DNA of 64,000 bases, from NCBI RefSeq assembly GCF_014697105.1, contig NZ_JACJRF010000005.1:1-64000 (forward strand). The letters are read 5' to 3'. The translations under genes and the position numbers were made by a program. Positions 1-64,000 of this stretch are shown here, piece by piece. Origin of the DNA: Anabaena subtropica FACHB-260 (GTDB lineage: Bacteria; Cyanobacteriota; Cyanobacteriia; Cyanobacteriales; Nostocaceae). Positions within the stretch are counted from its first letter, which is position 1, and each line of letters begins with the position of its first letter. The notes beneath the pieces were generated by a model, which had not been told where the DNA came from, did not search any database, and was given only the letters and a program-made list of their open reading frames with translations.

Positions 1-46
1 GTTCTTCTTCGCTCTCTGCGATTTCAATCTTAAAAGTGCGGCTCAT
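1..46 (-). CDS. Partial CDS, N-terminal start only (runs off window)
   Basis: A minus-strand ATG at 46 opens a frame that stays open to the window edge and encodes MSRTFKIEIAESEEE. Only 15 residues are visible, so the product cannot be determined. The lysine/glutamate-rich opening resembles the start of some cyanobacterial helix-turn-helix or IS630-type proteins, but that is a guess. An AGAGGA-like element lies too far upstream to count as a clear ribosome binding site. Confidence 0.4.
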   Translation of the reverse strand, partial: MSRTFKIEIAESEEE

Positions 47-319
47 GGTTATTTTAATTTATCGAGTTTGTTTCCTCTATTATATGCACCTTCATATTAA
101 ACTGGTATAAGGAGTAAGGAGTAAGGAGTAATGAGTAATGAATCATTACTGAAATATAAGGTTTAAAGCCCAGTGGAATTGTGGGCGTGAGCTTCCCTTG
201 CTCCCTTGGTTGTTCGCGCAGCGTCCCGTAGAGAAGCCCCCACCCGCAAGTGACGTGGTTTTCTCTCCCTGCTCCCTGCCCCCTGCTCCCTTAACTTTGC
301 TACTATCTTCTTTGAGTTC
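47..319. other. Intergenic, low-complexity repeats
   Basis: No gene is seen. Around 105-150 there are tandem AGGAGTA / ATGAGTA units, and around 262-293 a CTCCCTGC / CCCCTGCTCCC low-complexity run. Both types are common between genes in Nostoc-like genomes. A GCGCAGCGTCCCGTAGAGAAG-like segment near 218-236 also looks like a dispersed repeat. Confidence 0.5.
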
Positions 320-1027
320 CTACTCTCGCCACAAAGCAATACCGCCCAACAAACCAGTGATATTAGGGATCAGCTTGACATTTAAAGGTAGCTGAAAATT
401 TACCCTAACAGCTTCACCACCGCCGATATAAAGATAATCATAGTTGAATAGTCGTTGCAAAGATGCGATCGCCTTTTCTAAGCGACGGTTCCATCTCTTC
501 TGACCAATTTTATCTAAAGTTGCCCGTCCTAGTTGTTCTTCATAAGTTTCCTTCTTCCGAAACCGATGATGTCCCATTTCCATATTCGGCACTAATTTAC
601 CATCCACAAACAACGCCGAACCAAACCCCGTCCCCAAGGTAATCACCAATTCCACACCCTTACCTTTAATAGCACCAAAGCCTTGCATATCTGCATCATT
701 AATCACCCGTACAGGTTTATTTAAGCGTTGTGACAGCGCCGTTTCTAAATCAAATCCAATCCAATCTGAATGTAAGTTGACTGCTGTTTCAGTGACACCA
801 GAGCGTACCACACCAGGAAAACCCACGGAAACCCGATGAAATTCGCCTTGAGCAGCAGCTAACACCATAATGGCATTGATTATAACCTCTGGTGTGGCAG
901 GTTGGGGTGTATCGACACGCGCCCTTTCTGTCACAGGATTTCCCGTAATATCCAAAACTAAAGCTTTGACACCACTACCACCAATATCTACCGATAAAGT
1001 GCGAATTGAACCGTTATCTTCAACCAT
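320..1027 (-). CDS. ROK-family kinase, probable polyphosphate glucokinase
   Basis: The 235-residue protein has the ROK/actin-like ATPase fold signature: a phosphate-binding loop DIGGSGVKA at residues 14-22, the NDAD motif with the candidate catalytic Asp at 110-113, and a second phosphate loop LGTGFGSALF at 131-140. Length and the basic segment HHRFRKKETYEEQLGR fit polyphosphate-dependent glucokinases, which phosphorylate glucose with polyphosphate in the cytoplasm. Start ATG at 1027 follows an AAGG element. It stands alone, with a palindromic element just upstream. A general ROK sugar kinase remains possible because phosphoryl-donor specificity cannot be read from sequence. Confidence 0.75.
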   Translation of the reverse strand: MVEDNGSIRTLSVDIGGSGVKALVLDITGNPVTERARVDTPQPATPEVIINAIMVLAAAQGEFHRVSVGFPGVVRSGVTETAVNLHSDWIGFDLETALSQRLNKPVRVINDADMQGFGAIKGKGVELVITLGTGFGSALFVDGKLVPNMEMGHHRFRKKETYEEQLGRATLDKIGQKRWNRRLEKAIASLQRLFNYDYLYIGGGEAVRVNFQLPLNVKLIPNITGLLGGIALWRE

Positions 1028-1369
1028 TGAGTCTTTACCTTTTTACTGCTGATGATTTGGCTATTATGCTTTGAAATGAGAGCTAGGGACTAGGGAGATA
1101 AGAGAAAGAACTGTTGACTATGGACTCAATACGGTTCGGATAAGCAGGGGGTGCAGGGGAGGCAGGGGAGGGAAGAGAGTTATTATTAAGCAATTTCTCT
1201 TCCCCTGCTTCTATTCTCCCCCTGCACCCCCTGCTCGCCTCAACAGATAACTCTGTTAACCGAACCGTATTGACTATGGACTAATGAGTTATGCTCTCAT
1301 CCAGTTAACATAAAAATGATGCGATATTAGTAGGCGAAAGCCACATTCTTTCATTTTTAATTTCTAAAA
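1028..1369. other. Intergenic region between divergent genes, mostly a palindromic element
   Basis: This is the divergent spacer between the ROK kinase and the creatininase-family gene. Its centre is the inverted-repeat element described at 1127-1272. The remaining roughly 90 bases before 1370 are AT-rich and should hold the promoter for the plus-strand gene. No ORF was seen. Confidence 0.5.
1114..1282. repeat. MITE-like palindromic element with flanking direct repeats
   Basis: Terminal arms CAATACGGTTCGG (1127-1139) and CCGAACCGTATTG (1260-1272) are exact inverse complements. Inside them a second pair, AGCAGGGGGTGCAGGGG (1143-1159) and its inverse complement (1219-1235), extends the hairpin, and GAAGAGA / TCTCTTC close it further in. 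The 13-mer TTGACTATGGACT occurs at 1114-1126 and again at 1270-1282, directly flanking the arms, like a target duplication. No coding capacity is present. The same 13-mer is also related to local short tandem repeats, so true duplication is uncertain. Confidence 0.6.
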
Positions 1370-2167
1370 ATGCACAGTTTTATTCCCCCAGAACGGTTTT
1401 TCCCCTACCTTACCTGGACAGAAATTCAGGAAATGCCAAATAAAGAGAATGTGGTTATCATCCAGCCTGTAGGGGCAATTGAACAACATGGACCCCATCT
1501 GCCATTGATTGTTGATGCTGCCATTGGTGTAGGGGTGTTGGGAAAAGCTTTATCTAAACTTGATACTAACATTCCCGCCTACGCCTTACCCATCCTCTAT
1601 TATGGTAAATCCAACGAACACTGGCATTTTCCGGGGACGATTACCCTTAGCACAGAAACGCTGACAGCAACAATCATGGAAGTGGGAGAGAGCATTTACC
1701 GTGCAGGGTTTAGAAAATTGGTGTTAATGAATTCCCACGGGGGACAACCCCAAGTCATGCAAATGGCGGCGCGAGATTTGCACGTAAAGTATGGTGATTT
1801 TGCCGTGTTCCCTTTATTTACTTGGCGTGTACCACATATAACAAAGGAATTGTTAACACCAAAGGAAGCTACACAGGGAATGCACGCTGGAGATGCGGAA
1901 ACTAGTATCATGCTAGCGATTCTGCCCGATCAAGTAAAACTAGATAAAGCGGTAGCAGAATATCCCCCAGAACAACCAGCAGGTAGCTTATTAAGTTGGG
2001 AAGGCAAATTACCCGTGGCTTGGGTAACGCGAGATATCAGTAAAAGTGGTGTGATTGGTGATGCGACAACTGCAACTAAAGAAAAGGGCGATCGCATTTT
2101 AGAATCCGTCTCTGATGGTTGGGTAGAAGCTATCAGAGAAATTTACGCCTTTTGTCCACCTGTGTAA
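1370..2167 (+). CDS. Creatininase-family amidohydrolase
   Basis: The 265-residue protein carries the metal-site motifs of the creatininase/FAPy-deformylase superfamily: GAIEQHGPHLPLIVD at residues 35-49 (Glu38, His40 and Asp49 as likely ligands), NSHGGQ at 121-126 and MHAGDAETS at 171-179. Members hydrolyse cyclic or linear amides (creatinine, formamidopyrimidines, mycofactocin precursor); the substrate here cannot be inferred. No signal peptide is visible, so it should be cytoplasmic. It starts at ATG 1370 in a promoter-sized spacer and has no operon partner. Confidence 0.85.
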   Translation: MHSFIPPERFFPYLTWTEIQEMPNKENVVIIQPVGAIEQHGPHLPLIVDAAIGVGVLGKALSKLDTNIPAYALPILYYGKSNEHWHFPGTITLSTETLTATIMEVGESIYRAGFRKLVLMNSHGGQPQVMQMAARDLHVKYGDFAVFPLFTWRVPHITKELLTPKEATQGMHAGDAETSIMLAILPDQVKLDKAVAEYPPEQPAGSLLSWEGKLPVAWVTRDISKSGVIGDATTATKEKGDRILESVSDGWVEAIREIYAFCPPV

Positions 2168-2345
2168 AGCAGGGAGCAAGTGGCGTAGCGGGAAGAGAAA
2201 ATTAACAACTAACGACCAATGACCAATGATGATCAATTAAATTTGTTAGTGTAGGGTTAGTGGAGTAGTTATAATTTAGCCAAACTGTTTCACAGTTGAC
2301 GGGCGAGCAATTGCTAAAAAACATTAATAATTAGAGATAGCAGTT

Positions 2346-2849
2346 ATGACGGCATTTGAACCTAACGGACTCAGTTCTTATAGCCAAGAAGATGTACAGC
2401 GAATTTTACAGCTGGCGATCGCCCGGCAAGCTGATGACCAAGATAAAGAATTTAGTTATGAGCAATTGTTGGAAATTGCTACTGAGTTACAGATATCACC
2501 GGATACTCTCAAGCTAGCAGAAATAGATTGGCGATCGCAACACAACGAATTACGTCAACGGCAAGCATTTAATGCTTACCGCTTCACAAAATTTAAGAAA
2601 CGCCTTGGTAATTATGCCATTTTCAATAGTTTTCTACTGTTGGTAGATTTTGTTGGTGGTGGTACTATTACTTGGTCGTTATACTTCCTGCTTTTCTGTG
2701 GTTTGACATTAGGGTTGGATGTGTGGAATACATTTCAGACTAAAGGCGACGAGTATGAAATGGCTTTCCAGAGATGGAATCGCAAACATCAAATCAAACA
2801 AACTATCAATACCTTTATTAATAAATGGTTTAAAGCCTTACAAGTTTAA
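2346..2849 (+). CDS. 2TM-domain membrane protein
   Basis: The 167-residue protein has an N-terminal helical segment (YSQEDVQRILQLAIARQ, residues about 12-28) and an RQRQAFNAYRFTKFKKRL basic stretch, followed by two adjacent hydrophobic helices at about residues 91-128 separated by a short turn. This arrangement matches the widespread 2TM domain. The C-terminus is again basic (residues 140-167), suggesting both ends lie in the cytoplasm. Its function is unknown. It starts at ATG 2346, is monocistronic, and converges with tyrA. Confidence 0.7.
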   Translation: MTAFEPNGLSSYSQEDVQRILQLAIARQADDQDKEFSYEQLLEIATELQISPDTLKLAEIDWRSQHNELRQRQAFNAYRFTKFKKRLGNYAIFNSFLLLVDFVGGGTITWSLYFLLFCGLTLGLDVWNTFQTKGDEYEMAFQRWNRKHQIKQTINTFINKWFKALQV

Positions 2850-2909
2850 ATTCTGAAGGTGAGACAAAATTAATAACAGGTAAGATAGGCATTCAATTGT
2901 AGATTGAAT

Positions 2910-3749
2910 CTAATCAACAAAATTAGGTCGGGCTTGCTGTGTAGCTTTTAGTTTGGTTTCTAAAGCTGACCAATTTTCTTGCTCAATTAGATTAATTAAT
3001 TCATCAAGATTACGGCGATATTGTTGCAATGACCCTAGTAATGCTTGGCGATTATACTGTGCCATCATTACACCTAACTCTGGATTACCGCCACCCACAC
3101 GGCTAGTATCTCGAAAACCGGAACTAGCTAGATTTTGGGCTAACTGTAAAACATTGGGATCAGTTTCGCTGATGCAAGCAGCAACTAACGAGGAACTAAC
3201 CATCACTGGTAAATGAGAAATCCAACTCACAGCGAGGTCATGTTGCTGGGGTTGACAATAGTAAATATTAGCGCCAAGCGATCGCACAATTTCCTCCACA
3301 ACTGCGATCGCCCCTTTGGGTGTTTTCGCTTCTGGTGTCAACACATAGGGTCTACCAACAAATAAATTTCTTTGGGCAGATTCTATACCACTATCTGTAT
3401 TTCCCGCCATTGGATGACCACCGACAAAGTTTTCCCAGAGGGGTGAAATCGCTTCAACTATGGGTGCTTTCACTGAACCAACATCAGTCACTATAGTAGC
3501 CTGGGGTAGATGATGAATCAACTGCTCCACTTGGGGAACAATAAGACCGATGGGCGTACAAATAAATACCAGCTCTGCGGCTGTTAATAAGTTCATCTCC
3601 ACAGAGGCTTCATCGACACTACCTAAAGCGACGGCTGTTTCACAGGTAGATTGTTTGCGGCTGACACCTAAGACATGATGACCTTGCGATCGCAAATCAT
3701 AACCCAATGAACCACCAATCAAGCCTAGACCTAAAATTCCAATTTGCAT
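2910..3749 (-). CDS. tyrA: Prephenate/arogenate dehydrogenase
   Basis: The 279-residue protein opens with a Rossmann NAD(P)-binding motif, GILGLGLIGGSLG (residues 4-16), and has the GGHPMAGNTDSG motif (110-121) whose His is characteristic of the TyrA family. Family members decarboxylate prephenate or arogenate oxidatively in tyrosine synthesis. Cyanobacterial enzymes usually prefer arogenate and NADP, but specificity cannot be read here. The length is typical for a monofunctional TyrA with no chorismate mutase fusion. Together with aroF at 7177-8235 it places two aromatic-pathway genes in this region, not in one operon. Confidence 0.9.
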   Translation of the reverse strand: MQIGILGLGLIGGSLGYDLRSQGHHVLGVSRKQSTCETAVALGSVDEASVEMNLLTAAELVFICTPIGLIVPQVEQLIHHLPQATIVTDVGSVKAPIVEAISPLWENFVGGHPMAGNTDSGIESAQRNLFVGRPYVLTPEAKTPKGAIAVVEEIVRSLGANIYYCQPQQHDLAVSWISHLPVMVSSSLVAACISETDPNVLQLAQNLASSGFRDTSRVGGGNPELGVMMAQYNRQALLGSLQQYRRNLDELINLIEQENWSALETKLKATQQARPNFVD

Positions 3750-3751
3750 TT

Positions 3752-3812
3752 TTAGTCATTAGTCAATAGTCATTAGTTAATAGTCATTAGTCATTAGTCA
3801 TTAGTCAATAGT
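3752..3812. repeat. Heptameric short tandem repeats (TTAGTCA-type)
   Basis: About eight tandem copies of TCATTAG / TCAATAG heptamers lie between the divergent tyrA and pentapeptide genes. These are the short tandemly repeated repetitive sequences typical of heterocystous cyanobacteria. No function is established. Confidence 0.85.
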
Positions 3813-3851
3813 TGTTCTTAAGTACGAATTAAAGAAATTATGAGGTATTAG

Positions 3852-5417
3852 ATGAATGTAGAGGAATTGCTGGCACAATACGCAGTAGGAATCATAAATT
3901 TTAGTGGTGTTGACCTCTCGGAAGCAAATTTGAGTGGTGTCAAACTCTGTGGTGTGAATTTTAGCAAAGCAAATTTGAGTATAGTTAACCTCAGTGGAGC
4001 AAACCTGAGTGAAGCTGACTTCAGCTATGCCAAAATGAACGTAGCCAGACTGAGTGGTGCAAATCTGACGAGTGCGATTCTCAATCATTCCAGCCTCAAT
4101 GTTGCTAATTTAATTCGTGCTGACCTCAGTCGCGCTCAATTGCGAGGGGCTTCGCTGGTACGTGCTGAGTTAGTTCGTGCTGAACTGAGTCGTGCTGATT
4201 TATCTGATGCAAACCTGAACAGCGCTGATTTGCGAGAAGCCACACTCCGCCAAGCCAATCTTCGTCACGCCAACTTAAGCGGAGTGATTTTAAAAGGTGC
4301 TTCACTGGTAGGAGCTAATTTAGAAATGGCTAACCTCAACGCTGCTGACTTATGTCGGGCTGATTTAACTAACGCCAATCTGCGAGATGCTGAACTAAAA
4401 CAGGCTAATCTTCGTCACGCTAACCTCAGTGGTGCAGATTTAAGCGGGGCGAATCTCCGTTGGGCTGATTTGAATGATGCAAATCTGAGCTGGGCTGATT
4501 TAAGTGGCGCAAAATTGAGTGGGGCTAACTTAGTTGGAGCAGACTTAAGCAATGCAAATTTAACCAATGCTAGTCTAGTTCACGCAAATTTAATTCAGGC
4601 AAAACTAATTAGAGCCGAATGGGTGGGTGCTGATTTAACTAGCGCCATTCTCACTGGTGCAAAACTTTACTCTACTTCAAGATTTGGTTTAAAAACCGAG
4701 GGTTTGATTTGTCAGTGGATTGACTTAAGCCCTACAGGCGATCGCTCCATTATCCAAAAGTTTGATACTGAAGATCCACAAGACTTTTTTAATGAAACGC
4801 CTCCAACCATCCAGATTATTGTTGATACAGCCTTAGAAGCAGAAGCAAATTTCGCCTTAGCTGGCGCTTATTTTCACATCGCCCAAGAATACCAATTGCT
4901 CAAACAACCACCCAGCATGGAAATTGGCTGTCGCCGGACTGTATTTACATTCCGGGTAGATAGCGATGTCGCCTTGTTACCTACAGCTTGTCTAGCAATT
5001 TTGCCTTTTAAAGATGCAGTGAATACACAAAAAAATATTGAATTACTTCTGGCAATGATAGACAAAGAAAATATATCTCCATTGGGAGGAAAAACATCCC
5101 ATCGGCTGAAGCAATTAACTACTGCGATCGCGCAAGCTATAAGTCAAGCACAAATTATTAAAAGAACCAAAAAAAACTTACATTTAGCCGCAAAAATTAA
5201 ATTTTTCCAAGCTCCTACCCAAATCATCTTAACCAATTCCAGCGCTCAGACTTTGATTGTGTATGACAACCCCAACTTTGGTAAACGATTTATTAACTCT
5301 TCCAATACTGAGATGACTTTTTCAGGCGATATATCTAGTGAATCTGTCACCTATCCTCTACCTGCATTAAATTCACTTATAGATTTTGTCAACAGTTTCC
5401 ACTATGTGAATGAATAG
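3852..5417 (+). CDS. Pentapeptide-repeat protein with a distinct C-terminal domain
   Basis: Of 521 residues, roughly 17-285 are nearly uninterrupted A(D/N)LxX pentapeptide repeats that should form a right-handed quadrilateral beta-helix. The remaining 230 or so residues are a separate non-repetitive region of unknown function, with a basic segment near 430-440 (KRTKKN). No signal peptide or membrane helix is evident, so a soluble scaffold is likely. It starts at ATG 3852, right after the heptamer repeats. The next gene (5522) lies 100 bases downstream on the same strand and could be co-transcribed. Confidence 0.85.
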   Translation: MNVEELLAQYAVGIINFSGVDLSEANLSGVKLCGVNFSKANLSIVNLSGANLSEADFSYAKMNVARLSGANLTSAILNHSSLNVANLIRADLSRAQLRGASLVRAELVRAELSRADLSDANLNSADLREATLRQANLRHANLSGVILKGASLVGANLEMANLNAADLCRADLTNANLRDAELKQANLRHANLSGADLSGANLRWADLNDANLSWADLSGAKLSGANLVGADLSNANLTNASLVHANLIQAKLIRAEWVGADLTSAILTGAKLYSTSRFGLKTEGLICQWIDLSPTGDRSIIQKFDTEDPQDFFNETPPTIQIIVDTALEAEANFALAGAYFHIAQEYQLLKQPPSMEIGCRRTVFTFRVDSDVALLPTACLAILPFKDAVNTQKNIELLLAMIDKENISPLGGKTSHRLKQLTTAIAQAISQAQIIKRTKKNLHLAAKIKFFQAPTQIILTNSSAQTLIVYDNPNFGKRFINSSNTEMTFSGDISSESVTYPLPALNSLIDFVNSFHYVNE

Positions 5418-5521
5418 TAAAGGGAGATGAGGAAACAAGGGTGATAACTTACTCAAAGACTCTCCCCCACGCCCAATTCCCAATTGATCAAACAAACTGT
5501 CGGAGGAAACAAATACCTGAT

Positions 5522-6103
5522 ATGTTCAATAAAATGATGGGTCGGACTCGTTACGTAGTATGTCGCTTGTTTCTGCATTTAAGCGGCTCTGACATAGCGC
5601 CAATTTTGGGAGAATTAAATCGGATTGGTAGAGAGGCGATCGATGCAGAAGGTGAGTTACAAGTTTTAGGCGAAGGATTGGTAGAACTTTGCGAAACCCT
5701 GTTGCGTTACGATGAATACTGGCTTTCTGCTGCTAATGAAGGTGATGTATTTTGGAGCGAAGGCGAAGCCGGAGATTATGTCAATGATTTGTTTAGCGAC
5801 TCTGCGGAAAGATATGGCGCTGATTTAGAGTTAGACACTGATGATGTTGATCAACCCCTGTCTTTACCTGCAACACGCAACATCATCATCATGCTGACAG
5901 TCGCTTACGAAGGGGAAGTACCAGACTTAGAAACTGATCTGGCTAATATTCAGGCATTGAAGCAAGCTTTAAAAGCTTTAATCAATTTACACTACAACAA
6001 TAAACTCAGGGCTGTACAGGTGCATTTCTCGCCAGCACGTTTAGGGGATGAACTCAGTAACGATCAGCTATTGCAATATTATCCAGAGTTGATACCTTTA
6101 TAA
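5522..6103 (+). CDS. DUF1517-like conserved protein
   Basis: The frame is open from 5441, but the segment from ATG 5522 (MFNKMMGRTRYVVCRLFLHL) looks like the conserved start, giving 193 residues; a GGAGG at 5502-5506 lies rather far upstream. The protein has no membrane helix. It resembles the C-terminal half of DUF1517 proteins of cyanobacteria and plastids (alternating helices, NIIIMLTVAYEGE near the middle, LLQYYPELIPL at the end). Function is unknown. The family assignment is from memory of the pattern, not a search. Confidence 0.6.
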   Translation: MFNKMMGRTRYVVCRLFLHLSGSDIAPILGELNRIGREAIDAEGELQVLGEGLVELCETLLRYDEYWLSAANEGDVFWSEGEAGDYVNDLFSDSAERYGADLELDTDDVDQPLSLPATRNIIIMLTVAYEGEVPDLETDLANIQALKQALKALINLHYNNKLRAVQVHFSPARLGDELSNDQLLQYYPELIPL

Positions 6104-6171
6104 CTTGTGGGGTTGTCCGTACTACGACCCATCAGAGAACTTGTTAAGCTCGAAAATAAGACGACAATGCC

Positions 6172-7047
6172 ATGATCATGACCATACTACGTAAAGTTAC
6201 AGTGATTTTTTTAGCAGTCAGTTTGTGTCTGACAACCGTCGCCTGTGGAGGAGGAAACCAAACCACCTCTACAAATCGGAACGTTAGCCAAACTTCTGCT
6301 GCTACTAAACTAAATGACGGTCAGTATCAAGTACAACAAGCTACTTATGATGATGCCTCTGGGGAATACACTTTATTTTTACTCAACAGTAATCCCCCAA
6401 CCTTTGCCACTGAAAATTTACAAATGGCAAGGCTGACCGAAGATGAAGTCAAGGAAGGTAAGAAAAGTTACCTGAAGGTAGAAAATGGACAGCCAGTTTT
6501 ATACTTGACAGAAGATTTTAAAATTGAGTACGTCCATAACGTCACCGAGAATAGAACTAATCCCCAAACAGGACAGCAAGAAACAGTCGTAGTTCGCCGG
6601 GAAAATGGCTTTTGGGCCCCCTTTGCCGGTTCTGTAGCTGGTAGTATAGCTGGTCAAGCAATTGGTAATGCGTTGTTTAGACCCCAATACTACGTTCCCC
6701 CCGTGTATCAACCAGGTGGAGTAATTAGAGGTTTTGGTGGATATGGTAATAGTTACGACCAAGCCGTATCCAGCTACCGCAGTCGTTACAACGCACCACC
6801 CGCAGCCGTGAGAAATCGGACAGCTTTCCGTTCTACAGGGACTATTAGAAGGTCGCCTAATACTTCCACCGTCCGTACTGCACCACGCACCACAACAAAC
6901 CGTCCTTCTGGTTCTGGTTTTGGTGGTAGTACTCTCAGACCTTCTGGTCGTTCCAGCACTACCAGACGCAGCCCTAGTGGCAGTAGTTTTGGTAGTGGAC
7001 GTTCTCCTGCTCGTCGTTCCACTGGTTTTGGTACCAGACGACGCTAG
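6172..7047 (+). CDS. Probable lipoprotein with Arg/Ser/Thr-rich C-terminal tail
   Basis: The 291-residue protein begins with a basic, hydrophobic leader ending in CLTTVACGGG, a plausible lipobox with the lipidated Cys at 25, so it is probably an exported lipoprotein. Residues about 30-140 form a compact domain, and 145-165 contain a Gly/Ala-rich segment (FAGSVAGSIAGQAIGNALF) that may insert in or touch a membrane. From about 200 onward the sequence is low-complexity Arg, Ser, Thr, Gly and Pro. Function is unknown. Long antisense ORFs here are by-products of that biased composition. Confidence 0.65.
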   Translation: MIMTILRKVTVIFLAVSLCLTTVACGGGNQTTSTNRNVSQTSAATKLNDGQYQVQQATYDDASGEYTLFLLNSNPPTFATENLQMARLTEDEVKEGKKSYLKVENGQPVLYLTEDFKIEYVHNVTENRTNPQTGQQETVVVRRENGFWAPFAGSVAGSIAGQAIGNALFRPQYYVPPVYQPGGVIRGFGGYGNSYDQAVSSYRSRYNAPPAAVRNRTAFRSTGTIRRSPNTSTVRTAPRTTTNRPSGSGFGGSTLRPSGRSSTTRRSPSGSSFGSGRSPARRSTGFGTRRR

Positions 7048-7123
7048 GAAATTCTCGATTAACGTGTGCCTCCGTTGGAGACTCACGTCGATTAATACCG
7101 TGCCTCATAGATGCCAATAACCC

Positions 7124-7165
7124 AAAAAGGAGTATCCAGCGTGCTGGATCTCCTTTCGTTATTTA
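7124..7165. terminator. Hairpin terminator between convergent genes
   Basis: AAGGAGTATCCAGC pairs with GCTGGATCTCCTT (one bulge), followed on the plus strand by TTTCGTTATTT. It lies between the ends of the lipoprotein gene and aroF and could serve both; the plus direction has the better T-rich tail. Confidence 0.7.
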
Positions 7166-7176
7166 TGATTCTAATT

Positions 7177-8235
7177 TTATGCTACCACTACTGCTGGTTG
7201 TGGCCAGCGTCCCACGGCTTTACCAATGATGGCCAATTCTTGCATTAAGTGGTCGAAACGGTCTGGTGTGAGGGATTGTGGCCCGTCAGATAGGGCTTTT
7301 TTGGGGTTGGGATGTACTTCAATCATCAGGGAATCAGTACCGGCTGCGATCGCCCCCATTGCCATTGATGGCACAAACTCTGCCCAACCTGTACCATGAC
7401 TAGGATCAATCATAATTGGTAGGTGAGTTAATTTCCGCAACACTGGTACTACAGATAAATCTAGAGTATTACGCGTATATTGCCGATCAAAGGTACGAAT
7501 ACCCCGTTCGCATAAAATTACATTGGGGTTGCCTGCTGCTAGAACATACTCGGCCGCCATCAACCAATCTTCAATTGTGGCTGCCATCCCCCGTTTCAGC
7601 AGCACTGGTTTTGCCTGCGCCCCTACTTTTTTCAGCAGGGAGAAGTTTTGCATATTTCTTGCACCCACCTGGATCACATCAGCTACTTCCGCAATAATAT
7701 CCAGTTCCGCCGCATCCATGACTTCTGTGATCACACCCAATCCGCTAACTTCCCGCGCCTTTGCCAACAATTCCAAAGCACTTTCGCCATGTCCTTGAAA
7801 GGCGTAAGGTGAGGTGCGGGGTTTATAAGCACCACCGCGCAAAAACTTAGCTCCACTTGCTTTGACACGCTGCGCCGTCTCAATGATCATTTCCTCATTT
7901 TCTACGGAGCAGGGACCAGCAACCACTACCAAGGGATGGTTTTCACCAAACACAACTGCACCATTAGGAGTATCAACTACTACTTCCGAGGCTTCGCCAT
8001 GACGATATTGGCGACTAGCTCGCTTATAAGGCAGTTCTACCCTTAATACTTGCTCAATCCAAGGGCTAATTTCTTGAATTTGTAAGGGGTCTAAGTCAGC
8101 AGTTTCACCTACTAAGCCAATTACCACTTTGTGTTGACCAATAATTTTTTCAGGTGTTAATCCCCAGTTACTTAGTTCCTCGCTAATCCGGTTGATTTCT
8201 ACTTCCGGGGAACCGACTTTCATGACTACTATCAT
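7177..8235 (-). CDS. aroF: 3-deoxy-7-phosphoheptulonate synthase (DAHP synthase)
   Basis: The 352-residue protein combines an N-terminal ferredoxin-like regulatory domain (about residues 1-70) with a type I-beta DAHP synthase barrel. Diagnostic motifs are GPCSVEN (107-113), RGGAYKPRTSPYAFQG (133-148) and DPSHGTG near residue 300. It condenses phosphoenolpyruvate with erythrose-4-phosphate, the first step of the shikimate pathway. The N-terminal domain is the type that mediates feedback inhibition in related bacterial enzymes. Two starts six residues apart are possible (MIVVMKVGS); neither has a strong ribosome binding site. Confidence 0.92.
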   Translation of the reverse strand: MIVVMKVGSPEVEINRISEELSNWGLTPEKIIGQHKVVIGLVGETADLDPLQIQEISPWIEQVLRVELPYKRASRQYRHGEASEVVVDTPNGAVVFGENHPLVVVAGPCSVENEEMIIETAQRVKASGAKFLRGGAYKPRTSPYAFQGHGESALELLAKAREVSGLGVITEVMDAAELDIIAEVADVIQVGARNMQNFSLLKKVGAQAKPVLLKRGMAATIEDWLMAAEYVLAAGNPNVILCERGIRTFDRQYTRNTLDLSVVPVLRKLTHLPIMIDPSHGTGWAEFVPSMAMGAIAAGTDSLMIEVHPNPKKALSDGPQSLTPDRFDHLMQELAIIGKAVGRWPQPAVVVA

Positions 8236-8700
8236 ATAAAAATCCCTATTTAACAGTGATCAGTTCTCAGTCAATCTGGTTCTGTTAAGGATACTTTCGC
8301 CTAGACCGATGTTTATCGGCGGTTAATTGCGTTCCTAACTGTTGACTGCTCCGCAAAACAGTAGGCTTTATCTTGGTTCTTATATATTAATTTGTGATCT
8401 TATCAACGATTTAAAATAAATATTTATACTATAAAATATCCAAGCGCTTAGTGCTTTTTGTTACCGCCTATTGGGTCTATATCCAGTTCATTTAATTACT
8501 AACAATATGCTTGGTTTTGCTGTTAATAGGTAATTGGTTTTTACCACCACTTATATTATGAGTGTTTAAAAGAACATGATATGAGTTGATTATGATTAAT
8601 TTGTACTTAGTAATGTTGAAGTTATTCAAATATAAACTTCAACATTGACTCTAATCATTTACCCAAAAAGACAGTTATCTGAACACTTGAGCGCCGCTTT
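8236..8700. other. Intergenic region, AT-rich, with a small hairpin
   Basis: No ORF was seen. The half next to aroF should hold its promoter. An inverted repeat AATGTTGAAGTT / AACTTCAACATT at 8612-8646 lies downstream of the PAM68-like gene on its transcribed strand and may act as a weak terminator, although no T-run follows. Confidence 0.45.
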
Positions 8701-9171
8701 TTACGCCTTTTTTTGCCGCGTTTCCCGCCAACCTTCTACCATTCGTCCCCAGTTGGTGCTAAATTCACCAAACCCCAAGAGACTACCAGTTCTTTCTTCA
8801 TCCCAAGAGGCAGACAGAACTCCATAAGTTATCCCCAACACCCCCAAACCAAAAAATCCCATGTTCACTAACAAAACAGCGATGGGAGGTAGTTGGATAG
8901 AGGAATAATTAGCAAGCAGATAACTAGCAACTAAAGTCGTGATGCCCAAAGCCGTGGGTACACCACAGAATGCCGCTACACGACGGATCATCCTCTGGCT
9001 TACCACTTCGGGAATTGCCATCTCTTGTTTAGTGTAAGGTCGCTGCTTTTTCTCTTGTTTATCGGCTTCTTTTAGCTGTACTGGTGACTTACTTGGAGCT
9101 TTTGCAGGTTTTTGGCGCTTTTTTTTCGGCTCAAAAGGCAAACGACTGCGTTCAGATTCTTCAGCAGGCAT
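8701..9171 (-). CDS. PAM68-like photosystem II assembly protein
   Basis: The 156-residue protein has a very basic N-terminal half (KKKRQKPAKAPSK and following) and two hydrophobic helices at about residues 73-95 and 102-125, then a conserved end with SWDEERTGSLLG and NWGRMVEGWRE. This layout matches cyanobacterial/plastid PAM68 (Synechocystis Sll0933 family), thylakoid proteins that assist early photosystem II assembly. It starts 12 bases after rpsO on the same strand, so the two are very probably co-transcribed. Confidence 0.8.
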   Translation of the reverse strand: MPAEESERSRLPFEPKKKRQKPAKAPSKSPVQLKEADKQEKKQRPYTKQEMAIPEVVSQRMIRRVAAFCGVPTALGITTLVASYLLANYSSIQLPPIAVLLVNMGFFGLGVLGITYGVLSASWDEERTGSLLGFGEFSTNWGRMVEGWRETRQKKA

Positions 9172-9183
9172 AAACGGTAGTCC

Positions 9184-9453
9184 CTATCCACGAATACCCA
9201 GACGACTAATCAACGCTTGATATTTTTCCCGACTTTCTTGTTGCAAGTAAGCTAGAAGACGCTTGCGATGACCAATAAGTTTTAACAATCCCCGGCGGGA
9301 AGAATGGTCTTTTTTGTTGGCTTGGAGATGCTCACTCAGACGGTTAATCCGTTCGGTCAGCATAGCGATTTGGACATCGGTAGAACCGGTGTCAGTGCCA
9401 TGAACTTGGTAGTTATTAATTATTTCTTGTTTGCGCTGTTGCGTCAGAGCCAT
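9184..9453 (-). CDS. rpsO: 30S ribosomal protein S15
   Basis: The 89-residue protein is the usual S15 length and shows family motifs: [16 protein letters not shown] near residues 20-35, [19 protein letters not shown] in the middle and [10 protein letters not shown] near 67-76. It binds the central domain of 16S rRNA in the small subunit. It is followed 12 bases later by the PAM68-like gene, linking a translation gene to photosystem assembly in one transcript. Confidence 0.97.
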
Positions 9454-9589
9454 GACTGATTCAATTTATATTTGTTCTAAATGTATGCAGCAGTCTCCCA
9501 TCATATCATAGCCCCTAAGTTGTGTGGGAAATCTACGACATTAACCAGGAAGCGATCGCATTCCCCCAGTCCGGGGTTTTGGCTATGGA

Positions 9590-9832
9590 CTAAGAGTTGG
9601 CGTTATTTTGGTAAGATTCCAACACTCCACTACGAATCATCAGTTGCGGCCAAATCAACAAAAAAAAGCCCATCCAAATTAATATAGGAATGGCAACTAT
9701 TACAGTCAGCCAAATAAGTTTCCACAATAACCAGCTACCAATAATTATGCTTACACCTGTGAGTAATATTGACCAAGGCTGACACCACCAAGGTTTATAA
9801 TCCCAAGGATTGACAGTTTTTTGCTCAGACAT
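9590..9832 (-). CDS. Small membrane protein of unknown function
   Basis: The 80-residue protein has two hydrophobic helices (about residues 20-40 and 43-62) preceded by a Trp-rich start (NPWDYKPWWCQPW). It lies upstream of rpsO on the same strand with a spacer of about 135 bases. No known family was recognised. The Trp-rich pre-helix and two-helix layout suggest a small thylakoid or plasma membrane protein. Confidence 0.55.
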   Translation of the reverse strand: MSEQKTVNPWDYKPWWCQPWSILLTGVSIIIGSWLLWKLIWLTVIVAIPILIWMGFFLLIWPQLMIRSGVLESYQNNANS

Positions 9833-9950
9833 AAATTATATTTTCTTCAATTTTAAATTGAGATGGTATTTTCTGGTCACCTGGGTGACAAATTGCTCTG
9901 CGAGTATTCCCTAGTTCCGGGTTATTCTCGCTCGACTGGGAATCAATATA

Positions 9951-10442
9951 TTAACGCCTTCGTCTTAATTGTTCTCTCCATTCTTCTAAAGAGATGTATC
10001 TGTTTTCTATAACATCTAGGGCCTCAATTACACCAGTTGTATTAGAGACACGAAACCAATAAATTGTTGTATTGTGATCTGGCTGATCTTCATAGACGCG
10101 AACTTTGTAATAAGGATCATCAGTTACAGGAAAACCATCGACAATAGCAGCTACCTTGATAGTTCCCTTGGATAGTCTTTGAATTGTTCTGACTTTACGT
10201 TGTACTTGCGGTAGATTCCAGACTAAGTTAAAAGCTGTTTTTTCATCAATCTCTTTAGCCGCCTGAGCAATATCGACAAGATTAGTGTTATTGCTTCTAG
10301 ATAAAAGTTGCGGTGAAGCTAGTTCGTTCTGTAGTTGCCTTGGAAAACCTTGAGCGTTCTGTAAGCTTGCTGGAGGCATTGCTTGTCCGGGTATTTCTAT
10401 TAGTAAAGCACTGATCAGAAAGTACCAGATAGTTCTTTTCAT
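9951..10442 (-). CDS. Secreted protein of unknown function
   Basis: The 163-residue protein starts with a signal peptide (MKRTIWYFLISALLIEIPGQA) with probable cleavage after QA near residue 21. The mature part is mixed alpha/beta; it includes VRVYEDQPDHNTTIYWFRV and ends in a basic REQLRRRR tail. It may be a small periplasmic protein. No recognised motif and no operon partner were seen. Confidence 0.6.
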   Translation of the reverse strand: MKRTIWYFLISALLIEIPGQAMPPASLQNAQGFPRQLQNELASPQLLSRSNNTNLVDIAQAAKEIDEKTAFNLVWNLPQVQRKVRTIQRLSKGTIKVAAIVDGFPVTDDPYYKVRVYEDQPDHNTTIYWFRVSNTTGVIEALDVIENRYISLEEWREQLRRRR

Positions 10443-10812
10443 GCAGCTATCCTTCAGGATATTTGTACTACTTATAGCGTTTGAGTTGATTTTTAGATTT
10501 CTATTAACAAATTTTAATACAAAATTAGAAAATTATTAAGTATTTGAGTTAGTAATGTAATATTTAAAACAAATCTACTTTGCTAGAGATCATTGATTAA
10601 GGTAGGTTTTACTACTTCTTTGCGATTTTATTTTACAGCGTTATACTAGATGGCTAGTCAGAATTACGAGTAAATAAATGAACATAGTTTTATTGGAAAT
10701 TTGACTACAGGAATTGTATTTGTTTATCAGCGTTGCTTGTCATTATCTTGAGAAGCTAGAGAATAACTCTGAAGCAGTACTGCTTTAACTCATCACCTAA
10801 GGAGACGCATAC
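10443..10812. other. Intergenic region between divergent genes
   Basis: AT-rich spacer with no ORF or strong repeat. It should carry the promoters of both flanking genes. A GGAGACG ribosome binding site at about 10801-10807 precedes the plus-strand ATG at 10813. Confidence 0.5.
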
Positions 10813-11577
10813 ATGGCAGAATCTACCGTAGAATTTTCTAACTTAGAAAAATTTCAATCCAGTAATAGTACTGTTAAAATTAGCGAAGCTGATACTGAGA
10901 TTATCAAAGAAATTCAATCCCTACTCAGCAAAAAAGGAGTATACAAGGGTAGTATAGATGGCATCGCAGGTAATCTTACCCAAAAAGCATTTGCAGAATT
11001 TAAAGAGAGTATTTGGTTAGATTCTCCCGAATTATTAGGGACAACTACGGCTGCTGCATTGCTGGAGATTGCACAAGAGCATCAAACGAATGAGGAACAA
11101 ACTCGCACACTTACCCCTTTACCTACATCAACATTGGGGACTAAAACTGGACGCTCTTTGAGGTTAGTGACTGGAGAAACAGTTCATGAAAATGAATTGG
11201 TCGTATCTGGGATTCCTTTAACTTGGGGAGAAGTCACTAAGGGATGTGACCCTGAAAGAAACCCAGAATCAAAGGCAGTTATTAACAACATTATCAAAGC
11301 TGCCAGGGGCTTTGGCAAAATTCGAGATAAATACGGCAGCCCTATTTCTATCAATTCTGCCTATCGTACAGCTGCTGTCAATCGCCGTATAGGAGGCGCT
11401 CGCTTTTCTCAACATATTAACGGTCTAGCACTGGATATTGCTCCTGTAGATGGGAACTTTGGCAGACTTTTACAAATTTGCCGTGCTTCTGACTGCACGG
11501 GTTTGGGGCGAGGTATGCACAGAGGTTTTATTCATTGCGATTGGCGGCCAGGTGGTCGTGTGGTTTTTGATTATTAA
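10813..11577 (+). CDS. Peptidoglycan-binding, M15-family peptidase
   Basis: Of 254 residues, about 30-80 form a peptidoglycan-binding domain 1 module (IIKEIQSLLSKKGVYKGSIDG). The C-terminal half is an M15A-type D,D-carboxypeptidase-like domain: INSAYRT, then SQHINGLALDIA (zinc ligands His and Asp) and GFIHCDW (third His). Such enzymes trim peptidoglycan stem peptides. No signal peptide is visible, so export would need another route or the start is incomplete. A clear terminator follows at 11609-11650. Confidence 0.8.
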   Translation: MAESTVEFSNLEKFQSSNSTVKISEADTEIIKEIQSLLSKKGVYKGSIDGIAGNLTQKAFAEFKESIWLDSPELLGTTTAAALLEIAQEHQTNEEQTRTLTPLPTSTLGTKTGRSLRLVTGETVHENELVVSGIPLTWGEVTKGCDPERNPESKAVINNIIKAARGFGKIRDKYGSPISINSAYRTAAVNRRIGGARFSQHINGLALDIAPVDGNFGRLLQICRASDCTGLGRGMHRGFIHCDWRPGGRVVFDY

Positions 11578-11608
11578 CCAATTCAATGTTTAATATGTTG
11601 CTTTAACT

Positions 11609-11650
11609 GAAGTTATGAGTCACAAGAAAATCTCATAACTTCGGTTTTTT
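11609..11650 (+). terminator. Rho-independent terminator of the M15 peptidase gene
   Basis: GAAGTTATGAG (11609-11619) pairs perfectly with CTCATAACTTC (11632-11642), followed by GGTTTTTT. It sits directly between the peptidase gene and the end of murG. Confidence 0.9.
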
Positions 11651-12729
11651 CAGTTGTACTTTTCTACGACTTCGCACACTAAAGTTGCCAACTTATCAGC
11701 ACTATCGGGAACAGCGATCGCTTCTGCATTTTTTCCCATTGTGGCTAATTTATCGGGTGAGCGTAACAAATTTAAAACTTGTGTTTGCAGTAAGTCTGCT
11801 GTTAACTCCGACTGCTTGAAGGTTAAAGCCGCGCCAGCTTGAGTAAACACTTCAGCATTGTAAGCTTGATGGTCTTCCGCCGCAAAGGGGTAGGGAATCA
11901 AAATAGCTGGTGTACCACACACTGCCAATTCTGTTAAACTACCAGCACCAGAACGACTGATGGCTAAACTAGCACGTTGCAGCAAGGCTGCCATATTGTC
12001 GTAAAAAGGTAATTCTATATATTGGGGGTGTTTGAGGGTATCGACATCGGGATCGCGATCGCCTGTTAGATGAACTACGTAAGCGCCTGCATCAAACCAA
12101 GCTGTGGCTGCTTGACGCACTAATTTGTTTACCGCCACCGCGCCTTGGCTACCACCGAATACGACAATTAAAGGGACACCTCCGGGAATGGGTAAATCTA
12201 GTTGAGAATTATTGCTTGTATTTAAGAATTGCGATCGCACCGGAGTACCGACACAAACATTGGTAGCACGAGGTAAATACTTCGCCGCTACATCAAATCC
12301 TAAGGCGACTACACTACACCAAGGCCCAAAAAAGCGGGTGACTTTCCCTGGTAAAGCATTAGATTCATGAAAAATTACAGGTAAACCTAGAGAACGCGCC
12401 GCAATTACAGCAGGCCCAGCAATATATCCGCCTGTGGTGACGACTCCTTGAAAATTCCCTTGCTTCAAGAGTCGGCGGACTTTAAAAACCGAACTTATCA
12501 GCTTACCTAAGATTAATAAAGATGAAATTCCGAACCCTTGCTGAAACCCTTCGACTGCAATAGTATTCAAAGGATATTGTTTAGGGACTAGCTGAGTTTC
12601 TAACCGATTGGGGACACCCAGCCATTCAATCTCATAATCTGGTAGTTTCTGGGCCAGTGCGATCGCCGGAAACAAGTGTCCACCAGTCCCACTGGCAGCT
12701 ATTAGTAATTTTATTGGTGCGTTTACCAT
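11650..12729 (-). CDS. murG: UDP-GlcNAc:undecaprenyl-pyrophosphoryl-MurNAc-pentapeptide transferase
   Basis: The 359-residue protein is typical MurG in length and motifs: the N-terminal glycine-rich loop GTGGHLFPAIALA (about 14-26), FGGSQGA in the middle, and the UDP-sugar binding stretch SRSGAGSLTELAVCGTPAILIP in the C-terminal domain. It converts lipid I to lipid II on the cytoplasmic face of the plasma membrane. It ends adjacent to the M15 peptidase terminator, so two cell-wall genes converge here. Confidence 0.95.
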   Translation of the reverse strand: MVNAPIKLLIAASGTGGHLFPAIALAQKLPDYEIEWLGVPNRLETQLVPKQYPLNTIAVEGFQQGFGISSLLILGKLISSVFKVRRLLKQGNFQGVVTTGGYIAGPAVIAARSLGLPVIFHESNALPGKVTRFFGPWCSVVALGFDVAAKYLPRATNVCVGTPVRSQFLNTSNNSQLDLPIPGGVPLIVVFGGSQGAVAVNKLVRQAATAWFDAGAYVVHLTGDRDPDVDTLKHPQYIELPFYDNMAALLQRASLAISRSGAGSLTELAVCGTPAILIPYPFAAEDHQAYNAEVFTQAGAALTFKQSELTADLLQTQVLNLLRSPDKLATMGKNAEAIAVPDSADKLATLVCEVVEKYN

Positions 12730-12813
12730 TCAAAGTCTACCGTTTAGCGCCTAGCTTAACTAAGATAAAACAATTTCCTGACCTTCTCTACTCTCATCAG
12801 TAAACTCTTTGCT

Positions 12814-13638
12814 ATGAATAAGATGATTTTTTTGTTACTGAAACGCCAAAGTAGATTTCCCAAGAGTATTTGGCTAATTTTGTGTATTTTCTCCCTGGGT
12901 TTAGTCAATGTTTGGCAACCTACCCAAGCAACCCAAGTTGCTCAACGTACTACGTCCCAAAATGCGCCTACGGAATTAAGAAACCTGTTGACGCAAGTTG
13001 ATACAGCCGCTAGCAAAGGTGACGTTAAAGGAGTATTGCAGTTCTATAGCCCGAACTTCACTCATGGAGATGGGTTGAACCGCCAAACTATGGAAAAAGC
13101 CTTAGTTACATTTTGGCAGCGTTATCCCAAATTGCAATACACCACACAACTACAATCTTGGAAGAATGAGGGTAATGCCATTATTGCAGAAACGGTGACA
13201 AACATCACAGGTTTACCGTCAGGGAATAATAACTTGGCTCTTAATGCCACCATTAGATCCCGTCAGCGTATTATGGGTGGGAAAATTGCCCGTCAAGAAA
13301 TTTTATCGGAACGTACTTTAATTACTTCTGGAACCAAGCCACCCCAAGTAGATGTTAAATTACCACAACAGGTAAAAGTTGGTCAGCAGTATAATTTTGA
13401 TGCGATCGTGCAAGAGCCATTAGGTGAAGATTTACTGCTAGGAACGGCATTAGAAGAGCCAATTCAAGTAAATAAATATTTCAACCCTACATCTATAGAT
13501 TTGCAATTACTCAATTCTGGTGGTCTTTTTAAAGTGGGACGCGCTCCATCCACTCCTGGGAATCGCTGGGTTTCTGCTGTTATTATGCGGGGTAGCGGTA
13601 TGACAATGGTGACACAGCGCTTACAAGTGGTGAGATAG
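12814..13638 (+). CDS. Exported NTF2/SnoaL-like protein
   Basis: The 274-residue protein has an N-terminal signal or anchor (IWLILCIFSLGLVNVW, about residues 19-34). It is followed by an NTF2-like cone-fold segment (about 50-160; LRNLLTQVDTAASKGDVKGVLQFYSP is the usual first helix pattern) and a beta-rich C-terminal half. NTF2-like folds bind small ligands or mediate dimerisation; no catalytic residues can be named. It is divergent from murG. Confidence 0.6.
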   Translation: MNKMIFLLLKRQSRFPKSIWLILCIFSLGLVNVWQPTQATQVAQRTTSQNAPTELRNLLTQVDTAASKGDVKGVLQFYSPNFTHGDGLNRQTMEKALVTFWQRYPKLQYTTQLQSWKNEGNAIIAETVTNITGLPSGNNNLALNATIRSRQRIMGGKIARQEILSERTLITSGTKPPQVDVKLPQQVKVGQQYNFDAIVQEPLGEDLLLGTALEEPIQVNKYFNPTSIDLQLLNSGGLFKVGRAPSTPGNRWVSAVIMRGSGMTMVTQRLQVVR

Positions 13639-13664
13639 GACAATTTTCATCTGGGAATTTGATA

Positions 13665-13694
13665 GGGTGTGTTATGCCGCAGGCTAACGCACCC
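13665..13694. repeat. Intergenic palindrome (GGTGTGTTA...TAACGCACC type)
   Basis: GGGTGTGTTA (13665-13674) pairs with TAACGCACCC (13685-13694) with one G-T wobble and an inner GCC/GGC stem. It resembles a dispersed REP-like palindrome. It lies between converging genes and may also end transcription. Confidence 0.6.
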
Positions 13695-13762
13695 CATGAT
13701 AATGTCCATAAAATAGCCGACAAATACATTTACTCCTAATTAAAAAAGGGGAAATAACCTTT

Positions 13763-15178
13763 TCAAAGACTATCTTTTACGGCAGATTTGAGAGGAGTTA
13801 AAAATTTTAGGTAAATAGAGCGAGTTGTATTAAGTGAGGGGAAATTGAAGGGGAGTTTAATAGTAAAAATAGTACCTTTGCTTAATTCACTCTGCACATT
13901 TAAGCTACCGTGATGTGCTTGAGTAATTGCTTGTGAGATTGCTAATCCTAACCCAGAACCGCCAGTGTTACGAGAGCGATCGCTATTCACGCGATAAAAT
14001 CGATCAAAGATGTGTGGTAACTCTTGTAGGGGAATACCAATCCCTGTATCTTGAATCTGAATTACAGCATAATGGTCACTACAGCTTAAGCTAACCGTTA
14101 CCTGTCCGCCTGATAGGGTGTATTGAATGGCGTTGATGATTAAGTTAGAAAACAAACGATAAAGCTGGTCTTGATTACCTAGTATATTAATAGGAGTTGA
14201 CACTTGTATTAATGATTTTAGTGTTACACCTGTAGCGATCGCTAAGGCGGCAAACTCTTCTATTAAGTCGTTGATAATATCATCTAAACAACAAATATCA
14301 CAACGCATTGCTATAGGTGGACAATCTAACCGCGCCAATAATAATAAATCTGCTACAAGAGTTGTGAGACGCAGGTTTTGACGTTGGATAGTTTGTAAAA
14401 TCTCCCTCGCTTCTATTTCATCTAATTCGGACATCAACAGTGCTGATTCTACTGTTGCTTGCGTTGCTGCTAAAGGTGTTCGCAATTCGTGCGCTGCATC
14501 TGCTGTAAACTGCTGGATTTGTCTATAGGATTTATAAATTGGTTGCATCGCTAATCCAGCTAAACACCAACTAGCAAGACCAACTAAACCTATGATAATT
14601 GGTGAACCTAATGCTAATGTTAGCTTCACGGCATCTAAATAACTACTGAAGTCTGCCAAACTCCGTCCTACTTGGATATAACCCCAATCACGATGATCTT
14701 GGGTATGCAGCCTCAAGGAAATTTGGTGATAAAGCTTGTTTTGACTATCTTTTAAAGTTTGCCATAATTCTTGATTAAAACTAGATGATAATCCTTGGGG
14801 ATAAGAACCTGCTATGGCAAATAAACGCCCAGAATTATCAAAAAAACGTACATAATAATCACCTTGATTAATGGCGCTGAGAGTATGACGTTGGGAATTT
14901 AATGATTCAGAAATACAGCTTTTTCCAACTACACAAATATTAGGTAAAATGTCTTTGATGACTGGTTCTAATTGATTAGGTTGCTTTAATTTTAGTTCAA
15001 TAGTATCGTGTAAAGTCCCGGCAACTGATTCTATTTCTCTATCTAATGTTACCCAATAGGCATGAGCAATTGCTCTGTAAATACCAAAGCCGCACAGAGT
15101 TAAAATCAACGCCATCACGAGCGCATACCAAAGAGCTAAACGCAGACGTGTTCGTTGAAACAGTTTATTCTGATTCAT
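13763..15178 (-). CDS. Sensor histidine kinase of the metal-efflux locus
   Basis: The frame extends to 15220, but MNQNKLFQRTRLRLAL at 15178 is the natural start and overlaps the response-regulator end by 14 bases, indicating translational coupling. The 471-residue protein has a first membrane helix (about 14-36), a periplasmic sensor of about 145 residues, a second helix (about 187-210), then the DAAHELRTPL phosphorylation box (His about 230). The ATPase motifs NLIINAIQYT, DTGIGI and GGSGLGLAI follow. The layout resembles RppB/NrsS-type kinases. Its neighbours suggest it senses periplasmic metal; which metal is unknown. Confidence 0.88.
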   Translation of the reverse strand: MNQNKLFQRTRLRLALWYALVMALILTLCGFGIYRAIAHAYWVTLDREIESVAGTLHDTIELKLKQPNQLEPVIKDILPNICVVGKSCISESLNSQRHTLSAINQGDYYVRFFDNSGRLFAIAGSYPQGLSSSFNQELWQTLKDSQNKLYHQISLRLHTQDHRDWGYIQVGRSLADFSSYLDAVKLTLALGSPIIIGLVGLASWCLAGLAMQPIYKSYRQIQQFTADAAHELRTPLAATQATVESALLMSELDEIEAREILQTIQRQNLRLTTLVADLLLLARLDCPPIAMRCDICCLDDIINDLIEEFAALAIATGVTLKSLIQVSTPINILGNQDQLYRLFSNLIINAIQYTLSGGQVTVSLSCSDHYAVIQIQDTGIGIPLQELPHIFDRFYRVNSDRSRNTGGSGLGLAISQAITQAHHGSLNVQSELSKGTIFTIKLPFNFPSLNTTRSIYLKFLTPLKSAVKDSL

Positions 15179-15869
15179 GGCTAAGATTGAGACGATATCC
15201 CATACCATGCAGAGTTTCAATCATATTTTCGCAGCCACTATGGGCTAATTTGCGACGTAGTAATCGAATTTGTGCTGCTACTACATTACTAACTGTTTCT
15301 GAACTAACTTCCCATAATTGATAGCGAATTTGTTCAGTAGTAACAATTTGATTTGGATGCTTCATAAAATATTCTATTAGTTGAAATTCTTTGTTGGTTA
15401 AGGGAATTTCCTCTTTATTTCCTAAAGCATTCTTAGTAGCAACTATATTGTTACCATAGTCTAGAGTTAAGTTGCCCACAGTTAATTCTTGTGGCTGAAA
15501 ATGGGGCGATCGCCTCTGCAATGCTCGCAATCTTGCGAGTAATTCCGCCATACCAAATGGCTTGACTAAATAATCATCAGCACCTGCATCTAACCCAGCA
15601 ACTTTGTCTTCCATTCTGTCTTTAGCTGTGAGCATTAAGACAGGTAAATAATTGTTGTGAGAGCGTAATTTTTGACATAATTCCAAACCGGAATTTTTGG
15701 GAATCATCCAATCAAAAATAGCTACTGTATATTGTGTCCAACTATTTTCTAAATATGCCCAAGCTTCATCACCATCTAATACCCAATCAACTAAGTATTT
15801 CTGTTGTGTGAGAGTACGCTTAATAGCAGCGCCTAAATCTGGTTCATCTTCAACTAATAGCACTCTCAT
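15165..15869 (-). CDS. OmpR-family response regulator
   Basis: The 234-residue protein has a receiver domain with acidic pocket (VEDEPD, residues 6-11), phospho-acceptor Asp53 (IFDWMIP) and Lys near 102 (VKPFG). The C-terminal winged-helix domain includes VAAQIRLLRRKLAH and GMGYRLN. It resembles RppA/NrsR regulators. It lies between the lipoprotein and the kinase in one minus-strand run, so it probably controls the efflux operon through the repeat box at 21199-21227 (inference). Confidence 0.9.
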   Translation of the reverse strand: MRVLLVEDEPDLGAAIKRTLTQQKYLVDWVLDGDEAWAYLENSWTQYTVAIFDWMIPKNSGLELCQKLRSHNNYLPVLMLTAKDRMEDKVAGLDAGADDYLVKPFGMAELLARLRALQRRSPHFQPQELTVGNLTLDYGNNIVATKNALGNKEEIPLTNKEFQLIEYFMKHPNQIVTTEQIRYQLWEVSSETVSNVVAAQIRLLRRKLAHSGCENMIETLHGMGYRLNLSHESE

Positions 15870-15874
15870 AGGGT

Positions 15875-16339
15875 CTATCGATTAAAACTAAAACGTGCGT
15901 CTACTTTTTCACCTTTGACATCAGCAGAAATTTTTACTTGATATTGACCAGGTGCTTTTTCGGTTAGTATTCCTGTGTAGTGTTTATCTTTAGCAGCATA
16001 AGCGAAAGGAATAGTTTTTTGTTTGCCATCCGGTAGTTGTACTTGACCCGTCACTTTAGCATTGGATACAGCTTCGTGGCTATCTCCTGTTTGTAAATAT
16101 AAATCTATATGAGTTTGATTAGCTTCTTTTACTGGCACAAACTCTAAATGATATTTTCCTGTTTCTACTACTTGACCACCTTGCGTAGCACCATGCTGAC
16201 TCTCTGTTTTTGCCGCAGGGGTAGGTGTTACAGTTGGACTGTTTTCTGTACTCGCTGTTTGATTACTGTTATTACAAGCTCCTAAGAAAATTAGTGCTAC
16301 ACTGCCTAGAACAATCACACTTGATTTTAATGATTTCAT
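15875..16339 (-). CDS. Small lipoprotein linked to the efflux pump (FixH/YtkA-like)
   Basis: ATG 16339 is preceded by a CTCCTT complement (AAGGAG) at 16347-16352, so it is preferred over the upstream ATG at 16369. The 154-residue product has a lipobox LIFLGAC with Cys near 22, a Thr/Ser/Pro linker, then a beta-rich domain (HLEFVPVKEANQTHIDLYLQ; DKHYTGIL) like YtkA/FixH domains. It sits between the RND pump and the regulator genes. It may act as a periplasmic metal-binding or sensor partner (inference). Confidence 0.7.
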   Translation of the reverse strand: MKSLKSSVIVLGSVALIFLGACNNSNQTASTENSPTVTPTPAAKTESQHGATQGGQVVETGKYHLEFVPVKEANQTHIDLYLQTGDSHEAVSNAKVTGQVQLPDGKQKTIPFAYAAKDKHYTGILTEKAPGQYQVKISADVKGEKVDARFSFNR

Positions 16340-16383
16340 AAATTTACTCCTTACTATAAATAATTTCAACGGGCGATGATAAT

Positions 16384-19300
16384 CTAATCAAATACTGTGT
16401 CTATTTTTTGGTTATTTTCCATAATTAAAAGAGTTGGTTTATTGGGCATCAAGAATTTACCAAACTGGGCATATAATGCAGGTAATACGAGTAACGTTAA
16501 TGCGGTAGAAGTGAACAACCCACCCAAGACTACTACTGCTAGGGGTTGCAAGATTTCTTTTCCTGCACCCGTACCAATGACTAAGGGGATCATTCCCAAA
16601 GCTGAGGTAAGAGCCGTCATCAAAATTGCGACTAAGCGCTCCATTGAACCCTCGAAAATTACTTTGTGTAAAGGCATACCCTGGGCTACTTTGTTGTTGT
16701 AGTTGTCTACTAACATTAGTCCGTTACGGGTCGCGACGCCAAATAGGGTAATGAATCCTACCAAGGAAGCTACAGAGATGATTCCGCCTCCTAGTGCAAT
16801 AGAAAAGATACCGCCTACTAAAGCTAAAGGTAGGTTAATCATAATCATCAGCATGGCAGCAATGGATTTAACTGCAAAGTACATTAAAACTGCAATGATT
16901 ACTAACGCCAGTCCGCCAAATACGAGTAGGTTCTGTGTAGCGCGTTGTTCTGATTCAAACTGACCGCCGTATTGGATCAAGTAGCCTGTGGGTAACTCTA
17001 TTGCTTCACTAACTTTAGCTTGAATTTCCTCTACAGCAGAGCCTAAATCTCGACCGGAGACATTCGCAGAAACGACAATCAGGCGTGAGACATTTTCCCG
17101 GTTAATCGTATTGGGGCCAGTTCCGTAGTCAATGGTGGCGACTTGAGCAAGTGGTATCTTTTGACCTGTAGGTGTATCTACTAGCAAGTTGCGGATCACA
17201 TCTAAATTATTCCGCGATTCTGGCTGCAACCAAACTGTGAGGTCAAATAATTGCTGATCTTTTAGCACTTGAGATACAACTCGCCCATTGAGAGCAGTTT
17301 CTACCGTTTCTGTGAGATGACCGACTGTTAAACCATAGCGCGCGGCGGCTTCACGGTTGAATTGAATTTGTACTTGTTTAATGGGGACTTGGGGTTCGCG
17401 TTGTAAGTCTACGAGTCCGGTAATACCAGCCATAGCCGATTGAACTTCCGAACCAATGTGGCGTAACTCTGCTAAATCAGGGCCGAATATTTTCACGGCG
17501 ATCGCACTTCTTACCCCTGATAATACCTCATCCATGCGATGGGAAATAAAGCCACCAATGTTAGAGGCTACTCCGGGTATTTTGGCAAACTCCTCTCGCA
17601 GCTTCTCTATACTCCCTTCCCTATCTTTCAAGCCTTCTGCACTCAGTTCCACATCTAAATGTCCCAAATTCACCCCCCCTGCATCCGCATCACCAGCAGC
17701 ACGTCCGGCGCGTAACTGTACAGTCTGAAATCGCTCGTCGTTCTTGAGTGCATCTTGTAAAGCAAATCCGACTTGATTTGTCGCCTCTAGGGAACTCCCT
17801 GGATAGAGGAGAACAGTATTTACTAAGGATGGTTCTTGAAATTCTGGCAAAAATACCCGTCCCAAACTCGGCAAAATTACCAAAGAAGCAACTAAGGATG
17901 CTCCCGCAACGACTAAAATGATGCTGGGAAAGCCAATACTGAACTTAAGAAGCGGTCGATAGATGCGTTGTGACAATGCACTTACCCAGGTATCATCGGC
18001 TGGTAGTTGTCGATTAGCCAATAATATCGCGCAAAGCGCCGGGGATAAGGTCATTGCTACTAAGGTAGAGGCAAAAATTGATACTAAATAGGCAACTCCC
18101 ATTGGCGCAAATATCCGACCTTCCACGCCTGTAAGGGTGAAAATTGGGGCAAAGACAACGCCAATAATTACTGTGGAGAAAATTACACTGACTCTTACTT
18201 CTACCGAGGTATCATACACAACCTTGAAGGGATGCACCGGATTGCTTGCTACTTGGTTCTTCCTCAGACCCCGATAACAGTTTTCCATGTCCACAATCGA
18301 GTCATCTACCACCGAACCAATGGCTACAGCTAGTCCTCCCAGTGTCATCGTGTTGATACCTTGACCGAACAAGCCTAAAATCATCATCCCAATTAGAACT
18401 GATAAGGGAATGGCGCTGAGGGTAATGATGGCGGTGCGCCAGTTCATCAAAAACATCAGCAGAATGATGGAAACGATGATGATACCATCGCGCAGAGAAC
18501 TGGTAACATTGGCGATCGCAGCTGCAATAAAACTTTCTTGACGGAAGGTTTCGGTAACTTTGACATCTTTGGGTAGGCTAGCTTTAATTTCGGCGATCGC
18601 CCTTTCCACCGCTCTAGTCACTGTGGGAGTATCATTCTGCGGCTGCTTGTTGACCATAACTACAATTGCTGGACGACCATTTAAACTGCCATCCCCACGT
18701 TTTAAAGCTGCGCCAATCCGCACATCTGCCACATCTTGCAGTAATATCGGTGTACCATTACGGGCGGTGATTGCAGACTTCGCCAGTTGCTCAATTGACT
18801 CAACCCGCCCCAAACCCCGAATGATTAACTCTTGGTCTGGATTCACCAAAAAGCCACCAGCCGCATTGACGTTAGCTCCCCTAGCCGCAGCTGTGACTTC
18901 ATCTAAGGTGACATTGAAAGCTTGCAATTTTGCCGGGTCAACTAATATCTGATACTGGCGAATATCACCACCATAGGCAATTACTTGAGAAACACCAGGT
19001 ACAGCTAAAAGCCGATTGGTAACGTCTCGGTCAACTAAACGCCGCACTTCCATCAGTGGAGTTGTTTCCGCAGTGAAGGCGTATTGTAAAACTGTGCCAA
19101 TGGGAGAAGAAATAGGCGAAATTTGCGGATTTTCTACACCTTCTGGTAATTTTTGCTGTACTTGTTGCAATCTTTCTGTTACCAATTGACGAGCTTGATA
19201 AACATCAGTCCCCCATTTAAAGATGACTTTGACAACGGAAATGCTGACAGCAGAGGAGGAACGTACTGTTTCTACTCCTGGCGTACCATTTACCGCGCTT

Positions 19301-19509
19301 TCAATTGGTAAGGTAATGAGTGTTTCTACTTCTTCTGGTGCTAGTCCTGGGGCTTCTGTTTGAATTTCCACTTGGGGAGGAGCGAAGTCAGGAAAAACAT
19401 CGAGTGGCATTTGGGTGAGGTTATAGGTTCCCCAAATAGTGACTACAATGGCGAGGAGTACGACTAGCCAGCGTTGAATTATTGACCATTTGAGGATGGT
19501 GTTGAGCAT
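16384..19509 (-). CDS. CzcA/CusA-type heavy-metal RND efflux pump
   Basis: The 1041-residue protein has the RND layout: one N-terminal helix, a large periplasmic loop, six helices, a second loop and five further helices. The fourth-helix signature AIGSVVDDSIVDMEN (396-410) carries the acidic residues of the heavy-metal subfamily and differs from the HAE drug-pump motif. It would move metal ions from periplasm or cytoplasm outward by proton antiport. Ion specificity (Ni, Co, Zn, Cu, Ag) cannot be assigned. It follows the fusion-protein gene by about 53 bases. No outer-membrane channel gene is nearby. Confidence 0.93.
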   Translation of the reverse strand: MLNTILKWSIIQRWLVVLLAIVVTIWGTYNLTQMPLDVFPDFAPPQVEIQTEAPGLAPEEVETLITLPIESAVNGTPGVETVRSSSAVSISVVKVIFKWGTDVYQARQLVTERLQQVQQKLPEGVENPQISPISSPIGTVLQYAFTAETTPLMEVRRLVDRDVTNRLLAVPGVSQVIAYGGDIRQYQILVDPAKLQAFNVTLDEVTAAARGANVNAAGGFLVNPDQELIIRGLGRVESIEQLAKSAITARNGTPILLQDVADVRIGAALKRGDGSLNGRPAIVVMVNKQPQNDTPTVTRAVERAIAEIKASLPKDVKVTETFRQESFIAAAIANVTSSLRDGIIIVSIILLMFLMNWRTAIITLSAIPLSVLIGMMILGLFGQGINTMTLGGLAVAIGSVVDDSIVDMENCYRGLRKNQVASNPVHPFKVVYDTSVEVRVSVIFSTVIIGVVFAPIFTLTGVEGRIFAPMGVAYLVSIFASTLVAMTLSPALCAILLANRQLPADDTWVSALSQRIYRPLLKFSIGFPSIILVVAGASLVASLVILPSLGRVFLPEFQEPSLVNTVLLYPGSSLEATNQVGFALQDALKNDERFQTVQLRAGRAAGDADAGGVNLGHLDVELSAEGLKDREGSIEKLREEFAKIPGVASNIGGFISHRMDEVLSGVRSAIAVKIFGPDLAELRHIGSEVQSAMAGITGLVDLQREPQVPIKQVQIQFNREAAARYGLTVGHLTETVETALNGRVVSQVLKDQQLFDLTVWLQPESRNNLDVIRNLLVDTPTGQKIPLAQVATIDYGTGPNTINRENVSRLIVVSANVSGRDLGSAVEEIQAKVSEAIELPTGYLIQYGGQFESEQRATQNLLVFGGLALVIIAVLMYFAVKSIAAMLMIMINLPLALVGGIFSIALGGGIISVASLVGFITLFGVATRNGLMLVDNYNNKVAQGMPLHKVIFEGSMERLVAILMTALTSALGMIPLVIGTGAGKEILQPLAVVVLGGLFTSTALTLLVLPALYAQFGKFLMPNKPTLLIMENNQKIDTVFD

Positions 19510-19562
19510 ATTTGATTTAAACGCAGAGTGACGCAGAGGGAAGCGCGGAGGGGCGCGGAGGG

Positions 19563-21155
19563 TTATTGAGGGGGGGCTGGGTATTTGGAGTGCTGATCAA
19601 TAATTGGTGTTTTAGGGGTTTTGGTTTGGCGATTAGCCCAGTATGTACCGGACATGAAGGCAACAATGGTTAGGGCTGTTCCTCCCCCAAGTGGTATCCA
19701 CCAAGGAAGTGAGGCGTTAGAAGTTGCTTTTTTCTCATCTGCTGGGCTGCTTCCATGTTCTTCTGCTTTTACACCTACCCGTAGGGACTGTGCATAAAGT
19801 TGTGGTGCGCGTTGAGTGACAATCTTATCTCCCGCGAATAAACCAGTCAGAACTTCAACCATGTCGCCAGATGTTTGTCCTAATGTGACTTCGACGGCTT
19901 GGTAAGCATTGCCATTTTGGATGTAGACAAGTTTTTTGTTATTAGCTTCTACAACAGCCGCACTAGGAATAACCAAAGTCGCTGGCGAGGTTTGGTTAGT
20001 TAAAACTTCTAACTCGGCAAACATTCCGGGTTTGAGAACTCCACCAGGATTATCGATTTCGGCTTTCACTGGTACGACCTGCGTATCTCCTGCTACTACA
20101 GAGTTAATTACTGTAATTCGTCCCGTGAAAGTGCGCTGGCCAGCAATTTTCACCGTCACCCGTTGACCAGCCCTAATTTTGTCTAAATCTTTTTCATATA
20201 TATTGGCTGTGGCAAACACCCGACTGTCATTGACAATCGTCATCAGTTTCCCCCCTGCATCTTCGAAAGTTTGACCAAGAGTAACTTCCCGATCAGCAAC
20301 TTGACCGGAAATGGGAGATGTCACTGTCACCAAACCTTTAGAATTACCTCGGATTCCTAGTTGTTGTAGTCGTGTATTGTACGTGTTATTACTAAGATTA
20401 ATTCTAGTTTTAGCTACTTCAACTGCTGCCTGGGCGCGTTGTAGATGATTTTCGGCTGCAATCACTTCTCGGCGGCTATTGGCTTTGGTGAGTTGGGCTT
20501 TGGCTTCGGCTAGTTGGGTTTGCGATTCTAGGACAGTGCGTTGGGGTAAAGCACCAGCATCAGCCAATTGCTTGTCTTTATTGTATTTTTCTTCGGCAAA
20601 TGCTACTTGAGTTTGGGCTTGGGTGATTTCCGCAGTTGTGATTTGTTGATAGCGATCGCGATTTTGTTGCGCTAACCTTAAATCAGCTAATGCTTGTTGT
20701 AAATCAGCTTGACCTTGAGCTAGTTTTTCCTGTGATTCCACACGCAGCGATACCATCTCCAGACTAGATACCACAGCTACAGGTTGACCTTGTTTCACTG
20801 AAGCTCCAGGTTCTACCAAAATTTCAACCACTTTAGCTCCGGCAATTGGCGTAGTTATTTCTACTTGCTTACTAGGTAAATTTTCAATTTGTCCTGTTGT
20901 TTTAATGCTGAGAGCTAAACGCTGACGTTTGACTGGTTCAACTTTGATTCCTAGCCGATTGACTGTTTCCTCATCAACTTGAATAGAACTCGTTGCTGGA
21001 GTCACTTCACCTTCTCCAGAAAATTCATTTCCGTGTCCGGCGTGGGCTAAAACTACGACGGGGCTTGTCAATAATAGTAAGCCGAGAAATGTACCAGACA
21101 GACTACGTATAATTTCAAGTGTTGGGAAACGCAGAGAGTTTGGCATAGCTATCAC
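19563..21155 (-). CDS. RND periplasmic adaptor (membrane fusion protein)
   Basis: The 530-residue frame begins at GTG 21155; ATG 21146 (MPNSLRFPTLE) is an equally good start. It has an N-terminal signal/anchor (LSGTFLGLLLLTSPVVVLAHA), a lipoyl-like half-motif (GAKVVEILVEPGASVKQGQPVAVV), a long alpha hairpin (about 140-250) and the matching half (GLVTVTSPISGQVADREV). Beta-barrel domains and an unusual C-terminal hydrophobic helix (WWIPLGGGTALTIVAFM, about 487-503) follow. It bridges the RND pump to an outer-membrane factor. It is the first gene of the minus-strand efflux operon. Confidence 0.92.
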   Translation of the reverse strand: MIAMPNSLRFPTLEIIRSLSGTFLGLLLLTSPVVVLAHAGHGNEFSGEGEVTPATSSIQVDEETVNRLGIKVEPVKRQRLALSIKTTGQIENLPSKQVEITTPIAGAKVVEILVEPGASVKQGQPVAVVSSLEMVSLRVESQEKLAQGQADLQQALADLRLAQQNRDRYQQITTAEITQAQTQVAFAEEKYNKDKQLADAGALPQRTVLESQTQLAEAKAQLTKANSRREVIAAENHLQRAQAAVEVAKTRINLSNNTYNTRLQQLGIRGNSKGLVTVTSPISGQVADREVTLGQTFEDAGGKLMTIVNDSRVFATANIYEKDLDKIRAGQRVTVKIAGQRTFTGRITVINSVVAGDTQVVPVKAEIDNPGGVLKPGMFAELEVLTNQTSPATLVIPSAAVVEANNKKLVYIQNGNAYQAVEVTLGQTSGDMVEVLTGLFAGDKIVTQRAPQLYAQSLRVGVKAEEHGSSPADEKKATSNASLPWWIPLGGGTALTIVAFMSGTYWANRQTKTPKTPIIDQHSKYPAPPQ

Positions 21156-21700
21156 GAATCATGAAGTAGGGAAGCAAAGAAATTACCTCATCCCAGTTTT
21201 TCATCTCAAGATGAAATTGGGATGAAATTGAGGAACTTACTCGTTAGTCTCATAAAAAAGAGAAATCAAGAGTTTGAGCAATGGTTATGGGTTTTCACAA
21301 GCATGAGTAATTTTTAGAACAATATTCGCAATTAAATGTATCCCTCTAAAGATAGAATTTGAGTATAAATTTGTATTTATTAAGATAAATATCCTTTAAT
21401 TAACCTAATTTTATTGAGATATTTGTCAGATTCATATTGATCAAGCTATAAAATTTATATACTGCAATAGCAATTGTTTTTTAAGTATGTCATTCTCTGA
21501 CATTATTAATTTTTCCTGACTTTTATCAGCTATTTATGTTGTTAAAATAACTGACTAAAGTCATTTTGCATGAAAGCAAAATAAATTCTACCTTTTAGGA
21601 AAATTTTTGCTCTATATATTTAGTTCTCAGGGTGTAATATCTATATACAGTAACTTTCACAATTGTCTATTTCGCTCATTGACACTTGCAGGTGAATAAC
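21156..21700. other. Divergent promoter region of efflux operon and pentapeptide gene
   Basis: No ORF. The part near 21199-21227 contains the repeat box listed separately. The region from about 21300 to 21680 is very AT-rich with no strong secondary structure. An AGGTG element at 21690-21694 precedes ATG 21701 of the pentapeptide gene. Confidence 0.5.
21199..21227. promoter_or_regulatory. Candidate OmpR-type regulator box upstream of the efflux operon
   Basis: GATGAAA occurs at 21210-21216 and 21221-21227, exactly 11 bases apart, which is the half-site spacing of OmpR/PhoB-family regulators. An inverted copy, TTTCATC, lies at 21199-21205. The box is about 45-80 bases upstream of the adaptor start. 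Binding by the locus response regulator is inference. Confidence 0.5.
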
Positions 21701-22360
21701 ATGAGAAATTTTGCTGACCCACAGGCATTAATACTCAGTCAAATCAAAGATAAACTTTGTCATCGTCGAGATTTTAGTGGCTGTGATTTGAGTGGAATTG
21801 ACTTAAACACGGTTGATTTAAGTGGTGTTAATTTAATAGGAGCAGATTTAAGATTTGCCAATTTATCTGGCTGTATTCTCACAGGTGCAAACCTCTCTGG
21901 AGCAAATTTATCACAAGCTAATTTGCGTGAAGCTAAATTATGTGAGGCTTTCTTATCGGAAGCAAATTTAACAAATGCTGATTTAGCACAAGCAAATTTG
22001 TGTGGGGCTTTGTTGTGGCGATCGCAATGTCATAATATTAATCTTTGGGGAGCTTCTTTGTGCGAAGCTGATTTGCGTGAAGCAGATATGACTCAAGCTA
22101 TATTAGTTGAAGCATCCTTAATTGAAGCCAATTTAGTCAAAGCAAATTTGACAGATGCAAATTTGTCTGGAGCCACACTACTAGAAGCTAATTTAACAGA
22201 GGTTAATTTAACTAATGCTGATATGACTTGGGCAAATTTAACCAAGGCTAATTTAAGTGATGCCAATCTAGAAGCAGCAACAATAGCCTATGCCAAATTA
22301 CGCGACACTATCATGCCTGATGGGAAAATTCACAATCTCCAAATAGTGATTTTTGAATGA
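21701..22360 (+). CDS. Pentapeptide-repeat protein
   Basis: From ATG 21701 (with AGGTG eight bases upstream; the frame extends to a TTG at 21686) the 219-residue product is almost entirely A(N/D)L-type pentapeptides from about residue 25 on. A short non-repeat head and an end segment (DGKIHNLQIVIFE) cap the helix. No membrane segment is present, so it differs from HglK-type fusions. It converges with fraE with a single base between stop codons. Function is unknown. Confidence 0.85.
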   Translation: MRNFADPQALILSQIKDKLCHRRDFSGCDLSGIDLNTVDLSGVNLIGADLRFANLSGCILTGANLSGANLSQANLREAKLCEAFLSEANLTNADLAQANLCGALLWRSQCHNINLWGASLCEADLREADMTQAILVEASLIEANLVKANLTDANLSGATLLEANLTEVNLTNADMTWANLTKANLSDANLEAATIAYAKLRDTIMPDGKIHNLQIVIFE

Positions 22361-22361
22361 T

Positions 22362-23135
22362 TTAAAATTCCCGTCGAGAGAAGAGAGAAATAGCGATCGC
22401 CAATATCATCACAATATAAACCAAACCATAGCCAGCATGACCAATTAGTGCAAATGTATCAGGTAGTGCTTGTAGACCGTAAACAGCATCATTTTTGAAA
22501 TTTAATCGAGATAAATCCGGCAATATCAGATACAAAATCTGACTGATACTTTCCATCACAGGATTGCGACTCATCCGGCTCAACTGTACCAGATTTTGAG
22601 TAATATTCCCCATTAAATAAACGGCAAAAGTCAAAGCGACAGCCAACAAGGAGCTAGTAAATACCCCAAAGGTAATAGCTACAGCAGTCATTAAAGATAA
22701 CTGCAAACACAAAAACACGACTGTAATTAAAATACTTGCTGTTGTATGGGGAATATTGCCAAACTGCAAAAATATCAAATAAATTGCCGTCATACTAGCA
22801 ATTAAAACAGCTAGTACGGAAGATAAGCCAAAGAATTTCCCCGTGATAATTTCTCCACGGCTAACAGGTTTAGCAATTAATAACAAAATAGTCCGTTTCT
22901 CTATTTCCTTATTAACTAATCCTGTACCCACAAATACAGCGATAATTAAACTAATTGCACTCATCGCTGCGAGACCGAAGTCTAGAAACATTTTATTTTC
23001 AGTTGATGCAGCAAATTCAGGTAAAGCACGAATAGCTACAGCCAAAATCAAAACATAGAAACCGATAATGTATAGGATGCGATCGCGCACCATTTCCAGA
23101 AATACATTTTTAGCAATTACAAAAATTCTCATCAT
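22362..23135 (-). CDS. fraE: FraE, ABC-2-type permease-like septal protein
   Basis: The 257-residue protein has about six membrane helices and the ABC-2 permease pattern NKEIEKRTILLLIAKPVSRGEI (about 73-94). It is third in a minus-strand series with two membrane proteins that match FraC and FraD in size and topology, the known Anabaena fraC-fraD-fraE order. FraE is reported to be needed for filament integrity and heterocyst function. No ATPase gene is adjacent, so classical transport is doubtful. Spacing to fraD is 47 bases. Confidence 0.82.
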   Translation of the reverse strand: MMRIFVIAKNVFLEMVRDRILYIIGFYVLILAVAIRALPEFAASTENKMFLDFGLAAMSAISLIIAVFVGTGLVNKEIEKRTILLLIAKPVSRGEIITGKFFGLSSVLAVLIASMTAIYLIFLQFGNIPHTTASILITVVFLCLQLSLMTAVAITFGVFTSSLLAVALTFAVYLMGNITQNLVQLSRMSRNPVMESISQILYLILPDLSRLNFKNDAVYGLQALPDTFALIGHAGYGLVYIVMILAIAISLFSRREF

Positions 23136-23182
23136 AGTTATTTAGTAAATAATCGTTCCCTTTCTCTCCTCATTTCCCCACT

Positions 23183-24214
23183 TTACTGCTGCGGTGGTGC
23201 TGCGCCTGAGAATAATTTACTCAAGCGATCGCATTGTATTTCTGCAACTGCCTTTTTCTCCTCCGGTAATCTACCGTTTATGGTGGTAGTACTGGAAGTT
23301 GCAGCTACGGGGTCAATTTGACAAGACTTTCTGAGAAAATAACCACGGGGGTTAGAAGTTGGGCCTGTCCAAATGCTCAGTAAATCTAACCTGTAACCAG
23401 ACTTAACATTAACCACACGAGGTTCAATACGCCAGAGTGCTTTTTCTTCATATTGAGCTAAATTTTTATCTAACACTTGTCTGCCTAATTGACCTACTCT
23501 GACGTTTGCTTCCAGAAGCCATCTTTCAACTTCTGACCAAGGTCTTTCAGCAATTTGTTCTTCAACTAATGGTTGCAGCCTATCCAAAATTACAACTCCA
23601 TTAGTAGGAATTTTTTCAGGCTCTTCTCTGGTAATTACAAAAGTACTACGCCCAAAATTTTCTACTGACAAACTCGGATATTGTTGTAACCATTTATCTA
23701 GAACAAAGTAAAATTGTAGCCAGCAACTTATCATCATACAACTAGCTACCAAAACGATAATTTTTTGCCTAGCTTCTGGTTTAGGAATCCGAGTTTTAGA
23801 GTCAGTATCACTTCCTTCAATAAATTCAGGAATTGCTGTAATTAAGGCTGAGATTGTAGGCCAAAGTACAATTGTTCTGGGAGTAATCACTTCTTCTTGA
23901 TTACCAAAAGCAAAAACACTAACTAAAAATCCTGTAATCACTGCTCCAACGGGCATGAAAGTACCTGGAACTCTCAAAGGATCATCAGTTGTGTACCAAG
24001 CTGTACCTGCAATTAAAAATAACCAACCACAAAGTGCAATTATATCTCTGATATAACCTGTGCCAAAATAGGATATTACCCACGAAAAAAGACTTAAATA
24101 AATAAATGTTTGCCAAGAATATGCCTTGGGTGGCACTAATACTTTTCTAACACGTTCATAAACATCTTCAAAAATTTTAAATACTCCAAAAAGGTCTTTA
24201 AATAAAAAATTCAC
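23183..24214 (-). CDS. fraD: FraD, septal junction protein
   Basis: The 343-residue length equals that reported for Anabaena FraD. About five hydrophobic helices lie in residues 33-175 (IYLSLFSWVISYFGTGYI is the first), followed by a soluble, probably periplasmic domain of about 165 residues with a helical segment likely to form a coiled coil. FraD localises to septa and is part of the septal junction plug through which cells in the filament exchange molecules. It lies 57 bases downstream of fraC. Identification rests on operon order, length and topology. Confidence 0.85.
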   Translation of the reverse strand: MNFLFKDLFGVFKIFEDVYERVRKVLVPPKAYSWQTFIYLSLFSWVISYFGTGYIRDIIALCGWLFLIAGTAWYTTDDPLRVPGTFMPVGAVITGFLVSVFAFGNQEEVITPRTIVLWPTISALITAIPEFIEGSDTDSKTRIPKPEARQKIIVLVASCMMISCWLQFYFVLDKWLQQYPSLSVENFGRSTFVITREEPEKIPTNGVVILDRLQPLVEEQIAERPWSEVERWLLEANVRVGQLGRQVLDKNLAQYEEKALWRIEPRVVNVKSGYRLDLLSIWTGPTSNPRGYFLRKSCQIDPVAATSSTTTINGRLPEEKKAVAEIQCDRLSKLFSGAAPPQQ

Positions 24215-24271
24215 ACCCTTACCTCCCTTATTTGTTAACTATATATCTAGAAAAATAATTAAATGCTTCGA

Positions 24272-24811
24272 CTACCTATTACGAAACAATAAAATAATAG
24301 TTACAGCAGTGTAGCTCAAAGAATTGGCGATGAGTGTAGTAGTCACTAAATTTGTATCTTGAAATCTAATTTTACTAATAAAACGGACTTTTTGGCGCTG
24401 AAGTGGTGGGGGATTTTCTTTCTTTTTTCCTATCTCATCACTTAAGGAAAAAACAAAAATTCTTAAAAGAAAGAATTTCATTAAGAAAGCAGCAAAGAAA
24501 ATTATAAAAGTAGTTAAAATGAGCATACCTTGGGTATTAGTTGATCTAAAAACATTAAAGAATATGTAATTCATCAACTCCGCTTTTAGAGTTACTGGTA
24601 ATACAGGTTCTAAGAAAAAAAAGATTACCCAACCAATTACGCCAGAAAAGGTATTGACGGCGATCGCATAAAAAATGCTGGTCTTTTTATCAAAATTTAA
24701 TCTTCTATGGTAAATATATCCTTCTATAGGAATAGCAATCAGTAAAAACAACAAGTTAAACAAAATTGCACCAATCGGCCAAATTCTCGGTAGAGTCACA
24801 TCTTCAAACAT
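24272..24811 (-). CDS. fraC: FraC, septal membrane protein
   Basis: The frame opens at a GTG (24817), but ATG 24811 gives 179 residues, the reported FraC length. It has three or four hydrophobic helices ([59 protein letters not shown]) and a C-terminal helix. FraC helps keep filaments intact and localise FraD at septa in Anabaena. It is the first gene of the operon; the spacer of about 175 bases to the divergent CobO-like gene should hold the promoter. Confidence 0.85.
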
Positions 24812-24988
24812 AAACACTCAAAAGGAAGGGGAAACTGTAGAGAGTATAACTGTAATACTGAATACCCAGTTCATGATGGCTATTAACTCTCTTGGTGTGC
24901 CAGTATACTCCTATTTTTCGTTAAAATACTCAGTAAGAAGGCGATTATTAATTTTGTATTAGAGCATAGCCTCATCACCTCCGGTAAG

Positions 24989-26158
24989 ATGGGAGACTGC
25001 CACGTTACAGCTTTTCCACAGATGACAAGAAACGGCATCGGTATCCGCACAGCGCAAGTGCGTTCAGAACGGCTCACTGGCCAAATTCACGTATATGATG
25101 GTGTCGGTAAAGGTAAATCTCAAGCGGCTTTGGGTGTAGTTTTACGATCCATTGGCTTGGGGATAAACACACCGAACAATTCCAACCGTGTATTACTACT
25201 GCGCTTTTTAAAAGGGCCAGAACGGGATTATGACGAAGATGGAGCGATCGCTGCTTTACAGCGTGGATTTCCACATTTAATTGACCAAGTACGCACTGGG
25301 AGAGCAGAATTTTTTGGAGCAGAGGAAATCACAACCTTTGACCGTGCTGAGGCGAGAAGGGGTTGGGATGTCGCCAAAGGTGCGATCGCCTCTGGTTTAT
25401 ATTCTGTCGTCGTCTTAGATGAGATTAATCCAGTCCTCGATTTAGGGTTGCTTTCGGTAGATGAGGTAGTAGAGACATTAAAATCTAAACCCCAAGAGTT
25501 AGAAATCATCGCCACAGGACGAGGTGCGCCGCAAAAATTACTGGATATTGCGGATTTACACTCGGAAATGAAACCCCTACACCACCCCACAGCCAAAGAA
25601 CTTTTAATTAACGGGATTGAAATTTACACCGGCGCAGGTAAAGGTAAATCTACCAGTGCTTTAGGTAAGGCATTACAAGCAATTGGTAGAGGAATCAACC
25701 ATCCGGGGTCAACACGGGTATTAATTATGCAGTGGCTCAAAGGTGGTAGTGGTTATACGGAAGATGCAGCGATCGCCGCCTTACGGCAATCATACCCTGA
25801 GGTAGTAGATCATCAACGCTGCGGTCGAGATGCGATCGTTTGGCGCAATTCTCGGCAAGAATTAGACTACGTAGAAGCCGAACGAGGTTGGGAAATTGCC
25901 AAAATTGCGATCGCTTCTGGACTCTATAAAACCATCATTCTTGACGAACTCAATCCCACCGTTGACTTGGAACTACTTCCTGTAGAACCAATTGTCCAAG
26001 CCTTACTTCGTAAACCCCGCGACACCGAAGTTATCATTACTGGACGTTGCCAAAATCACCCCGCATATTTTGACCTAGCCAGCATTCACTCCGAAGTCTA
26101 CTGTCACAAACACTATGCCAATCAAGGCGTAGAACTAAAACGAGGTGTAGATTTTTAA
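24989..26158 (+). CDS. Tandem-duplicated CobO-like P-loop protein
   Basis: The 389-residue protein holds two copies of a CobO/CobA-like corrinoid adenosyltransferase fold: Walker A GVGKGKS at 38-44 and GAGKGKS at 215-221, each followed by RGW(D/E)(V/I)AK and a DE(I/L)NP motif (144-148 and its counterpart). Single-domain relatives adenosylate corrinoids from ATP. Both copies keep the P-loop, so both may bind nucleotide. ATG 25022 (MTRNGIGIRT) is an alternative start. No cobalamin riboswitch or other cob gene was seen nearby. Confidence 0.8.
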   Translation: MGDCHVTAFPQMTRNGIGIRTAQVRSERLTGQIHVYDGVGKGKSQAALGVVLRSIGLGINTPNNSNRVLLLRFLKGPERDYDEDGAIAALQRGFPHLIDQVRTGRAEFFGAEEITTFDRAEARRGWDVAKGAIASGLYSVVVLDEINPVLDLGLLSVDEVVETLKSKPQELEIIATGRGAPQKLLDIADLHSEMKPLHHPTAKELLINGIEIYTGAGKGKSTSALGKALQAIGRGINHPGSTRVLIMQWLKGGSGYTEDAAIAALRQSYPEVVDHQRCGRDAIVWRNSRQELDYVEAERGWEIAKIAIASGLYKTIILDELNPTVDLELLPVEPIVQALLRKPRDTEVIITGRCQNHPAYFDLASIHSEVYCHKHYANQGVELKRGVDF

Positions 26159-26159
26159 A

Positions 26160-26228
26160 TTAGTTATTAGTCATTAGTCATGAACTTTTGACTATAAACT
26201 ATGGACTATAGACTACTGACTTTTGACT
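26160..26228. repeat. Short tandem repeats (GACTATGGAC / TTAGTCA type)
   Basis: Mixed heptamer-like units (TTAGTCATTAGTCA, then GACTATAAACTATGGACTATAGAC) fill the spacer before the microprotein ORF. The unit TTGACTATGGAC is also the sequence flanking the palindromic element at 1114-1282. Confidence 0.75.
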
Positions 26229-26339
26229 ATGGACAATCAAAATCTGCTTGACTGGATTACAGGAGGATTGGCGCTAACTATTTTTCTAGGTGGTTTACTG
26301 ATGATGTTTACCACCATATTCACCACCAAAAGCAAATAA
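26229..26339 (+). CDS. 36-residue single-pass membrane microprotein
   Basis: ATG at 26229 to TAA at 26337-26339 encodes a 36-residue peptide with polar head MDNQNLLDWITGG, one hydrophobic helix (LALTIFLGGLLMMFTTIF) and a short basic tail TTKSK. Its size and layout are like the small subunits of photosynthetic or NDH complexes, but it matches none I can name. There is no clear ribosome binding site; the start lies in a tandem repeat. An unannotated small protein is plausible. Confidence 0.45.
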   Translation: MDNQNLLDWITGGLALTIFLGGLLMMFTTIFTTKSK

Positions 26340-26454
26340 TTACACTTAGTTATATGGGGCATTGGCTAATTTCCATGCCCAATCCCCAATCCCAGCAACA
26401 TAAGTTGAAAAATTGATAAAAAACTTTAAAATAGGGATTTGGTGGAGGTGCATT

Positions 26455-27375
26455 ATGAAAGTAGCAATTACAGGCGCAACAGGATTTGTCGGTACTCGGT
26501 TGGTACAACGACTACACAAAGAAGGTCATCAAATAATAGTTTTAACTCGTAACACTACATCGGCTCGAAGACATTTTCCGGCACAGACCTTTGGCAATGT
26601 AGAAATTGTGGCTTATACACCCACCACCTCTGGGGCATGGCAAGATGTAATTGCTGGTTGTGATGGTGTAGTCAATTTGGCAGGAGAACCCATAGCTGAG
26701 ACACGTTGGACACCAGAACATAAACGTGAGATCCTCAACAGCCGTCAGCTAGGAACACAAAAAATAGTCGAAGCCATAGCGAAAGCCAATCCCAAGCCTA
26801 CTGTGTTAGTTAATGCTTCCGCCATAGGTTACTACGGCACAAGTGAAACTGCTACCTTTGATGAGAATAGTTCATCTGGTGGCGATTTTCTCGCCCAAGT
26901 TTGTCAAGTTTGGGAAGCTGAAGCGCAAAAAGTCAAAGAATCAGGTGTGCGCCTAGTCATATTACGTTTGGGTATTGTTCTGGGGTTAGGCGGTGCTTTA
27001 GGAAAAATGATTACCCCTTTCAAACTTTATGCTGGGGGGCCTATAGGGAGTGGTCGGCAATGGTTTTCATGGATTCACATCGATGATTTGGTGAATCTGA
27101 TTGTGCAAGCCTTAACTAACCCACAACTAGAAGGCGTATATAACGCTACTGCACCAAATCCGGTACGGATGAATGATTTGAGCCAAACTATGGGACAAGT
27201 AATGAATCGTCCCTCCTGGCTACCTGTCCCTGGTTTTGCACTCGAAGCTCTTTTAGGAGATGGAGCGATCGTTGTTCTAGAAGGTCAACAAGTACTTCCC
27301 AAGCGCGCTTTAGAAGCTGGTATTAAATATCAGTATTCTAATTTACAAACAGCATTGCAAGAAATTTTGAGATAA
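26455..27375 (+). CDS. TIGR01777-family NAD(P)-dependent epimerase-like protein
   Basis: ATG 26455 has GGAGG at 26444-26448, so it is preferred to the in-frame ATG at 26413. The 306-residue product is an extended SDR: nucleotide loop GATGFVGTRLV (residues 6-16), NLAGEPIAETRWT, SAIGYYG (active-site YxxxK region altered as usual in this subfamily), and the C-terminal DUF1731-type segment ending QYSNLQTALQEIL. E. coli YfcH and the plastid-linked SulA-like proteins belong here. The biochemical role is unproven. Confidence 0.88.
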   Translation: MKVAITGATGFVGTRLVQRLHKEGHQIIVLTRNTTSARRHFPAQTFGNVEIVAYTPTTSGAWQDVIAGCDGVVNLAGEPIAETRWTPEHKREILNSRQLGTQKIVEAIAKANPKPTVLVNASAIGYYGTSETATFDENSSSGGDFLAQVCQVWEAEAQKVKESGVRLVILRLGIVLGLGGALGKMITPFKLYAGGPIGSGRQWFSWIHIDDLVNLIVQALTNPQLEGVYNATAPNPVRMNDLSQTMGQVMNRPSWLPVPGFALEALLGDGAIVVLEGQQVLPKRALEAGIKYQYSNLQTALQEILR

Positions 27376-27384
27376 TGTTGTTTG

Positions 27385-27642
27385 TCAGTTGTCAGTTGTT
27401 TGTTCTTGGAAAAATTTTCGGGATACCCAACTGATCAAACCACTGAGAATTGCGCCACCCATAAGGATGCCAATAGCTGGGTTAAATACAGGTTGCCAGA
27501 GTTTGTGCCACAAATCTAAACCTAAATTGACTCCGGCTGCTTCACCCATAACAGCGATCGCAAACCAAGCAAAGCCTAGCAATACCAGAAATACATCCGC
27601 TACTAAAATCAAGTTGAGCCAGTTTAATAATTTTTCTTTCAT
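27385..27642 (-). CDS. Small two-helix membrane protein
   Basis: The 85-residue protein has two hydrophobic helices (about 8-32 and 54-72) and a polar tail (SRKFFQEQTTDN). It converges with the epimerase-like gene. No family was recognised. It is a plausible real gene, as the start is followed by a clean membrane topology and the antisense ORF has no features. Confidence 0.55.
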   Translation of the reverse strand: MKEKLLNWLNLILVADVFLVLLGFAWFAIAVMGEAAGVNLGLDLWHKLWQPVFNPAIGILMGGAILSGLISWVSRKFFQEQTTDN

Positions 27643-27759
27643 AGGAAGTGGGGAGTGGGCTTGCCCTGAGTGCAGTCGAAGGGGAGTAGGGAGTGGGGAT
27701 AAAAAATAGTTTTAATTAATTTTCTAGTCCCTAGACCCTAATCCCTAACTTCTATTCAT

Positions 27760-28182
27760 TTATTCATTAAACAACCAGCTTTTGACTTTCGCCAAGCTTT
27801 GCCAATCAGGTTTTCTGCTTAAACCATCTTCAATACTATTTTGAATTTCATCTCGCCATTCGGGATTGACGAGCATTAATTGTTGTGTAATGTCAATATG
27901 TTGGCGCAGGCCTTTTTCACCAGTTTCCAACATGGCCACAGCAAGATTAACCCTAGCTTGTGGGTCTTGGGGATTGATTTTTACAGCTTTTTGTGCAGCT
28001 TTGAAAGCTAAGTTTGGTTTATTCTCTAGGAGATACAACCAAGATAGACAAATCCAAGCAGCACTGGCTTTGGGAGCGCGATCGCATACCTCTTTAAATA
28101 CAGGGATTAAATCAGCAGCAGGCTCTCCAGCTTTATAGCGTTCTAAACCTGTATCAAACAGGGAATCAACAGTGTTAGTCAT
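27760..28182 (-). CDS. TPR protein
   Basis: The 140-residue protein is built of tetratricopeptide-like helix pairs (SAAWICLSWLYLLENKPNLAFKAAQKAVKINPQDPQARVNLAVAMLETG, about residues 39-87). It is soluble and probably a protein-protein adaptor; partners are unknown. The A-type Fe-S carrier gene lies 100 bases upstream on the same strand, separated by tandem repeats. Confidence 0.75.
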   Translation of the reverse strand: MTNTVDSLFDTGLERYKAGEPAADLIPVFKEVCDRAPKASAAWICLSWLYLLENKPNLAFKAAQKAVKINPQDPQARVNLAVAMLETGEKGLRQHIDITQQLMLVNPEWRDEIQNSIEDGLSRKPDWQSLAKVKSWLFNE

Positions 28183-28280
28183 TAGTTAATTAGTCATTAG
28201 TCATTGGTCATTAGTCATTAGCCATTAGTCAGTAGTTATGAGCAACTGACCACTGACCACTGACCACTGACAATTGACAA
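28183..28280. repeat. Heptameric short tandem repeats
   Basis: TTAGTCA / TTGGTCA / TTAGCCA units at 28183-28235 are followed by CTGACCA repeats (28247-28270) and GACAATT units. This is a compound short tandem repeat between two same-strand genes. Confidence 0.85.
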
Positions 28281-28282
28281 TT

Positions 28283-28639
28283 TTACACTCCAAATGACTT
28301 ACCGCAACCGCAGGTCTGAGTAGCATTAGGATTGGTAAATTGGAAACCACCACCAATCATGGCATCGCTATAATCAAGCATTAAGCCATAAAGATATAAA
28401 ATGCTTTTGCGATCGCAGACAATTTTGAAACCATCGTAATCAAAAACTTCATCCTGAGGGGTGATCTGACTTTCCTGTTCAAAGTCCATCATGTAAGACA
28501 TCCCAGAGCAGCCACCTTGTCTTACTCCTACCCTCAAGCATAAATCTTGGCCTTGCTTATCTTGGAGGGATTTGACTTGCCGTAAAGCGGCTTCGCTCAA
28601 CAGTATGCCGCGTTGTTGAGACTGAGTTGCTTGTGTCAT
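28283..28639 (-). CDS. A-type iron-sulfur carrier (IscA/SufA/ErpA family)
   Basis: The 118-residue protein has the three conserved cysteines of A-type carriers: Cys44 ([10 protein letters not shown]) and the C-terminal pair Cys110 and Cys112 (TCGCGKSF). These proteins bind iron or Fe-S clusters and hand them to apoproteins. The subtype (SufA or IscA) cannot be fixed from sequence alone. A ribosome-binding purine stretch precedes ATG 28639. Confidence 0.92.
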
Positions 28640-28952
28640 CCGCTTGGAAACTCCTTAATTAATGTAAAATATTCCATTCGGGCTTGTGATTGCCCTTGGG
28701 TTGTCTTTTAGTTTTTGTATTCATTCTAGCGACAATCATGACGCTAATTGCCAAATTGTCAACACTCCGTCAAAAGCAAGCAAAGATTTTTATTCTAGAA
28801 TTGAGAGACTCAATATGTTCAAAGATTTGGTATTTTTAGAGTCCCAGCCTTTTAACAGACTGAGTTACAACCAAGCCAAGAACATTATGCTTCGTGGCCA
28901 GCCATTCCCAAAAGTTTACTTTTCCATTGCTTGTTTCTGATTAACCTACTCT

Positions 28953-30593
28953 ATGACAAGTTTTAATCGCTCTACCAGTCGTCGGTTGAAGAAATTAACC
29001 CAAATTCCTTCTGTATGGGAGGGCGATCGTCGTCCGTTGTCATCACCGCAGACCCCAAATTTTCATTCAGAGTCCAAGGGCGATTGTATTTTGTGGGTAG
29101 ATGGCTCACAAGGTATTGTGCGGGGAATGGATGTCATATCAGAAGATACTGGGCCAGAAGCGATCGTTCGCACCTTAATGCGAGCAATGGAACATCCCCA
29201 CAGTCCAGCTAAACCCGCCCGACCCCAAAAGATTGTCGTGCGCGATCGGGAAATCCAGTTTTATCTACGTGGTGTTCTCCAAGATTTGGATATTGCCATC
29301 GATTATTCTCCAGAGTTACCTTTAATTGATGAACTGTTTCGGGGATTTACAGAAATCATCGACAGTCAAATTCCCGATGTTCCTCCACAGTATGCCAAAG
29401 CTTTACACGAAAAAGCGTATGCTATTTGGCAAGCAGCCCCCTGGGAATTTTTAGAAGAACAGCAAATCATATCTATAGAAATTAATAAATGGGATGTAGG
29501 TACACTCTACGCCTCAGTCATGGGAATGCTGGGAATGGAGTATGGGATTTTGTTTTATCGCTCAGAAGATTCCCTCAAGCGATTTCGTTCCGCAGTTTTA
29601 AGTGATGAAGAATCCCAAGGACATTTAGAAGAGGCTTTTCTCAAACAAGATTGCTTGTTCCTCACTTTTGAATCTGAGGATGAGGATGATGATGAAGATG
29701 AATTTGAAGATTTAGCCGATTTGGCATTATCGGAAATTACACCTACTTTCGGTAACATCCACCCATTAGAAGGATTACGCTCTGTTTTGTATGAGGAAGA
29801 GGCTGCTGTTGTCTTCCTCGCTTTGGAAAGCCTTTTTCGCTTCATTCGTGACCATCGCCGCCAATTGTCGAGTGGAGAGTTTACCAGTCTGAATCATCGC
29901 TATCGCATTTCTCTACCTGTATCTGATGAAACTACGAAAGCAGTATCTGTAACTGTGTCTACTATGCCACAACTTGCAGCAGAGTTAGAAGAAATGGCAG
30001 ACTTAGTGATAGATGAAGAAGAATTTGGCGAATTAGAATCGATCGAGTCTCGTTCCTTGCGAGATGACCTAATACCAGAAGACTCATTTCTCAGTTTGGG
30101 CGTGGTGTCTTGGGAAATGTTGGAGTATCTGCGTCAAGGGGTGAAGTATCATCAACTGGGTGAATTTAAACAAGTAGGTGATGGTCTACCGGTGATTTTG
30201 ATTCAAACCTCTCGCCCCAAAGCAAAGACTGTCATCGAAAATATTGAAGCCGCCGGGGGATTACAAGCCATCTGCTTTAATCCGGGGGCTGATCCTGTTG
30301 ATGGCGATCGCTACGACTTGGGTTTACTGCAAACACAAAATGGTGAATTGTTCTTATTCGGGGAATTTTTAGATGATGATCCAGTTCATGTAGAAGCCCG
30401 TCGCAAGTGGAATCAACGCTGTAAAAATACCAAAGGCTTCTGTGGATTAATTATTTCCAAAGGCTTGACTGGTGCTTCCCGTGGTAATCCCCAATTGCGG
30501 GATATGATGGCTCTATTTGAAGCGCGATCGCTCTCACCCAAAGATTTAGGTCTCGGAACTCTCCAACTTATGCCCCAGTTTCAATTGGAATAA
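28953..30593 (+). CDS. Cyanobacterial conserved protein with acidic tract (DUF6930-like)
   Basis: The 546-residue soluble protein has an N-terminal alpha/beta module (GDCILWVDGSQGIVRGMDVI, about 43-62, and IVVRDREIQFYLRGVL), a middle region with an Asp/Glu tract (ESEDEDDDEDEFEDLADLAL, about 237-256) and a C-terminal alpha/beta part. The DUF6930 name is from memory and uncertain. No catalytic motif is visible. It is monocistronic with a hairpin terminator at 30673-30706. Confidence 0.7.
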   Translation: MTSFNRSTSRRLKKLTQIPSVWEGDRRPLSSPQTPNFHSESKGDCILWVDGSQGIVRGMDVISEDTGPEAIVRTLMRAMEHPHSPAKPARPQKIVVRDREIQFYLRGVLQDLDIAIDYSPELPLIDELFRGFTEIIDSQIPDVPPQYAKALHEKAYAIWQAAPWEFLEEQQIISIEINKWDVGTLYASVMGMLGMEYGILFYRSEDSLKRFRSAVLSDEESQGHLEEAFLKQDCLFLTFESEDEDDDEDEFEDLADLALSEITPTFGNIHPLEGLRSVLYEEEAAVVFLALESLFRFIRDHRRQLSSGEFTSLNHRYRISLPVSDETTKAVSVTVSTMPQLAAELEEMADLVIDEEEFGELESIESRSLRDDLIPEDSFLSLGVVSWEMLEYLRQGVKYHQLGEFKQVGDGLPVILIQTSRPKAKTVIENIEAAGGLQAICFNPGADPVDGDRYDLGLLQTQNGELFLFGEFLDDDPVHVEARRKWNQRCKNTKGFCGLIISKGLTGASRGNPQLRDMMALFEARSLSPKDLGLGTLQLMPQFQLE

Positions 30594-30672
30594 TATCTGG
30601 AGTCAATAGGAATATTGGCTTATGAAACAGGCTTAGAAGCACAACTTCCTCAAATAATTCTTTAAATTTGAC

Positions 30673-30706
30673 AAAATCTCTATCTTCTTGCGGGTGGAGA
30701 TTTTTT
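30673..30706 (+). terminator. Candidate terminator after the 546-residue gene
   Basis: AAAATCTC (30673-30680) pairs with GAGATTTT (30697-30704), with a T-run continuing to 30706, about 80 bases after the stop codon. Confidence 0.6.
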
Positions 30707-30830
30707 CATCCTTAATTGTTACATACCTTTTTTTACCTACACCATGAGAACTACTGTCAGGGAAGTAGCAAAATATTACTGAGGCTGTGCTGATCATCTA
30801 TTAACGTGAGTTTGACGAACCTCACCTCAA

Positions 30831-30901
30831 CCCCTCTGTCTTGAAAAGTTCTGTTCGGAGGAAGCCTCCGCTCAGACTTTTCGCTCTGACATGGAGAGGG
30901 G
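30831..30901. repeat. Dispersed intergenic hairpin (CCCCTCT...AGAGGGG)
   Basis: Outer arms CCCCTCT (30831-30837) and AGAGGGG (30895-30901) enclose a smaller hairpin CGGAGG / CCTCCG. It is preceded by CCTCACCTCAA, and the whole resembles a palindromic repeat common between Nostoc genes. Confidence 0.6.
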
Positions 30902-32433
30902 CTTAAATACCCTGAACTATCAACGAAAAATAAGGTTTTAAAGCCTCTCTCTTCTCTAGTCCCTAAACCCTATTTTCGAGCTAGCCATTGTTACTTTATT
31001 AAAATTTCACAAAATATCAGTTTTCTTGTAATTTTTAGTAACTATCTGGGTAAATTCATATTGTGGCTTCACAATATCTAAAAAATAACTAGCACTAGAT
31101 TTTTTGGAAAACAATCTAACTGAGATAAATAATTAATAAAATCAGATATGTCTGATGTTGTATTTTCAGGTTTTGTCAATAATATTAATCAAATTTTTAG
31201 TTATAATTACTTTGACTTTATTCTTTTCTTATAAATAAAAAAGATAAATTGTACTTTTGATAAAGATTAATACAACCGTAAAAAACATGGATATAATAGC
31301 TGTACAACGACAAAACAATTGCTGAGACAAGAGGTTTGTCATCATTTATTTTATGGGTGCTAATAGTAAGGAATTAAAGCTATTTATGCTGGATTAATGT
31401 AATTAGACATCTAAGTTTTTTTTCGGGAATTTACGGAAAAATACTGTAATTTTGTCAATAATCAAAAATACAAATGAATTAGATGGATAACTTCTTGTTT
31501 TACCAAGAGATTATTAAGTTGGACAGATATAACTGATTATCAACTTCTAAATCAAAATATTCCAGTAGATAAATACTTAACTAGATAATTACAACTTTTG
31601 GAAAGCTGTGCTGTTGTCAACTACAAAGTAAACTAATTAATAATCAGCAATTGATGAAATATGTAAAAAATAAAAGTATAAATTACAGGAACAAAGGCGA
31701 GTTAATTACATCCTTATTATTTAGGTAACAAAGAATTGTAATCAAATTTATCTAAGACTTATAGTGGTTAGTTTCTTGTAAGATTAACTACAGACCTTAG
31801 CAAAGGTAGTAGAAATCTTTAAGCTTGGCCTGATTGAGTTGATTATTTCAACGGATTAAGGAAGTTTATTTGCTGTAAGCGCTGCATTTCTTAGCTATTA
31901 CACCAAAAGTGTATATCCTACATTGAAAAAGAAAGTAATTAATGCAGATTAGGGCAACCTGGAAAAATCAACCAAACCATGACTTCGATGAATCTACTGA
32001 CTCGATAATATTAACCATGAGAGTAATTGCTTAATGATATTTACTTGAATGTGATTGCTGATGGAAGATACTCTATCCAGAGTTGTGGGTGATATTGAGT
32101 GGATGAGAATGTCACATACTTTTGATAATTCAAAAAATTGGAGAATTTTACGGAGTGAACATTAAATAAGTTAGACTCATTTATACAATTTAACTGTCAA
32201 ACTTTAGTGTCCTATTACTAAGGTTATGGCATGAAATAGTGAGTGTACCCTATTATTCCTTTCTCTGGAGGAATTTATTTCTTATATTTTCTGGAAAAAC
32301 AATGAATAATTTGACAAAAAGGACATTTTTATCATTAACGGTATCGCTTGTTTCGTGACACAAATTCTGATAATCTTATCGTCTTCATCTTTGATTAAGT
32401 TGTTTTTGATGATGTCAATACACAGCAAATAGC

Positions 32434-32610
32434 ATGATAATGACTAATAAAAAATGGGCCGTTAAACGCATAACTGTTAACTTAGCAGCACAAGAAGCAG
32501 AAAAACTGGAAAAATATTGTCAACAGACAGGTAGACCAGCAACTGATGTGATTCGAGAACTTATTAGAAGCTTAGCTGTATCAGATGACAGCAAAGAAGC
32601 TGGTCGATAG
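32434..32610 (+). CDS. Small ribbon-helix-helix (CopG-like) protein
   Basis: A 58-residue ORF (ATG 32434, or ATG 32440 two codons later) encodes a CopG/Arc-type fold: beta strand KRITVNL, helix AAQEAEKLEKYCQQTG, turn RPATDV and second helix IRELIRSLAV. Such proteins bind DNA as dimers and often act as antitoxins or plasmid/gene regulators. No toxin-like partner follows; the next gene is crtQ 280 bases away. No clear ribosome binding site was seen. The fold pattern makes it a convincing gene despite its size. Confidence 0.7.
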   Translation: MIMTNKKWAVKRITVNLAAQEAEKLEKYCQQTGRPATDVIRELIRSLAVSDDSKEAGR

Positions 32611-32892
32611 GAGGTGTTTTAATTTTATTACTGCACGTCTATGTGATTAGTCAAAAAATATCTAAAATGCTTTTTTAATCTGCTTTTACTAACGAAAGTT
32701 AGTTTACTGGAATACACACACTTGGAATCAGGTGTCTCTAGTCACCAGGATTAAAAGGAGTAATAAAAGCATATTGATCATCAGGGGCATGACTTTGTTG
32801 CCCTTCAATGTACTGCTTGAATTTATATAAGTAGCAAATTCCGACACCAACCCAGTTACAATTTGTAAAGAAGCTGAATAAGGAAGGACGGA

Positions 32893-34332
32893 ATGCGCGT
32901 TGCAATCATAGGTGCGGGATTGGCTGGGCTAGCAACCGCTATAGATTTAGCTGATGCTGGCTGTGAAGTCCAAATTTTTGAGTCCCGTCCGTTTGTCGGT
33001 GGTAAAGTTGGCAGTTGGATTGATGGCGATGGCAACCATATTGAAATGGGTCTGCACGTCTTTTTTGGGTGCTACTACCAACTGTTTGAACTCATGAATA
33101 AGGTGGGTGCATTTTCTCATTTACGTCTCAAAGAACATACCCACACCTTTGTTAACAGAGGGGGAAAGCTTGGTGCTTTAGATTTTCGCTTCTTCACAGG
33201 TGCGCCCTTTAATGGGTTGAAGGCGTTTTTTACTACCTCCCAACTCTCATTACAGGATAAACTACAAAATGCGATCGCCTTAGGTACAAGCCCCATAGTA
33301 CGTGGGTTAATAGACTTTGATGGGGCGATGAGAACCATCCGTAACCTAGATAAAATTAGCTTTGCCGATTGGTTTCGTAGTCATGGCGGCAGTAACGGTA
33401 GTATCAAACGGATGTGGAACCCCATTGCTTATGCTTTGGGATTTATTGATTGTGAAAATATTTCCGCCCGTTGTATGCTGACAATCTTCCAATTCTTCGC
33501 AGTTAGAAGCGAAGCTTCGGTACTGCGGATGTTGGAAGGTTCCCCTGATGAATATCTGCACCAACCAATTCTGAAATATTTAGAAGCTAGAGGCACAAAA
33601 GTTTATACTCGTCGGCAAGTACGAGAAATTAAATATGCTGAAGTCGAGGGAGCAAATCGCGTTACAGGCATAGTCGTTGCTCAAGGTGATGAGATCGAAG
33701 AGATTACAGCAGACGCCTATGTTTGTGCTTGCGATATCCCAGGAATACAGCGAGTTTTACCGCAAGAGTGGCGGAAATGGTCAGAATTTGATAACATTTA
33801 CAAGTTAGATGCAGTACCAGTCGCCACTGTGCAGATGAGATTTGATGGCTGGGTGACGGAACTGCAAGATGAAAATCGACGCAAGCAGCTAAAAGAGGCA
33901 GCCGGACTAGATAATTTGCTATATACCGCAGATGCTGATTTTTCCTGTTTTGCTGATTTGGCTTTGACTAGCCCTAGTGATTATTATCGTCAAGGTCAAG
34001 GTTCATTATTACAACTGGTACTGACACCAGGAGACCCATTCATTAAGCAAAGTAACGAAGCGATCGCCCAACACGTCCTCAAACAAGTGCATGAACTGTT
34101 CCCCTCATCAAGGGAGCTAAATATGACTTGGTACAGCGTAGTCAAATTAGCTCAATCGCTCTACCGAGAAGCTCCAGGTATGGATGTTTACCGTCCTAAC
34201 CAAAAAACTCCCATAGCAAATTTCTTCCTAGCAGGTAGTTATACGCAGCAAGACTACATTGATAGCATGGAAGGCGCAACAGTTTCAGGACGGCGGGCAG
34301 CAAAAGCCATCCTAGAGGATCTTAAAAAATAA
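32893..34332 (+). CDS. crtQ: Zeta-carotene desaturase (plant-type)
   Basis: The 479-residue flavoprotein opens with the FAD dinucleotide motif [20 protein letters not shown] (7-26) and keeps the plant-type desaturase hallmarks ([31 protein letters not shown], and the closing [16 protein letters not shown]). It converts di-cis-zeta-carotene towards lycopene with plastoquinone as acceptor. ATG 32893 follows an AGGAAGGACGG stretch. A START-like protein follows 43 bases downstream on the same strand, a pairing common in cyanobacteria. Confidence 0.92.
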
Positions 34333-34375
34333 AGCCAAAGCTGCTAATCTAATCAAATCTCAAATCCAAAACAGA

Positions 34376-34831
34376 ATGTCTAAGTGGCTAGAGCATAGCG
34401 TACAGGTAGAAGTAGAAGCCCCCATAGATTTAGTATGGAGCTTGTGGGCTGACTTAGAGCAAATGCCCAAGTGGATGAAGTGGATTGATTCTGTGAAAGT
34501 TCCACCGGAAAACCCTGATATATCGCTTTGGAAACTCAATACTGGTGGACTGGAATTTACCTGGAAATCCCGCATTACTAAGGTAATTCCCCACCAGATC
34601 ATTCAGTGGGAATCGATTGATGGTTTACCCAATCAAGGCGCTATCCGCTTTTACGATCGCCACGGTCATAGTATCGTCAAGATGACTATTTCCTATGCTA
34701 TACCTGGCTTTCTGGGTAAAATCATGGATAACTTGTTTTTAGGGCGAGCCGTAGAATCGACAATTCAAGCTGATTTAGAAAGGTTTAGGCAATATGCTTT
34801 GAATCTTCATCAGTCATCAGTTAACCTTTAA
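34376..34831 (+). CDS. SRPBCC (START-like) cyclase/dehydrase-family protein
   Basis: The 151-residue protein has the SRPBCC hydrophobic-pocket pattern: HSVQVEVEAPIDLVWSLWADLEQMPKWMKW at the start, a beta-sheet middle, and the long C-terminal helix (VESTIQADLERFRQYALN). Such domains bind lipids, polyketides or carotenoid-like molecules. Its place 43 bases after crtQ suggests co-transcription and a role with carotenoids or membrane lipids (inference). Confidence 0.85.
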   Translation: MSKWLEHSVQVEVEAPIDLVWSLWADLEQMPKWMKWIDSVKVPPENPDISLWKLNTGGLEFTWKSRITKVIPHQIIQWESIDGLPNQGAIRFYDRHGHSIVKMTISYAIPGFLGKIMDNLFLGRAVESTIQADLERFRQYALNLHQSSVNL

Positions 34832-34839
34832 CAGACTAT

Positions 34840-34873
34840 TTAGTAGAGACACGATCAATTGCGTCTCTACTAA
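34840..34873. repeat. Perfect intergenic palindrome (TAGTAGAGAC type)
   Basis: TTAGTAGAGAC (34840-34850) pairs perfectly with GTCTCTACTAA (34863-34873). It belongs to a palindrome type dispersed in Nostoc-like genomes and lies just after the SRPBCC gene, where it may end transcription. Confidence 0.75.
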
Positions 34874-35054
34874 GCAGTGTTACAAACTGTTGCTTCTGGA
34901 AGCAGAACACCCCCAACTTCATAAACAATACAGCAGACTTGATGAATTTAGAATTTAGAAGTAACACAGGCTTGATACTTGGGCTGGGGACTAATCTTGT
35001 GTACTTCATTAACGTGAAATCTGCTGTAATTAGGGACTGCTTCAATCGCATTTT

Positions 35055-35954
35055 TTACAAAATTGAACGGATTCTAGCTCGATAGGCAGCATTATCCAAT
35101 CCGTCACGCGTATTAGTAGGTCGGGAATTAATAGCTTTTCTCAGAGCATTGATGCGCTCGCTGGTTCCAGGGTGAGTACTCAAAAATGTTGGTACAGAAC
35201 CACCGCTTCTCATTAGTTTCTGCATAAAGGAAACCGTTGCAGATGGGGCATAACCGGCCCTTGTTAAGGTTCTTAATCCTCTTGCATCTGCGTCATATTC
35301 ATCTTGACGACTGCGGGGACGGTTGAGGGCTAATTCCACACCAATTCCTACAGCTGCATTGCGGTCTAAACCTGTGGCTGATGCTACACCACTAGCAAGC
35401 GCCCTTTGTCGCATCTGTTTAACTAAATGTCTACCACCAATGTGACCAATTTCGTGAGCCATCACACTAGCTAGTTCCGCTTCATTGTCTGCGGTTTTAA
35501 TTAAACCTGTATGGACATAAATAAACCCACCTAAAGTAGCAAAGGCATTTACAGCATCATTGTCAACTACTTGGAATGTAAAAGGAAGATTGGGGCGATC
35601 GCTATTTGCAGCCAAGCGCTGTCCAATTTGTTCCACATAGCGATTGATTTCCGCATTTCGAGAAATTCTTACCTCGCCGCTACGCAATTGCTGATTCATC
35701 TGGCTGCCCAGATCAACTTCCTGGCGATCGGATATATTAGACAGCTGAAGTACTTGCACACCTTGTAATAAAAGCGGACGTAAGTCTATAGCTTTTCCGA
35801 CTAAAGGTGTACTTAGACACAGACCCAAAGCGACTACCACCGAAATTAATGGATAAAACCAGCGTCGTCGCCACACACGGTAATTTGCCACCAAGCCTTT
35901 CCTATTCATATAAATCCGGTTAGAAGATAATTTCGGGAGAACGTTAAATAACAT
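35055..35954 (-). CDS. M48-family zinc metalloprotease, exported
   Basis: The 299-residue frame has a signal or anchor helix (WFYPLISVVVALGLCLSTPL, about residues 32-51), so a start at ATG 35909 (MNRKGLVANY) is also reasonable. The zinc site is complete: VMAHEIGHIGGRHL, with the third ligand in DEYDADARGL. The layout matches Oma1/BepA-like periplasmic quality-control proteases of M48. It stands alone, with a long promoter spacer upstream. Confidence 0.9.
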   Translation of the reverse strand: MLFNVLPKLSSNRIYMNRKGLVANYRVWRRRWFYPLISVVVALGLCLSTPLVGKAIDLRPLLLQGVQVLQLSNISDRQEVDLGSQMNQQLRSGEVRISRNAEINRYVEQIGQRLAANSDRPNLPFTFQVVDNDAVNAFATLGGFIYVHTGLIKTADNEAELASVMAHEIGHIGGRHLVKQMRQRALASGVASATGLDRNAAVGIGVELALNRPRSRQDEYDADARGLRTLTRAGYAPSATVSFMQKLMRSGGSVPTFLSTHPGTSERINALRKAINSRPTNTRDGLDNAAYRARIRSIL

Positions 35955-35992
35955 GACGCATCTATCGTTTTCTAAGTTGCACTATTAACTTA

Positions 35993-36021
35993 GTTATTAG
36001 TCATTAGTCATTAGTCATTAA
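35993..36021. repeat. Heptameric short tandem repeats (TTAGTCA)
   Basis: Four TTAGTCA units lie between divergent genes. A CCCCCTGCCCCCTGCCCCCTG low-complexity run follows at about 36085-36103. Confidence 0.8.
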
Positions 36022-36293
36022 GTAAGTCGGTGCAATAAAACCAAACTATGTGAAGAAAAGTAAATAAAGCTCAAACTCTTTCTCCCCCTGCCCCCTGCCC
36101 CCTGCCTTATTCCAACAATAATTATTTACGCCGACCTACTTACTCCCCTGCTCCTTCATCTCCCCAATCTCAATTTCTCAACTCATGATAAACTGGCGCG
36201 TAACTGCAACTGCTAATAGTGGAAAAGTTGCTGTATACCTGATAAAACTTGTTGTGAGAATCAATTACTCTGCGTTAATCTGGAAAAATTTTT

Positions 36294-36824
36294 ATGGCTA
36301 TTTTAGATTCTAAAGGTCGCTTGTTTGGCAAAGTCAATATTCTCGATTTAGGCGCTTTGCTAGTGATTGTGATGGTTATATTTGGCATCTTTGTATTTCC
36401 AGGTACTTCTGGTACTGTTGCTCAAGTTGGCGCTAAAACAATACCTTTAGAGGTAGATTTAGCAGTCCGTGGTTTGAATGTGCGCGATCCAGAACAGTTA
36501 TTTGAAAATGGGTTCAAAAAAGGTGGTAAAACCAAAGTCATTATTCGTAATCAGCCTTACGGAGAGATTGAAATTAAATCTGTGCAACTTTTACCCAGAA
36601 CAGTGGTAGTTTCTCAACCGGATGGTTCTGTCAAAGAATTACCAGATCCCAAAGCTAATAACTTTAGTACAGATATGCTTTTAACCTTAAACGGTAATGC
36701 ACAAGTTACTAAAGACGGCCCAGTTTTAGGTAATAGTAAAGTAAAAATTGGTATGCCCTTTGAGTTGGAAGGCTTCAACTACAATTTTAATGCAACTGTC
36801 ATCGATGTCAGATTACAAAGTTAG
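36294..36824 (+). CDS. DUF4330-family membrane-anchored protein
   Basis: The 176-residue protein starts with a conserved head (MAILDSKGRLFGKVNILDLG), one membrane helix (about 20-40) and a predicted beta-rich extracytoplasmic domain (AKTIPLEVDLAVRGL; VTKDGPVLGNSKVKIGMPF). This matches DUF4330, found across cyanobacteria; function unknown. It converges with the NFACT gene across a perfect palindrome. Confidence 0.8.
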   Translation: MAILDSKGRLFGKVNILDLGALLVIVMVIFGIFVFPGTSGTVAQVGAKTIPLEVDLAVRGLNVRDPEQLFENGFKKGGKTKVIIRNQPYGEIEIKSVQLLPRTVVVSQPDGSVKELPDPKANNFSTDMLLTLNGNAQVTKDGPVLGNSKVKIGMPFELEGFNYNFNATVIDVRLQS

Positions 36825-36830
36825 GGAATA

Positions 36831-36855
36831 GTAGACGTTGCAATGCAACGTCTAC
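36831..36855. repeat. Perfect 12-bp-arm palindrome between convergent genes
   Basis: GTAGACGTTGCA and TGCAACGTCTAC are exact inverse complements around a single central A. It sits 7 bases after the DUF4330 stop and 9 bases before the NFACT stop, so a bidirectional terminator role is likely; no long T-run is adjacent. Confidence 0.7.
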
Positions 36856-36863
36856 AGGCGTTA

Positions 36864-38597
36864 TTATTTTTGCTCCACATCCACTGATTGCGGTTTTCCC
36901 CAAAGGATACGTTCCTGTTTGTAAATGGCAATTCCTGGTTTAGCGCCTTTGGGTTTATAAACGTGTTTAGGCTGAGTGTAAACGACTGGTACTTGGTCAC
37001 TCTGACGACCGCGACTGTAATAAGCTGCTAAATCGGCTACACACTGCAAATCAGATGCTTCGGGAACAGTTCCTGGTTCTAAACGCAATAGTACATGACT
37101 TCCGGGAATTTCTTGGGCGTGGAACCATAAGTCATAATCTCCTGCTACCCGAAATGTTAACTGGTCATTTTGGCGATTGTTGCGACCAATTAAGACTTGG
37201 AAGCCGTTAGGGGTGACATAGTTATGAAAGTTAGTGGTAGCAGTTTCATTTTGATTACGGCTGCGATACTCTAACTCTTCTAGATATTTCTGTCCGATTA
37301 ATTCGTCGCGGATTTCTTCTAAGGCTTGTAAATCTTCTGGTGTTTGGTAGTTATCTATTTGGGAAATCGCAGCTTCTACCTGCTCTAAATAGTCGATTTC
37401 TGTCTGTACTTCTTGCAGTAGTGGTTCGACAGCTATACGGGCGCGTTTGAGTTTTTGGTGCTGTTTGTAAAGATTTTGGGCATTCTGCACAGCATTTTTA
37501 TCTGGCTGGAGAGCGATCGCCACAGGCTCGCCTGTCTCAAAATCAGGGATGGTAATTTCTTTCATCCCTGGTTCCCAGGTTTGCAGGTGCGCCATTAATA
37601 AATCGGCTTTTTGGCGATATTCATCAGCTCTATCTGATTGCTGTAAGCGATCGCTAAAGGTTTGGGCTTTATTGCGTAATTTGCCCAGAATATTACTTAA
37701 TTTTTGACTCAGTTGATGGCGCAATTGGGCAAATAATTGTTGATTTAGCTGTTTGCTATAGTATTCATTGATTAATGTTTGAATATCTTTTGTTGGTGCA
37801 ACAGCACCCCAACCCATGACTGTATATCCGTTTACCATCCAAGCTGGCTGAAATTTTCCCGCATCTAAGGCGTGTAACCATTCTTGCCAGCGTGTAAATA
37901 AACGTTCCCAGTCTTCAGGCGTTAAGGCATCGGTAGTTGTATCTGGTGCTATTTTGGCTACTAACAACATCGACTCTACTAAAACCGCACTCAAGCCGCT
38001 ATAACTTTTGAGTAACTGACGCTTAATTGCTCCTGGTACTAAACTCACCCTTTCTTGCCAACGTGCTTGAGTTTCTTGCAAACTAGGGATAGTGCCGGTA
38101 AGTTTGGGCGGTGTTTCGTAAGGTTGTCCGGTTTGAATGGGACGGACGCTTGATTGTTGCTGACTCACTTGATGGGCAGCAGTAATAATTATATTGTTAG
38201 CATCGGTGAGAATGAGATTACTGTATTTGCCCATAATTTCCCCGTAGATGTGGTACAGGACATCATCTCCAGGGCGACGAGCAAATTGTAGATCAATCAC
38301 ACGCTCCCAGGGAGCGATCGCTTCAATAGCGACTAAGGCTAATCCCCCCAACTGGTGTACTAATTGTTGGCTGAAGGTGAAGGTATCTGGTGTGCGTGGT
38401 GGTGGATCACCAATACAAATGTGAGTTGCTTGGGGATGCCAAGATATTTGTAGCCAACCTCTGGTGTTGAGGGTGCGTAAAGCTATAGCAATAGTGTAGC
38501 GATCGCGCTGATAAACTTGCTCTAGGCGAGATGGTAGCCAGTGAGCGCGGAGTTCGCTACAAGTAGCTGTGAGGGTCGTAAAGTCTACTGGTTGCAC
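36864..38597 (-). CDS. NFACT protein (Rqc2/RqcH-like)
   Basis: The 577-residue protein has the NFACT-N domain (MQPVDFTTLTATCSELRAHW and WLQISWHPQATHICIGDPPP), a central coiled-coil region (about 280-430) and the NFACT-R (DUF814) domain (FQVLIGRNNRQNDQLTFRVA, then DLWFHAQEIPGSHVLLRLEPG). RqcH homologues bind stalled 50S subunits with peptidyl-tRNA and add Ala tails for degradation. Older annotations call this family fibronectin-binding. It is monocistronic. Confidence 0.88.
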   Translation of the reverse strand: MQPVDFTTLTATCSELRAHWLPSRLEQVYQRDRYTIAIALRTLNTRGWLQISWHPQATHICIGDPPPRTPDTFTFSQQLVHQLGGLALVAIEAIAPWERVIDLQFARRPGDDVLYHIYGEIMGKYSNLILTDANNIIITAAHQVSQQQSSVRPIQTGQPYETPPKLTGTIPSLQETQARWQERVSLVPGAIKRQLLKSYSGLSAVLVESMLLVAKIAPDTTTDALTPEDWERLFTRWQEWLHALDAGKFQPAWMVNGYTVMGWGAVAPTKDIQTLINEYYSKQLNQQLFAQLRHQLSQKLSNILGKLRNKAQTFSDRLQQSDRADEYRQKADLLMAHLQTWEPGMKEITIPDFETGEPVAIALQPDKNAVQNAQNLYKQHQKLKRARIAVEPLLQEVQTEIDYLEQVEAAISQIDNYQTPEDLQALEEIRDELIGQKYLEELEYRSRNQNETATTNFHNYVTPNGFQVLIGRNNRQNDQLTFRVAGDYDLWFHAQEIPGSHVLLRLEPGTVPEASDLQCVADLAAYYSRGRQSDQVPVVYTQPKHVYKPKGAKPGIAIYKQERILWGKPQSVDVEQK

Positions 38598-38876
38598 AAC
38601 AATGAGTCACTGGCACTTACAGGTCAATGGCTAGTATACTTCTATCTTCTCTAAATTCTTGGTTAATAAAATAAAAAAGCCGTTACCTGCTCTGGAATTT
38701 TACAAGTCCAGACTGTCGCCTGGGAAATATTATGGACTTACTTATTGACAAACAATAGTAGTTTTATAAAAACAAAAAATTTAGGGAAAAGGTGTAATAG
38801 GAAATTTTCCCTAATTTCTTAGTTTTAATTACTACCAATTCCCTATCAATCAATTACAAAGGGGGATAAAAAGATT

Positions 38877-40145
38877 CTACTTGGTAATCAATGCTACTTC
38901 TTTAAGTTGTGGTGTCAACAACTGAGTGTATATTCCATCTAGTTGACCCGCCACTCCGTCCCAACTATATTTGTCGGTAACGTGTTTTCTAGCAGATCCA
39001 CCTAACTCATCTCGCCATTCTGGATTCATCAAAATTCGATCAATTGCCACCTTGAAAGCAGCAATATCTTTTGGTGGTACTAATAAACCCGTTTTTTCGG
39101 GAACTACGGTAAACTGAAGTCCGCCAACATCACTGGCTACTACAGGTGTACCACTTGCCATTGCTTCAATTGCCACAAGTCCAAAAGGTTCATAGTGGCT
39201 GGGAACAACGCAAACATCAGCAGCAGCATAGTAGGCGGGTAAGATATCTTGACTAAGACGACCAGGGAAACTAGCAATATCGCCCATTCCCAATTCTTGT
39301 ACAATACCCTCAATGCGATCGCGCTCTCTGCCATCGCTATTACCCGGAGTGCTACCACCGCCAATAATTAGTTTTAGTTTGTGAGAGTCACGCAATTTAG
39401 ACTCATTAACTGCACGTACTAAGGTTTCAATACCTTTACGTTGGTCAAAACGTCCTACGTACAACACAACTTTTGCTTCTTGATCAATTCCTAATTCAGT
39501 TCTGGCTGCTTGTCTACCAATTGAGCCAAAGCGTTGAATATCTGTACCACAAGGAACAATATCAATGTAGCCTTTAGCAGAAACAAGCGATCGCATATGT
39601 TGCTGTTCTTGGGGACTAGTAGCAACAATTCTTTCGGCTGTTTCTAGTACTTGTTTTTCTATCGATAAACGCTTAGTGGCAATTAAAGGAATCGTATCTA
39701 TAGCTTTATACTTAACTGCCCCTAATGAGTGATATGTATGAACTTGTTTGCTACCTTGGATTGCTTTTAATTGCATTCCCACCCAACTAGAAAGCCAGTA
39801 GTTTGTATGCACTAATGGATAATTGATGTTATTTTCCTTTTGAAATTGAAGCAATTGTTGTACAAATTCTGGTAAATGCTTGAAACCATTATCTCTTGGT
39901 ACAAACTCCTCTGGCCCTGCTGTTAAGCGAATTGTTCGACAAAGTGGGCTGTGGTGAACAATAAACTCTTGTTCAGTACTCACTCTGCGGCTAAACATAT
40001 CCACTTGCCATCCTAATTGGGCTAATGCTTTACCCACTTCGCGCACGTAAACGTTTTGCCCTCCAGCTTCTTCTTTGCCAATTTCAATTGCTGGGTCTCC
40101 ATGAACTGAAATTAAAGCTATGCGTTTTTCAGTGTTAGAGTTCAT
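38877..40145 (-). CDS. sps: Sucrose-phosphate-synthase-like glycosyltransferase (GT4)
   Basis: The 422-residue protein is a GT-B fold transferase with an N-terminal ISVHGDP motif and GGQNVYVRE, typical of sucrose synthase/SPS relatives, plus VLYVGRFDQRKG and HYEPFGLVAIEAMASGTPVV in the nucleotide-sugar domain. Length fits the minimal, single-domain SPS of heterocystous cyanobacteria, which transfers glucose from UDP/ADP-glucose to fructose-6-phosphate. No phosphatase domain is fused. A related GT4 with another acceptor cannot be excluded. Confidence 0.72.
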   Translation of the reverse strand: MNSNTEKRIALISVHGDPAIEIGKEEAGGQNVYVREVGKALAQLGWQVDMFSRRVSTEQEFIVHHSPLCRTIRLTAGPEEFVPRDNGFKHLPEFVQQLLQFQKENNINYPLVHTNYWLSSWVGMQLKAIQGSKQVHTYHSLGAVKYKAIDTIPLIATKRLSIEKQVLETAERIVATSPQEQQHMRSLVSAKGYIDIVPCGTDIQRFGSIGRQAARTELGIDQEAKVVLYVGRFDQRKGIETLVRAVNESKLRDSHKLKLIIGGGSTPGNSDGRERDRIEGIVQELGMGDIASFPGRLSQDILPAYYAAADVCVVPSHYEPFGLVAIEAMASGTPVVASDVGGLQFTVVPEKTGLLVPPKDIAAFKVAIDRILMNPEWRDELGGSARKHVTDKYSWDGVAGQLDGIYTQLLTPQLKEVALITK

Positions 40146-41740
40146 AGTTTGTGTGTGTTGCTGATTTTAAGTAAAGTAGCGGTCAGTTCCAGGTGTGCTG
40201 ACACCACTATTGCGTGAATTATGTAGGAAGTTTGAGTAATCTTTATTTTAATTTAATATGTCAAATATTTTTATATATCTAATACAGTAATTATAATTTT
40301 TTGCTCAGTATTTACATTTAATCTCTTTATATATAAATGGTCATACATATATCTAATGCTTGTGATAGATGAACTTCTATTTGGCTAGTGATGAATATGC
40401 AGATATACTTTTTTCTGTGCTACTAATTTCTAAATTTTTTCACTAATGCCTCATCATATTGCTTCAGCAAATATACGCGAATTCGTAATTTATAGATTTT
40501 TGATTAACCGTATTTTCACTTAAAATGCTTCTTGAATTTACGTAACTTTACGTTCCTATCTGGGATATATCCTTAAATATCCCCAGTAATTACTTAATTT
40601 TTTTAATGAAATTAAATGACTATATTCATTAAGGCTTGGGTGGCTAATATTACTAATAACTAAATAAAATTTTTGTAATTCACAATACAGTTTTTCCAGG
40701 AAAATCCTGAGAGAGTTATAAGTCATAATCAAAGAATTTTAAAAATATGGAAAATGGAAAAAATTAATTTTCCATGCCCTCTTAACTAATAATTAAAATT
40801 CTTCCTCCAAATAAAATTACATCTCACATTTAGCTCTCTCCTCTCTCTGAAAAATAGTTGCTATTTCTTGGCCAATATTGAATTAATTAATAGATAAGCC
40901 TCAAAACTAACTGGACAAATTACTGCAAAAGTAGGCGGGGTTAAACGTAATGAAACCAATAAAACAAGATAAATACTGTTGTTAATCCGCAATTATAAAA
41001 AAGAGTTATACCAATTTGAACAATGATTGCGACAGATGGACGGAGAAAAACCAGATACACCAAGCGGTTTTCAATCCCAAATCTTAAAATCCAAAATCCA
41101 AAATGGTATTACCTATTAGCTTACCCATTATCAACCAGACGTATGATCTGACCTTGATATTACGCAATAAACCGAAAATTCCATGTTTGGGTAAGGGTTG
41201 TAGAAGTATAGAAATGTAAGGGTGTAGGTATTCAAAACCCCTATACCCCGAAATCCTCCCACACGAATAGTCTAGTTGCTTCAGTCCTAAACTAAAAACC
41301 CCTTGAGTTTAATCAGATATTGATTGAAACTCAAGGGGTTTACAAATTATTCGACTTTTACTGTAATCTATCTTAGATATACGTAAGCAATTAAAATTGA
41401 TTCCAGTCGAGAAATTTTACCTTGCCCTCACCTTGGTACTTCTGACTCTGGAAGATGAAAGAAAATTTACTGGATTTGAACAAGTGCAATAGGCTACGCT
41501 CTGACGTAGGTGATAGCTACCTTTGGCATAACTTACTGGTACTATCAGTTCATCTAAACTAACAAGATCAGCCAATATTTACTCAAAAATAGCGAACACC
41601 TACGGCGGGGCATAGCTTATCAGCTTATCGCACTTACAAAAGTGGCGACAATTCACCATTGAGACAGTGAATCGTTATCTATTAAAAATTAAAAATCAAA
41701 AAACTCTGACTTTTAATTTTTAATTTCTGACGCTGGTCAC
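40146..41740. other. Gene-poor region of 1.6 kb
   Basis: No credible ORF. Near the sps start lies a small dyad GGTGTGCTGACACC (40192-40205), a possible operator. The middle is AT-rich, with AAATCCAAAATCC tandem repeats at about 41086-41105. A strong hairpin lies at 41295-41341, and an AT-rich inverted repeat just after the RRM gene (41691-41724). Confidence 0.5.
41295..41341 (-). terminator. Strong hairpin, terminator-like on the minus strand
   Basis: AAACCCCTTGAGTTTAATCA pairs with TGATTGAAACTCAAGGGGTTT (one mismatch). Read on the minus strand it ends GGGGTTTTTAG, a typical terminator tail. The nearest minus-strand gene upstream is the RRM gene, 400 bases away, so it ends either a long 3' untranslated region or a separate RNA. 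Confidence 0.65.
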
Positions 41741-42238
41741 TTAATTAGTGGCTTGGGCTGCTAATATCTGCTTCAGCTTTTCTAATTCAGAAGCCCAACG
41801 TGGATCTGGACGAATAGCATCTGAATCAGTAGTTGTGGTGGTATTTTCACGAGTACCACCGCCGCGCCGAGACTTCTTAGCGCCTTTTTCACGACGATTG
41901 CCTTCTTTATTGGTGTTAGGAGCAGCATGACCACCAGAGGTAGTTGCTGCTTTAGGAGTTGGTTGCTCCTCGCCTTCGTCACCTTTTGTGCGTGGTAAGG
42001 CTTTTTCTAACTTGATGGGCGTTTCTTTAAACAATTGACCATTATACTTTTCTATAATTTGGTCAGCTTGTTCATCATTATTTACTGTCAAGAACCCAAA
42101 ACCACGGCATTTGCCAGTTTTGCGGTCTTTGATTAGTTTAGTCGTCACAGCATCGCCTTCTGCGGCAAAAACAGCTTGCAATTCTTGACGATCTATTTCT
42201 TCTTTTGGCAAATTGCCTATGTATAGGCGCACGGACAT
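41741..42238 (-). CDS. RRM RNA-binding protein
   Basis: The 165-residue protein has one RNA recognition motif with RNP2 LYIGNL (5-10) and RNP1 KCRGFGFLTV (43-52), then a polar tail rich in Gly, Lys, Arg, Thr and Asn (about 85-165). Cyanobacterial Rbp proteins bind RNA, are often cold-induced and help position thylakoid mRNAs. This tail is Lys/Thr-rich rather than the classical Gly-rich type. A GGAGG ribosome binding site precedes ATG 42238. Confidence 0.9.
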   Translation of the reverse strand: MSVRLYIGNLPKEEIDRQELQAVFAAEGDAVTTKLIKDRKTGKCRGFGFLTVNNDEQADQIIEKYNGQLFKETPIKLEKALPRTKGDEGEEQPTPKAATTSGGHAAPNTNKEGNRREKGAKKSRRGGGTRENTTTTTDSDAIRPDPRWASELEKLKQILAAQATN

Positions 42239-42871
42239 GAACTATACCTCCAGAGTTGAATGAACATGGTGAACATGGCAAGGCAATAAATCAATTGCTT
42301 GGCTTTGACTTTTATTTGCTATTGACCAAGACTGCCGTAAACCAATTTTTTTACTCCAAACTGTCAACTTATACAATACAGTTTTTTGTTGGGATCAAGC
42401 TTGTTTAATCATAGAGCGTACAAACGCTCAACTACTACCACCTTAATTCTAAAAGTTTTAAATTTGTTGTTTTACTGCCTATTAACAGTAAGATTTTTTT
42501 GTCTGCCCTTGCCCGCAGAGTTAAATACCACTCCTTACATTATCACGGTATTTTCTACGTAGCTAGTTCACCATACACTTTTCTAGCATTAGTATTAAGA
42601 AATCGTAGCATAAAGTACATCTTTTTTTTCAAGCATAAATAAATGAAACAAAAACCAGCCTGTGGCTGGTCGATTTGCTGCTGTGTTGGGAGGATAAAAC
42701 AGATAGATTGGCGCAGGCAACCGTGTAGCAATAACTAAGCTCACTAGCTGCGTTATTTTGATTGCTTATTATCTCTCAAGAAAAAGTAACATTTTTTAAA
42801 ATAAATTGCAACTTTTATTTACATTTCCATTGGTCAATAGTCAACAGTTTTCTCCCCTGCTCCCTGCTCAT
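42239..42871. other. Intergenic region upstream of the RRM gene
   Basis: No ORF. It should contain the promoter and 5' leader of the RRM gene. A minus-strand terminator hairpin lies at 42645-42670. Confidence 0.5.
42645..42670 (-). terminator. Rho-independent terminator on the minus strand
   Basis: ACCAGCC (42654-42660) pairs with GGCTGGT (42664-42670); reading the minus strand, TTTTTGTTTCATTT follows. It lies 200 bases after the M48-like gene and probably ends its transcript. Confidence 0.8.
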
Positions 42872-45067
42872 CTAACCTACGAGGAAAATATAAGCTCCCC
42901 AAGCTTGGGCTGCGACAGCCAAAATAGTAGACCAAATGGGATGAGGACTATGAATAGATTTACCACTTTGGGTTTGTATGGTTTGGATATCTATCCAAGG
43001 TGTGGCACCTCGACGAAACCAGCCTGTAACAATAATCTGCCGACCCATTAAATCTTGGGGATTAATTGGTTGTCCTAGCCAAGAAACATGGTGTAGTTTC
43101 ACCAAGCCTGTGCTGGATTGGAGAATTAAGTCTTGAGATAAAAAATTACTCATGCCTTGGCGGCCTAATAGCTTACCGACAAATTGCACGGGAATGCTAT
43201 CTATGGGTAGGCTAGAAGGATTGGTTAACAAATATGGTAGTTGTTGATCAGTTTGGACGCTGTTTTGTTTGATGTTGGGAAAAAAGGAATTCATCCTGAT
43301 GACTATACCAATGCTAAAGCCGATGAGTAGGCAACCTATAACGAATGACCAGTCTTCATAAATCCACTTCAAATTTAAAAACTTGAATGCGAAGGCTGTT
43401 TGCCAAGTTAGCCAAATCAACCCAGCAAATACGAAACCTAGAGGAAGTCCCAAAAAAGGAGCTGTTTGCAGTAAGAATGATTGATGGGTAACTTGTAATG
43501 TTTTCTCGCTGAGTGATTTTTGGCTAGTCAGATGAACTTCTGGGTCTATATGCCAATGCTGGGCTATTTGACATAGGTTACGAATGCGATCGCCAATTAA
43601 GGGATGGGTATTATTAATTGTCAACCAACGGCGATAGGGGTTGACGCTATCCCACATCAACATAGATTCAAAGGTGAGATGTCCGGCAATACTCCCTAGC
43701 GAAATACTTTGTTGATAGCTTACTGGCAGTAAAATATTTAAACTTTCCAATTGACCACTTGTTTGTGCTTCCCTCTGCACATCTGCCGCAATGCCGATAC
43801 TGATTTTCAGCAAAGCGCGTGTTAAGGCATTGGGATTACCTGTAATTTCCGCAGCTAGGCGATCGCTATGGTAAGGTCTGAGTCGTGAGTACAGCAACGC
43901 CGTACCAGTTAGCACACACCACAACCCATAAACCAAACTAGAGCCAATAGTAAACGGCCAATGAAATACACCTTTTGATAATTTGTCTGCCCATGCAGCA
44001 AGTTGCTGATAGAGTTTGTAAATTGGTAGTGTTATCAGCAGTACCAACGACATGATGACAAAATCTTTGTGTGTAATCTGCCCTAGTTGTGAAGCATAGA
44101 TTGTGGCAATTTCATCATCTGCTAGTTGCTCTAATAACCCTTGACTGACAACTATTCTGGCATTTCGGGGTAAATTACCATATGTCAATGCTATCGGTGC
44201 TGATATGGGTAAAATTCTGAGTTGGGGTGATGGCCAGTGTCGCTGTTGGCAGTAACGATGCAGCACACGGGGCGTTTCCCGACTGTAGTTAGGCAATATA
44301 TCTTTAGATAACTCTTTTTGACCATAGAAATAAGCCAATAGCCAATCTAGCAACCAAGGCGATATGGCGATCGCTACAAACAAAACTACAAACACTAATC
44401 GGCTAGGATCTCGATATAACAGCTGCAATGGTTCCAAGTAAGGTAGCTTGACTAACGTTATGTTAATGGTTGCCATGACGAACTTGAGGATTTCTCGCAG
44501 CACCCAAAACACAGCCATGAATGTACCTGCTGATAGCAAGCGCAAGGGTATGAGGCTGGGCTTTTTTAAGGGTTGCCAAACTTTAGCGCGTTTTGCTTGT
44601 CGCCAATAAATCCCGAATTCTTTGGGTTGGGTGTAACTTGGAGAGTTTAATAATCCATTGTTACCTACATATTGATTTTGAAAGTCGACAGATGGCACAG
44701 CTGATGAATACCGAGGTTGGGTATTTGCTGCTGTCTGTGCTGGAGAATTATCTGCGGTTGCATGATGAGAATTTGGTGATTTTTGAGAATTTTTGCGTTT
44801 TTTGGTTAAGTGTGTTAGCGCAACATTGGCCCATTCTTTCACTTGGGGGTTTTGGCTTTCAGTCAGGGTTTGACACAGGGCGATCGCTTTACGAAGTTCG
44901 CCACTGCGAGCATAAGCCATTACTAAGCCCACTCTGGCTTGCAGGCTAGCATTTCCCTGACTCTGATAGGTGGCTATGGGTTCTAGTTGAGCGATCGCTG
45001 TTTGATAATTTCCCTGTTTGAGGGCCGCTAAACCAGCCTCCAAAGCCGATTCAGTATGTGAAGGCAT
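42872..45067 (-). CDS. TPR plus M48-like membrane protein with lost zinc ligands
   Basis: The frame extends to 45130, but MPSHTESALEAGLAALKQ at 45067 looks like the natural start, with GGGAG upstream; this gives 731 residues. An N-terminal TPR-like segment is followed by several membrane helices and an M48 peptidase-like core. Where active enzymes have HExxH, this has ASQLGQITHKD, and the third-ligand region reads RPYHSDRLAAEITGNPNAL with Pro for Glu. The C-terminal part has further helices and a small beta domain (GKLLGRQGMSNFLSQDLIL). It is predicted to be a non-catalytic pseudoprotease, perhaps a membrane scaffold. Confidence 0.75.
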   Translation of the reverse strand: MPSHTESALEAGLAALKQGNYQTAIAQLEPIATYQSQGNASLQARVGLVMAYARSGELRKAIALCQTLTESQNPQVKEWANVALTHLTKKRKNSQKSPNSHHATADNSPAQTAANTQPRYSSAVPSVDFQNQYVGNNGLLNSPSYTQPKEFGIYWRQAKRAKVWQPLKKPSLIPLRLLSAGTFMAVFWVLREILKFVMATINITLVKLPYLEPLQLLYRDPSRLVFVVLFVAIAISPWLLDWLLAYFYGQKELSKDILPNYSRETPRVLHRYCQQRHWPSPQLRILPISAPIALTYGNLPRNARIVVSQGLLEQLADDEIATIYASQLGQITHKDFVIMSLVLLITLPIYKLYQQLAAWADKLSKGVFHWPFTIGSSLVYGLWCVLTGTALLYSRLRPYHSDRLAAEITGNPNALTRALLKISIGIAADVQREAQTSGQLESLNILLPVSYQQSISLGSIAGHLTFESMLMWDSVNPYRRWLTINNTHPLIGDRIRNLCQIAQHWHIDPEVHLTSQKSLSEKTLQVTHQSFLLQTAPFLGLPLGFVFAGLIWLTWQTAFAFKFLNLKWIYEDWSFVIGCLLIGFSIGIVIRMNSFFPNIKQNSVQTDQQLPYLLTNPSSLPIDSIPVQFVGKLLGRQGMSNFLSQDLILQSSTGLVKLHHVSWLGQPINPQDLMGRQIIVTGWFRRGATPWIDIQTIQTQSGKSIHSPHPIWSTILAVAAQAWGAYIFLVG

Positions 45068-45133
45068 AGAAATTCTGGCACTCCCATCTCTGCTAATTGA
45101 CCTACGGTGATGCAAAAGCGCGGATCTCATACC

Positions 45134-45157
45134 AATTCAAAATTCAAAATTCAAAAT
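45134..45157. repeat. AATTCAAA tandem repeat
   Basis: Three tandem AATTCAAA units lie just upstream of the M48-like gene. The same unit recurs at 58477-58508. Confidence 0.75.
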
Positions 45158-45274
45158 GAACAAACCCAAACCTGACAGGGTTTTCTGAGTTGATGTTTGA
45201 GTAATGAGTTTTGTTGAACTGATTTTAAATGCCAGTAAATTCCAGCCTAGCAATTTCTAATTCATAATTTTGAA

Positions 45275-46903
45275 TTATTGTTCTACTGTTGGTTGGCTAG
45301 AAAAAACTGGGGCGATCGCGCTTAGTTTTAACTCTGGATGATCTCCCTGTAACTGTTGACAGTTCCACTCATTGCGGAACAGTAAAACTGGACGGTTCAT
45401 GCTGTCTTTGACTGTGGTGGTGTTAAATATACGTCCCACCTTGTTCAAAGCTTCCCAACCACCTTCGACCCAACGGGCGACGCTGTAGGGTAATAGTTCC
45501 AGAATGGTTTCTACACCATACTCGTTTTGTAAGCGAAACTGCACCACCTCGAATTGCAACTGACCCACAGCTGCCATAATTGGGTCGCGCTTGGCTTCAT
45601 CGCTTGAGTACATAATTTGCACTGCACCCTCTTCGCGCAATTCGGAGATGCCTTTCTGAAATTGCTTAAATTTCGAGGGGTTTGGGTTGCGGAGAGTCGC
45701 AAATAATTCTGGTGAAAAATACGGAATTCCTTCATATTCCAGCTTCTGCCCCGTGTAAATTGTATCGCCGATCGCAAAAACACCTGGATTATTCAACCCG
45801 ATCACATCACCTGGATAAGCTACATCAATCGATTCCCGTTCTTGGGCAAACAGTTTTTGTGGGCGAGACAGGCGCACAATTTTGCCAGTCCGGGCATGAT
45901 TAACTGTCATATCTTTTTCAAACTTACCAGTGCAGACCCGGATAAAAGCGACGCGATCTCTGTGCTTAGGGTCCATGTTGGCTTGCAGTTTGAAGACAAA
46001 ACCGGAAAACTCTGGGTATGTGGGAGGTACTTCACCGACGCTGCTGATGTGAATACCTGGTTTCAGGGCATAGTCTAGGAAGTACTTTAGGAATAACTCT
46101 ACCCCAAAGTTCGTCATGGCGCTACCAAAGAAAACAGGTGTCATCTTTCCTTGATGCACCAAATCTAAGTCTAGTTCCGGGCCGACACCTTCTAAAAGTT
46201 CTAAATCATTCTTGAATTGGTAGTACAAATCTTGTTCTAATAGTTCTTCAATTCTGGGGTCGCCCAATTCTAGGGTTGTATCACGGGCTTCCTTGCTACC
46301 GTGGGCGCTACGTTCAAACAGGTGGATTTGTTGCTTGTGACGATCAAATACTCCCTTAAAGCGATCGCCCATGCCAATCGGCCAGTTGACGGCGTAGGTT
46401 TGTAGACCCAATTCTTTCTCAATCTCGTCTAATAGTTCTAGTGGTTCCCTACCTGGACGGTCGAGTTTGTTAACAAATGTGAAGATTGGTAAGCCTCTTA
46501 GTTTACACACTTCAAATAATTTCCGTGTTTGCGGTTCCAAACCTTTAGCCACGTCAATTAACATCACCGCATTATCAGCCGCCGCCAGGGTGCGATAAGT
46601 ATCTTCACTAAAATCTTGGTGTCCTGGGGTATCAAGTAAATTAATTTGGCAATCTTGGTATTCAAACTGTAATACTGTAGATGTGATGGAAATACCCCGT
46701 TGTTGTTCCATTGCCATCCAGTCTGAAGTTGCCTTCCGTTGCGCTCTACGGGCTTTTACCGCACCAGCTTCGTGAATAGCACCCCCGTACAAGAGTAATT
46801 TTTCTGTCAGCGTGGTTTTACCAGCGTCAGGGTGAGAGATAATGGCAAAATTGCGGCGAAGCTCAACTGCTTGGTGGAGTTCCGTCTGTATTTCAGTTGA
46901 CAT
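45275..46903 (-). CDS. prfC: Peptide chain release factor 3
   Basis: The 542-residue GTPase is close to the usual RF3 length (about 530). It has the P-loop [14 protein letters not shown] (18-31), switch [16 protein letters not shown] and the RF3-specific segment [20 protein letters not shown]. It recycles RF1/RF2 from ribosomes after termination. Catalytic His in DTPGH is intact, unlike the EF-G-like protein at 50401. It starts at ATG 46903 and has no operon partner. Confidence 0.95.
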
Positions 46904-47539
46904 AAATTGTATTGACTTCCTTGTTGCGTAACTTAACTTAATTTTTTTCTACTTTAGCGAGTCTTTTAATCTTAAAACAACGATGCTCGTGATAGGGTCA
47001 TAGAAGGAAATTCAAAATATTCTACGGTTTTTAGCAAATTTAGAATACATTACCTTTTTGTGTCGTTGTGTTTAAAAAGTGATTTTATTAACCACGGAGG
47101 CACAGAGGTACAGAGAAGTAGAGAAAAATTTATTTCTATTCTCTACACATTAATTATTATAAATATTTCCCAAAAATTGAGATTTTAGGAATAGATGATT
47201 GAGTATTTACCTAAATCTCAACTGTCCCAATTTTTAATAAAGCAAATTTAGAAGCTTGGCAACAGATGCCTACCAATCCTGGAAAACTCACTCTTAATAG
47301 GAAATGTTCCCGTAGCATCTCTTAGGGATGACTTTGCCAGCGTTCAGTTGTTGCTTTTGCCACTGTCAACTGATACGCAACAGCGAGGTAAAATACAAAA
47401 TTGCCCCACAACTTGAAGCAGAGTAGGGCAAAGGACAGTTAAGCACTGTCTGTAGTCTGTCCCACAACAACGGAGTTTCGTCAGACTTCTGTGACGCTTT
47501 GTTTTGTGTCTATTCCATTGTTATTCTTGATAAAAGTTT
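46904..47539. other. Divergent intergenic region prfC/hemB
   Basis: No ORF. A CACGGAGGCACAGAGGTACAGAG repeat lies at 47093-47115; relatives occur at 63727-63746. The 150 bases before hemB contain small inverted elements (for example GACAG...CTGTC near 47435) and may form a structured leader, without a recognised riboswitch. Confidence 0.5.
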
Positions 47540-48520
47540 ATGTTTCCAACACACCGCCCTCGCCGTTTGCGTACCCATCCTCAATTGCGCCGGATGGTTC
47601 GTGAAACTGTATTAACTACCAATGATTTAATCTACCCTTTGTTTGCTGTACCAGGGGAAGGGATAGCCAACGAAGTCAAATCTATGCCTGGTGTTTACCA
47701 ACTGTCGGTAGATAAGATTGTTGAAGAAGCAAAAGAAGTATACGATTTAGGTATTCCGGCAATTATTCTGTTTGGTATTCCGGCAGATAAAGATACGGAT
47801 GCTACAGGTGCTTGGCATAATTGTGGTATTGTCCAGAAAGCTGCGACTGCGGTAAAAGCAGCAGTACCAGATTTGATTGTAATTGCGGATACTTGTTTAT
47901 GTGAGTACACAAGTCACGGTCATTGTGGTTATTTGCAAGTTGGTGATTTGACTGGTCGAGTCCTGAATGACCCCACCCTAGAATTGCTGAAGAAAACGGC
48001 CGTATCTCAAGCTAAAGCTGGTGCGGATATTATCGCGCCTTCTGGAATGATGGATGGCTTTGTAGCCGCTATTCGGACTGGTTTGGATGAAGCAGGATTT
48101 CAAGACACGCCGATTTTGTCCTATGCTGCTAAGTATGCTTCGGCTTATTATGGTCCATTTAGGGATGCGGCAGATTCTACACCGCAATTTGGAGATAGAA
48201 GAACTTACCAAATGGACCCAGGTAACTCCCGTGAAGCTATCAAAGAGATTGAATTGGATATTGCCGAAGGCGCTGATATGTTGATGGTTAAGCCAGCTTT
48301 GGCTTACATGGACATTATTTGGCGGGTGAAGGAAGCTAGTAATTTACCTGTGGCTGCTTACAACGTGTCTGGTGAGTATTCTATGGTGAAAGCTGCGGCG
48401 TTGAATGGTTGGATTGATGAACAGCGTGTGGTGATGGAAACCTTAACTGGGTTCAAGCGTGCTGGTGCGGATTTAATTTTAACTTATCACGCTAAAGATA
48501 CGGCGCGTTGGTTATCGTAG
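47540..48520 (+). CDS. hemB: Delta-aminolevulinic acid dehydratase (porphobilinogen synthase)
   Basis: The 326-residue enzyme joins two aminolevulinate molecules into porphobilinogen, feeding heme, chlorophyll and bilin synthesis. Both active-site lysines are visible (Lys198 in [11 protein letters not shown] and Schiff-base Lys251 in [10 protein letters not shown]). The metal loop [14 protein letters not shown] (117-130) keeps Cys119, Cys121 and Cys129, the zinc-binding type, rather than the Asp-rich magnesium type of plants. It is monocistronic. Confidence 0.96.
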
Positions 48521-48528
48521 GGTAGGCT

Positions 48529-48580
48529 ATCTCACGCAGAGGCGCGGAAATATAGGGTTTTTCGTGTTTAGGCGTGAGAT
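48529..48580. repeat. Inverted repeat at the hemB/PsiE convergence
   Basis: ATCTCACGC (48529-48537) and GCGTGAGAT (48572-48580) are exact inverse complements with a 34-base loop. The right arm overlaps the end of the PsiE-family gene. It may help end both transcripts; no clear T-run. Confidence 0.4.
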
Positions 48581-49122
48581 TGATTTTCGCCACAGTTACG
48601 GGAATACTCAAACTCGGCTTCTTGTTCTCTTTTTCCTTGGGAAAAAATTGGGCAGAGTTTTGTGTTTGCACTCATACAATCCATGTGTGGTGTTTTGGCG
48701 CAAACTAACAGTAAGATACTCAAGATAAATAACAAACCGCAAATTGCGGCTGTTTGAATTGCAGAGATATCTAGTACGCCGTGAACAACAACTTCTCGTA
48801 GTACTGATACGATGGCTACTTCTACGGCTACACCTACAGAAATGCTATGTTCTTGCAAGTAGACCATTAATAGTCTAAATAATTCCACCAAAATCAAGAT
48901 GAAGAGTATTTTTGCCGTGACTACTTTATAGTTGAGTGGCTGAGTAAGTGCCATAAATATACCCCACAACTGTATTAGCATGACGACGAATAAAACTAAG
49001 CATAAGACTATGACTAATAAATCTTGAAATGCTTCCATCTGCCTAACAATAGCATGACGATCTAACCAGCGATCGCAAAATAAAAATCTACTCTTGGCAC
49101 GTTTTTTGAGTTTCTTGTTCAT
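48568..49122 (-). CDS. PsiE-family membrane protein
   Basis: The 184-residue protein has four hydrophobic helices (about 33-56, 68-85, 95-112, 118-138) with the family segment LVELFRLLMVYLQEHSISVGVAVEVAIVSVLREVVVHG spread across residues 78-115. PsiE was named as phosphate-starvation inducible in E. coli; its role remains unclear. The C-terminus adds a Cys-bearing tail (CMSANTKLCPIF). It lies downstream of, and on the same strand as, the TPR gene. Confidence 0.75.
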   Translation of the reverse strand: MNKKLKKRAKSRFLFCDRWLDRHAIVRQMEAFQDLLVIVLCLVLFVVMLIQLWGIFMALTQPLNYKVVTAKILFILILVELFRLLMVYLQEHSISVGVAVEVAIVSVLREVVVHGVLDISAIQTAAICGLLFILSILLLVCAKTPHMDCMSANTKLCPIFSQGKREQEAEFEYSRNCGENQSHA

Positions 49123-49186
49123 GTGGATAGGGGTTAGTTGGAGACGACAATAATTAATTCACCCCATATCTCATTTTTACCGTAGG

Positions 49187-50134
49187 TTAATTATTCTTAC
49201 CTCCGCGTGGTTGAGAATTTAAATTTTGTACTTGTTGTAACAATTGTTCGGCATTTTTTGCCCATTGGGGATTACCTTGGGTACTATATAAATTCTTGGC
49301 ATGATTAAATACTTTTGCCCCTTCGCTATATTGCCCTAATTGGGTAAAAACTAACCCTGCACCGTAATAAGCATGGGGATAATTAGGATTAGCTTCGGCT
49401 GACTTCCTGAAGGCTGCTAATGCTTCCTGGGGTTTGCCTTGTTGAAACCAGACAACACCAAGATTATAATGAGCTTCTGAATATTTAGGATTGATTTTTA
49501 TCGCTTGATTAAACGCACGTTGGGCTTCATTTAATTTACCTTGTTGCAGATAAGAAATTCCTAAATGATAGTGAGGTTCAGGGGCATTTTTACTATATTC
49601 TACTGCTTTATTAAAAGAAGCGATCGCGCCTTCCCAATTTTGTTGCTGTTGTCTGACTAAACCCAAATTATAATGAGCAAAACCTAGTTTTGGATCTAGT
49701 TCTAAAGCCCGTTGTAAATAGTCGTTAGCTTGTTGTAAATTATTACCTTCCAATAATGAGCCGCCTAAATTAGCAAAGGCTAAAGCAAACTTAGGATCGC
49801 TTTGAGTAGCGCGATAAAATGCGTCGGCGGCTGGTTGCAACTTTCCGGTTTGTCGCAGTGCTAAACCAAGATTGTAGTGGGCGGCGGCTAAGTTAGGATC
49901 TAACTGGGAAGCGGATTGAAAAGCAGCGATCGCATCTTCTACTCTCCCCGCCTGAATTGCTTGTAATCCCTGATTTAATAAGGTTGTGGAAGTAGGCAAA
50001 CTATATTGTGCTAACAGTTTCATCTGGGAATCTGGGATTATAGGAATACTTGCATTGACAGGTGTCAAGCTTTCACCTAGTAATATCAAACTCAGCAATG
50101 CTGGTATCCGATATTTATAGAATGATAATCTCAT
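49187..50134 (-). CDS. Exported TPR-repeat protein
   Basis: The 315-residue protein begins with a signal peptide (ALLSLILLGESLTPVNA, about 12-28) and then has about seven TPR units (for example AAHYNLGLALRQTGKLQPAADAFYRA, in blocks of 34 residues). Such proteins scaffold assembly in the periplasm or thylakoid lumen. Partners are not known. The PsiE-family gene follows 64 bases downstream. Confidence 0.82.
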   Translation of the reverse strand: MRLSFYKYRIPALLSLILLGESLTPVNASIPIIPDSQMKLLAQYSLPTSTTLLNQGLQAIQAGRVEDAIAAFQSASQLDPNLAAAHYNLGLALRQTGKLQPAADAFYRATQSDPKFALAFANLGGSLLEGNNLQQANDYLQRALELDPKLGFAHYNLGLVRQQQQNWEGAIASFNKAVEYSKNAPEPHYHLGISYLQQGKLNEAQRAFNQAIKINPKYSEAHYNLGVVWFQQGKPQEALAAFRKSAEANPNYPHAYYGAGLVFTQLGQYSEGAKVFNHAKNLYSTQGNPQWAKNAEQLLQQVQNLNSQPRGGKNN

Positions 50135-50400
50135 TGATTGACTAACTCACAACAGTTTTCGTGATCTTTACTTCAAATAAACTGACGTAAAAAATTACGT
50201 TTTAACAAAAATTTTAGATTCTGCATTAAAGTTTGTATCGCTTAACCTTTCTTAAGGTAAATCTTACGAGAGGCTACAATTTTTCTCAGCATTGGTTAAA
50301 GGAAGGATAATGACAAATTAAAGAGAGGATATTTCTTGGATTATTCATCTCTGAAAAAACAGGGCAATGCGGTATTGAGACTTACCGCAAGGGAGGTTTT

Positions 50401-52443
50401 ATGAGCGAAAAAGTCAGATTAGGTTCGCGGAATGTTGCCATTGTCGGCCCTTATTTAAGTGGAAAAACAACACTACTAGAAAGCTTATTATTTGTCACAG
50501 GAACGATTTCTCGCAAAGGCAGCGTTAAGGATAGTAACACAGTTGGGGATAGTGCAGCAGAATCGCGCGATCGCCAGATGAGTGTAGAAATCAGTACCGC
50601 CAGTGCTGAGTATAACGATATTCGTTTTACTTTTATAGACTGTCCGGGTAGCGTGGAATTTGCTCAAGAAACATATAACGCTTTAATGGGAGTTGATGCG
50701 GCAATTGTAGTTTGCGAACCAATACGTGAAAGAGTCCTCACCCTTGCTCCTCTATTTAAATTCCTAGACGATTGGGAAATTCCTCATCTTGTCTTCGTTA
50801 ATAAAATGGATCGGGCAAACATTCATGTCCTGGAAACATTACACGCCCTCAAAGCAGTTTCTAGCCGTCCCTTAGTAGCCCACCAATTCCCCATCATGGC
50901 AGGGGAACAACTTACTGGCTTTATCGACATGGTGAGCGAACAAGCCTATCAATACCATCCCGGCGCACCAGCTGACCCCATTCCCTTCCCTGAAAATCTC
51001 AAACAAGAAGAACATACCGCACGGGCAGAAATGCTCGAAGCCTTAGCAAATTTTGATGACCACTTATTGGAAGAACTTTTAGAAGATATTGAACCACCAC
51101 CAGAAGAAATCCTCAAAGATTTAAAAATGGAATTAGGGGCAGATTTAGTAGTCCCCGTCTTCTTTGGTGTAGCGGAACAAGATTATGGTGTGAGACCTTT
51201 ATTAGAAGCTTTACTACGGGAAGCACCAGAACCAGAAACCACAGCAGCCCGTCGCCTCAAAGGTAAAGCCAGTAATACACCTTTAGCCCAGGTATTAAAA
51301 ACCTATTACACTCCCCAAGGTGGCAAACTTTCCCTAGTGCGGGTTTGGCAAGGCAAACTCACCGATGGTATTGTCCTCAACGGCGTGCGTGCTGGGGGAA
51401 TTTATCGCCTCATGGGACAACAACAGCAGTCGGTGAACGAAGTTGGCGCAGGTGAAATTGTTGCCCTCAGCCGTTTGGAAGGAGTTAAAACCGGGGATAC
51501 CATCTCCACAGAACGGCCGATGGAATTAGCCAAAGTCGAACAGATGGAACCAGTTTATGCCCTTGCCATCACACCTGAAAAGCGCAACGATGAAGTAAAA
51601 CTCAGTAGTGCCATCACCAAACTATTAGAAGAAGACCCATCTTTAGCTTGGGAACAACACGGCGACACCCACGAAGTTATCCTTTGGGGACAAGGTGAGA
51701 TTCATTTGCAAGTTGCCCTTGATAGACTACGCCGCAAATATAACTTGCCGATGTCTACCCACCTGCCACAAGTACCTTATAAAGAAACCATCCGTAAATC
51801 AGTCACCTCAGTTCATGGACGCTATAAACATCAAAGCGGGGGTCATGGACAGTTTGGTGATGTGTTCCTTGATATCAAACCCTTACCACGTGGTGAAGGC
51901 TTCAACTTTAAAGAAACTATTGTTGGTGGTGTAGTGCCTAGACAATATATTCCTGGCGTAGAAATGGGTGTACGGGAATTTCTAGTACACGGGCCTTTGG
52001 GCTTCCCAATTGTGGATGTAGCAGTGACACTAACAAATGGTTCCTATCACACCGTTGATAGTTCGGAACAAGCCTTTAAACAAGCTGCCCGTTTAGCAAT
52101 GCAAACTGGCATTCCCCAAGCCCAGCCTACCTTATTAGAACCGATTTTGCGGGTGGAAGTGACAACACCAAGTGAATTTACCTCTAAGGTACTGCAACTG
52201 TTGAGTGGTAGACGGGGGCAGATTTTGGGCTACGAAGGCAGACATGATTGGCAAGGTTGGGATAATGTTTCTGCTTACTTGCCACAAGCCGAGATGCAGA
52301 ACTTTATTGTAGAGCTGCGATCGCTCACTCTCGGCGTTGGTTCTTTCCATTGGGAATATGACCACCTACAAGAAGTCCCAGAAAAGCTTGCTGAACGTGT
52401 ACTTGCTAGTAACGGTAATGGTAATAACGGCAATGGCAAGTAG
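50401..52443 (+). CDS. EF-G-like translational GTPase paralogue with altered G-domain
   Basis: The 680-residue protein has all EF-G domains: G domain with P-loop GPYLSGKT (16-23) and NKMD (134-137), domain II, and C-terminal domains III-V (HGRYKHQSGGHGQFGDV; GRRGQILGYEGR). The switch II motif reads DCPGS (80-84) instead of DTPGH, so the catalytic His is replaced by Ser. It belongs to the EF-G-like/FusA2-type paralogues rather than the housekeeping elongation factor. A GGGAGG ribosome binding site precedes ATG 50401, and a terminator follows. Confidence 0.9.
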   Translation: MSEKVRLGSRNVAIVGPYLSGKTTLLESLLFVTGTISRKGSVKDSNTVGDSAAESRDRQMSVEISTASAEYNDIRFTFIDCPGSVEFAQETYNALMGVDAAIVVCEPIRERVLTLAPLFKFLDDWEIPHLVFVNKMDRANIHVLETLHALKAVSSRPLVAHQFPIMAGEQLTGFIDMVSEQAYQYHPGAPADPIPFPENLKQEEHTARAEMLEALANFDDHLLEELLEDIEPPPEEILKDLKMELGADLVVPVFFGVAEQDYGVRPLLEALLREAPEPETTAARRLKGKASNTPLAQVLKTYYTPQGGKLSLVRVWQGKLTDGIVLNGVRAGGIYRLMGQQQQSVNEVGAGEIVALSRLEGVKTGDTISTERPMELAKVEQMEPVYALAITPEKRNDEVKLSSAITKLLEEDPSLAWEQHGDTHEVILWGQGEIHLQVALDRLRRKYNLPMSTHLPQVPYKETIRKSVTSVHGRYKHQSGGHGQFGDVFLDIKPLPRGEGFNFKETIVGGVVPRQYIPGVEMGVREFLVHGPLGFPIVDVAVTLTNGSYHTVDSSEQAFKQAARLAMQTGIPQAQPTLLEPILRVEVTTPSEFTSKVLQLLSGRRGQILGYEGRHDWQGWDNVSAYLPQAEMQNFIVELRSLTLGVGSFHWEYDHLQEVPEKLAERVLASNGNGNNGNGK

Positions 52444-52477
52444 TATCAGTTAACAAATGTCTCCTCTATTCAGAATC

Positions 52478-52511
52478 TTGGAGTGGTAATATTTATCACT
52501 CCAATTTTTTT
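52478..52511 (+). terminator. Rho-independent terminator of the EF-G-like gene
   Basis: TTGGAGTG (52478-52485) pairs with CACTCCAA (52497-52504) and is followed by seven T residues. Confidence 0.92.
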
Positions 52512-52593
52512 CACAACTAACCTTTTGATGGGTTAGTAAATTTCTTCAATGCTATGACTAAAAATACTAATAATAGAGAAGCTGTAATTAACT

Positions 52594-52770
52594 GTGAACC
52601 AAGCTCAATTAGCTGTGTTGGATGTGTTAAATCAGGCAAACCCGGAATGCTCTAAACTAGTAGAAGACATTGGTAGTTTTTCATATAAGATGAATAATCA
52701 GACTGATGAAATAATACAAAAGTTTCAAATATTTAATCCCCGACTTCTCCAAAAAGTAGGGGATTTATAG
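52594..52770 (+). CDS. Possible 58-residue ORF (GTG start)
   Basis: GTG 52594 to TAG 52768-52770 encodes 58 residues, starting VNQAQLAVLDVLNQANPECS and largely helical (KLVEDIGSFSYKMNNQTDEI). No strong ribosome binding site and no recognised family. It could be a small gene or a remnant of a longer one. It converges with the secreted-protein gene, whose stop lies 15 bases away. Confidence 0.3.
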   Translation: MNQAQLAVLDVLNQANPECSKLVEDIGSFSYKMNNQTDEIIQKFQIFNPRLLQKVGDL

Positions 52771-52784
52771 TTAAAAATCAACGA

Positions 52785-53195
52785 TTAATTATTTTTGCGA
52801 TCGCTTGCTACTCGACAAACAATTTCCATAGAGGCAGCATCAGCAGTTTTAGGCTTAGGAAAAATTTCCTCTTCGATTTTATCTTCACTAGTTAATTTAC
52901 CGTTGGAGGCATAAAGTGAAAATCTTTTAGAGAATAATCTACCTTGACTACAGGCTGCATGAAGTGTTCTCTTCGCTATACCGTTACCATGTTGCTGGAC
53001 AAGAGTGTAATTAGTGCCATTTATAGATGCCAAATCTAAAGCAATTGGAAAACCACGACTATCCGCGCCTACTTGAATATAAAAATTATTATTCTTTGTT
53101 TCGGCGATGGCGTTCCGCCCACCGTAGATGATCGCTATCCCACCCAATGACAACGAGGCGATGACTATCAGACCACTAAATCGTTTTAAAAACAT
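52785..53195 (-). CDS. Small secreted protein of unknown function
   Basis: The 136-residue protein has a signal peptide (LIVIASLSLGGIAIIYGG, about 9-26; probable cleavage after NAIA). A short beta-rich domain follows with two Cys (AACSQGRLF and MEIVCRVASD) that may form a disulfide. Function unknown. Confidence 0.6.
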   Translation of the reverse strand: MFLKRFSGLIVIASLSLGGIAIIYGGRNAIAETKNNNFYIQVGADSRGFPIALDLASINGTNYTLVQQHGNGIAKRTLHAACSQGRLFSKRFSLYASNGKLTSEDKIEEEIFPKPKTADAASMEIVCRVASDRKNN

Positions 53196-53309
53196 CAGAT
53201 ATAAATTGAATAACTATATTTTCTTTGTATTCATAAAAATTATTTTTTGGCGCGGTAATATCACTGGAAATTGTTAAATTCACGATACAATAGTTAAAAA
53301 AAATTATTA

Positions 53310-53434
53310 TTCTCAAAATAAAATAACCGTAGTGGGAACACTACGGTTATTCTGGGTGGACTACTGAACTCTAGCCTTTGCAAAAAGTTTGCGTCTTACA
53401 ACTTCAGCTCTTTACCTATCTGTAATCTCTTTGA
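53310..53434 (-). ncRNA. Candidate small RNA with NtcA-type promoter and terminator
   Basis: On the minus strand a -35-like ATGACG (53469-53464) and a -10-like TACACT (53446-53441) are 17 bases apart, giving a predicted start near 53434. A perfect GTA-N8-TAC palindrome (53459-53472), the NtcA consensus, overlaps the -35 box, a position that usually represses. About 85 bases on, CACTACGGTTATT-type arms (53322-53351) form a perfect 13-bp stem followed by a T-rich minus-strand tail. No ORF lies within. The layout recalls nitrogen-stress-repressed RNAs such as NsrR1, but identity cannot be confirmed. Confidence 0.45.
53322..53351 (-). terminator. Perfect 13-bp hairpin, minus-strand terminator
   Basis: AATAACCGTAGTG (53322-53334) and CACTACGGTTATT (53339-53351) pair perfectly around GGAA. 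On the minus strand it is followed by TTATTTTGAG and further T-rich sequence. No annotated minus-strand gene ends here, which is why a small RNA is proposed. Confidence 0.75.
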
Positions 53435-53458
53435 AAGTACAGTGTAACTGCTGTAAAT

Positions 53459-53472
53459 GTATTCGTCATTAC
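53459..53472. promoter_or_regulatory. NtcA-type palindrome GTA-N8-TAC
   Basis: GTATTCGTCATTAC fits the consensus and overlaps a -35-like element of the sRNA candidate. Such a palindrome is expected by chance roughly every 4 kb, so only the context supports it. Confidence 0.4.
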
Positions 53473-54220
53473 TGAATTAAGTAATTGATCATGGTGAAAT
53501 CTTCATCTAAATCCTCTGTAGCTTCATGTATTTAGTAAAATTGATAAATTCATACATTCTCTTTTTACCGTAATATTACATAGAATATTCAACTTAAGAA
53601 TACGTTCAGATGAAAAGATACCACTTGTAAAGCTAAAATTTATACGCTTACTTAAGGAAAAAAATTAAGTAAGTAATACTGAATCAATCTATTTATGCGA
53701 TCGCTTTAAGAGTTAATCACTATCAGAAGTTAGGGATTAGTACAGCATGGCAGAAGTGTAGCAATCATTAAAAATCAATGAAAAGTTTACACCGTATTCA
53801 TTTTGAATTCTGAATTCTGAACTTTGTAGCTTGCTTTCCTTGAGCAGGCGTAAGCCTACCCTGAATGTATTCCGCTTTGCAGTACTAGTCCCCAAACCTA
53901 ACGAAATGTACCTTACTCAAACAGGAAACCCTATTAATGTGGTTCAATGTTACTAAATATTTGTTCACTAGCTATACTTTTAATTAATGGCAGAATTTCC
54001 AGGATTGATACATCTAATAAATAAGGTACAAAAAATACTTTTCGTAGTGAGAATACTTGTCACAATTAGGAGAAATAATTTTAAATTTTCCATGAGTGAA
54101 TTTTAAATTTATTCGCAGAAAGTAAAGCTATAGTGTATTTAGCAATGCTGCTGTTAGTGTGGCTGAGGTTAACTCCGAATGCCAAGGTATTTTATGAATT
54201 AGTTTGGAAAGACCTACTCG

Positions 54221-55555
54221 ATGACAGGCAAAAACGCAAGATATAATGCTTTTCTGCGGCTAGTGTCTGGTAATGGAGCAGCATTTGGGTCAGAATCTCG
54301 CTACTCGCTTACCAGTAAAGAAGTGGTAATTGGACGTGACCCCAGCTGCCAAGTTGTCTTAGATGCCATGATGTATCGGATGGTATCCCGTCGTCATGCT
54401 GTGGTTCGTCCCGTCGCTTCATCCGTAGATAGCAAATTTAGTTGGGTACTTTGTGATTTAAATAGTGCCAATGGTACTTATTTAAATGGTCAACGCTTGT
54501 ATGGGTGTCAGGAGTTACACGCAGGCGATCGCATTTCTTTGGGTGCTGATGGGCCACAATTCCTATTTGAGTATGCAGTCGCTCCCCAACCTACGATTAT
54601 CACCAACCAAGTTGCACCCCTACCTTCAGCCAAAAACCCCCAAAAACCAGATTCGGTCAGCTTCACTCAGCTTTTCCCTATCATTTCTACGGGTAAGGAT
54701 TTGACCCGGAAAGCTTACCTTGTCCCAGGAATGCTGACAGTAGTATTTGTGGTGCTGATGTTTGCCACAGTAGGTAGACCACAAGCCAATCAAGTCATCG
54801 TCGCAACTTACATCGCCTTGGCTGCTTACTATTTTATTTACCAACTGTGCGGCAAACCTAAACCCTGGTGGGTGTTAGTCAGTGCAGCTTTGACAACAAC
54901 GTTAATCTTACTCAGTCCCTTATTAAATTTATTTATTTACATTTTTCGTGTGATTCTTCCTGGTGATGTACCAGCAGTAGATGAACCAGTCAACAGCCTC
55001 ACAGAGTTATTTGTGGGGTACTTTTTTGGCGCTGGGTTGATGGAAGAATTACTCAAAGCCTTACCTATATTAGCGGCTTATCTCATTGCCTTAGGACTAC
55101 CATCACCTTGGCGGGAGCGTATCGGTATTTGGGAACCTTTGGATGGGATTCTTTTAGGAACAGCTTCGGCTGTGGGCTTTACTTTATTGGAAACTCTCGG
55201 TCAATATGTACCAGCCGCGTCCTTACAAGCGGGTACAGATGTTGGGTTACAAGTCTTGATTGCTAGAATTTTGGGTCTGCCAGCTGGACACATGGCTTAT
55301 AGTGGTTATTTGGGATATTTTATTGGGTTAGCTGCTCTCAAACCCCGTCATGCTAAACAAATTTTGGCAGTTGGCTACCTCAGCGCCGCCGCACTCCACG
55401 CTTTATGGAATACAGCCGGACACAGCAATAATTTACTATTAGTTGTTGTTGGGGTATTATCTTACGCTTTCTTGATGGCTGCAATTCTCAAGGCTAGAGC
55501 ATTATCACCAACGCGATCGCAAAATTTTGCTACTCGTTTTCTCGATCCTAAATAG
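54221..55555 (+). CDS. FHA domain fused to PrsW-type intramembrane protease
   Basis: Residues 15-120 form an FHA phosphothreonine-binding domain with the key pattern IGRD (37-40), SRRH (56-59) and NSANGTYLNG (81-90). After a Pro-rich linker (121-160) come about eight membrane helices with PrsW/CPBP-like motifs: MEELLK (274-279), E324 in TLLETLG, H357 in AGHMAYSGY and HALWN (393-397). PrsW proteases cut membrane proteins such as anti-sigma factors. The fusion suggests recruitment to a phosphorylated partner (inference). All candidate catalytic residues are present. Confidence 0.85.
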   Translation: MTGKNARYNAFLRLVSGNGAAFGSESRYSLTSKEVVIGRDPSCQVVLDAMMYRMVSRRHAVVRPVASSVDSKFSWVLCDLNSANGTYLNGQRLYGCQELHAGDRISLGADGPQFLFEYAVAPQPTIITNQVAPLPSAKNPQKPDSVSFTQLFPIISTGKDLTRKAYLVPGMLTVVFVVLMFATVGRPQANQVIVATYIALAAYYFIYQLCGKPKPWWVLVSAALTTTLILLSPLLNLFIYIFRVILPGDVPAVDEPVNSLTELFVGYFFGAGLMEELLKALPILAAYLIALGLPSPWRERIGIWEPLDGILLGTASAVGFTLLETLGQYVPAASLQAGTDVGLQVLIARILGLPAGHMAYSGYLGYFIGLAALKPRHAKQILAVGYLSAAALHALWNTAGHSNNLLLVVVGVLSYAFLMAAILKARALSPTRSQNFATRFLDPK

Positions 55556-55769
55556 AGAGTGGAAAATAGTGCAGAGAGATTATTTTTTCTCTCTTGGGGT
55601 AGATTGTGCCAATTTTTTCATCAGCTTATAGTTAGATTATGATGGCTTTTTTACGTCTAAAAAGTAATCCGGAAGAATCAAAAATTTCCCACAAGAGCTT
55701 CACCTGTGAGCAAACTTGCTGTTAACAGGAGTCAAATCAAGGTCAAAATACATAACAAAGCTACAGAAA

Positions 55770-56417
55770 TTAAGATTCAGTTTGAGAATCATTGAGTTGT
55801 CTGATAGCGTAGTAAGCGATCGCTACACTCGCCTTTGCCTGCTCAACTTCTGATAAATTAATCCAATCCTGATTATTAACGTTGTCAATTACAGATGCTA
55901 AATCTTGACCTTCACTACTCCGCATAGCATAGGCATAGGGACGAGCTAAGATTGACAAGTCATCTGCTGCCCATGTAGGTAATACACTTTGTACACATTC
56001 TACTAGTTGCTCACCCAGAGATTTTTGAGAAGCAAAGATTTCTGCCGCCTTGGTGGCTATGGCGTCCAGCCAACCTTGAGGGACACCAGCCGCAAAAGCT
56101 GTATGTAAATTTTCTTGAAGATGATCTATAACTGGCAATACTGTATTACAATTGTAGTATGAAGAGTTAGTGACCCCAGACCACAGACTGTCTAGTTTAT
56201 CGTAAAAAACTTGCGCTCTGGTTGTGAGTTCTTCATCTAAAACATCTTGGATAGCAAATTGTCGTTCTAGCTCATCAAAATATGTTTCTGATTCATCATC
56301 AGTAGGATTCCAAGGATAAGCTGCATCCTCTGGTTCTAACAAAGCTGCTAATAAATCTAATTCCATTTGAGATACTACAGAATGGCAAGCGTCTGAACCG
56401 TTAATTTTATGAGTCAT
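55770..56417 (-). CDS. Acidic protein of unknown function
   Basis: The 215-residue soluble protein is acidic and mostly helical (SQMELDLLAALLEPEDAAYP near the start; VEQAKASVAIAYYAIRQLND at the end). No family, signal peptide or membrane helix was recognised. A purine-rich AGGAGGC ribosome binding site precedes ATG 56417. It lies between the FHA-PrsW and CHAT-FHA genes, on the same strand as the latter, so it may be a substrate or adaptor for them (guess). Confidence 0.6.
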   Translation of the reverse strand: MTHKINGSDACHSVVSQMELDLLAALLEPEDAAYPWNPTDDESETYFDELERQFAIQDVLDEELTTRAQVFYDKLDSLWSGVTNSSYYNCNTVLPVIDHLQENLHTAFAAGVPQGWLDAIATKAAEIFASQKSLGEQLVECVQSVLPTWAADDLSILARPYAYAMRSSEGQDLASVIDNVNNQDWINLSEVEQAKASVAIAYYAIRQLNDSQTES

Positions 56418-56869
56418 TGATTGCCTCCTGATAAATTAATTTAGTTGACATTGACAGCTACAGCAGTCAGATTGACATTTCCGCAAAAAAATCGTTTTTT
56501 TATAATCTTCAAATCAGCCATTTACTACACTGTGTATGTGAGTTGTCAGTTGCTAATTGTCAGTGATTTTGGATCTAGTTTAATTCCCCGTCCCTATGTG
56601 GGCAGTTTGAAAATATCTCTGTGCCAAGGGGACAAGCTACATGAATGCAACTGAAAACTGATAAAGTCTCCATTCCCTTGTGGATAGAGATTTTTAAAAG
56701 AAAATCCCTAACTCAAATATATAACGGGGAGAATAAAGGGACTATGAGGAGAATTACTTTTAAATATTTTTCTGATTTAGAATTTAGTATTTTCCTCAGC
56801 TAGAATCCTACGGCTCAAAGCCCACAAAAAGAGCCTGAAAATCTCCATTCCCCATTTTTCATTCCCCAT
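56418..56869. other. Intergenic region between same-strand genes
   Basis: No credible ORF; a 69-codon plus-strand frame here overlaps short tandem repeats. An AAAGTCTC...GAGATTTTT hairpin at 56663-56695 resembles the terminator at 30673-30706 but reads in the plus direction. Confidence 0.45.
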
Positions 56870-58450
56870 TTAAGAATCTTCAACAATAAATTCCCAAATT
56901 TCACCTCTAGAACTACCAAACTTTAATTGCATACCCGATTTTAACGGAATTTCTTCCCGCAGGAGTTGTTGCCAACCATTGGGGCCAAAAAACCAAGTGG
57001 TGCCATAAGTAGAAAAATCTTGGAGATAATAGATGCGGGCTTGAGTTGTGCCGGTAAAAGTATTCCGACATAAAATTTCCGCGTGTCGTTTAGAAACTGA
57101 AGGTTCAGGAATGACGATATCATTATCTTTTGTACGACCGATGCGAGTAACACCAACCCGTAAAAACCAACTGCGCCCTCCGGGGGAGAGCGATCGCAAT
57201 GAAGCGATCGGGATCGGAGAATTAGAGTTAGGAATAGTAGTATCTGGCATTTCCGTCACACTTTCATCAAAACTTTTGATGAGTTCACCATCAAAGTCTG
57301 GATGTAGGTAGAGAACGGGTAAAGTCCAAGCAGGTTGATTGTACTTATATAGTGTTAGCAGTTCTTGCCTAGCTTCTGCCACTGCTTCATCGATTGGCTT
57401 ACGCGATCGCAACGCTTCTGCAAAAGCTTGAATAAAACTATGGCTTTCATGGTCAGCTATTTCATCCCGCATTGCCAAAACTGCGGGTACACCATGACGA
57501 ATTAAAACTTCTGCCAGACTACTAGCCGGGATAGCCTGATGATTCACGGCTGCTGGTTGCGCTCCCCAACAGGCGTTAAACACTGCTAACTTTAAAGCAC
57601 TGCGGGTTAAAACTTGGGCTAATTCTATGCCATTGAGGCTCATTCCTGGGCGCAAAAATAGTAATCCGCCGTCTGGGCCTGGTAGACCGTGACCAGCGTA
57701 GAAAAAAACATTGTATGCTCTAGTTTCTAACTCTTGAATCAATTGTTGGGGTGTTGGCTGGATAAGGGTTTTAACTGTACAGGGTGCGTAACCCTGAGCA
57801 TGACTACTCACCTGACCACCATTTAACAAGGTTTTTTCTAGGATAGCGGCTTCTGTTTGCAGTTGCAGGTCTTGATCGTGTCCGAGAACCAGAAGCACTT
57901 TTAAAGCTTGGTCGATGCGTAAATATGGTAGAGCTTCAACTTCACTCGTAGTGCGGCTAAATAACACATCTGGGGAGAGGGACACCGCCGGCTGACCGGG
58001 TTCCCGTTGCATAATTTCCCAAGGTAAGGCAATTAAATCTGGATCACGAATTTCTAGACGAAAGCGCAGACGTGTATGCTGACCCATAGCGATACCACGG
58101 CTACGTTCCAGACTCCCCAGGATTTGGCCCTCAAAGATCCAACGCCATAAATTCATCCCCAAATATTGCATGAGACGACTACCATAACCAGTGGTTTGGC
58201 TGGAGGGTAGTGGGACTAAATTCCCCGGAACTGAATTTTTTAACAGAGGGTTTGTGTCTGAAGAAATGTTAATACCGCTATGACCAGCAAACATTTGCTG
58301 CCATTCTTGCCAAACTTGATTGAGTTCAGCCGGCCAAGTACAGTCACGCAGAACATAGCCACTGGGATAGGGAGCCTTGACCACCCAAATGGCGAAACTA
58401 TCTTTGCCAGTGTTGATGAGACGGGCGATCGCCAGATTCAGGGAGGGCAT
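56870..58450 (-). CDS. CHAT (caspase-like) protease fused to an FHA domain
   Basis: Of 526 residues, about 110-385 form a CHAT domain with the predicted catalytic His254 (YAGHGLPG) and Cys294 (FNACWGA). A linker (390-425) leads to a C-terminal FHA domain with IGRT (437-440) and SKRH (453-456). The usual NGT turn is replaced by TYGTT. CHAT proteases belong to the caspase/separase clan and are found in defence and regulated-proteolysis systems. The FHA module suggests targeting to phosphothreonine partners. Gene order: it is downstream of the PP2C gene on the same strand, after 280 bases. Confidence 0.85.
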   Translation of the reverse strand: MPSLNLAIARLINTGKDSFAIWVVKAPYPSGYVLRDCTWPAELNQVWQEWQQMFAGHSGINISSDTNPLLKNSVPGNLVPLPSSQTTGYGSRLMQYLGMNLWRWIFEGQILGSLERSRGIAMGQHTRLRFRLEIRDPDLIALPWEIMQREPGQPAVSLSPDVLFSRTTSEVEALPYLRIDQALKVLLVLGHDQDLQLQTEAAILEKTLLNGGQVSSHAQGYAPCTVKTLIQPTPQQLIQELETRAYNVFFYAGHGLPGPDGGLLFLRPGMSLNGIELAQVLTRSALKLAVFNACWGAQPAAVNHQAIPASSLAEVLIRHGVPAVLAMRDEIADHESHSFIQAFAEALRSRKPIDEAVAEARQELLTLYKYNQPAWTLPVLYLHPDFDGELIKSFDESVTEMPDTTIPNSNSPIPIASLRSLSPGGRSWFLRVGVTRIGRTKDNDIVIPEPSVSKRHAEILCRNTFTGTTQARIYYLQDFSTYGTTWFFGPNGWQQLLREEIPLKSGMQLKFGSSRGEIWEFIVEDS

Positions 58451-58476
58451 GGATTAGGACACTACGAGGTATAAAC

Positions 58477-58508
58477 AATTCAAAATTCAAAATTCAAAAT
58501 TCAAAATT
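58477..58508. repeat. AATTCAAA tandem repeat
   Basis: Four tandem CAAAATT units lie directly upstream of the CHAT-FHA gene start, like those at 45134-45157. Confidence 0.75.
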
Positions 58509-58730
58509 ATGGTTACTGAACCTGCCGAAGTCAAGAGATTTAGCCTACGGCACGCTTTTCACATTCAGAAGGGGACTTTTACCCAGACTGAAACTGAAAC
58601 CACGTGTAGACGTAGGGATATTAAACCCTTTAATTTACGATACTTGCCAAGTATAATTTTCCTGGAGAAAAACTTTTGGCTTGTGAATTTCGTCTTGTTA
58701 TTATCTGTATTATTTCAGGTTTTTATCAGT

Positions 58731-61007
58731 TTATCGAGTATTTGATTCAGTTGCACTCGTATTGTTTGGGGTATTTGGTGTAGAAGGTAAGCTGTCTGCT
58801 GGAAGGGAGACACTATCACAAGGACTGTCTTGATTTGATTGTAAAACAGTGACAGCAAAGCGTTTCAGTTCAGCTAATTCTATCCTCACTGGTTGATCTG
58901 AAGGTAGGGGCGGTTCTGTCGCTAGGTTATTAGGGGTAGCTGGGCTGGGATTGTTACACAGACGCAGGTACACTTCATAACCCCCAGAAGCAGGTGGAGG
59001 ATTGAACTTTTTATCAATAACTTCTAAAAAACTTTCAGGGGGTAACTTTTGTTGATTGAAGGTGATTTCACTGTTAGTTTTAATTACCCATCCAGGTGCG
59101 ATATTATTGAGCGATCGCGCTAACTTGGGACTCTGGGTGGTTGATGGTACGGTCTTTGTTGGGGCTACTGTCGGAATTGCGTATTGCGATCGCAGTAACA
59201 TCACCCAATATCCCAATACTCCAGCCGCCGCCATCAAGATTAACGGCACGATCAAATTTAGGGGTAGTTTGCTGATTCTCTGGGGTAAATGGCTGGCAAC
59301 TACTTTTGTTTTTTGTTCAGGGCTAGCCTCTAGCAATGTTGGCTGTAGAGCCTTTGATGACAAATTTACGGTTTTGATATGAATATTGTCGGGAACGACT
59401 GCTTTCAGAGTGATCTGGGGTTCAGTGTATTTAACTCGACAGTTTACCAGAGCGATCGTGACATTATCATGTCCATTTTTAGTGTTAGCGATTTCCACCA
59501 ATCGCTCAACCACATTAACTATATTATTCTCTTCACCCGTAAGAATTGGTAAAATTTCTGTTTCCCAGTAGTCTTCCACACGGTCAAAATCACTTAAGCC
59601 GTCGGATGTCAACAGAAATACTCCATCTTCATCGAGGATAAATCGTTGTGCCGTGGGATGTAGTGAACTGCTGGGACTCATCCCTAAGGCCTGTACGAGA
59701 GAACCAGATCCACTTTGTTGTACAGCTTCACGATAGACAGCGTAGCCTAGTCTCACTTCCCGTGATGCCACATCGTCGTCTAGGGTGACTTGATAACAGC
59801 CGTGGCGGTTAATCCAATAGGCGCGACTGTCACCAACGTGAGCAATATACATTTCGTGGGCAATAGGTAATGCCATCACCAAGGTTGTACCCATGCGTTT
59901 TCGCCCTTGGCGATTTTCACTGTCATTGCGCTGACTAATTTTGTCGTTGGCAATGGCTACTGCCCTTTCTAAATCAGCGATCAAAAGTGAGGGTTCGATG
60001 TGATCTACAGGTACATTTGTCAGTTGCTGTACCTGTTGGTAGATAGTCTCAATGGCTAAATTAGAGGCAACATTGCCGCCTTCATGTCCACCAATTCCAT
60101 CACAGACAATAGCCAAGGCGGTTGATTGGGGTGGTTTGCTCAGTAGTGTTCCACTGGGAGGATAACAAGCATCTTCGTTCCGTTGACGACTGGGGCCTGT
60201 GTCAGTTTGAGTAGCAATTTGGATGGTAGGCGTTTGTGAATTACTTAATTCAGTCAGTCCTTGGTCTAAAACGGCAACTAGTACTTCTGGAGATGTAATT
60301 TCGCCTTGAATTAGCAAATTACTGATTTGGTTGACAAATTCCGCTATGGCTGGTTTGGCTTCGTGGTGTAGTGACTGCCAAAATTCTCCTAATTGGGACA
60401 ATTCTGGTGCGGTTGTCGAGTCATAATGCAATTCCAACAACCGCACTAATGGCCCTTCTACCCGCAATAAGTATGGGTTAAGTAGGCTAGAAGCAACGCC
60501 CTCACTCTTGAAAGGTTGCCAGAGATTGGCAATTTGCCACAGCCAATGTAGTTGGCGTATTGATGTGGCGTAGCACCAAGCATCTGTAAACTCGCTACAC
60601 AAATGAACTTGTTCAGCTAAATTGTCTGCGAAAAGTGGAGATTTTTCCAACAACAAAACTTGACTGTGTACATACCCATCAGTTATTTGTAGCATCCCAT
60701 AAACTTGCGGAATATTTAAGCGATAGGGGATGAGTCGGAGATAAGGTCTGATGGCATGGGAATTTTCTAACTCAGGTGCTTGGGGTAGTAAACCTGGTTT
60801 AGTATCTAAAACAACGGATTTATTGATAATTAAATAGCGATCGGCTAATACTTCTCCGGTACTGCCAACGCTCAGACTATCTCCCACCACCCACAAATAA
60901 CGCTTAGGTAAGGGTGTGGAGCATCGCTGGCAAAACTTATGAGTCAGGGGGTTAGCAGCCTGACAAAGTTCATTTGGACAGTAGAGCGTTGCCGCATCAT
61001 TTTCCAT
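58731..61007 (-). CDS. Zinc-ribbon / pseudokinase-like / PP2C phosphatase, membrane anchored
   Basis: The 758-residue protein has a zinc ribbon (Cys10, Cys15, Cys26, Cys29). Residues about 55-235 look like a degenerate kinase fold (LADRYLIINKSVV; GVASSLLNPYLLRVEG where an active kinase would have its catalytic loop). A PP2C domain follows with RNED (276-279), VCDGIGGHEGG (301-311), LTSDGLSDFDR and NGHDNVTIAL, so metal-binding Asp residues are intact. A membrane helix (LIVPLILMAAAGVLGYWVML, about 600-620) precedes a Ser/Thr/Pro-rich tail. It should dephosphorylate Ser/Thr. The pseudokinase reading is my inference. Confidence 0.85.
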   Translation of the reverse strand: MENDAATLYCPNELCQAANPLTHKFCQRCSTPLPKRYLWVVGDSLSVGSTGEVLADRYLIINKSVVLDTKPGLLPQAPELENSHAIRPYLRLIPYRLNIPQVYGMLQITDGYVHSQVLLLEKSPLFADNLAEQVHLCSEFTDAWCYATSIRQLHWLWQIANLWQPFKSEGVASSLLNPYLLRVEGPLVRLLELHYDSTTAPELSQLGEFWQSLHHEAKPAIAEFVNQISNLLIQGEITSPEVLVAVLDQGLTELSNSQTPTIQIATQTDTGPSRQRNEDACYPPSGTLLSKPPQSTALAIVCDGIGGHEGGNVASNLAIETIYQQVQQLTNVPVDHIEPSLLIADLERAVAIANDKISQRNDSENRQGRKRMGTTLVMALPIAHEMYIAHVGDSRAYWINRHGCYQVTLDDDVASREVRLGYAVYREAVQQSGSGSLVQALGMSPSSSLHPTAQRFILDEDGVFLLTSDGLSDFDRVEDYWETEILPILTGEENNIVNVVERLVEIANTKNGHDNVTIALVNCRVKYTEPQITLKAVVPDNIHIKTVNLSSKALQPTLLEASPEQKTKVVASHLPQRISKLPLNLIVPLILMAAAGVLGYWVMLLRSQYAIPTVAPTKTVPSTTQSPKLARSLNNIAPGWVIKTNSEITFNQQKLPPESFLEVIDKKFNPPPASGGYEVYLRLCNNPSPATPNNLATEPPLPSDQPVRIELAELKRFAVTVLQSNQDSPCDSVSLPADSLPSTPNTPNNTSATESNTR

Positions 61008-61893
61008 AGTGTTCGCACTGATCAGCGATTGGCAATTGTTTCAACAGCACTGGTAGCGGCAAATATTGACACCGCTCATATTTCTTGAATTAGATTTATC
61101 CAACTTCGGATCATGATTATTCGCTGGTAGATACCAGCCGATATTAATACTTATCTAAATTTATGCAAACAACACACTCCTTTGTTAACTCTACAGCCTC
61201 ATCATAGCTTTTATTTATCTGTGGTTTTCTCTTGCTAGAGCCACTAATACGCATCCTGTCAGGATTGTTTGCTTTGATTGTATTAACCATGAGCAACCAT
61301 CGAAAACACAGGTATTTTCATAGTTTATAAGTTGAGGAACAGTCATAAACTTTAATTAAGAATTAAGATGCTAAGAGTTAAATGAGTGGGAAATTTGTAA
61401 TTAGTAATACCCTAGAATAAGTGGGCTACGTAATACGTTGTGGTGACTCCGTTAGAAAAATTCTAGACTAAGCTAACGCCTACGCAATTTGTAATCCCCT
61501 ATGATACTTTGTTGCAGAACTAGAACACTAGGCAAACACCTACATAATTCTTAATGATTTTTCAGCAAGAGAGTCAGATATTTGAAATGGGTGATTGATT
61601 TCCGTCTTACTTTAGAACTAGTGATTTTTACTCGATACTCAGCACTCCAATTGGATGATAAATATCTAATTGATTTGGTGCTGTTCACATTGACACATTT
61701 AGGGAAATAATTCAAAACTCAATTTATTTAATTTATTAAGGACATGGTGTTTCCATGCCCTTAAGATGTATGGCGGTTAGCAATTGAATGGGATACACTT
61801 TGGCTTGTCCCTGACTCCGTTCATACAAGAATGGGGTGAAGGGTTGAGGTTTTGTGTTTTCGTCAATGCTTCGCTCATAACTTATGCTTTTAC
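61008..61893. other. Intergenic region of 0.9 kb
   Basis: No credible ORF. An AAGGACATGG / CCATGCCCTT hairpin at 61738-61762 lies after ndhM on its strand and may end that transcript. The half next to 61007 should hold the PP2C gene promoter. Confidence 0.5.
61738..61762 (-). terminator. Weak terminator-like hairpin after ndhM
   Basis: AAGGACATGG (61738-61747) and CCATGCCCTT (61753-61762) pair with one G-T wobble. On the minus strand AATAAATT follows, without a clean T-run. Confidence 0.4.
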
Positions 61894-62250
61894 TTACTTT
61901 TCCTCAACTGCAACTTGAGGAAGTCCTAAGCTGTAGTTAGTGACACGAGCAGAGAGGTTGTAGCTAATTTCGCCTTTTTGGAGGAGCGATCGCAGATAAT
62001 GTTCTAAGTCTGACCCAATGCGGCGTAAGTTGTAATCTGTCAGGTCTGCACCACTGGAGGCTTCGACTAGTTCATCGAACTTGCGATAAATCTTTTGCAA
62101 AGCATCTTCATTCCAATTTAATTCATTGTCTGGGTCAACATCCAAGGTTAAGACCTGATGACTGGGAACTAGTTCGCCATCCCGGTCGATTTCTGCTGCA
62201 AAAATGCGGATGTGTCGGGTTGTAGACTTGAGCAGCGTTGCGTTGTCCAT
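61894..62250 (-). CDS. ndhM: NAD(P)H-quinone oxidoreductase subunit M
   Basis: The 118-residue protein matches cyanobacterial NdhM in length and in the conserved RHIRIFAAEIDRDGELVPS, NELNWNEDALQKIYRKFDEL and NLRRIGSDLEHYLRSLL segments. It is a peripheral subunit of the thylakoid NDH-1 complex that carries out cyclic electron flow and respiration. It is a single gene, divergent from the small unknown protein at 62953. Confidence 0.93.
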   Translation of the reverse strand: MDNATLLKSTTRHIRIFAAEIDRDGELVPSHQVLTLDVDPDNELNWNEDALQKIYRKFDELVEASSGADLTDYNLRRIGSDLEHYLRSLLQKGEISYNLSARVTNYSLGLPQVAVEEK

Positions 62251-62952
62251 AGCTGGGTGTCAGATTCAGGTTAATTACACTGCAATAATTGTAGACGCTA
62301 TATATGGGCTTAAATGCGCCCAAATTAATGGGGGTGGGGAACTTGGTAGGGGTGGGAAAAGGAGGAAACGTTCTCTAAGCTTCTTTTCCTTGCTCCCTTG
62401 TCTCGATTAGATTTTCTTTATTTGAACTTAGAGTCTATGCTATGGGTTACAACCAAGATTTTACTTTTGAGAAAATTGCTCCTCTACGTCTGCTGAATTT
62501 GATGATGAAAAAAACGTACATTGGGTAATTTTACGTAATTAGCATATAACTATGTCTAGCTTTAATCAAAGCTGAAAAAATAGGGGATTTACTTACGTGT
62601 AAACACGAAAAGTTCAGTAAAAACTCAAACTATTATTGACGGCAAAATAAAGTTGATGTAAAAAGCTTTAAAAACCTAGAACAACTTCTTACAGAAACTT
62701 TATTGTATATAATCTCAAAAACTGAATAATAGTTATGGCTTACCTAAACAAAAACTGGTACAGGAAGATTCAAACTTAGACAGTGAAAGTCTATCCAAAA
62801 AAAAACTCAGGAGAGGGCAATGGCAGATAAATGCTGTGAATTAAAAAAAATTTCTTAATTCAGGCAGAACGGATTCAAAAAACTATAAAGAAATTTTGTC
62901 GGAGATATGTCTCCTCAACCCCATACAACCAAGCACAGGAATCTCTAAAACT
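62251..62952. other. Divergent intergenic region
   Basis: No credible ORF. Purine-rich GGGGTGGGGAACTTGG near 62330 and AT-rich sequence thereafter. It should hold the ndhM promoter and the promoter and leader of the gene at 62953. Confidence 0.5.
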
Positions 62953-63234
62953 ATGAACTCGAAAGCATTACCACGGCAGATAAATAATATAGAAGTCGGT
63001 GTTTATGAGTGCGAAATACACCTTAAATTTCGGTTAGTTGAAGAAAAGAGCTTGCTGGGCGATCGCGAGCAACTAATGCAGATGCTGCTAGAAGCTCTAA
63101 CCGAAGGGTCTGACGACTTTCTAGAGATGCTACAAGCGTCTGTAAAAGCACAAGAAGTCTCTGAGTTTAAAGCATCACCCCAAATGCGTCGTCAATTGAT
63201 GCGTTTACGTAATGCGGTTGATACTAATCAATAG
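62953..63234 (+). CDS. Small conserved protein of unknown function
   Basis: From ATG 62953 (MNSKALPRQINNIEVGVY; the frame is open from 62896) the product has 93 residues: a beta-rich first part (VGVYECEIHLKFRLVEEKSL) and two helices (EQLMQMLLEALTEGSDDFLEML and PQMRRQLMRLRNAV). It is soluble. It looks like a real, conserved Nostocales gene, but I do not recognise a family. Confidence 0.6.
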   Translation: MNSKALPRQINNIEVGVYECEIHLKFRLVEEKSLLGDREQLMQMLLEALTEGSDDFLEMLQASVKAQEVSEFKASPQMRRQLMRLRNAVDTNQ

Positions 63235-63773
63235 TTACAAATAAAACAGTAATTTGAGTAGCGGCAAATCAAATACTGGGCAGAAAGTCTTAATTTTTTT
63301 GTAAGTTAGCCCATATACCTATTTGCTCTAAATAATGAGTTGGCTTGTATAACTTAATGCCTTTGTTAATAAGCTCAAATTTACCCTACTCTCCAAAAAG
63401 CTGAATAAAGCATCTACAATCGTAGTTCTAACTATTTGCATTACGTATATAGTTGAGTAATTACTAGCACTATCATGCCTGCTTCTTAAGCCGAGAACAG
63501 TTTTGGAAGATTTACTTTTGAGGGCAATTGGTGTGACCAGGGTTTTACTTTGATTCTCGGAGATTAATTAGTAATTATTGCCACAAATTATTTAATATTT
63601 ATCACATACTGAAAATAGTTGATAGTTGATTTTTTTAAGATGTGTGGTTGTTTAATGTAATAGTTATCACACCTTTGTTGCTAAGTTTTTGTGTCTCCGT
63701 GGCTCTGTTTTTAATAATATTTTTTTACCACAGAGGCACAGAGAGAAAATTTTTATAGGGATTTCTGAGGAGT
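63235..63773. other. Intergenic region of 0.5 kb
   Basis: No ORF. It ends with an imperfect inverted pair: GTGTCTCCGTGGCTCTG (63691-63707) and CCACAGAGGCACAGAG (63728-63743), the ACCACAGAGGCACAGAG dispersed repeat. A related copy lies at 47093-47115. Confidence 0.5.
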
Positions 63774-64000
63774 CTATTTTGCTAGACCGTGTTCTAAGGC
63801 AAAACGAACTAACTCAGTCCGGCTGTTAGTACCAGTTTTACTGAACAAACGACTGACATATTTTTCGACGTTTCGCACGCTGGTTTCTAGACGGCGGGCG
63901 ATTTCTTTGTTCATTAACCCTTCGGCTACCAAGTTTAAAACACTCTGTTCTCTGGGGGTGAGGTCAATTTTGAAAGGGGCTGGTGTTTGTGAAATCGCAT
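63774..64000 (-). CDS. Partial LuxR-type helix-turn-helix regulator (C-terminal part)
   Basis: The last 75 codons of a minus-strand gene are visible; the start is outside the window. They encode a LuxR/FixJ-type DNA-binding domain: LTPREQSVLNLVAEGLMNKE, then IARRLETSVRNVEKYVSRLF and KTGTNSRTELVRFALEHGLAK at the end. It may be a small stand-alone regulator or a NarL-type response regulator; the missing N-terminus would decide. Confidence 0.85.
   Translation of the reverse strand, partial: AISQTPAPFKIDLTPREQSVLNLVAEGLMNKEIARRLETSVRNVEKYVSRLFSKTGTNSRTELVRFALEHGLAK

Follow-up and report, generated by a model that had tools for sequence, protein, structure and literature searches.

The window, which is the whole stretch of 64,000 nucleotides analysed here, carries an ancient neighbourhood of genes to which we give an even chance of encoding a second, phosphorylation-controlled regulatory proteolysis pathway of the HetF-PatU3-HetZ kind. 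An earlier note on this DNA had described four open reading frames with FHA, protease and phosphatase domains, and these were borne out by a Pfam scan and an ORF check. The features of the locus are:

54221-55555, + strand: FHA-PrsW (PF00498, 64.6 bits; PF13367, 129.5 bits)
55770-56417, - strand: U215, a 215-aa protein with no match in Pfam or NCBIfam
56870-58450, - strand: CHAT-FHA (PF12770, 74.1 bits; PF00498, 50.0 bits)
57254..57256, - strand: Thr399 codon of CHAT-FHA, a candidate phospho-switch residue (position counted from the gene start at 58450)
58731-61007, - strand: PP2C protein (PF13672, 42.9 bits; cut-off 24)
61894-62250, - strand: ndhM (PF10664), adjoining the PP2C gene upstream on the same strand

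Across 291 sampled cyanobacterial genomes, CHAT-FHA and U215 occurred together in 143, CHAT-FHA alone in 2, U215 alone in 1 and neither in 145, in counts that ignore phylogeny. The one genome with U215 only (G037) has a decayed FHA remnant at the expected site. The two genes lie within 10 kb of each other in 118 of the 143 genomes, on the same strand every time, and CHAT-FHA was found in many families besides that of the window. Among the matches listed, 106 genomes have both PP2C and CHAT-FHA, and in 79 of them the two genes adjoin; 94 have both U215 and FHA-PrsW, and in 58 of these the two stand on opposite strands no more than 10 kb apart. Of the 84 genomes having all four genes, 40 have them inside 12 kb. 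The gene order in these 40 loci is invariably PrsW+ U215- CHAT- PP2C-. We conclude that the four-gene neighbourhood is ancient and more than chance. Since CHAT-FHA, U215 and PP2C are neighbours in many genomes, the chance-cluster reading that the earlier note had proposed to check by synteny and phyletic profiles fails for these three genes. FHA-PrsW is often a neighbour as well, but its profile is largely independent (phi with CHAT-FHA 0.31): among 145 genomes it occurred without CHAT-FHA in 38, and it was lacking in 14 of the 68 genomes that have CHAT-FHA. It is a loosely linked member of the locus, and the single matched pair of proteases suggested before is not supported.

CHAT-FHA consists of a CHAT domain (~aa 100-390), a linker with Thr399 and an FHA domain (~aa 435-512). 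It passes PF12770 (74.1 bits against a cut-off of 24), His254 and Cys294 are each present in 60/60 aligned relatives, and it is predicted to be a caspase-like protease with an intact His-Cys dyad. Its nearest CHAT relative in its own genome is HetF (159 bits; the next scores 84). On the HetF model NF045509 it reached 156.4 bits over aa 96-397, under the cut-off of 1200, and the separate HetF protein of the same genome (L253) reached 1416.2 bits. The Pfam scan placed an FHA domain at its C-terminus and gave no TPR match. Judged by these sequence comparisons, CHAT-FHA is a predicted soluble paralogue of HetF without HetF's C-terminal half.

Thr399 stands in a linker motif of the form hT-[EQR]-[ILM]-P. 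It is kept in 59/59 ungapped sequences, in a linker whose mean conservation is 0.49, and is present at 80/80 loci (71 by pattern, 9 by eye). L113 offered no anchor and was omitted from the motif inspection. The patterns for Thr399 and for Thr567 of the PP2C protein were drawn up after the alignment had been viewed; the column scan is less biased, and it ranked Thr399 fifth among the isolated conserved columns of CHAT-FHA, behind L208, A416, P402 and R419. The T-x-h-P could be structural, and T-S-L-P occurs near the equivalent place in one of five other CHAT proteins. The Pro at T+3 is not known as a classic FHA +3 preference. The FHA domain itself is above the PF00498 cut-off and has S453 in 60/60 sequences; where an NG motif is usual, the N is kept in 2/60 and mostly replaced by Y, F or W. 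The canonical Arg439 is present in 45/60, and 9/60 lack both Arg and Lys in this loop while Thr399 is still there, which suggests that phosphothreonine reading is perhaps gone in some lineages.

U215 had been put down as a protein of unknown kind; it indeed has no Pfam or NCBIfam match, but homology to PatU3 was found. A U215 profile run against 146 genomes matched an ORF directly downstream of a HetZ C-terminus (one-genome E 2.8e-4), and BLASTP with the window's U215 gave 4e-6. Alignment of U215 with PatU by hhalign scored 42.6 (P 3.6e-5, probability 71%). The controls peaked at 20.0 over 60 column shuffles and at 23.0 over 60 block shuffles, and reversal also gave 23.0. When the PatU HMM was run over 1181 ORFs, ranks 1-35 were all U215s; the window's own U215 was absent from the best 40 of these 1181. 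On these alignments U215 is homologous to PatU3 over ~aa 108-210, only about 100 residues, and it probably serves CHAT-FHA as substrate or partner. It is predicted to be all-helical, and its model has no clear fold match. The U215 gene lies beside CHAT-FHA, unlike PatU, which lies directly downstream of hetZ; in the genome of the window, HetZ spans G000:C94:34153-35250 and PatU follows at 35270-36238. A direct FHA ligand in U215 was rejected, as no column had Thr in at least 70% of 55 sequences. The PHROGs search returned a single match, to U215 (E 0.0081), which was disregarded.

The distribution of HetZ-related protein 2 follows that of CHAT-FHA closely: among 145 genomes 67 have both, 1 has only CHAT-FHA, 4 have only HetZ-related protein 2 and 73 have neither (phi 0.932). 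For comparison, phi with CHAT-FHA in the same genomes was 0.81 for HetZ, 0.81 for PatU and 0.75 for HetZ_related (spread for these three given as 0.72-0.81). Genome G128 has CHAT-FHA and U215 without a strong HetZ-related protein 2. When listings were compared by eye, HetZ-related protein 2 was within 10 kb of CHAT-FHA in 0/67 genomes having both. Its distribution suggests that it is most likely the partner of the CHAT-FHA/U215 pair.

The PP2C protein comprises a zinc ribbon, a kinase-like region (~aa 60-260), the PP2C domain (~aa 265-525), a juxtamembrane motif, a hydrophobic segment presumed to be a transmembrane helix, and a tail with two conserved Cys. The zinc ribbon noted earlier was upheld: its match is below the Pfam cut-off (E 0.027), yet C10, C15, C26 and C29 are invariant in 42/42 relatives, as are D303, G304, D469 and D514 of the phosphatase. 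The protein is below the NCBIfam cut-offs of both NF011149/PRK14559 (256.2 vs 374 bits) and NF033484 Stp1 (156.9 vs 230 bits). A fold comparison of the model points to kinases for aa ~60-260. An hhalign comparison of this region with 33 kinase segments of the same genome was not significant (P about 0.06), and no kinase appeared among the 25 Pfam families listed (of 26) for 42 members or among 11 PDB profile matches. In the register of that non-significant alignment, L175 takes the place of the HRD Asp (Leu in 47/48) and E192 that of the DFG Asp (Glu in 37/48, Asp in 1/48). From the model, the region between zinc ribbon and phosphatase, which the earlier note had not described as such, looks kinase-like and would probably be a pseudokinase. 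The juxtamembrane motif KT[QK][VIL] contains T567, which ranks third among the isolated conserved columns of the protein, after C730 and P621; L106 and L124 were omitted from the motif inspection, having no anchor.

HetF-PatU3-HetZ is a proteolytic switch that links cell division and heterocyst differentiation. In the excerpted text of a review, HetF is reported to cleave PatU3 (PMC12288457), an inhibitor of HetZ reported to bind it (PMC12288457 and an excerpt of PMC7377430), and HetF carries a C-terminal transmembrane and TPR part (excerpt of PMC8406250). The present set resembles that of Anabaena sp. PCC 7120 in having a HetF-homologous CHAT protease, a PatU3-homologous small protein and a HetZ paralogue of matching distribution. 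It differs in that CHAT-FHA has an FHA domain instead of HetF's C-terminal half, and in that the CHAT-FHA gene is grouped with those of U215 and a PP2C phosphatase, whereas PatU is grouped with hetZ. Because the host retains HetF, HetZ and PatU, the CHAT-FHA locus would be a parallel set and not a replacement. The PatU3 likeness of U215, the paralogy of CHAT-FHA to HetF and the tracking by HetZ-related protein 2 together make a second HetF-PatU3-HetZ-type circuit most likely.

In the proposed mechanism, U215 would bind and restrain a regulator of the HetZ type, and cleavage of U215 by CHAT-FHA would free that regulator; its most likely identity is HetZ-related protein 2, whose gene lies elsewhere. 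In CHAT-FHA, the membrane/TPR part of HetF would have been exchanged for the FHA domain. Phosphorylation of Thr399, by a Ser/Thr kinase whose gene lies elsewhere, and the sign of its effect are our inferences. No Ser/Thr kinase gene recurred at the locus among 40 neighbour clusters listed, where the sole recognised kinase cluster comprised 3 loci; Ser/Thr kinases are numerous in the window's genome, with 38 matches above the Pfam cut-off. The FHA domain may read pThr399 in cis, as a GarA/OdhI-like latch, or in trans by pairing protomers, and so set protease activity. Caspase-like enzymes often need protomer pairing. The co-directional zinc-ribbon/kinase-like/PP2C membrane protein would take the mark off, and FHA-PrsW may be an optional extra reader, perhaps of Thr567 in the PP2C protein. 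More tentatively, one duplicated toolkit may have given cyanobacteria two parallel caspase-like circuits: HetF-PatU3-HetZ, and one of CHAT-FHA, U215 and HetZ-related protein 2 that is gated by the linker Thr phospho-switch and reset by a membrane pseudokinase-phosphatase that senses the periplasm via its Cys pair, giving a kinase-to-caspase cascade for cell division or differentiation.

The earlier note had proposed phospho-gated proteolysis by two FHA-tagged proteases of unrelated class, both recruited to phosphothreonine substrates and both reset by the PP2C. Its general idea finds backing in a conserved locus of FHA readers, a caspase-like protease, a phosphatase and a candidate phosphothreonine in the protease linker; its pairing of proteases does not, and we regard the two-protease model as improbable. 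FHA-PrsW does carry conserved FHA and PrsW residues: R39, N84, G85 and T86 of its canonical FHA domain and E275, E276, H357 and H393 are all present in 37/37 sequences, and PF13367 gave 129.5 bits against a cut-off of 23.5, though it scored only 23.2 bits on the NCBIfam PrsW equivalog NF033739 (cut-off 225). Its gene, convergent with U215, is often close by, as counted above. Moreover, KT[QK][VIL] is commonest where both proteases are present (27/54 genomes, vs 0/15 with CHAT-FHA only, 2/24 with FHA-PrsW only and 3/13 with neither), so that the motif is suggested as a sign of the presence of FHA-PrsW; these genomes were chosen by the authors, the association ignores phylogeny, and G266 and G193 were left out as lacking an anchor. 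Against joint action stand the loose distribution of FHA-PrsW and the frequent flanking of its gene by def (23/61 loci). The column scan found no isolated conserved Thr in FHA-PrsW comparable to T399 or T567. Recruitment of both proteases to phosphothreonine on substrates is possible, and the best-conserved isolated Thr is in CHAT-FHA itself.

Conserved adjacency could also reflect slow rearrangement of genes that act separately. Among 61 chosen loci, ndhM is near in 33 (6 families) and def in 23 (5 families), often on the far side of FHA-PrsW; both presumably act separately and are kept without an obvious functional link, so adjacency alone is no proof of common function. This explanation is nevertheless quite improbable, since CHAT-FHA and U215 share presence and absence even when not adjacent, and HetZ-related protein 2 follows them from elsewhere in the genome. 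A cofactor, chaperone or scaffold role for U215, with the true substrate of CHAT-FHA elsewhere, appears doubtful rather than far-fetched: near-obligate pairing and adjacency suit any tight partner, and so does a helical model that lacks a clear fold match. What speaks for U215 as substrate is that cleavage of its homologue PatU3 by HetF is reported (excerpt of PMC12288457), and a HetF-like protease and a PatU3-like protein are paired here too. A defence system was rejected, the best PADLOC matches having E 0.015 and 0.019.

If the second HetF-PatU3-HetZ-type pathway is real, the presence of CHAT-FHA in 145/291 sampled genomes would make such a switch generally cyanobacterial, beyond heterocysts, and gating by phosphorylation would join Ser/Thr kinases to a caspase-like effector. 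U215, CHAT-FHA and HetZ-related protein 2, families without a role in the literature searched, would gain a first testable one. In the open-licence literature searched, we found no description of the CHAT-FHA/U215/PP2C locus, no joint mention of CHAT domain, FHA domain and bacterial protease, and none of pseudokinase and PP2C in cyanobacteria.

Single elements do have precedents. GarA/OdhI of Actinobacteria combine an ETTS motif with FHA docking (excerpt of PMC8546545), and CHAT-FHA is a candidate for the same arrangement, in which a single polypeptide carries a conserved phosphorylatable Thr motif and, next to it, an FHA domain. It is not a sequence member, as neither CHAT-FHA (14.5 bits) nor FHA-PrsW (32 bits) passes the OdhI/GarA model NF041660 (cut-off 200); its FHA domain would gate a protease, and its motif is T-x-h-P. 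FHA-PrsW fusions were put forward as signalling peptidases in 2012 (PMC3482391); the fourth gene here has the same fusion and invites the same suggestion of signal-dependent cleavage, and the excerpt of that paper does not mention CHAT-FHA, U215 or the locus. The PP2C protein has the catalytic core common to bacterial phosphatases such as NF011149/PRK14559, Stp1 (NF033484) and HltA of Synechococcus. Beyond that core it carries a zinc ribbon, a kinase-like region and a presumed membrane anchor, in place of which HltA has a GAF domain (excerpt of PMC9430166).

An earlier note had claimed four ORFs here, and all four were found at these coordinates:

54221-55555, plus strand: FHA-PrsW, an FHA domain joined to a PrsW intramembrane protease
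55770-56417, minus strand: U215, a 215-aa protein
56870-58450, minus strand: CHAT-FHA, a caspase-like protease with an FHA domain
58731-61007, minus strand: PP2C, a zinc ribbon/kinase-like/phosphatase membrane protein

Pfam cut-offs were passed by FHA and PrsW in the first protein, by CHAT and FHA in the third and by the PP2C domain in the fourth, while U215 matched no family in Pfam or NCBIfam. The whole host genome (5.81 Mb) is that of a cyanobacterium, with Nostoc and Anabaena as its closest named relatives in the scan. It holds 38 kinase matches above the cut-off, along with 13 for FHA and 11 for CHAT, so that FHA and kinase genes on their own are common in it.

The closest CHAT relative of CHAT-FHA in its own genome (159 bits, runner-up 84) is HetF, which scores 1416 bits on the HetF model (cut-off 1200). 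CHAT-FHA itself reaches 156 bits on this model and is therefore a HetF paralogue rather than HetF; its His254 and Cys294 are invariant across all 60 sequences. The HetF–PatU3–HetZ pathway is already known, and PatU3 is reported in the available text of PMC12288457 to be a cleavage target of HetF and a binding partner of both HetZ and ZipS, a divisome protein. Because the homologous HetF is reported to cleave PatU3, CHAT-FHA and U215 would most simply be read as a second protease-substrate pair.

A profile search with U215 in 146 genomes gave one weak extra match (genome G225, E 2.8e-4 for one genome), in an ORF lying directly 3' of a HetZ C-terminus. The position immediately downstream of hetZ is the place of patU (PMC7377430, available text). 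Used as a query, the G225 ORF had relatives in 74 of 145 genomes. In the host genome the PatU match (G000:C94:35270-36238) contains interrupting stops; this fits Anabaena 7120, for which a split into patU5 and patU3 has been described. Comparison of profiles built from 55 U215 and 31 PatU sequences scored 42.6 (P 3.6e-5, probability 71%) over U215 residues 108-210, against maxima of 20.0 in 60 column shuffles, 25.4 in five unrelated alignments and 23.0 in 60 block shuffles plus reversal. When the PatU HMM was run against the 1181 ORFs of the fetched loci, ranks 1 to 35 were all U215 proteins (best E 7.8e-7). The U215 of the window was outside the best 40 hits, but matched the G225 PatU by BLASTP at 4e-6. 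On these similarities, U215 is taken to be a PatU3 homologue.

Each of the four proteins was also used as a query against 291 genomes of the class. FHA-PrsW was matched in 175 genomes, PP2C in 244 (paralogues included), U215 in 144 and CHAT-FHA in 155 at E 1e-20, reduced to 145 by removing ten weak HetF-like rows. CHAT-FHA and U215 occurred together in 143 genomes and one without the other in three: in G182, 139 bases separate CHAT-FHA from the end of its contig, in the direction in which U215 would be expected; G081 is 79% complete; and in G037 a decayed FHA fragment (E 0.006), the CHAT-FHA remnant at L091:10196-10348, sits between PP2C and U215. G037 gave no PatU or HetZ_related/HetZ match either. 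The two genes were at most 10 kb apart in 118 of the 143 genomes. Gene places were listed for 103 of the 175 FHA-PrsW genomes and 119 of the 244 PP2C genomes; among the matches listed, 79 of the 106 genomes in which CHAT-FHA and PP2C were both placed had them within 10 kb of each other, FHA-PrsW was within 10 kb of U215 in 58 of 94, and all four genes fell inside 12 kb in 40 of 84, in a single order and orientation. A set of 80 loci, nearly all from Nostocales, contained U215 without exception; PP2C was present in 79, with a weak match in L214, and FHA-PrsW in 74, with three of the six FHA-PrsW misses (L172, L173, L183) being short loci at contig ends. The median gap was 117 bp between PP2C and CHAT-FHA (n=47) and 146 bp between CHAT-FHA and U215 (n=54).

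Two further genes recurred among 61 chosen loci:

61894-62250, same strand as PP2C and upstream of it: ndhM, in 33/61 loci and 6 families
L098:13513-14076 and 22 other loci, beside FHA-PrsW: def, peptide deformylase (assigned from sequence by eye), in 23/61 loci and 5 families

ndhM is a conserved neighbour of a signalling locus. Receiver-domain-like proteins, recognized by eye (L132:4565-5569 and 34 other ORFs), occurred at scattered offsets in 24/61 loci and 7 families; they are probably a large paralogous family, not a fixed neighbour.

HetZ has two named paralogue families, HetZ-related protein 2 (NF037965) and HetZ_related (NF037964). Co-occurrence coefficients (phi) were calculated over 145 genomes, with HetZ-related protein 2 counted present in 71, from raw counts that ignore kinship. 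HetZ-related protein 2 gave 0.932 with CHAT-FHA (both in 67, neither in 73; CHAT-FHA alone in G128, HetZ-related protein 2 alone in G010, G037, G093 and G122) and likewise 0.932 with U215 (U215 alone in G128, HetZ-related protein 2 alone in G010, G081, G093 and G122). With CHAT-FHA and U215, respectively, HetZ_related gave 0.75 and 0.72, and HetZ and PatU 0.81 and 0.78; as a scale, PatU versus HetZ gave 0.972. FHA-PrsW follows CHAT-FHA and U215 with a phi of only 0.31 each. HetZ-related protein 2 was absent from 7 of 11 genomes with HetZ and PatU and without U215. Outside the HetZ and PatU genomes (72), U215 was present in six, HetZ-related protein 2 in the same six, and neither in any other. 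No HetZ-related protein 2 gene was seen within 10 kb of CHAT-FHA, compared by eye, in the 67 genomes with both. In family f21 it lay on the same strand, less than 3 kb beyond hetZ-patU, in 5 of 6 genomes among the matches listed (G010:C15, G045:C17, G059:C238, G070:C234, G081:C162). FHA-PrsW fusions are already in print (PMC3482391, available text). The open-licence literature searched gave no account of CHAT-FHA or of the kinase-like PP2C, and nowhere described U215 as a PatU3 relative or HetZ-related protein 2 as a companion of CHAT-FHA/U215.

Between the CHAT and FHA domains the linker varies, the exceptions being Thr399, within the motif hT-[EQR]-[ILM]-P, and Pro402. Thr399 was kept in 59 of 59 ungapped sequences and Pro402 in 58 of 60, at a local conservation of 0.49; T.[ILM]P occurred in 53 of 59 linkers (mean 4.0, maximum 12 in 1000 shuffles), and Thr399 was visible in all loci of the set of 80, 71 by pattern and 9 by eye. 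A Thr beside an FHA domain recalls the ETTS motif that accompanies the FHA domain of GarA/OdhI (PMC8546545, available text). In our best reading, a kinase would phosphorylate Thr399, the FHA domain of CHAT-FHA would read the mark, CHAT activity on U215 would then be altered and a HetZ-type regulator set free, with PP2C resetting Thr399. Of 60 CHAT-FHA proteins, only 45 carry the canonical FHA Arg439, and 9 lack any basic residue in the loop; this counts against phospho-reading of the GarA/OdhI kind.

PP2C carries a second isolated Thr, T567, before its hydrophobic segment (conservation 0.81 in 48, local 0.26). Its motif, KT[QK][VIL], was most frequent in genomes with both CHAT-FHA and FHA-PrsW (27/54), compared with 0/15 for CHAT-FHA only, 2/24 for FHA-PrsW only and 3/13 for neither. 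Past the hydrophobic segment, C684 and C730 are nearly invariant, which suggests a redox or structural disulfide. A bacterial SH3 domain was matched by 3 of 42 PP2C members (best E 0.0018).
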